20,468 bases of DNA, taken from positions 1-20,468 of IMG/VR virus record IMGVR_UViG_3300031576_000293; one strand, given 5' to 3'. Below, one piece after another: positions 1 through 20,468 of the stretch. Within the stretch, counting starts at the first letter, position 1. Each line of letters starts with the position of its first letter. This DNA is from a virus. The notes below the pieces were generated by a model that made no database searches, was not told the DNA's origin, and worked only from the letters and a program-made list of their open reading frames with translations. The position numbers and the translations under genes are program-made.

Positions 1-2064
1 AGCATGGATCCTCACCCTTTGCAAAATGGTGTAGATCATGCTGTCCTTGTACTCCAGGGCCTCTTGCACGACCACGAACCCGGACGGGGTAGTCCATCGC
101 AGGGCATGCCCCTGCTTCCCCGTGATGCTGGCAACCTTCTTCAGCCAGTCCATGGCCTGCCGGGCCGAGGCCAGCTCGGAGGTCAGGATGCCCCACGTCA
201 CGTCTCGCAAGTACACGGCGCACGAGCGGGGCTTGTGCAGCCCATCTGCATGCCGGTCCGTGATGAACTGGTCGGCCATCCCCTCCATGGTCACCCCATA
301 AGGCAGCGTCATGGCGGCCCGCTTCACGGTCTTGCGAGTGATCCTCCCCCTCCACTGGTGGGAGGGATGAGGGTTCTCGTCATCTATGGGGATTCCTTGT
401 GCGTCCTCGGCCACCTTGGACCGGACCAGCGCAGCCACCAACTCATACACGTCGGCGGGTTGGATAGATGGGATCAAGTTCACCAGCTTCGCAGCTTGCG
501 GGTCCCGCAGCATGGCCGCGAAGTGCTGGAGTCCGTTGCATGTCCCATCCTGGTTCCACGGTAGGTGGCTCACGTAGGTCACGTTGTCCACACCATCTGC
601 CAGGAGATCACCCATCTCGAAGATCGTGGCCAGGGCCTGCCACGGATCGTCCGCTGAGGCCCACCAACGATTCTCGATCGGGTCCTGGGCTGACAGCACC
701 ACGTCGTCGAAGTGGTCCATCGCCCACATGACGCGCCTGTCGAACGACAGCTTGTCCTGCCCGAAGCAGTTGGCCAGCCGGATCAGCAACCACTCCTCAC
801 CGTCCTCTCCCAGCGGCTTGCCTGTGCTGAACTCCAGAAGCCCGCGCGCTACGTCATCTGACTGCGGCTGCAAGTCCCCGGCCACGGGGTACATCCGGCC
901 ACGGTAGTCGAGCTGCTGCGGGAAGAAGAACTCATCCTGGTCTGCGTACGCCGCCGACACCTTGAGCTTGGTCAGGGCCGACTTGCGTTTAGAGATGTTC
1001 CGCGCATTACGATCGTACACCTCCCGCGCCCTGGCCTTGTACTCAAGCCGGGCATCCTCGTTGGTGTCGATGTCGGGCGGCTTCTCGGGCAGCGGCTCCG
1101 GCGCGGCCAGCGGCAAACCTGCCCATCCACCCCCAGCCTGCCACACCTGCTGCATGACGGCGAGCACTCGCTTGTTCACGCGCCACCCAGTGCGCTGCAC
1201 CAGGTTCATCGCACGGTACACCACGCCCCCTGACTCCGGGTGGTCCACTGGATCCTCCAGGATGTTCTGCGGCTTCACCAGTGGGTAGGCGTGATAGCGA
1301 AACCCGCCTCGCTTCCCGGCCGCCCAGTCCCCCGGCGGCACCACCATGGGCAGGTAGTACGGCCGGATCACCTCGCAGTCGCCATGGTGCGACTCCAGCT
1401 CGGTGCGCACCTCAGGCAGTATAGACAGGCGCACCATGCGTCGCAACCTGCCCCGCCTGTGAGCCATGTACCGCACGCGCTTGAACAGGTCGGTGTTGTC
1501 CAGCACCAGCTCCACCAACTTGGCGCCTACCCAATACTTCACGCGCAGCGGCCACCGCCGGTCCACCACGCTTGCCTTGGAGCGCATGTACTGCACCTGG
1601 CGTGGCGTCCAGTTCTTGATCTTCTTCCGCAGCACGTCGAACAATCCCTTGTGCTCGCGCTTGAGCTGTTCGAATTGGTATTCCTGCTCCACGTGCGTGC
1701 CGATGGTGCGACACAACAGCCCCACGGATGCCTCGGCTGTGTCGGCCAGGTTGATCATGTCAACCAGGGCAATCACCGCCATCTTGTCGGCATCCATGGT
1801 CCAGAAGGGGTAGCCCCAGTGGGCCATCCCTCTGCCGGCCATCTTGTCCAGCACCTGCATGCGGGCTGCTTCGACCGCTGGCACTACCAGGTTCAACGCC
1901 CTGCCGATCAGTCGCATCTCCGGCGTGCACCGGGATGGGTCCGCCTCCTGCCGCCACCGCCTGTACCGGGCCACGCCCAGGTCGATGGACTTCAACTCCA
2001 GAGCATCCTGCTCAGCGTACAAGACCGCCTGCTTGGCCTTGCCAAGGGTCTCGAACAAGCTCAT
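1..2064 (-). CDS. T7-type single-subunit DNA-directed RNA polymerase (partial, C-terminus beyond left edge)
   Basis: This enzyme would transcribe the phage middle and late genes from phage promoters in the host cytoplasm. The frame is open from the ATG at 2064 to the window edge, giving 688 residues of a family usually about 800-900 long. DYRGRMYP lies at residue 386. Motif A, DGTCNGLQHF, places the catalytic Asp at 506 (T7 D537). Motif B, KRAAMTLPYG, gives K581 and Y589, with the same spacing as T7 K631/Y639. ALRWTTPSGF follows near the cut end. Motif C (HDS) must lie outside the window. AAGGAGGT sits just upstream of the ATG, inside the 3' end of the protease gene, so the two overlap by 53 bp. 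Identification is firm. Confidence 0.97.
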   Translation of the reverse strand, partial: MSLFETLGKAKQAVLYAEQDALELKSIDLGVARYRRWRQEADPSRCTPEMRLIGRALNLVVPAVEAARMQVLDKMAGRGMAHWGYPFWTMDADKMAVIALVDMINLADTAEASVGLLCRTIGTHVEQEYQFEQLKREHKGLFDVLRKKIKNWTPRQVQYMRSKASVVDRRWPLRVKYWVGAKLVELVLDNTDLFKRVRYMAHRRGRLRRMVRLSILPEVRTELESHHGDCEVIRPYYLPMVVPPGDWAAGKRGGFRYHAYPLVKPQNILEDPVDHPESGGVVYRAMNLVQRTGWRVNKRVLAVMQQVWQAGGGWAGLPLAAPEPLPEKPPDIDTNEDARLEYKARAREVYDRNARNISKRKSALTKLKVSAAYADQDEFFFPQQLDYRGRMYPVAGDLQPQSDDVARGLLEFSTGKPLGEDGEEWLLIRLANCFGQDKLSFDRRVMWAMDHFDDVVLSAQDPIENRWWASADDPWQALATIFEMGDLLADGVDNVTYVSHLPWNQDGTCNGLQHFAAMLRDPQAAKLVNLIPSIQPADVYELVAALVRSKVAEDAQGIPIDDENPHPSHQWRGRITRKTVKRAAMTLPYGVTMEGMADQFITDRHADGLHKPRSCAVYLRDVTWGILTSELASARQAMDWLKKVASITGKQGHALRWTTPSGFVVVQEALEYKDSMIYTILQRVRIHA

Positions 2065-2689
2065 CCACGACCTCCTTCACCTTGGCAATGGGCACGGCCT
2101 TGCTCACGCCAGCACCCCATATGTGTATCCTCACCTGCGTATTCATCCCCACTACCTCGCAGGCAGCGTTCACCAGCGGACCGCCCGAGTTTCCGGGATT
2201 CAGGTTAGCCGTGTGGATCAGGAACCCGTCGTCCGGCTCAGAGGAGAACCCCAGCGTGACCGATCCTCCCAGCTCGAATGGACTGCCAAGAGCGAACACA
2301 AGGGTGCCGATCGGGGGCGGGGCTGCGGCCCTCGGCAATGGCAGAGCGGCCACCTCCACGAACAGCCGGAGCACGGCCACGTCTGCATCGTGGTCTGCTC
2401 CCAGCACGATAGCTGGAGTCTCCACCCCGCCGATCGTCACCGTGGCGAAGCGATGATCACCCACCACGTGGGCCGCCGTCACCACCAACCCGCTGCGGTC
2501 CCACACCCAGCCGGACCCCATGCTCCCTTCCACCCGCACCTCGGCCATGGATGGGGCCGCCTGCTGGGCCAGCCTCATCGTGGCCCAGCTCAGCTCAGCG
2601 AGCGGGCGCGGATCTTGCACCGCCACCGCTGCCAGGGCCAGCGACGTGGCACCAATGATCAACCCGCCCACGAAGTCAACCTTGCCCAT
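2012..2689 (-). CDS. HtrA/DegP-like trypsin-fold serine protease with N-terminal membrane anchor
   Basis: This is a predicted membrane-anchored serine endopeptidase of about 225 aa. A hydrophobic segment (about residues 5-25) is followed by a trypsin-like domain with the full triad: His74 in VVTAAHVV, Asp103 in DADVAVLRL and Ser168 in NPGNSGGPL. The late SKAVPIAKVKEVVDEL segment matches the HtrA pattern (FAIP...VKRVVDQL). No PDZ domain follows, so it is a catalytic-domain-only form. I chose the ATG at 2689; an in-frame GTG at 2713 would add eight residues and neither has an ideal Shine-Dalgarno. It overlaps the membrane gene upstream and the polymerase gene downstream. A protease next to the RNA polymerase is not part of the T7 core set; its substrate is unknown. 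Confidence 0.9.
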   Translation of the reverse strand: MGKVDFVGGLIIGATSLALAAVAVQDPRPLAELSWATMRLAQQAAPSMAEVRVEGSMGSGWVWDRSGLVVTAAHVVGDHRFATVTIGGVETPAIVLGADHDADVAVLRLFVEVAALPLPRAAAPPPIGTLVFALGSPFELGGSVTLGFSSEPDDGFLIHTANLNPGNSGGPLVNAACEVVGMNTQVRIHIWGAGVSKAVPIAKVKEVVDELVRDPWQGQAGGLVR

Positions 2690-2978
2690 GTTTACTATTC
2701 TCGCCTTCTTCACCGCATGGTGAACTTGCCGCTTTCAGTGAAGATCGGTGGCACCACCGCACGACCATATACGTGCCGACGAACCCGCCCAGACTGGCCG
2801 GGATAACCAGCCAGTTGTCCCCTACAACCGAGATCGTGACTCCGGCTCCCGTCAGGTAGATCAGCACCGCCGACACGGAGGCTGTCATCGCCTTTCCCTG
2901 TGCGGTCGCACGCACACACACGGCGTACAGGGCGTCCAACACCAGGGTCAACAAGAATACCGTAAAGGCGGAGATCAC
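2676..2978 (-). CDS. small three-helix membrane protein
   Basis: This is a protein of about 100 aa with three hydrophobic segments: near the N-terminus (AFTVFLLTLVLDALYAV), in the middle (SAVLIYLTGAGVTISVV) and near residue 70 (LVIPASLGGFVGTYMVV), followed by a short polar tail. The pattern VLDALYAV...VGTY resembles small uncharacterised membrane proteins seen in phages, but I cannot name a family. I chose the GTG at 2978 because it overlaps the stop of the upstream 27-residue frame as GTGA and has GGGAG eight bases upstream; a GTG at 2993 is possible. The end overlaps the protease start, suggesting co-translation and perhaps a shared place in the host inner membrane. Confidence 0.7.
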   Translation of the reverse strand: MISAFTVFLLTLVLDALYAVCVRATAQGKAMTASVSAVLIYLTGAGVTISVVGDNWLVIPASLGGFVGTYMVVRWCHRSSLKAASSPCGEEGENSKHGQG

Positions 2979-3058
2979 TCCTCGGGCTCCCACGGTTGCC
3001 TGTTCGTGAATAGGATCGCACTGATGAACAGCACGATCAGCAGCACAGCCGTCAGCAT
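2975..3058 (-). CDS. 27-aa single-pass membrane microprotein
   Basis: The frame runs ATG to TGA and gives an N-terminal hydrophobic run (LTAVLLIVLFISAILF) and an acidic end (NRQPWEPEE). It begins two bases after the stop of the upstream gene, is preceded by GGGGGTGACC, and its stop overlaps the next GTG start as GTGA. The exact fit between two genes supports translation. Function is unknown; one membrane helix and its place ahead of two other membrane-associated genes suggest a membrane role. Confidence 0.5.
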   Translation of the reverse strand: MLTAVLLIVLFISAILFTNRQPWEPEE

Positions 3059-3060
3059 GG

Positions 3061-3615
3061 TCACCCCCACAGCGTCTCCTCCTCCTGCAACCCCAGGACC
3101 TGCACCCGCCTCCCGTTCCTCAACATCGTGGCTGCCCACGCAGCAGCCTGGCACTCCGCGGGGTGCAGGCCCATCATCCCCGCCGCGTCTCTCACCCGCC
3201 GCTCACACTCCTCCCGCACCCGCTTGGTTGACAGCTTCCCCTGCTCCACCTCGAACGCCCTGGCCATCCACGTGTCCAGCACGATGGCGTCCAGGTCGCC
3301 CCGCAGGGCCAGGGAGAAGGCTCGGGTCTTGGGACCCAGGATCATCCCCTCCTCCTCGTACCGCTGGATCGCCCGCCTGGTCCCGTAGACAGTGGCCGGC
3401 AGGTGCTGCCCGGTCCGCATGTAGTGCAGGGCCATGCGAATGGAGCGCCGCACAGCCACCCGGGGCGAGCACAGGGCCAGCAGGTCGGCTAGCCGCTCCC
3501 ACTGCCAACCGTGCAGGTCCGCCGACTGGTGGATCTCCAGGTTGGCTGAGCGATACCAGCCGCTCCATCGCTCACCCTCTTGGGCTAGCTTCGCCAGGTG
3601 GTAGTGTGTCCTCAT
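3061..3615 (-). CDS. uncharacterised phage protein, possibly helix-hairpin-helix related
   Basis: This 184-aa protein is largely helical and basic. The central segment GPKTRAFSLALRGDLDAIVL followed by DTWMARAF recalls a phage family with the pattern GPKxRAFxxNLxGDxxxVxxDxW, which I associate with helix-hairpin-helix DNA glycosylase-like folds; that link is from memory and weak. The ATG at 3615 has GAGGAGGGAAG directly upstream, which decides the start. The first 44 bp overlap the end of the preceding gene in another frame. It lies in the block leading to the RNA polymerase, so a role in host take-over or DNA metabolism is possible but not shown. Confidence 0.75.
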   Translation of the reverse strand: MRTHYHLAKLAQEGERWSGWYRSANLEIHQSADLHGWQWERLADLLALCSPRVAVRRSIRMALHYMRTGQHLPATVYGTRRAIQRYEEEGMILGPKTRAFSLALRGDLDAIVLDTWMARAFEVEQGKLSTKRVREECERRVRDAAGMMGLHPAECQAAAWAATMLRNGRRVQVLGLQEEETLWG

Positions 3616-4051
3616 CTTCCCTCCTCGTGGTCAGCCACAGGGCCTGCTTGTTGGCCACATCATACACGGCGAGCTGGTTGAACGCCAGAGCCAGTTGTGT
3701 GGCGTACATCTTGTCCAGCGTGTGCACCACCACGTCCATATGGACGTGTGACTCTGCCCCCTCCCGGCACAGCCACGTGCCGATGCCATAGGTGTCGGGC
3801 AACATGGCACACTTGACCATCAGGGCCATGATCACCTGGTGCCACAACTCCGTGTCCTCCAACACCTCGAACTTCAGCACCCAGCCCTTCAGCCCCACCA
3901 CGTAACCCTCAGTCGGGCAATGCGGGCTCCGAGCCGGGTCCAGCACCGTGCACCCCTCGTCCACCAGGGTGCGCTCCAGCATCCACCCGATCAAGTCGCC
4001 GTCCCTCGACGACATTGAGGGCGGCGGATTCGGGGGTCCCGTCTCCGTCAT
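3572..4051 (-). CDS. hypothetical protein, 159 aa
   Basis: The frame starts at the ATG at 4051, with a strong GGGAGGTGTACG just upstream, and encodes a mixed helix/strand protein. The most ordered part is near the C-terminus (ESHVHMDVVVHTLDKMYATQ, then LAFNQLAVYDVANKQALWL). That shape recalls small cyanophage-type proteins with NQxAIWD, with no known function. Its first 143 bp overlap the 3' end of the preceding gene in a different frame, an unusually long overlap. An ATG at 4015 would shorten the overlap but has no ribosome site. Confidence 0.7.
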   Translation of the reverse strand: MTETGPPNPPPSMSSRDGDLIGWMLERTLVDEGCTVLDPARSPHCPTEGYVVGLKGWVLKFEVLEDTELWHQVIMALMVKCAMLPDTYGIGTWLCREGAESHVHMDVVVHTLDKMYATQLALAFNQLAVYDVANKQALWLTTRREDEDTLPPGEASPRG

Positions 4052-4607
4052 CGTACACCTCCCGCAGAAACGCCTCGTCCTCCTCGCCCGTCAGGGTTGC
4101 GCCGTGCTTGTGCAGCTCCAGGTCCACCATCAGCCGCCACTGGTCGTACCCCATCTGGTCCGGTCGCTGCCCGGCCGGCTCCTGCTTGGTAAGCTGGGCA
4201 GTCTGGGCGGCTCCTGGCCCACTCTCGAACGCCCCCGTGACGAACACCATGCGCTGCCGCGATCCTGACAGGGCAGGCATGACCGCTGTGCCCTCCGTGA
4301 GGCGAGAGGGGGTCGTCCCCCGGGCCACCATGACAACGCCTCCAGCAGCCTCCAGCGCCCCCAGGAACGATGCTGCCTCCGGGCTGCCCGGGGAGTACCC
4401 GAGCACCATCAGCGCCAGGTCCTGCTCGCTGGGCCACAGCCCGGCCAGCAAGGTCACCCGCCAGGCATCCCCTCCCTCGATCAGGTCAGGGGTCACCCTC
4501 TCCACCCGAAGCTTGGTCGCCTCCAGGAAGCCCAGGCCCATGTCAGGGCCGGGCACGTCCAGCCAGGCGGACGCCGCCTCGCTCTGTTGGATGCACTGGA
4601 AGGGCAT
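3909..4607 (-). CDS. hypothetical protein, up to 232 aa, with a long out-of-frame 3' overlap
   Basis: The start ATG at 4607 overlaps the stop of the previous gene as TGATG and has GGGGGA six bases upstream. Residues 1-186 look like a normal soluble protein (LLAGLWPSEQDLALMVLGY; GGVVMVARGTTPSRLTEG). The last 45 or so residues are Gly/Arg/Pro-rich and lie opposite the start of the next gene in another frame, so they resemble an unconstrained extension. A +1 frameshift near position 4050 would fuse it to the downstream protein, but I see no clear slippery site. I do not recognise the family. Confidence 0.65.
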   Translation of the reverse strand: MPFQCIQQSEAASAWLDVPGPDMGLGFLEATKLRVERVTPDLIEGGDAWRVTLLAGLWPSEQDLALMVLGYSPGSPEAASFLGALEAAGGVVMVARGTTPSRLTEGTAVMPALSGSRQRMVFVTGAFESGPGAAQTAQLTKQEPAGQRPDQMGYDQWRLMVDLELHKHGATLTGEEDEAFLREVYDDGDGTPESAALNVVEGRRLDRVDAGAHPGGRGVHGAGPGSEPALPD

Positions 4608-4846
4608 CAGCAGTCCCCCAGGTCGCCCTGGCACCCTTCGGGCGGGATCTCCTCGGACAGGAAGCGCACCTGTACCTGGGGCTCCACCTTGTAGAGCGCC
4701 CTGGCCAGATACACGCTGGCCCATCCGAAAGCCTGGTGCTTGACCACGTCCAACGCCTCATCCTCAGTGGCGCACCGCACGGCGTGGGTGGCGCCCCCTT
4801 CGCCCGCGCATACCACGAACCACGGACCAGTCAATCTGGCGCTCAC
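4607..4846 (-). CDS. hypothetical protein, 79 aa
   Basis: The frame starts with GTG at 4846, which overlaps the upstream stop as GTGA with GAGGAG seven bases before it, and its stop overlaps the next ATG as TGATG. The protein appears to be a small alpha/beta fold: an early strand (GPWFVVCAGEGG), a helix (TEDEALDVVKHQAFG), then ASVYLARALYKV and an acidic tail. The layout recalls small proteins that show a value and transform it with a helix-strand pair, but no family can be named. It sits in a tightly coupled run of small genes. Confidence 0.65.
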   Translation of the reverse strand: MSARLTGPWFVVCAGEGGATHAVRCATEDEALDVVKHQAFGWASVYLARALYKVEPQVQVRFLSEEIPPEGCQGDLGDC

Positions 4847-5043
4847 GGCCGGCTCCTCGGCTCGATGCCGCAGGCATCGTAGAACTTGCCCTCGTCGAAC
4901 CTGTCATTCTCAGACCTGCGCACCCGAGCCAGCTCCCTCGCCAGGAGCAGCCAATCCTCCCTCCCCAGGGTGGACCTCCGGCCCAGATCGTACACCACCT
5001 CCGCCAGCTTCCTGAACTGGCGCCTGTGCATCCCCGTGCTCAT
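4843..5043 (-). CDS. small phage protein, 66 aa, RFxxxxFxxACGI family
   Basis: The start ATG at 5043 is preceded by AAAGGAGCAGGAGC. The protein is helical and basic (RRQFRKLAEVVYDLGRR) and ends in NDRFDEGKFYDACGIEPRSRP. The closing motif NxRFDxxKFxxACGI is typical of a widespread family of 50-70-aa phage proteins of unknown function, recalled from general knowledge. Its stop overlaps the next GTG as GTGA, which implies translational coupling. Identity as a real gene is well supported; function is not. Confidence 0.75.
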   Translation of the reverse strand: MSTGMHRRQFRKLAEVVYDLGRRSTLGREDWLLLARELARVRRSENDRFDEGKFYDACGIEPRSRP

Positions 5044-5323
5044 GCTCCTGCTCCTTTCGCCTCCGCAACGCCCTTCGCTCCGCCGCCAGCATCGCCCTCC
5101 ATACCTTACGGGGCATGGCAGGGCGCCTCAGCGGTGGTGACGGGATCACGACCAGACCCAGGAACTGGTGTTGATCGACGGTCCCCTCTGGGGACTTGGA
5201 TCGACGGCGCTCTTGTTCTTCCAGTCCTGCCAGGTACAGCTCTCGGACTCTGGACCTCGTGTCTAGGATCCTCTGCCTTCGGTCTGGATCTTTTCTCTTG
5301 GGAAGATGATGACAGTTCTCCAC
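4910..5323 (-). CDS. hypothetical basic helical protein, first gene of the RNAP block
   Basis: A GTG at 5323 lies five bases after AGGAGGAACGT and opens a 137-aa frame; an ATG at 5344 inside the repeated TACCTATGGGTA element is possible but lacks a ribosome site. The first 95 or so residues are rich in Arg/Glu helices (RILDTRSRVRELYLAGLEEQ; PRKVWRAMLAAERRALRRRK). The remainder is Gly/Pro-rich and lies opposite the next gene (134-bp overlap), so it may carry little constraint. It is the first frame downstream of the regulatory gap at 5324-5495. No family is recognised. Confidence 0.5.
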   Translation of the reverse strand: MENCHHLPKRKDPDRRQRILDTRSRVRELYLAGLEEQERRRSKSPEGTVDQHQFLGLVVIPSPPLRRPAMPRKVWRAMLAAERRALRRRKEQEHEHGDAQAPVQEAGGGGVRSGPEVHPGEGGLAAPGEGAGSGAQV

Positions 5324-5495
5324 ACGTTCCTCCTGAGTACCCATAGGTACCTACGGTACGCTCTGGTGTATCTCTGGTGTTGTCTTGGTACTCCTCTCTC
5401 AGGGAGGCACAGTACACAGGGTACTCCAGAGCACCCCTGGGTACGCCGTATACCCATAGGTATTATAAGGTCCCCTAAGTACGGGGGATTCCTTG
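5324..5495 (-). promoter_or_regulatory. regulatory gap with two copies of TACCTATGGGTA and a TATAAT box
   Basis: This AT-richer gap splits the early block from the RNAP block. On the minus strand TACCTATGGGTA occurs exactly at 5338-5349 and, as part of TTATAATACCTATGGGTA, at 5451-5462. The core CTATGGGTA is close to the T7 promoter initiation core CTATAGGGA, and the element is also a partial palindrome (TACC...GGTA). ACACCAGAG occurs twice nearby, and a GGGTA-loop-TACCC hairpin follows the first copy. A TATAAT is present, but no good -35 box lies 16-18 bases before it. I read this as a promoter or operator zone for leftward transcription; which polymerase uses it is inference. Confidence 0.5.
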
Positions 5496-5735
5496 TCAGC
5501 TTCCCTCGAACTCGTTTGTGAACCCCTCTACCGGCCGCGGCACGGCAGGCCAGGCGTCCACCACCCGCATGTCACCGCAGGCCGGACGCCCCTCTCCCTT
5601 CAACCGAATGTCCCCTGACTTGCCCAGCCAGCCCATCTTCTCAGCGAAGGACCTGTCATCTTGGCAGCTATCTGCCATCTTGGCAGTCGGGGAAACAGAC
5701 ACATCCTTGTGTCGTTTCTCACGCTTGGTTTTCAC
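5496..5735 (-). CDS. hypothetical protein, 79 aa, last gene of the early block
   Basis: The GTG at 5735 overlaps the upstream stop as GTGA, with GGTGG close before it. The N-terminus is very basic (KTKREKRHKDVSVS) and is followed by a polar segment (MADSCQDDRSFAEKMGWLG) and a short C-terminus containing VPRPVEGFTNEFEGS. I recognise no domain. It is followed by the regulatory gap and a weak TCCCC-loop-GGGGA hairpin, so it may end a transcription unit. An internal ATG at residue 20 is an alternative start. Confidence 0.55.
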   Translation of the reverse strand: MKTKREKRHKDVSVSPTAKMADSCQDDRSFAEKMGWLGKSGDIRLKGEGRPACGDMRVVDAWPAVPRPVEGFTNEFEGS

Positions 5736-5989
5736 GGCACCACCAGCCAGAACTTGAAGGGCTTTACCCAGCGCTTGCCCCTTCGATCAAAGCGCCCCAT
5801 GAATACCCGAGCACGCCAGGGCAGGTTTGCGCGCATGCTGTGGATGGGGTCCAGGTAGATGCCACCACCGTGGGCACATGCGTACCCCCCGACCGCCTGC
5901 GCGACGGCGAGCGCGATTGGACAGTCGGCAACATTTGATTGCAGCCCCTTCTCGATGTGCTCCTGCGTCACCTCGACCTTGATCCTCAT
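5732..5989 (-). CDS. VTQ-HI / CP-ALA phage family protein, paralogue A
   Basis: The ATG at 5989 has AAGGAG eight bases upstream and overlaps the previous stop as ATGA. The 85-aa protein begins MRIKVEVTQEHIEKGL, has ADCPIALAVAQAVGG in the middle and ends in a strand motif (VKPFKFWLVVP). The same order, VTQxHIxxGL, then CPxALAxxxA, then PFxFxL, is found in the gene at 8908-9186, so the window holds two diverged copies. The pattern matches a common uncharacterised family of small phage proteins. Function unknown. Confidence 0.75.
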   Translation of the reverse strand: MRIKVEVTQEHIEKGLQSNVADCPIALAVAQAVGGYACAHGGGIYLDPIHSMRANLPWRARVFMGRFDRRGKRWVKPFKFWLVVP

Positions 5990-6162
5990 CCCGTGATCTC
6001 CTTCGCTGCTTCCACGGCTTCCTCCAGCCGCTGCACGTCCGGCAGCAGCTTCCCCGTCTCCGGGTGCAGGTGCTCCTCCGCGTCCCGGATGTTCGCCAGG
6101 TGCTCCTCGGCTGCGTCAACCAGCCGGTGTATCACCCTCAACAGTTGGTTCAGAGTCCCCAT
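5986..6162 (-). CDS. small helical protein, 58 aa
   Basis: I chose the ATG at 6162 because AGGAGTGGGAAG lies directly before it; longer in-frame openings lack a ribosome site. The protein is almost fully helical and likely a coiled coil (LLRVIHRLVDAAEEHLANIR, then ETGKLLPDVQRLEEAVEAAK). Its start lies within the 3' end of the previous gene (47-bp overlap) and its stop overlaps the next start as ATGA. Function unknown. Confidence 0.65.
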   Translation of the reverse strand: MGTLNQLLRVIHRLVDAAEEHLANIRDAEEHLHPETGKLLPDVQRLEEAVEAAKEITG

Positions 6163-6436
6163 CTTCCCACTCCTTGCGCATTGTCCCCATCGGAGGGCCG
6201 GGCGGGTCCCGATACTCCCCCTCCGGGTCGTCACTGAAGCGCCAGGCCCCGTTGCCCAGCCGCGCTGTCACCGTGCCCGGGAACGCGCGGTCCCATCTCG
6301 CCCGCACCCGGGCGTCGAACTCCCGCTGCTCCGGAGTGCGGACCATGGAACCGGGCAGCCCGGACCTCCAGCCTCGCTTGGAGGGCGAACCTCGCAGTTC
6401 AACCCCCTTCCTTGTCCTGATCTTCCTCATTCCCAT
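6116..6436 (-). CDS. hypothetical protein, 106 aa
   Basis: The ATG at 6436 overlaps the stop of the 27-aa gene upstream as TGATG, which I take as the start; a second ATG follows two codons later. The protein is basic at the N-terminus (MGMRKIRTRKGVELRGSPSK), has a middle segment with TPEQREFDARVRARWDRAFP and a GNGAWRFSDDPEGEYRDP stretch, and ends acidic. No family is recognised. It belongs to the chain of coupled early genes. Confidence 0.6.
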   Translation of the reverse strand: MGMRKIRTRKGVELRGSPSKRGWRSGLPGSMVRTPEQREFDARVRARWDRAFPGTVTARLGNGAWRFSDDPEGEYRDPPGPPMGTMRKEWEDGDSEPTVEGDTPAG

Positions 6437-6519
6437 CAGTCGTCGCTCCCTGCCCACTTCAGGCGGTAACCGATGATGTACAGGACCAACAAGATTAGCA
6501 TTACACCCAAGATCTTCAT
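6436..6519 (-). CDS. 27-aa single-pass membrane microprotein
   Basis: The frame runs from an ATG at 6519, preceded by GTAGGAGATCGCC, to a TGA that overlaps the next ATG as TGATG. It encodes a hydrophobic helix (ILGVMLILLVLYIIGY) followed by RLKWAGSDD. Ribosome site, size and the exact overlap support expression. It is similar in design, not in sequence, to the 27-aa frame at 2975-3058. Function unknown; membrane localisation is inferred from hydrophobicity. Confidence 0.55.
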   Translation of the reverse strand: MKILGVMLILLVLYIIGYRLKWAGSDD

Positions 6520-6550
6520 GGCGATCTCCTACTTCGCCTCATGTACGGCA

Positions 6551-6760
6551 TCAGTTTTCTTCCTCCGGTGGTCCTTCACCGCCCTGACCTTTCGCATCTG
6601 AACTTACCTGCACACCTACCCACCGCACCACGCCATCGTTGTACTGCTTGACCTGTCGGATCACGCGCCGGACAGATTGCAGTGCTGGGGTCAAGTTGCC
6701 AGTCTCCTCGAAGTACTCACACCCGTACTCATCCGAGCGAATGAACGGGACGTACTTCAC
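6551..6760 (-). CDS. hypothetical protein, 69 aa
   Basis: The GTG at 6760 overlaps the previous stop as GTGA, with GGAG eight bases upstream. The first 50 residues look structured (YVPFIRSDEYGCEYFEETG, ALQSVRRVIRQVKQYNDG, VVRWVGVQV), followed by a disordered Gly/Glu-rich tail. No family recognised. The gene is part of the coupled early series, and a 31-base gap separates it from the next small gene. Confidence 0.6.
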   Translation of the reverse strand: MKYVPFIRSDEYGCEYFEETGNLTPALQSVRRVIRQVKQYNDGVVRWVGVQVSSDAKGQGGEGPPEEEN

Positions 6761-6990
6761 CGCCCTGACTCCAGCTCCATGTTGTGAATCTTCACCAGCT
6801 TCTGATCGAACAACGGCAACAGGGCTCGTGCCTCGGCGGACAGCTCTATCGGTTCACCGACCTTGGCGTTGTCCCAGTCCAGGACCTCGACCACGATGTC
6901 GTCTGACGAGCACCGGATGTCCTGCACCACACCCCCTTGCACCACCACGATCACGTATATCATGCTGTCCTCGTGGCGAAAGTGTATCAT
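6757..6990 (-). CDS. small phage protein with QGGVVQDI strand and VLDWDN motif
   Basis: The protein has a strand-rich N-terminus (MIYVIVVVQGGVVQDIRCSS) and then VVEVLDWDNAKVGEP. QGGxVQ...V.DWDN is typical of a small family seen in many phages and some bacteria, function unknown. Two starts are possible: the ATG at 6990 overlaps the upstream stop as ATGA, while the ATG at 6963 matches the usual family N-terminus. Both sit in copies of the repeated start module AGGACAGCATGAT. The real protein is 68 or 77 aa. Confidence 0.7.
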   Translation of the reverse strand: MIHFRHEDSMIYVIVVVQGGVVQDIRCSSDDIVVEVLDWDNAKVGEPIELSAEARALLPLFDQKLVKIHNMELESGR

Positions 6991-7175
6991 GCTGTCCTCT
7001 CTTCACCCGGTGTGTTGCGCGGAGGCACCGCCTTCACGAACGCCGTTCGCCTCTCTCCATCAGGATCGGTGACGAGGAGGATCTCCCTATCTTCAGCGAG
7101 ATCCCATTCCTCCGGCGTGACCTCGATCCATTGCTTGAACCCACCCCAGTGGTAGTCCTTGGTGGTGTAGATCAT
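6987..7175 (-). CDS. hypothetical protein, 62 aa
   Basis: The ATG at 7175 overlaps the preceding stop as ATGA and lies in a GAGGACGGCATGATCTAC start module. The protein begins MIYTTKDYHWGGFKQWIEVT, continues with a helix (PEEWDLAEDREILLVTD) and ends polar. It is mixed alpha/beta with several aromatic residues early on. I recognise no family. Both ends are coupled to neighbours. Confidence 0.6.
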   Translation of the reverse strand: MIYTTKDYHWGGFKQWIEVTPEEWDLAEDREILLVTDPDGERRTAFVKAVPPRNTPGEERTA

Positions 7176-7429
7176 GCCGTCCTCGTGGCGATCTTGTTGT
7201 TGTCAATGTTGAACCCGGCGTCGGTGAGCTGATTGCGGTACATGTCGTACAGTGCCAACATCCCGTCGTTGGTCAGCGTGGCTATAGCCAGCCATCGAGT
7301 GCCAACCTGCACCTCCAGCGTGGGGCCGGCGGGTAGGGTGTGCCCTGTTGCCTGTGGGACCAGCCGCACCCGCACAGGCGCGGACGGTTCCGGCTTGGCC
7401 GGGCTGCTCACGATCTCGTACGTGATCAC
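7172..7429 (-). CDS. hypothetical protein, 85 aa
   Basis: The GTG at 7429 overlaps the upstream stop as GTGA, with GGAGGAGGATGACGA before it. The protein is strand-rich (VRVRLVPQATGHTLPAGP; LEVQVGTRWLAIATL), followed by a helix (GMLALYDMYRNQLTDAGF) and a polar end. Its design could be a small beta-barrel plus helix. No family recognised and no catalytic motif seen. Confidence 0.6.
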   Translation of the reverse strand: MITYEIVSSPAKPEPSAPVRVRLVPQATGHTLPAGPTLEVQVGTRWLAIATLTNDGMLALYDMYRNQLTDAGFNIDNNKIATRTA

Positions 7430-7629
7430 TCGTCATCCTCCTCCCATCGCACTTGTTCGTGCGGGGTGTAGGGCGCCTTGTTCGCAGCCTCCACTATGTC
7501 GGCCGCGGCGCGGATCGTCTCCTCCATGGACCAGATGAACTTGCGCACGTGCAGTGCGTACCTCACCATGCCGAGCACGTACCCGATGGGGAACGCGATC
7601 AGGGCGATGGCCCACTGGTGCATTGTCAT
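7426..7629 (-). CDS. small membrane protein, 67 aa
   Basis: The ATG at 7629 overlaps the upstream stop as ATGA. Residues 6-25 form one hydrophobic helix (WAIALIAFPIGYVLGMV), followed by basic residues and an amphipathic helix (SMEETIRAAADIVEAANKA) and an acidic tail (WEEDDE). This suggests an inner-membrane protein with a cytoplasmic domain. No family recognised; a holin-like role cannot be excluded but nothing specific supports it. Confidence 0.6.
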   Translation of the reverse strand: MTMHQWAIALIAFPIGYVLGMVRYALHVRKFIWSMEETIRAAADIVEAANKAPYTPHEQVRWEEDDE

Positions 7630-7988
7630 CCCGTGAACTCCAGCTCGATGCCGTGACTGGCGAACAGCCTGATCAATTGCTGCTCCCTCTCGGGCAGGCT
7701 CAGCTCGGGGTTCCGGCTGTCGTTGATGACTGCCGCACGGCTGGCGAACTCTGTCGAGTGCTTGAGCCGCCCTAGTCTAGTGAGGAACAGGGGCATGTCC
7801 GCCTTGGACACGCCCCGGTTCACGAGAGTGTGAGGCATGGCCCTGCACCGCATCGTGTTCCACGGCACCCCGTAGAGCTGGTTGCACGCGAACCCCAGGC
7901 AGCAGCAATTCTGCCGGTTGCGGTCGGCCAGCCTGTCGCCGTTGAGGCCCGTGCCCCACCGCTTCCGATCGATCGTGACCTTGCTCAC
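7626..7988 (-). CDS. phage protein with CCCLGFAC cluster, 120 aa
   Basis: The GTG at 7988 overlaps the upstream stop as GTGA. The N-terminus KVTIDRKRWGTG is followed by NRQNCCCLGFACNQ (Cys 28-30 and 35) and, near the end, by INDSRNPELSLPEREQQL and LFASHGIELEF. This order (IDRxKWxRG, then CCLGF, then IND...L...EREx.L..LF..HGIE) matches a widespread uncharacterised family of phage and bacterial proteins, from general knowledge. The Cys group may bind metal, but its ligands are unproven. Confidence 0.75.
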   Translation of the reverse strand: MSKVTIDRKRWGTGLNGDRLADRNRQNCCCLGFACNQLYGVPWNTMRCRAMPHTLVNRGVSKADMPLFLTRLGRLKHSTEFASRAAVINDSRNPELSLPEREQQLIRLFASHGIELEFTG

Positions 7989-8194
7989 GTGACTTTCACC
8001 ACCCTTCCCTCCTTGAGCGTGGCCTGTGCATACCAGCGATGCGCCTCGGGGAAGTGTGGTCCCTCAAGGAAGATCGTGCCCTCCTCCTTCTCGTTCCCCC
8101 CGAACGGGCCGGGCTGGTACACCTTGACCACCTTGCCCGCCGCCACTGCTTCGCGCAGCGCCTTCTTGGTTTTGAAGTTCTCGACTGTGTACAT
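7985..8194 (-). CDS. small phage protein, YQPGPFGG family, 69 aa
   Basis: The ATG at 8194 has AAGGAG seven bases before it. The protein reads MYTVENFKTKKALREAVAAG, then VKVYQPGPFGG, GTIFLEGPHFPEAHRWYAQ and a final strand RVVKV. The motif YQPGPFGG...LEGPHxPxxHRWYA is familiar from many short phage proteins of unknown function. Its start lies within the frame of the zinc-ribbon gene upstream, and its stop overlaps the next GTG as GTGA. Confidence 0.75.
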   Translation of the reverse strand: MYTVENFKTKKALREAVAAGKVVKVYQPGPFGGNEKEEGTIFLEGPHFPEAHRWYAQATLKEGRVVKVT

Positions 8195-8318
8195 GTTGTC
8201 TCCTTCGCCTCCTGATCACTGGACTGTTCATGCCACATGAACGGCACCTGTACCAGAACAAGTCCCCGAGTCGGCCCAATGCCACGAACAGGTGGCCATC
8301 ACAATATGGACACCTCAC
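8064..8318 (-). CDS. small zinc-ribbon protein (Lar-like)
   Basis: The GTG at 8318 overlaps the previous stop as GTGA. Residues 1-30 contain two CxxC pairs, Cys3/Cys6 (MRCPYCDG) and Cys25/Cys28 (YRCRSCG), spaced as in zinc ribbons such as the restriction-alleviation protein Lar; function beyond zinc binding is not shown. Only about 40 residues look constrained. The rest, Arg/Gly-rich, runs on for 131 bp opposite the next gene in another frame before meeting a stop, and may be an incidental extension. Confidence 0.6.
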   Translation of the reverse strand: MRCPYCDGHLFVALGRLGDLFWYRCRSCGMNSPVIRRRRRQHVHSRELQNQEGAARSSGGGQGGQGVPARPVRGEREGGGHDLP

Positions 8319-8674
8319 GGCTGCACTGCCTCCTCGCTCAGGGTGATATCAAAGCGCTTTCGGGCACTGTCACTCAAGCCGTAGCGCTCGATGTCCTCAC
8401 GACTGAGGGCCACAGCAGCATCGCCGCCTGCCTGACAATCCCAGCCGGTGTAGTCGCAGCTTGCTTCCAGGGAGAACCAGCGTCCGCCATTCAGGCGGCC
8501 ATAGATGATCCAGCTTGGGCCATCGTTCTCCCCTTCCTCCAGGTGCGTGATCTCCGCCACTTCCTCACGAAGCACGGGGGAAGTATCGACCAATGCGCCT
8601 GGAGGAGCAGGCTCCGGCTGCACCGCGTAGACGAAGGCAGCGGCCCAGTCATATGTACTCAGCGCATCCAACAT
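8315..8674 (-). CDS. phage protein with WFSLEASCDYTGWDCQ motif, 119 aa
   Basis: I chose the ATG at 8674 because GAGGAGGAGACC precedes it; upstream in-frame sequence is the shadow of the Cys-rich gene. The N-terminus MLDALSTYDWAAAFVYA is followed by an acidic helix, IIYGRLNGGRWFSLEASCDY, TGWDCQAGGDAAVALS and a final ERYGLSD segment. RWFxLxAxCDYTGWDCQ is a signature I have seen in many short phage proteins, function unknown. It is coupled to the zinc-ribbon gene downstream. Confidence 0.75.
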   Translation of the reverse strand: MLDALSTYDWAAAFVYAVQPEPAPPGALVDTSPVLREEVAEITHLEEGENDGPSWIIYGRLNGGRWFSLEASCDYTGWDCQAGGDAAVALSREDIERYGLSDSARKRFDITLSEEAVQP

Positions 8675-8684
8675 GGTCTCCTCC

Positions 8685-8921
8685 TCACTCACTCCAGTGG
8701 TCCTCAAACATGGGGCCGTCCAGGTCTCCGTAGTCCTCCCGCGTGTAGTCACATGCCTCGTCGTACATCTGATCACAACTGCACGGATCGCATCTGCACG
8801 TGGCACAGTAGCACGATGGCGGAGATACGTATCCGCAGTCCTCGCAGCACCCGCCTGTGTCCAGGTCCTCATTGCAGGAGGGGCAGTGCGGGGCCACGTA
8901 GTCAGGGTCATGTGGGTGCAT
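8685..8921 (-). CDS. Cys-rich, probably zinc-binding protein, 78 aa
   Basis: The ATG at 8921 lies within the end of the previous gene (14-bp overlap) with no good Shine-Dalgarno, so coupling is likely. Eleven Cys occur: CxxC at 13/16, CCEDC at 25-29, and a dense CYCATCRCDPCSC run at 37-49, before an acidic tail (DEACDYTREDYGDLDGPMF). The pairs suggest one zinc ribbon plus a second cluster. No known family is recognised. It stands beside other Cys-rich small genes. Confidence 0.65.
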   Translation of the reverse strand: MHPHDPDYVAPHCPSCNEDLDTGGCCEDCGYVSPPSCYCATCRCDPCSCDQMYDEACDYTREDYGDLDGPMFEDHWSE

Positions 8922-9186
8922 AGGCTAGCTCGAACTCGAACGGTATGGCACGATGGCCAACCGGGTTGTACAAGTGTCGGATGCGCGTGGTCACGTCGTC
9001 GGGCAACTGCACAATCTCACCGTTGATGTTGGCGTACAGAAATCCCACCACCACATTGGATGTGCGCAAGGCTTCCTTTATGGCCAGCGCTACCGGGCAG
9101 AACTCGGCTTCATTTTCATTTTTGGTGCCGCCTCTTGTGCGGCGCAGTCCGTCGTCGATGTGCTTCTGCGTGACGTTGATCCTCAT
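8908..9186 (-). CDS. VTQ-HI / CP-ALA phage family protein, paralogue B
   Basis: The ATG at 9186 has AAGGAG seven bases upstream, inside the end of the previous gene (ATGA overlap). The 92-aa protein starts MRINVTQKHIDDGLRRTRGG, has AEFCPVALAIKEALR in the middle and ends in IPFEFELAYAPT. It shares order and motifs with the protein at 5732-5989, but has an extra polar insert (about residues 17-28). It belongs to the same uncharacterised family. Confidence 0.75.
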   Translation of the reverse strand: MRINVTQKHIDDGLRRTRGGTKNENEAEFCPVALAIKEALRTSNVVVGFLYANINGEIVQLPDDVTTRIRHLYNPVGHRAIPFEFELAYAPT

Positions 9187-9371
9187 GTGGGGTCTCCTTC
9201 TACCTCTGCCTCGAAGTGCATACGTGCGATGCGGTCCAGCTCCCGGAAGCTGCAATTCACCCACCGGCACCAGTGCCGAGCAATCATGGCAATCTCCGGT
9301 TCGGCCTTGTTGTCGGCGTAGTCGTGCAGCACGTTGAGCATCCGTATCACCCGCAGGCTGTTTGTGCTCAT
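9183..9371 (-). CDS. small helical protein, 62 aa
   Basis: The ATG at 9371 overlaps the stop of the previous gene as ATGA; longer in-frame sequence is a shadow of that gene. The protein is mostly helical (SLRVIRMLNVLHDYADNKAE; IAMIARHWCRWVNCSFREL; DRIARMHFEAEVE) and rich in Arg, Met and Trp. No motif is recognised. It could be a small protein-binding factor, which is only a guess. Confidence 0.55.
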   Translation of the reverse strand: MSTNSLRVIRMLNVLHDYADNKAEPEIAMIARHWCRWVNCSFRELDRIARMHFEAEVEGDPT

Positions 9372-9685
9372 CCCATCAGAGCCTTCTGCATCTGCACGTT
9401 GGCCGCAGGCACAGTCCACTTGGTCATGTGCACCACGCTGCCTGCCTGCTTGGGCACAGCCACGACAATGGTGGTGCGGTTCACCTTGTCCACCGTGCCG
9501 CTGAGATGCTCGTTCCACCGGCACCTGAACATCACCTGGTCCCCGACCATGAACGATCGGGTAGCATGCCGGTCGATGTCACGCCACTGGTCCCGGAGGA
9601 AGTGGCTGATCCGACGCAGCTCCTCCTTGTCCGTGATCTTGCTGATCAGGACCCTTGCCTGCTCGGTCAGGTGCTCCTGGCCCAT
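9368..9685 (-). CDS. helix plus KOW-like beta-domain protein, 105 aa
   Basis: The ATG at 9685 has GGAGGATCAAGC before it. The N-terminal helix (ARVLISKITDKEELRRISHF) is followed by a small beta domain: FMVGDQVMFRCRW, LSGTVDKVNRTTIVVAV, then TKWTVPAANV. The VGDxVxF...GxVxxVNRxxIVV pattern resembles KOW/SH3-like domains in a common family of short phage proteins; nucleic-acid or protein binding is inferred only. The gene upstream has a similar VGDRVAF...GTV pattern. Confidence 0.7.
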   Translation of the reverse strand: MGQEHLTEQARVLISKITDKEELRRISHFLRDQWRDIDRHATRSFMVGDQVMFRCRWNEHLSGTVDKVNRTTIVVAVPKQAGSVVHMTKWTVPAANVQMQKALMG

Positions 9686-9956
9686 GCTTGATCCTCCTCT
9701 GCCTCCGTTCCTCGGCCTTGGCCTTGCGCCATCCCTCGCTCTTGTTCTCCACCAGGTGGAGGCGAGAGATCACCATGCCCACGCTGTCACGCATCGGGAG
9801 CGGGACGCAGGCCAGGTTGTTCAGGGACACTGACTCCTCCTGTACCGCTTGCACCGTCCCCGCTGTCACGTAGTCCTGACCCGGCATCTGGAATGCCACC
9901 CGGTCCCCTACGTCCACGCTCCCGCTCCATCTCTCGATCTTCCTTCTCACGCTCAC
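9579..9956 (-). CDS. KOW-like beta-domain protein with basic tail
   Basis: The GTG at 9956 follows AGGGAGAGGGACC. The protein has VDVGDRVAFQMPGQDYVTAG, TVQAVQEESVSL and a further strand (VGMVISRLHLVE), then a basic helix (GWRKAKAEERRQRRIK). The last 36 or so residues lie opposite the next gene (107-bp overlap) and look unconstrained. The beta part resembles the next gene's beta domain, suggesting a distant pair. Function unknown. Confidence 0.6.
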   Translation of the reverse strand: MSVRRKIERWSGSVDVGDRVAFQMPGQDYVTAGTVQAVQEESVSLNNLACVPLPMRDSVGMVISRLHLVENKSEGWRKAKAEERRQRRIKHGPGAPDRAGKGPDQQDHGQGGAASDQPLPPGPVA

Positions 9957-10164
9957 GGTCCCTCTCCCTTCGGGGTAGCTGCATGCAGAACGGGCACACC
10001 CACCCCCTGGTGAGCGTGCTCATCCGCACGGCCCACGTGTTTCGGTTCATGACCTGGCTCACGCGGCTCAGGTTGGGGTTGACTGTGCCCGCCTCCTTAG
10101 GCACGAGTCGGCGGCATGCTCGGCAGCACGCACGCTTGGGGATGACGCACGGTGTGGGCTTCAT
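9787..10164 (-). CDS. Cys-rich zinc-binding-like protein with Arg/Glu-rich tail
   Basis: The ATG at 10164 follows GGGAGGTGTACGC and overlaps the preceding stop as ATGA. Cys pairs at 14/17 (CRAC) and 57/60 (CPFC), with Cys6 and Cys13 nearby, suggest one zinc site formed across a 40-residue loop. From residue 63 the sequence becomes a repetitive Arg/Glu helix (RRERDREREKEDREMERERG) and then Gly-rich. This part overlaps the next gene by 170 bp in another frame, so the real constraint may end near residue 75. Confidence 0.6.
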   Translation of the reverse strand: MKPTPCVIPKRACCRACRRLVPKEAGTVNPNLSRVSQVMNRNTWAVRMSTLTRGWVCPFCMQLPRRERDREREKEDREMERERGRRGPGGIPDAGSGLRDSGDGASGTGGVSVPEQPGLRPAPDA

Positions 10165-10520
10165 GCGTACACCTCCCGAAGCTGTGCCTTGATGGAATCG
10201 GCCAGCGTCGTAGGAAAGGGGGCATCGTACGGCGGCATGTCCTCGTCGGGCACCATATCTTCCGAGTGCTTCGACTCCGGCCTCATCCCGTGCCCGTCGA
10301 TGAGCCATCCGTCTCGGCGGTACATGCAGTGGTATCGGGACTGCACCCACACCAGGTCACCCCTGTGCCCGTCCGCCTCTGCGATGGCGAGGGCCAGCTT
10401 CCAGCACGGCCCATCGTCCCACCTGCTGGCGTGCGGGAAGGCCTCGCGGCGCCAGCATCGCACCTCCTCCGTCTCCACTGCCCTCAGCACTGCCTCGCTC
10501 AACTCGTGAACGCTGCACAT
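10161..10520 (-). CDS. hypothetical protein, 119 aa
   Basis: The ATG at 10520 begins one base after the upstream stop; a GTG at 10550 is also in frame. The protein begins with a helix (VHELSEAVLRAVETEEVRCW), has GPCWKLALAIAEADGHRGDL, then VWVQSRYHCMYRRDGWLIDG and an acidic stretch (SEDMVPDEDMPPYD), ending in IKAQLREVYA. The DLVWVQS...YHCMYRRDGWLIDGHG part suggests a compact beta fold. No family recognised. Confidence 0.65.
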   Translation of the reverse strand: MCSVHELSEAVLRAVETEEVRCWRREAFPHASRWDDGPCWKLALAIAEADGHRGDLVWVQSRYHCMYRRDGWLIDGHGMRPESKHSEDMVPDEDMPPYDAPFPTTLADSIKAQLREVYA

Positions 10521-10521
10521 G

Positions 10522-10758
10522 TCAGTCGTTCCTTGCCTGCGGGGTTGCACCCCTCGCCATCTGTCTGCCCCGCATCAGTGCAGACTTGAGGTTAGGGAAC
10601 GAGTCAGGCAGGAGTATCTCTCTGAACTCCTTGTTCAACTGCGTGTTCCCCTTGTCGCAGTTAAGCCACACCTTCGCCTTGTACTCAGCCGTGGGCAGAC
10701 GCTGCACGAGGACGGCATGTCTGCCGTAGTCGAACCGCGTCTCCATCGGTTCTCTCAT
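10522..10758 (-). CDS. hypothetical protein, 78 aa
   Basis: The ATG at 10758 follows GGGAG nine bases upstream and starts four bases after the preceding stop. The protein opens with RFDYGRHAVLVQRLPTAEYK and AKVWLNCDKGNTQLNKEF, followed by a basic helix (LPDSFPNLKSALMRGRQM). A beta-hairpin plus helix is likely. No family recognised. A second ATG four codons on is possible. Confidence 0.6.
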   Translation of the reverse strand: MREPMETRFDYGRHAVLVQRLPTAEYKAKVWLNCDKGNTQLNKEFREILLPDSFPNLKSALMRGRQMARGATPQARND

Positions 10759-10762
10759 GCCA

Positions 10763-11032
10763 TCACTCCCACACCATGAACTGATGTGGAGGGCCGCAGC
10801 ACGGACACCCGACCTCGCCGGCATCCAGCCCTGTGGCCCGCATCCAATCACGCATGGCCTCGGCCAGGGCCTCTCGCTCGGTGCCGGAGAACACCTTGTT
10901 CATGGCGCGGGGCAGAGTCTTGTAGGCGGAGTAATCGGGCTCCCATCCCTCCTGCATGAGGGCATCGTAGTGCCCCTTTGCAAGCCACCACCTGCCGCCG
11001 CTGTTGTTCTCACTGTACTGGATCGCGTGCAT
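10763..11032 (-). CDS. NNSGG-WWL / CCGPPH phage family protein, 89 aa
   Basis: The ATG at 11032 has GGAGGAACCCTG before it and overlaps the upstream stop as TGATG. The N-terminus MHAIQYSENNSGGRWWLAKG and the C-terminal GCPCCGPPHQF (Cys 76, 78, 79; His83) match a widespread family with the pattern Y.xNNSGGxWWL...GCxCCGPPHxF, seen in many phages and known to me only as uncharacterised. Between them is a helical region (SGTEREALAEAMRDWMRATG). The Cys/His group may bind metal. Confidence 0.8.
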   Translation of the reverse strand: MHAIQYSENNSGGRWWLAKGHYDALMQEGWEPDYSAYKTLPRAMNKVFSGTEREALAEAMRDWMRATGLDAGEVGCPCCGPPHQFMVWE

Positions 11033-11202
11033 CAGGGTTCCTCCTCATCTCCGTGCTTGCCGGAGTGTAGTTCCGCCTCCAGTGTGTCCTTTTCCCGACG
11101 CAGGGACTCGTTGTCATGCACTAGCACCTTCAGCCACATTCTCAGCGTGTCCAGGCTGTCGTGCAGCTCTTGCAGCGCGAGCCGCATCTTCTGCTTGTAC
11201 AT
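11032..11202 (-). CDS. short coiled-coil protein, 56 aa
   Basis: I chose the ATG at 11202, which has TGGAGCAAGCAC upstream; an ATG at 11223 lacks a ribosome site. Residues 5-45 form one long amphipathic helix (LALQELHDSLDTLRMWLKVL; NESLRREKDTLEAEL), typical of a coiled coil, with a charged end (GKHGDEEEP). The stop overlaps the next ATG as TGATG. Function unknown. Confidence 0.6.
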   Translation of the reverse strand: MYKQKMRLALQELHDSLDTLRMWLKVLVHDNESLRREKDTLEAELHSGKHGDEEEP

Positions 11203-11287
11203 GTGCTTGCTCCAAAGGCTCATCGGGCTGAGAGGTGCCAAGAATTAGACGTTCGATACACCCATCCCACACCGTCTCGTGTGGTAC
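11203..11287. other. short gap with a 6-bp perfect hairpin
   Basis: No gene is supported here. CCACAC (11267-11272) and GTGTGG (11279-11284) form a perfect 6-bp stem with a 6-base loop; on the minus strand no T-run follows, so it is unlikely to be an intrinsic terminator. It may shape the leader of the coiled-coil gene or be an RNase site. Confidence 0.35.
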
Positions 11288-11407
11288 TCAGCCCGATGGC
11301 CAAAGCAGCCAGCCCCGTGCCCGGGACCGGCTGCCCTCAAGAGCCGGATGCCAGGTGCAATCACAGCCCTCGTGACAGGCTGCATGTGCCTGTGCGAAGG
11401 GGCTCAT
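11288..11407 (-). CDS. possible 39-aa Cys/His-rich peptide
   Basis: An ATG at 11407 opens a frame to the TGA at 11290-11288. It contains HAACHEGCDCTWH, a Cys/His group that could bind metal, and a Trp-rich end (RGWLLWPSG). The only ribosome-like sequence (GGAG) is 14-15 bases upstream, which is too far for confidence. It fills most of an otherwise empty 240-base stretch, and that is the main reason to list it. Confidence 0.3.
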   Translation of the reverse strand: MSPFAQAHAACHEGCDCTWHPALEGSRSRARGWLLWPSG

Positions 11408-11443
11408 GCACGAGGCCACGTGCTCCGGTAGGGCACGATTCCA

Positions 11444-11497
11444 TCACAGCATGGCGATGAACCAGATCACTGCCAGCCACAGCTCACGCTTGGTCAT
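11444..11497 (-). CDS. 17-aa Trp-containing hydrophobic microprotein
   Basis: The frame MTKRELWLAVIWFIAML starts at an ATG that overlaps the upstream stop as ATGA and has GGAG eight bases before it. Four basic/acidic residues precede a hydrophobic helix with two Trp. It could be a tiny membrane peptide or a leader peptide; no function can be assigned. Expression is supported only by the coupling signal. Confidence 0.4.
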   Translation of the reverse strand: MTKRELWLAVIWFIAML

Positions 11498-11721
11498 GGC
11501 CTCACTCCAGGTGCTGGCGTCTCCATCTGCCGCTTGCGTGCGGCCCATGCCTCCGCTTCGCACTGGGCCAGGAACACCAGCCTCTCCATCGCCTTGCCCG
11601 TTGGCACCAGATTGGTCCTTCGCCTCCGGCGGGGCGGCTTGTCGTGCTCTGGCTTGCGGCCCCGCAGGATGGCGGCGGCGTCTCGCACGGTGATCGACCG
11701 TGCCCGGCTGCGGCTACGCAT
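11494..11721 (-). CDS. basic protein, 75 aa
   Basis: The ATG at 11721 has GGGAG seven bases upstream and lies within the end of the previous frame. The protein is very basic (MRSRSRARSITVRDAAAILR; PPRRRRRTNLVPTGKAMERL), followed by a helix (VFLAQCEAEAWAARKRQME). A nucleic-acid-binding role is plausible from charge alone. No family recognised. The end is coupled to the 17-aa frame. Confidence 0.55.
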   Translation of the reverse strand: MRSRSRARSITVRDAAAILRGRKPEHDKPPRRRRRTNLVPTGKAMERLVFLAQCEAEAWAARKRQMETPAPGVRP

Positions 11722-11884
11722 GGCTGTGCTCCCTGTTCTCTCGTGCCATCTCCAGTGCCAGGCTACGCAGTCCTTGCAGGCTGAGCGTGACCCCTGATCT
11801 CTTGGCCCACACGTCCCGCAGCCAGGACACGATCTCACCCACGTCGGTTGTCTTGGGTGCATCGGGCATCTGTTTTCTCCTCAT
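11714..11884 (-). CDS. small helical protein, 51-56 aa
   Basis: Two in-frame starts are available: an ATG at 11884 just after CAGGAGGTTC, and an ATG at 11869 with AGGAGAAAACAG. The second has the better spacing. The protein contains TTDVGEIVSWLRDVWAKRSG and then VTLSLQGLRSLALEMAREN, two likely helices. It lies directly downstream of the hairpin at 11898-11927 and ends with a TAG that overlaps the next start. Function unknown. Confidence 0.55.
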   Translation of the reverse strand: MRRKQMPDAPKTTDVGEIVSWLRDVWAKRSGVTLSLQGLRSLALEMARENREHSHA

Positions 11885-11897
11885 GAACCTCCTGAAA

Positions 11898-11927
11898 GGC
11901 AGCCTCAGCCTCTCGGCTCAGGCTGCC
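11898..11927 (-). terminator. strong hairpin between first and second early genes (terminator or RNase III site)
   Basis: GGCAGCCTCAGCC (11898-11910) and GGCTCAGGCTGCC (11915-11927) pair over 12 of 13 positions with a TCTC loop on the plus strand. On the minus strand the stem is followed only by TTTC, a weak T-run, so full termination is doubtful. In T7, early messages are cut by RNase III at hairpins between genes; such a role here is inference. Confidence 0.45.
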
Positions 11928-11939
11928 GTGCTCTCAGCC

Positions 11940-12320
11940 TCAGCCGAAGCTGCGGCTGTTGATCCGACGAGCATCCATCGGGGTGATCCGGGCCTTGAGA
12001 GTCCGGTTCAGGTTGCTGGAGAAGAACTCCAACGCCACGGTCTGAGCCGTGGCACCGCCGGAGGCGGTAGTGCCGGAGGGCAGGTTCACCAGTGCCTGCC
12101 AGGCATCGGAGAAGATGCGGTCCAGGTTCTCCTGAGCCGAGTCCCGCTCCGCACGGGCATCATCGACGGCGACCAGGCTGACAGCCCACGACTTCTTGAC
12201 TTCGCGGTTCGCAGCCTGGAGCTTCTTCGCAGCCAGTGACAGCCGCTTGTAGACGATGGCCAACATCTTGGCATCATCCACGGTCGGCTGGACCGGCATC
12301 GGATTCGTGATCGTGCTCAC
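11940..12320 (-). CDS. first early gene: helical protein, 126 aa
   Basis: The start is a GTG at 12320, with AAGGAG seven bases upstream. Upstream in-frame sequence overlaps the terminator and hairpin region, so it is not coding. The protein starts STITNPMPVQPTVDDAKMLA, has a long helical region (LSLAAKKLQAANREVKKSWA; VDDARAERDSAQENLDRIFS) and ends in LNRTLKARITPMDARRINSR. It is the first gene of the leftward operon and, by its place, the counterpart of the T7 0.3 position (host-defence or host-take-over genes), but its sequence gives no function. No family recognised. Confidence 0.75.
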   Translation of the reverse strand: MSTITNPMPVQPTVDDAKMLAIVYKRLSLAAKKLQAANREVKKSWAVSLVAVDDARAERDSAQENLDRIFSDAWQALVNLPSGTTASGGATAQTVALEFFSSNLNRTLKARITPMDARRINSRSFG

Positions 12321-12368
12321 GTTGAATCTCCTTGGGGGCCGGCAGCCTGCGGCCACCGTCCCTTGGTT

Positions 12369-12408
12369 GAAGAAAGAAACCGGCCCGATGCACCAGCCAC
12401 CGGGCCGG
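12369..12408 (-). terminator. intrinsic terminator upstream of the early operon
   Basis: On the minus strand CCGGCCCG, a 13-base loop and CGGGCCGG form a perfect 8-bp GC stem, followed at once by TTTCTTTCTTC. This is a textbook intrinsic terminator. It ends the structured RNA region and lies only about 50 bases before the GTG of the first early gene, leaving no clear room for a separate promoter. Confidence 0.8.
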
Positions 12409-13020
12409 ATTGTTGTTGGCAGGACGAGTCCCCGGCACGATCGGCCCAGGCACTTCGGATCATAGTTGAGGCAGTGTGCTTCCCTGATCCTCACCCGTAG
12501 GTTCAGTGCATACCTTGGGCCGATCGTGCCGGGGACTCTCACAGGGTCCGCAGAGTCGTCGGCCTAGAGGCTCGGTCCCTCCAAACGGTCCCTGCTACCT
12601 TTCGTGTCGGTTCAAGGGATAGTAGACCCCTTGGGCCGGTCGCATTGCAACTACCGACTTCGCATGGTTCCCACGACCATGGTTGCACTGTTGGTATCAG
12701 GATCGCGGACTCGCTCGGCCACACGCTTCGCTTTCGGTCCAGGCTTCGCCGTCACCTACTCCCGCTCGCGGTCCGACTCTCGCCGGCATGGTGAAGGACT
12801 CCCCGCCAGGGTGCCCAGCCCCACAGTGCGTTGCACTCGGACCACGGTTTCGGACGCATATTGCCCGAACCTATCCTGTCATCCCTGTCGCCATGATGGC
12901 CGTACGATCGTGCTGTAACTTCCACAGCCACAGCCGCCGCGTAGGAGCCTTTCGGCACTTTCGCACCATGATTCCCGCTTTCTCCTGACGGCCCGCACGT
13001 ACCGACCGCTCGCACGGTGA
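12409..13020 (-). ncRNA. candidate large structured noncoding RNA (5' end uncertain)
   Basis: No convincing gene fits here, yet the minus strand folds into many perfect helices. They are the 23-bp stem (12426-12448 with 12516-12538), CAGGG/CCCTG (12542/12590), CAAGGG/CCCTTG (12613/12628), CATGGT/ACCATG (12663/12676), a 5-bp AGTGC hairpin (12825-12837), GCTGT/ACAGC (12912/12924), GCC-GAAA-GGC (12947-12956) and GGCCGT/ACGGCC (12988-12993 with 12898-12903). TGCAAC/GTTGCA and GTCGGT/ACCGAC cross each other as an H-type pseudoknot (12606-12687). A terminator ends the region. Size, phage location and a nearby tRNA recall the GOLLD/ROOL classes of large ornate RNAs, but I cannot confirm membership. 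The transcript may begin as far up as about 13375. Confidence 0.6.
12426..12538. repeat. 23-bp perfect inverted repeat (67-bp spacer)
   Basis: Positions 12426-12448 and 12516-12538 are exact reverse complements (GAGTCCCCGGCACG... and its mirror). The spacer carries further pairing: GGATCA/TGATCC and GCACT/AGTGC on the minus strand. In RNA it would form a very stable long hairpin just before the terminator; in DNA it could be a cruciform or binding site. Confidence 0.85.
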
Positions 13021-13140
13021 GTCGTCGCGGCCCGCGGATCGAGCCCGGGACCTTGAACGCCGGATTATCGGCCCGCCGGGTTAGCGGCGGCCCTTGCGGG
13101 CGGGCGGGCAAGATTATCCGTGTCAGGGTATGTCGGTTTC

Positions 13141-13301
13141 CGTGCGGCCGACAAGTCGATTGAGGGGTTTCGGTTGAGTCCGGCCAGCCTTGTCGCGTCG
13201 GCCGTGGCCTAGCGTGCTGCGGGGACTTCGGGGCGATCGGGTTAGTAGTGTGCTACCGCGGCCCCTAACCTATTGTCCAGAATCGACTTGTCGGCCGCAC
13301 G
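13141..13301. repeat. 21-bp perfect inverted repeat (119-bp spacer)
   Basis: Positions 13141-13161 (starting CGTGCGGCCGACAAG) and 13281-13301 are exact reverse complements. Within the spacer GGTTAG (13240-13245) and CTAACC (13265-13270) also pair around a small GTAG-TGTG-CTAC hairpin. Large nested palindromes near the ends of T7-like genomes have been tied to replication and end formation; such a role here is inference. Confidence 0.85.
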
Positions 13302-13382
13302 TCGGCCCCTCATCGCGGCCCGGCCTATGACGGGCGGTCAGTCTCGACCAGCCCGCGGGTCCTCCGCACTTGAGGCACTTGT

Positions 13383-13410
13383 AAGGTACGATGCGGGCGG
13401 GCAGGGTCAA
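13383..13410 (-). promoter_or_regulatory. possible host sigma70-type promoter, leftward
   Basis: On the minus strand TTGACC (13410-13405), a 16-base spacer and TACCTT (13388-13383) fit a -35/-10 pair of the TTGACN/TANNNT kind, with a run of seven T upstream that could act as an UP-like element. It would start a transcript near 13375 that covers the inverted repeat, the structured RNA and the early genes. The -10 match is weak. Confidence 0.35.
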
Positions 13411-13508
13411 GGTCCGAGAACGAAAAAAACAGGCCGCCTCCCGCACACGCGGTATAGCCCGCCCAGCCCGCACAGCTTGCAGGCCCCCTGCGGCGCCACG
13501 CGGGGCAC

Positions 13509-13725
13509 GATTATCACCCGCGCCCGGCCAGGCCCGATAATGCGCAGGGCACGATATTATGGGGCACGTCCGGGAATAGCGGCGCGCGCAGGGCGGGGCG
13601 CGAGGGATTATTGGGTAGGTCCGATAATCGCGGCGGCACACAGGGCACGACATTATTGGGTACGTCCGGTAATAGTGGCGGTGCGCAGGGCGGGGCACGG
13701 GGGGTTATCGGGTAGGTCCGATAAC
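13509..13725. repeat. array of five ATTAT-type palindromes in a 96-bp higher-order repeat
   Basis: Five palindromic sites occur at about 13509-13541, 13555-13578, 13606-13629, 13652-13673 and 13704-13725, at 42-52-bp steps. The best are GTTATCGG-6-CCGATAAC (perfect, 13704-13725) and GATTATTGG-6-CCGATAATC (8 of 9). Between them alternate two GC-rich linkers, one with CAGGGCACGA and one with CAGGGCGGGGC. Sites two and four share CGTCCGG and sites three and five share AGGTCCGATAA, so a unit of 96 bp (two sites) is duplicated. Candidate roles: operator, origin iteron or end-maturation array. Confidence 0.8.
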
Positions 13726-13765
13726 TCGCTCCGCGCCTCCCCCTGCGCGAACCCTTGCCAGGCAA

Positions 13766-13836
13766 CATGGCGACCGGGGGTCGAACCCGGGCCTGCGGCT
13801 TGAGGGGCCGACGTGCTTCCACTACACCACCGCCAC
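13766..13836 (-). tRNA. tRNA, anticodon CUC (Glu), with unusual C33
   Basis: The minus strand folds as a 71-nt tRNA: acceptor GTGGCGG/TCGCCAT (7 bp with two G-U), D-arm GTGT-AGTGGAA-GCAC, anticodon stem with CGGC/GCCG and loop CCCTCAA, variable AGGC, T-arm CCGGG-TTCGACC-CCCGG, discriminator G. The anticodon reads CUC, pointing to Glu. Position 33 is C where U is nearly universal, and base pair 27-43 is T-C, so it may be decayed or specialised. CCA is not encoded. It lies 35 bases past the last late gene. Confidence 0.8.
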
Positions 13837-13871
13837 AGCGCGCCTGGGGGCGCTGGAGGTCGCCTGGGGCG

Positions 13872-14141
13872 TCAGCAGCCCTTGTCCCCTCCCAGGGCCT
13901 CCTGGCGCTTCACGCGCTCGTCCCGGGCTCCCAGGCGATGGTCTGCCCGGGAGACGATGGACAGCGTGTCCACCTCGTGTGCCATCAGGCACCGGGAGAT
14001 CCACTGCGCCAGGTCGTCCTCCTGCCCAGCCTCGGGCTCCTTGCAGCCATGCAACTTGCGCAGCAGCTCGGCCATCCGGGACGCCCTGCGCTGCCTGACC
14101 TCCGCGTCCGTGGACAACGGCTCGTCCGTGCGACCTCTCAT
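13872..14141 (-). CDS. hypothetical protein, 89 aa, last late gene
   Basis: The ATG at 14141 has AGGAGGAAGCG upstream and overlaps the previous stop as ATGA. The protein is helical and charged (AEVRQRRASRMAELLRKLHG; QEDDLAQWISRCLMAHEVDT) and ends with two Cys-containing polar residues (KGC). No family recognised. It closes the terminase block before the tRNA. Confidence 0.65.
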   Translation of the reverse strand: MRGRTDEPLSTDAEVRQRRASRMAELLRKLHGCKEPEAGQEDDLAQWISRCLMAHEVDTLSIVSRADHRLGARDERVKRQEALGGDKGC

Positions 14142-14401
14142 CGCTTCCTCCTGCTCTTGGGCTTGGGGATCCGTGCCCCCGCCCTGCGCGCCTCGCTGAG
14201 GGCGATGGCGACGGCCTGCTTCTTGCTGGTGACGTGCGCCCCGCTGCCGGAGCGCAGGGTTCCCCGCTTGAACTCGGACAGGACTACCCCCACCTTCTCC
14301 TTGGCGGGGACGTGCTTCCGCTTGGCCGCCCCGGCCCCGGGCTTGTCAGCATGCTTCATGGCCCTGCGCTTCCGTCTCTCTGCTGGCGTGTGGCTTGGCA
14401 T
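14138..14401 (-). CDS. DUF6496-like basic phage protein, 87 aa
   Basis: The ATG at 14401 overlaps the upstream stop as TGATG, with GAGGATGG before it. A long very basic N-terminus (RRKRRAMKHADKPG; AAKRKHVPAKEK) is followed by VVLSEFKRGTLRSGSGAHVT and SKKQAVAIALSEARRAGARI. The pattern V..EFKxGTLxSGSGxxVTxxKQAxAIALSEAR.AGxxIP is the core of the DUF6496 family, common in phages beside terminase or head genes. Biological role unknown; DNA binding is suggested by charge. Confidence 0.85.
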   Translation of the reverse strand: MPSHTPAERRKRRAMKHADKPGAGAAKRKHVPAKEKVGVVLSEFKRGTLRSGSGAHVTSKKQAVAIALSEARRAGARIPKPKSRRKR

Positions 14402-14952
14402 CAGACCATCCTCGGCCTGCGAGGCCCCATCGTGTCGGGGAGGCCCAGCAGGGTCTTGCGCCCCTCCGCGGGGTTCAGGGCGCGCTTGTTGGGGGTATCG
14501 AACATCGTCGCAGTCCTGGCCTGCTTGAGGATGCGGCCTGTCTTGAACGGGTCGCGGACCTTCTTGGTGAAAGCCGCTCTGGTCTGCTGGGACTCCTCCA
14601 CGAGCTTCATCGCCTGGTCCCGGGGCATGGCACGGTTCTCCTGTGCAGTGGGATCCAGGCCCGTGCGCTGGGAGAAGTGGGCCATGCGACGGGCCTCGTT
14701 GACCTCCATGAGCCGGCGGGCTGCTTTCATCCCCGCGAGAGGGAGGCCGCTCTGCGGATCCACCAGTTTGACCTCCCGGCCCGCCGCGGATTCCTTCTCC
14801 AGGAATGCCCTGGCCGCCAAGTCCCGCTCCGACCGGGACGTGGGCGTGAACTGCTCCTGCGATCGGCTCGCCAGCCGGGCCGCCTCCTCCGCCGCCCTCC
14901 GACGCCGCTCCATCGCTGCTGCCTCGGGCAGCACGCGCTTCATTCCAGCCAT
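14401..14952 (-). CDS. hypothetical helical protein downstream of terminase, 183 aa
   Basis: The ATG at 14952 overlaps the terminase stop as TGATG with GGAGGCGAACCTG before it; a GTG at 14967 is less likely. The protein is almost fully helical with many charged residues (MERRRRAAEEAARLASRSQE; GMKAARRLMEVNEARRMAHF) and has a Pro/Arg-rich end. Coupling to terminase suggests a packaging or virion role, but no domain is recognised. Confidence 0.75.
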   Translation of the reverse strand: MAGMKRVLPEAAAMERRRRAAEEAARLASRSQEQFTPTSRSERDLAARAFLEKESAAGREVKLVDPQSGLPLAGMKAARRLMEVNEARRMAHFSQRTGLDPTAQENRAMPRDQAMKLVEESQQTRAAFTKKVRDPFKTGRILKQARTATMFDTPNKRALNPAEGRKTLLGLPDTMGPRRPRMV

Positions 14953-16766
14953 CAGGTTCGCCTCCACCCGCGGGTGCCCCGGGCCGCGTAGCCGCGCGCC
15001 GGCTGATCCTCCCGCAGGAGCCTTTGCATGTCCAACGGCATCCCGGCCCCCGCAGAGATGGACCTCCCCATCCTCTGCTGCTTGAGCCAGGCTCGCTGGT
15101 GATCCTTCGCCGCCTGCTCCGCGCTGCGGCGCTTCCTACCCTCCGCCACCTGGGCCGGGTCTGACTGAACCAGGTCCGGGAACTGTGCGCAGGCCCCGGC
15201 CAGGGCGTCCAGCAGGTCATCCTGCGGAAGGCAGCCCCGATCGTAGGTGACGTGCGTGTACTGGTGGGTCAGGGCCTCGCACCGGGCCACCCTGGGGTCC
15301 ACGACCATCCGGTGCATGCGGGCCAGCGGCCCGAGCACGTCGATGATGCGCTTCTCCTTCTGCCCGGACGCACGGTGCTCCGTGACCTGCGCCTGGCAGT
15401 ATCGAGCCAGGGCGGAAGCCAGGAGCTTCGCGTACATCCCGTCCCCGAAGTTGGACTCGACCACGACCTCCTTGACGCCGTTCTCCCATGCGACCCGGGC
15501 AAGCTTGTCCAGCACGGCATCCGACGTGCCATCTCCTCGCAGGGCACCCACGGCGTGCACGAACACCATGCCCTGCGTGGCCTTGGCGACGCACCAGGCC
15601 ACCTCATCCTTGCCGCGGCCCGATGGGTCCACGTACATGAGTGATCTCACGTACGCCACCCAGTCCTTCTCGTAGAACACCGGCCCGTGCAGGCAGTCCC
15701 CCTGGAGGCCGCCGTGGTCGATGGAGCGGCCGATGGGGCTGGTGGTCCCCCACACGACTCGGGACGGCGCCATGTCCGCGGCGCAGTCCATCACGATCCA
15801 GTCCCGCAGCTTCAGCGGGTACTTGTCCTCGTCCGCCATGGACGGGTCCAGGAGGAACTGGAGGGCGAACATGATCGGCCCCTCTATGGCCTCCTTCACC
15901 GTCAGGTCCTTGTCGTCGAAGCGCTCCGGGTACGTAGGATCCCCCGTCCGCGCCTCCCCGCGTTCCAGCCTGCCCAGGAGCATCGGGGACACGTCCCTGC
16001 ACCGCACCGCGTCCCGCAGGTCCGGGTAGCGCGCCGGCCAGCGCCGGAGGACGTACCGCTTGTCCAGGTACTTCAGGTACAGGGAGTCCAGCGACTGCGG
16101 GGTGCCCATGATGAGGATACACCCATGCGGGTTGGTCATCAGGGACTCGAACTCCCTGCACTTCTCGTGCAGCTTCTCCCGCTTCCCCACCGTGCCGCTG
16201 TTCTCCGGGATCTCCACGTCGTCGGCCACCACCACGTCCGGGTGGATGCCGGTGAACGACGTGTGGATGCCGTAGGCGCGGCACGACGGGTCCGGGTCTC
16301 GCTGCGCCCTGGCCCCGCACTCGAACCTGTCCTCGCTGTCGAGCATGTCCTTGCGGTAGTCGCTCAGCGCGTTCTGGTCCGCCAGCCTGGGGGCTAGAGG
16401 GCTCAGCAGGGGATGCCCGTCGAACAGACTGCGGACGAACTTCACCATGCGGTTGGCGAAGTCCTGCGTGGACGTGACCACTGCGACCTTGATGTCAGGG
16501 TTGCAGTAGAACAGCCATGCGATGAAGATGGCGACGATGATGCTCTTGCCTGCGCCGCGCTGACACTGGACCTGGCCCCTGGACTTCCCGTCCTCCGAGA
16601 TGGAGAGTGTCTGCATCCAGTCCGCCACGTCGAACACCAGCCAGGCCGGGTCGTCGTAGTGCAGGACCTCGCGGAAGCAGAAGTCCACGAAGTTGCGGAA
16701 GTCGTACTTGAGCGGGTCTGCGCACCCGTCCTCGATCCGCGTCAGCCGCCGCAGGCAGTCGTTCAT
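14952..16766 (-). CDS. terminase large subunit (T7 gp19 type)
   Basis: This protein would package phage DNA into the prohead: an ATPase motor followed by a nuclease. The ATPase has Walker A CQRGAGKS (Lys74), Walker B VVVADDVEIPENS (Asp182-Glu185; T7 gp19 has ADDVEIPSNS) and motif III GTPQS (221-225). The nuclease has Asp380 (MYVDPSGRG), Glu437 (VVVESNFGDG) and Asp516/517 (LPQDDLLDAL). At 604 aa it is the usual length. The ATG overlaps the upstream stop as TGATG. It follows TerS by one gene, as in T7-like phages. Confidence 0.97.
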   Translation of the reverse strand: MNDCLRRLTRIEDGCADPLKYDFRNFVDFCFREVLHYDDPAWLVFDVADWMQTLSISEDGKSRGQVQCQRGAGKSIIVAIFIAWLFYCNPDIKVAVVTSTQDFANRMVKFVRSLFDGHPLLSPLAPRLADQNALSDYRKDMLDSEDRFECGARAQRDPDPSCRAYGIHTSFTGIHPDVVVADDVEIPENSGTVGKREKLHEKCREFESLMTNPHGCILIMGTPQSLDSLYLKYLDKRYVLRRWPARYPDLRDAVRCRDVSPMLLGRLERGEARTGDPTYPERFDDKDLTVKEAIEGPIMFALQFLLDPSMADEDKYPLKLRDWIVMDCAADMAPSRVVWGTTSPIGRSIDHGGLQGDCLHGPVFYEKDWVAYVRSLMYVDPSGRGKDEVAWCVAKATQGMVFVHAVGALRGDGTSDAVLDKLARVAWENGVKEVVVESNFGDGMYAKLLASALARYCQAQVTEHRASGQKEKRIIDVLGPLARMHRMVVDPRVARCEALTHQYTHVTYDRGCLPQDDLLDALAGACAQFPDLVQSDPAQVAEGRKRRSAEQAAKDHQRAWLKQQRMGRSISAGAGMPLDMQRLLREDQPARGYAARGTRGWRRT

Positions 16767-17122
16767 CAGTTCCCGATTCCCGCATCCAGGTCAATGTCCT
16801 CGTCGATGTAGTCGAACCAAATGTCAATCTCGGTGATGCCAACGGCGGCCGCGTCCACAGTGGCAGTATCCACCTGGACGCCGGACCCCACCTTGCTCTG
16901 CCACAGCGCGGGGCCGAGAGGCATGATGAAGATCCCCGCGCCCAACGCCGTGATGCGGAACGTGGTGATCTCAGTCCCGTCAGCCGTGTTCTCCAGCCGC
17001 GGCGATTGCGGTGCGCTGGTGGTGATCACCACCCCGTAGATGGCGACCCGGGCGTTCGCCTTGACGGCGACGATCACGTCCCCAGCGGCGCCGTCTGCAA
17101 CGGTGATCTTTGCGTGCTTCAT
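16766..17122 (-). CDS. small beta-rich protein between TerS and TerL, 118 aa
   Basis: The ATG at 17122 overlaps the upstream stop as ATGA, and its stop overlaps the terminase ATG as TGATG. The sequence is all strands (KHAKITVADGAAGDVIVAVK; ARVAIYGVVITTSAP; TFRITALGAGIFIMPLGP), ending in an acidic EIDIWFDYIDEDID. It resembles the small jelly-roll-like proteins found near phage structural genes, suggesting a virion decoration role; I cannot name a family. Confidence 0.7.
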   Translation of the reverse strand: MKHAKITVADGAAGDVIVAVKANARVAIYGVVITTSAPQSPRLENTADGTEITTFRITALGAGIFIMPLGPALWQSKVGSGVQVDTATVDAAAVGITEIDIWFDYIDEDIDLDAGIGN

Positions 17123-17427
17123 GAATCAGTCCCTGTAAGCTTGAACGGCGCCCGGGCTGCGATAGCCTTCCGCAGCTCCGCGTGTGCCGTGCCGGGCAGG
17201 TCCAGCCCGGTGACCTCGTTGTCCCTGAGGAATCCTCTGGCAGCGGTCAGGATGCCGTAGCTGCGCCCTGTCTTAGAGTCGCGCAGGGCCTCCACCAATC
17301 GCCTGGTCGTCAGCTCGTGGACCAGTGCGAGCTGCTCGTCCGGCGACAAGCCGGACACGTCTGCGTTCTCGATGGCGTCGTCCCACAACTTGGGAGCCTC
17401 GCCTTCCGGGATCATCTCGTCTGTCAT
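17119..17427 (-). CDS. small terminase / DNA maturase A-like protein (T7 gp18 type)
   Basis: The ATG at 17427 has GGAGAAGCC upstream and overlaps the previous stop as ATGA. The 102-aa protein has an acidic start, LSPDEQLALVHELTTRRLVE and then RSYGILTAARGFLRDNEVTG. The ...ILTAARGFLRDN... helix and the size match gp18-type small terminases, in which the pattern ILxxARxFLKDN is usual. It would recognise concatemer DNA and stimulate TerL. Its place one gene before TerL supports this. Confidence 0.82.
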   Translation of the reverse strand: MTDEMIPEGEAPKLWDDAIENADVSGLSPDEQLALVHELTTRRLVEALRDSKTGRSYGILTAARGFLRDNEVTGLDLPGTAHAELRKAIAARAPFKLTGTDS

Positions 17428-17585
17428 GGCTTCTCCAGCCGCCGCAGGCGGTCCTCGTGGTCCGACACGCGCTGGCACATGATCTTCAGCTTGGCGTCGA
17501 TGTGCCCTAGCTGCTTGGCGATCCTGAGCAGGAGCCCGACCGCGCTGGAGCCGATCACGACGCCCATGGCCTCAACTACCCCCAT
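17424..17585 (-). CDS. small membrane/coiled-coil protein, 53 aa (lysis-related?)
   Basis: An ATG at 17585 with TTGGAGGACGGCA upstream opens the frame; a second ATG follows six codons later. A hydrophobic start (GVVIGSSAVGLLLRIAKQLG) is followed by a coiled-coil-like end (KLKIMCQRVSDHEDRLRRLE). This design is shared by some small phage membrane proteins, and in T7 the corresponding spot near gene 18 holds lysis genes (17.5 and 18.5), so a lysis role is a guess. Both ends overlap neighbours. Confidence 0.55.
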   Translation of the reverse strand: MGVVEAMGVVIGSSAVGLLLRIAKQLGHIDAKLKIMCQRVSDHEDRLRRLEKP

Positions 17586-17928
17586 TGCCGTCCTCCAACT
17601 TGGCCAGAGCCACGGCCAGATCGCGCATGGCCTCCTCGCGCTCCTGGTCAGCCTCCTTGCGGCGCTTCTCCAGCTTGTTGACTGCCAGCTTGCCCACCCC
17701 GGCCACGGTGACGCCGCCGGCGGCAGCGCTGAGCAGGATCTGTTGGAGGATCGGGCCAGCTCCCGGGATCATGCCTGCGGCGCCGATCAGACCCTGCTCA
17801 AAGGTGTCTACCAGGGCGCCGACCTCGACGCCGAGGATGATCTCTCCCGCCGGGCCGCGCCCGACGCCGCACCCTGAGAGTAGAAGTCCTGACAGGATGG
17901 TGAATATTGCAGTTGCGATGTACTTCAT
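17572..17928 (-). CDS. lipoprotein with hydrophobic middle and coiled-coil end, 118 aa
   Basis: The ATG at 17928 follows AAGGGGAGACAC, ten bases after the tail-fibre stop. A lipoprotein signal, KYIATAIFTILSGLLLSGC, has the lipobox L-S-G-Cys20. A Gly-rich hydrophobic region (PILQQILLSAAAGGVTVAGV) and a charged helix (KLEKRRKEADQEREEAMRDL) follow. A lipid-anchored envelope protein is likely. Its place next to a small membrane protein could indicate a lysis pair (for example an outer spanin), but no direct motif shows this. Confidence 0.7.
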   Translation of the reverse strand: MKYIATAIFTILSGLLLSGCGVGRGPAGEIILGVEVGALVDTFEQGLIGAAGMIPGAGPILQQILLSAAAGGVTVAGVGKLAVNKLEKRRKEADQEREEAMRDLAVALAKLEDGNGGS

Positions 17929-17938
17929 GTGTCTCCCC

Positions 17939-20161
17939 TTACAGGAACTCAAGCAGCGGCCTGTCAGATGGGACAGCGCCATTCTGCGAGACCAACGATG
18001 TTGCCGTGCTCGTGGGCGACGCGGAGCTTGTGCAGGCAAGCAGCAGCCGAAGGATGCCGCCCTGCAAGTTCTTAGCATCAAGTGCGATCTGTTTGATGTC
18101 CGGTGACTGCTGGAAGCCGCTGAACGGGCTTGGGATTGTCCATGGAACTGCGGTTGCTCCATGGTAGTCGGTCGTGCTGTTGCGTGCACCGGGAGTCCCC
18201 CACAGTTGACCAGTTGCAAAGCTGTTCCACGTAGCCTGTGCCATGACGGCCGCTCTGAGGCAGCGCCGCAGAGACAGTATGTACGTACCAGGTTGAGTCC
18301 CTGAATACTTGATCTTCAACTTCACCTGTGCGAACGAGGCCACGTCGATGGTGGTCAGATCGAACTCGAACAACGCCGTATTGGCGAACGGCGAGCCGAT
18401 GGTCTCAAGCCGGACCAAGATCGTGACGTTGCTGGAATTGGGGGTGTCCGGTGATCCGGCGCTGGGGCCTGTATCCTCAGTCGGGCTCACGTTAGTCTTG
18501 GTGGACAAGGTGAGCACGAGGTCCAGCTCTGCGAAGCCGTTGGTCTCCACAACTCCGCTGGACGCCTCGGTGGGCGGGAACGGCTCCTCGCGCAGCGCGA
18601 AGAACACGCGGTTGGCGTTGGCGGTGGCGGCTTTCTGAACCATCTCTGTCACGTCCACCGTGATCGCGCCCAAGCCTGGAGGCAGGAACCGCTGCGCTAC
18701 CGTAGCGTCGAACAGAGCGGACAAACCTGCGTAGGTGTCCGTGACGGGATCGTTCCCGTAGTCTGCCGTGAGGCGCTCGATCTCCACCTTCTTGGAGAGA
18801 AGCAGGCTCCAGGCTTCGACGTTTGTGATGACCAGCAGCGCCCGGTGGATGGTCGCACCCGGAAGTGCCGGGATAGTGGGCGTCTTGACGAGCAGGACGC
18901 CGCCTCGGCTGATCGGGAACTCGGTGAGGTCACCGATGTCGAATTGCGTCTGGTTCTTGAGTGCGCCCGCGGAGGTCACGTACTTCCCTGTGCTGACCGG
19001 GACCACGATGAGGTGGTCCGAGCCCGCGGGCGGGGTGAAACTTGGATCCGCAGTTGGGTCCACGCCCAACGGGAGCAGAAACGGGATCCCGTGGAACGCA
19101 TGGTTGGGATTCGTGGTCGAGATCGTGATCAGATCCCCGATAGCGAGTGACACGAGCAAGTTGATCAGCCAGCTCAGGAAGTCCTGCTCATATCCTGAGT
19201 GCTCCTCCAGCACCACGTCATTGATGGTCACAGTGACCACCCCGTCTCCGAACCATGCTAGGTTGCCGAAGAAGAACCTGTCGCCCGGGCCAGAGTAGGT
19301 GATCGTATTGATCGGTCGCGGGAACACCCTGTTCTGTAGGGCGTTCACCTTGATGAATGACGGGAATCCCTGCGTTTCCTCGACCAGGAACTTCAGGTTG
19401 AGGTAGTCCCAGTTCGCTAGCATGGAGGAGAACGTGGTCGCATCCGTATGCGGAACCCAGCGCTTGTCGATCTTCGTGCTGCGCTTGATCTTCACGGCAG
19501 TGCCATTGCCGGGTGCAGCGCTGAGGGTTACGGTCTGCGCAGACTCGCTGACTGACGCGATGGTCACAGGAGTGCCATTCACAGTGGCCACGAGCTGGGT
19601 GATGTGCGGCACGGTCCCTCGCGGGAACATGTCGATGCCGGCATAGCTGAACGTGACAGTCACGCCATTCCCGGTGTAGCTCTTGGAGAACACGCTGTCG
19701 TTGATGGCACCGGGGGTGTACTCGAACGGCTGACCCGCGCCGGAGCCGAAGATGTCCGCAATCTCACGGATCTCCCGCAGCTCCTGGGCGACGAACAAGA
19801 TCTGATCGCCACGAGCGTTCCGATCCGTGGCACGGAAGCGCGAGGCCGGGATCACCTCCACGTAGGGCCGGTTCATGCGGGTATCTCGCATGATCACCAG
19901 CGTGTCGGTGGTGATTAGCGGAGATGCCAGCGTGATGGAGGTGTTGTCAGCGCTCATGGTCCAGTCAACCACTCCGCTCGGCCCGAGTCGCCCTGCGGGG
20001 AACAGCTCGGTCACGGTCCCCGCAACCACCTTCTTGAACACGCGGACCTGGTTGCCAGGGTCCGTGGCTGGCGGGCTGAGCAAGGGGTTGGTGATCGGGA
20101 ACGTGAACGTGAACGGACCGAGCCCGGTCGCGCCGGTGCGGCTCGTGTACGACAGTGCCAT
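17939..20161 (-). CDS. tail fibre / tail protein with T7 gp17-type N-terminus
   Basis: This 740-aa protein would attach to the tail and bind the host surface. Residues 1-150 match the T7 tail-fibre N-terminal domain (MALSYTSRTGATGLGPFTFT; SPLITTDTLVIMRDTRMNRP; RNARGDQILFVAQELREIRE). From about residue 560 it has two beta regions with NVTILVRLETIGSPFANTAL and FEFDLTTIDVASFAQVKLKI patterns and TWNSFATGQLW, resembling DNRLRE/CBM96-like carbohydrate-binding folds; a similar block lies at about 390-530. The ATG overlaps the upstream stop as TGATG. The tip sequence is likely the host-range part. Confidence 0.9.
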   Translation of the reverse strand: MALSYTSRTGATGLGPFTFTFPITNPLLSPPATDPGNQVRVFKKVVAGTVTELFPAGRLGPSGVVDWTMSADNTSITLASPLITTDTLVIMRDTRMNRPYVEVIPASRFRATDRNARGDQILFVAQELREIREIADIFGSGAGQPFEYTPGAINDSVFSKSYTGNGVTVTFSYAGIDMFPRGTVPHITQLVATVNGTPVTIASVSESAQTVTLSAAPGNGTAVKIKRSTKIDKRWVPHTDATTFSSMLANWDYLNLKFLVEETQGFPSFIKVNALQNRVFPRPINTITYSGPGDRFFFGNLAWFGDGVVTVTINDVVLEEHSGYEQDFLSWLINLLVSLAIGDLITISTTNPNHAFHGIPFLLPLGVDPTADPSFTPPAGSDHLIVVPVSTGKYVTSAGALKNQTQFDIGDLTEFPISRGGVLLVKTPTIPALPGATIHRALLVITNVEAWSLLLSKKVEIERLTADYGNDPVTDTYAGLSALFDATVAQRFLPPGLGAITVDVTEMVQKAATANANRVFFALREEPFPPTEASSGVVETNGFAELDLVLTLSTKTNVSPTEDTGPSAGSPDTPNSSNVTILVRLETIGSPFANTALFEFDLTTIDVASFAQVKLKIKYSGTQPGTYILSLRRCLRAAVMAQATWNSFATGQLWGTPGARNSTTDYHGATAVPWTIPSPFSGFQQSPDIKQIALDAKNLQGGILRLLLACTSSASPTSTATSLVSQNGAVPSDRPLLEFL

Positions 20162-20468
20162 CAGCGAACCTCCTGCGCGGGGATCATCCAGTCCAGCGCC
20201 CCGTCGAAGTCAATGTTGTCCTGCGCCGGCAGCACGTCCCCGTATTCGCCGTCGATGAGGGTAGCCGGCTCCAGATCGGGCCTCGGGTCACGCTGCACTG
20301 CACCACGGCGACGCGCCTCCGGGCGCAGCCTGACGTTGAATGCTTGCTCCGCACCCAGGGTGAGCAAGCCTCCGTAGTGCGTGACCAGCCCGGGCATGAA
20401 CCGTCGCCCGAACTTGACCGCATCGTTCCCCATGCGCTCCCTAGCCTGCTCATCGAACGCGGCTGTCA
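20161..20468 (-). CDS. C-terminus of a larger protein, probably internal virion protein (partial)
   Basis: The frame is open from the window edge to the TGA at 20163-20161, which overlaps the tail-fibre ATG as TGATG; its start lies outside. The visible 102 residues include FDEQARERMGNDAVKFGRRF, VTHYGGLLTLGAEQAFNVRL and the acidic end QDNIDFDGALDWMIPAQEVR. In T7-like phages the gene before the fibre encodes a large internal virion protein (gp16), which this may be; the family cannot be confirmed from the end alone. Confidence 0.6.
   Translation of the reverse strand, partial: TAAFDEQARERMGNDAVKFGRRFMPGLVTHYGGLLTLGAEQAFNVRLRPEARRRGAVQRDPRPDLEPATLIDGEYGDVLPAQDNIDFDGALDWMIPAQEVR

Follow-up and report, generated by a model that had tools for sequence, protein, structure and literature searches.

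Two long perfect stems enclose related candidate pseudoknot modules in the noncoding stretch past the terminase gene of a T7-like phage fragment

Genomic context of the noncoding stretch

Does the gene-free stretch that follows the terminase gene in this viral DNA hold a large ornate RNA, or a signal of another kind? A sequence-only reading had proposed the former, with a pseudoknot and a terminator, for positions 12409-13020. The window, i.e., the whole stretch of DNA that was analyzed, is 20.5 kb long and is a single contig of an IMG/VR virus record. Its convincing genes are all located on the minus strand. A large terminase subunit, TerL, is encoded at 16766-14952 on the minus strand (PHROG terminase large subunit, E 6e-90) and is ~37% identical to its counterparts in Mesorhizobium phage Lo5R7ANS and other Autographiviridae. 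A TerS-like protein is also encoded, as is a tail-fibre-like protein (20161-17939), for which PHROGs gave matches and Pfam a weak one to the T7 tail fibre. From the TerL and tail-fibre matches it is concluded that the window is a fragment of a T7-like podovirus.

Past TerL, two or three small genes, one of them with DUF6496, are followed by tRNA-Glu (13837-13765, minus strand), the single tRNA of the window, then by ~1.4 kb without genes and by a gene starting at 12323. The tRNA-Glu(CTC) apparently has C in place of U at position 33 and is a lone tRNA in a T7-like phage. Elsewhere in the window, a trypsin-like serine protease gene (2012-2713, minus strand; Pfam Trypsin_2, E 2e-22, and a PHROG protease match) and a small protein of PHROG 19096 (10763-11032, minus strand) could be identified. 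Host signals conflict, as TerL points to proteobacterial podoviruses and the PHROG 19096 protein to phages of Arthrobacter, Mycobacterium and Gordonia, in which its relatives are found.

The gene-free character of the region was borne out, and the stretch proved to be longer than had been described, extending from about 12330 to 13760. GC by codon position was flat from about 12600 to 13950, with a range of 0.01-0.07 compared to 0.3-0.5 in well-defined genes, and the stretch is therefore regarded as noncoding. In T7-like phages the region after TerL contains the concatemer junction and the left end with the early leader. In Caulobacter phage S2B the annotated terminal repeat starts about 170 bp past TerL, and in PSA6 the annotated genes are separated by 1.1 kb at the corresponding region; gene-free gaps are usual there. 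Within the window, a tandem array with a 97-bp period (1.9 copies) and a 45-bp sub-period was observed at 13542-13729, between tRNA-Glu and a run of seven T residues. Its units are hairpins like GTTATCGG-ACCTAC-CCGATAAC, and its position resembles that of the short-repeat arrays that flank T7 terminal repeats.

Folding of the central spacer

When the whole region was folded and compared with shuffled sequences, z was -5.3 on the minus strand and -1.7 on the plus strand. After removal of a 23-bp inverted repeat at one end, the remaining 516 nt (12545-13060) folded no better than dinucleotide shuffles (z -0.05 on the minus strand and +1.51 on the plus strand), although energy alone leaves room for a complex fold in this part. 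The z of -5.3 of the whole region thus comes from the 23-bp element, since the rest is at shuffle level.

The spacer at 12539-13140 (minus strand), which lies between the two elements A and B described below and includes the previously proposed pseudoknot, was assessed by GC by codon position and by shuffle tests. The many perfect helices that had been counted here could not be confirmed: between 12540 and 13020, five helices of at least 6 bp (span up to 80 nt) were found, compared to 6.3 in shuffles. The crossing helices of the pseudoknot, TGCAAC/GTTGCA and GTCGGT/ACCGAC, are indeed present as sequence, but such crossing 6-bp pairs occurred in 60% of shuffles. Likewise, the GAAA-loop hairpin exists on the minus strand (GCCGAAAGGC), but three GNRA hairpins compared to 1.3 expected is a number that was reached in 30 of 200 shuffles. 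In GC-rich DNA, visual counts of helices exaggerate the amount of structure, and the real signal is a smaller paired element that lies partly outside the range first reported.

These results bear directly on the idea that the stretch encodes a GOLLD- or ROOL-like large ornate RNA, or one that has diverged from these families. Such RNAs are likewise phage-borne, noncoding and terminator-ended, and they are often found near tRNA islands (PMC12286853); the adjacent tRNA and a length of about 600-1000 nt would suit this assignment. However, cmscan with all Rfam 15 families returned the tRNA alone at gathering scores and no other credible match when E values up to 10 were admitted; neither ROOL (RF03087) nor GOLLD (RF02032) was listed at either setting. 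A fold of many helices did not emerge above chance; the stretch has a pair of small modules, with a pseudoknot at chance level between them and a single tRNA rather than an island beside them. With the Rfam result and the shuffle-level centre, a GOLLD/ROOL-type RNA is not supported and is considered very improbable.

Two elements with long perfect stems

The 23-bp perfect inverted repeat that had been noticed (12426-12448/12516-12538) is present and forms the stem of element A (12426-12538, minus strand), in which 12538-12516 can pair with 12448-12426 around a 67-nt loop. The local fold of this element had a z of about -10. Element B, which was absent from the sequence-only reading and lies outside its coordinates, was identified at 13141-13301 (minus strand), where a 21-bp perfect stem (13301-13281/13161-13141) encloses a 119-nt loop. 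An end at 13020 therefore cuts the feature. No inverted repeat elsewhere in the window is as long as either of these stems.

A terminator scan gave a good match for a GC-rich hairpin followed by a T-rich tail, TTTCTTTCTT, at 12408-12371 on the minus strand (fold z -2.95). The signal is directional on this strand, in agreement with the intrinsic terminator reported before, and the hairpin is probably the 3' end of the noncoding unit. A weak terminator-like site was found by the same scan at 13423-13444 (minus strand); it includes the run of seven T residues (13423-13429), the only such run in the window. The hairpin preceding this run was not better than shuffles, which makes for a weak upstream border; the late transcript may have its 3' end at this site, shortly before element B, and the site may also delimit the noncoding unit on its upstream side. 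A search for sigma-70 promoter-like sites from 11500 to 15000 gave none. Under nested MFE folding, stability was equal on the two strands in the case of A and higher on the plus strand in the case of B. As these folds do not favour the minus strand, its choice is based on gene direction and the terminator. Overall, the earlier proposal of a structured, noncoding, terminator-ended unit on the coding strand of the phage and near a tRNA is supported.

Likeness of the two loops

The core of A (12450-12509, minus strand) was delimited by sequence, descriptor search and alignment with B, and the core of B (13223-13278, minus strand) by sequence, descriptor search and the motif shared with A. Both loops contain AGCACACT and CCGAAGT at nearly equal spacing, for which 0 matches were obtained in 100 shuffles of the window. 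Structure-blind alignment of the two loops gave p values of about 0.004 and 0.001 under two scorings; under a third scoring the likeness was not significant (p 0.09, 264/3000).

A common architecture is possible in both loops. An enclosing helix S0 surrounds a hairpin composed of S1 and S3, of which the 3' side is continuous and the tip is AG-CACA-CU. In a 5'-side bulge of 7 or 9 nt, GGNNC can pair with GNNCC just downstream, which would form the pseudoknot S2, followed by GAAGU. In A, the minus strand offers GCACU/AGUGC for S0 (12509-12505/12454-12450), GGUGA/UCAAC with one mismatch for S1 (12495-12491/12469-12465), GGAUCA/UGAUCC for S2 (12490-12485/12462-12457) and GGAAG-CACA-CUGCC with one mismatch for S3 (12483-12470). 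The corresponding segments of B, on the same strand, are GGAC/GUCC for S0 (13278-13275/13226-13223), GGUUA/UAACC for S1 (13270-13266/13244-13240), GGGGC/GCCCC for S2 (13265-13261/13234-13230) and GUAG-CACA-CUAC for S3 (13256-13245).

Read by hand from A to B, four two-sided compensatory changes could be observed: A-U to G-C and U-A to G-C in S2, U-A to G-C in S1 and C-G to G-C in S0. Both copies keep GGNNC/GNNCC in S2, and both variable pairs of this helix are compensated. Three pairs are broken, one each in S1 and S3 of A and one S0 pair that is missing in B. A pseudoknot descriptor applied to 6000 shuffled pairs gave 22 A-like and 67 B-like matches and 0 pairs with both, whereas the real loops both match. 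Both the descriptor and the motif were selected with knowledge of the copies, and the descriptor alone has ~8 hits by chance on each strand of a sequence the size of the window; the joint result is therefore taken as support, not as proof.

The likeness could instead be due to chance or to simple duplication of a DNA-binding site, with only the inverted repeats being real, for example as invertible or recombination sites. The likeness is modest: depending on the scoring, p lies between 0.001 and 0.09. In addition, the descriptor was a post hoc fit, and chance occurrences of the motif on its own are numerous in IMG/VR. Such an origin would leave unexplained why the longest and second-longest inverted repeats of the window both contain the 8-mer and the 7-mer, almost equally spaced, and it sits poorly with the joint descriptor match and with the conserved and compensated S2. 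It is thus considered a possible but rather unlikely explanation. The evidence points to A and B as two small paralogous pseudoknot modules, each predicted within a long perfect stem.

Type III antitoxin RNAs (ToxI) are likewise small pseudoknotted RNAs that occur in multiple copies per unit. In contrast to these tandem repeats, the two copies here are diverged, lie about 760 bp apart and are placed inside long stems. No short tandem pseudoknot repeat was found at the site, and the nearby ORFs that were compared with PHROGs or Pfam included no ToxN-like toxin.

Search for relatives

DNA searches of 50,697 phage records returned just the tRNA and chance scraps. TerL relatives in IMG/VR were only 33-39% identical, and their junctions showed no significant similarity by blastn or nhmmer. 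Neighbouring proteins used as bait gave no useful relatives; for the DUF6496 protein, 12 contigs were found, none of which was similar at the noncoding stretch. Matches to AGCACACT and CCGAAGT in IMG/VR and in 84,980 bacterial and archaeal genomes were judged by inspection to be chance, among the matches listed. A loose structural score was not specific, as two motif matches scored 16 compared to 15 for the copies of the window, again among the matches listed. MAFFT alignments of the two copies shifted CCGAAGT by two columns, and because of this misplacement no covariance model was built. In the databases searched, the element is an orphan without a homologue, and the apparent covariation is confined to the two copies.

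Inverted repeats of at least 16 bp that are comparable to those of A and B were rare: only four were present in 100 other loci (899 kb), comprising about 85 TerL-related podovirus loci and a remainder of chance motif hits, and two of the four were repeated operator-like palindromes. At two TerL-related junctions, L079 (9080-9368) and L040 (9029-9239), the inverted repeats look like repeated operator-type palindromes (GTTTACACTGTAAAC; GTTAACCNCGGTTAA), likely sites for some regulator, and they were set aside. The repeated hairpins of a further locus (L105) are unrelated to A and B; they seem to be intergenic repeats, nearly identical to one another, in an AT-rich phage.

Could the inverted repeats act as DNA, at a putative concatemer junction? 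As hairpin ends, or as sites of terminase or RNA polymerase binding, they might serve T7-type processing and packaging. The location after TerL, where T7-like phages hold terminal repeats as in S2B, and the 45/97-bp array nearby recall the terminal repeats and short-repeat arrays of T7 concatemer junctions, and perfect, GU-free long stems are typical of DNA inverted repeats. Moreover, maturation proteins are recruited by the phage polymerase when it pauses at the concatemer junction (PMC3276506). However, a function as DNA does not predict matched loop interiors with compensatory changes, and the junctions of the TerL relatives examined lack comparable paired non-palindromic inverted repeats with matched loops. 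A role at the DNA level is therefore regarded as a minority possibility.

A tentative leader RNA reading

The explanation that is favoured, still tentatively, is a single noncoding unit of ~1 kb with two paralogous stem-clamped pseudoknot modules, which would be a leader RNA from which the modules are excised or protected. This unit would span about 13420 to 12371 on the minus strand, between TerL/tRNA-Glu and the next genes, and would be closed by the terminator-like hairpin. Most likely, transcription of the unit yields an early or leader RNA. Each perfect stem of 21-23 bp would then clamp a loop in which S0 encloses the S1+S3 hairpin, with the S2 pseudoknot beside the conserved GAAGU.

The long stems may represent processing stalks of the RNase III type, as in pre-rRNA and T7 early mRNA. 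Such a reading is favoured because the stems are near the minimum of this enzyme and precedents exist in T7 and T3. The minimum target size of RNase III is 22 nt (PMC5371410), which the 23 bp of A exceed; the 21 bp of B are just under it and thus borderline. Classic examples of precursors processed by RNase III are rRNA and the early RNAs of T7 (reference within PMC5371410), and the left arm of T3/T7 carries an RNase III site (PMC3276506). The stalks of pre-rRNA and the sites of T7/T3 early mRNA (such as R0.3) share with A and B the long perfect double strand around or between RNA segments and the T7-like left-end position. In contrast to them, the stems of A and B would clamp loops of 67 and 119 nt with a common predicted pseudoknot, and the stem of B has only 21 bp. 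Cutting would release two small pseudoknotted RNAs or set the ends of the downstream message.

It is more speculative, and on present evidence doubtful, that the modules constitute a new class of phage RNA, in which CACA-tipped, GAAGU-tailed paired pseudoknots would be excised by RNase III via perfect stalks from an early leader and act as stable small RNAs. If so, such RNAs might act in trans, for example on host RNA enzymes, or function in packaging.

Until homologues or transcripts come to light, the paired modules stay a candidate; their duplication with compensatory changes makes them worth a specialist's look. Should the modules prove to be real RNAs, T7-like phages, from which few structured RNAs are known, would gain a compact duplicated pseudoknot motif, and production of stable small RNAs by such phages, from the leader at the genome junction, would be suggested.
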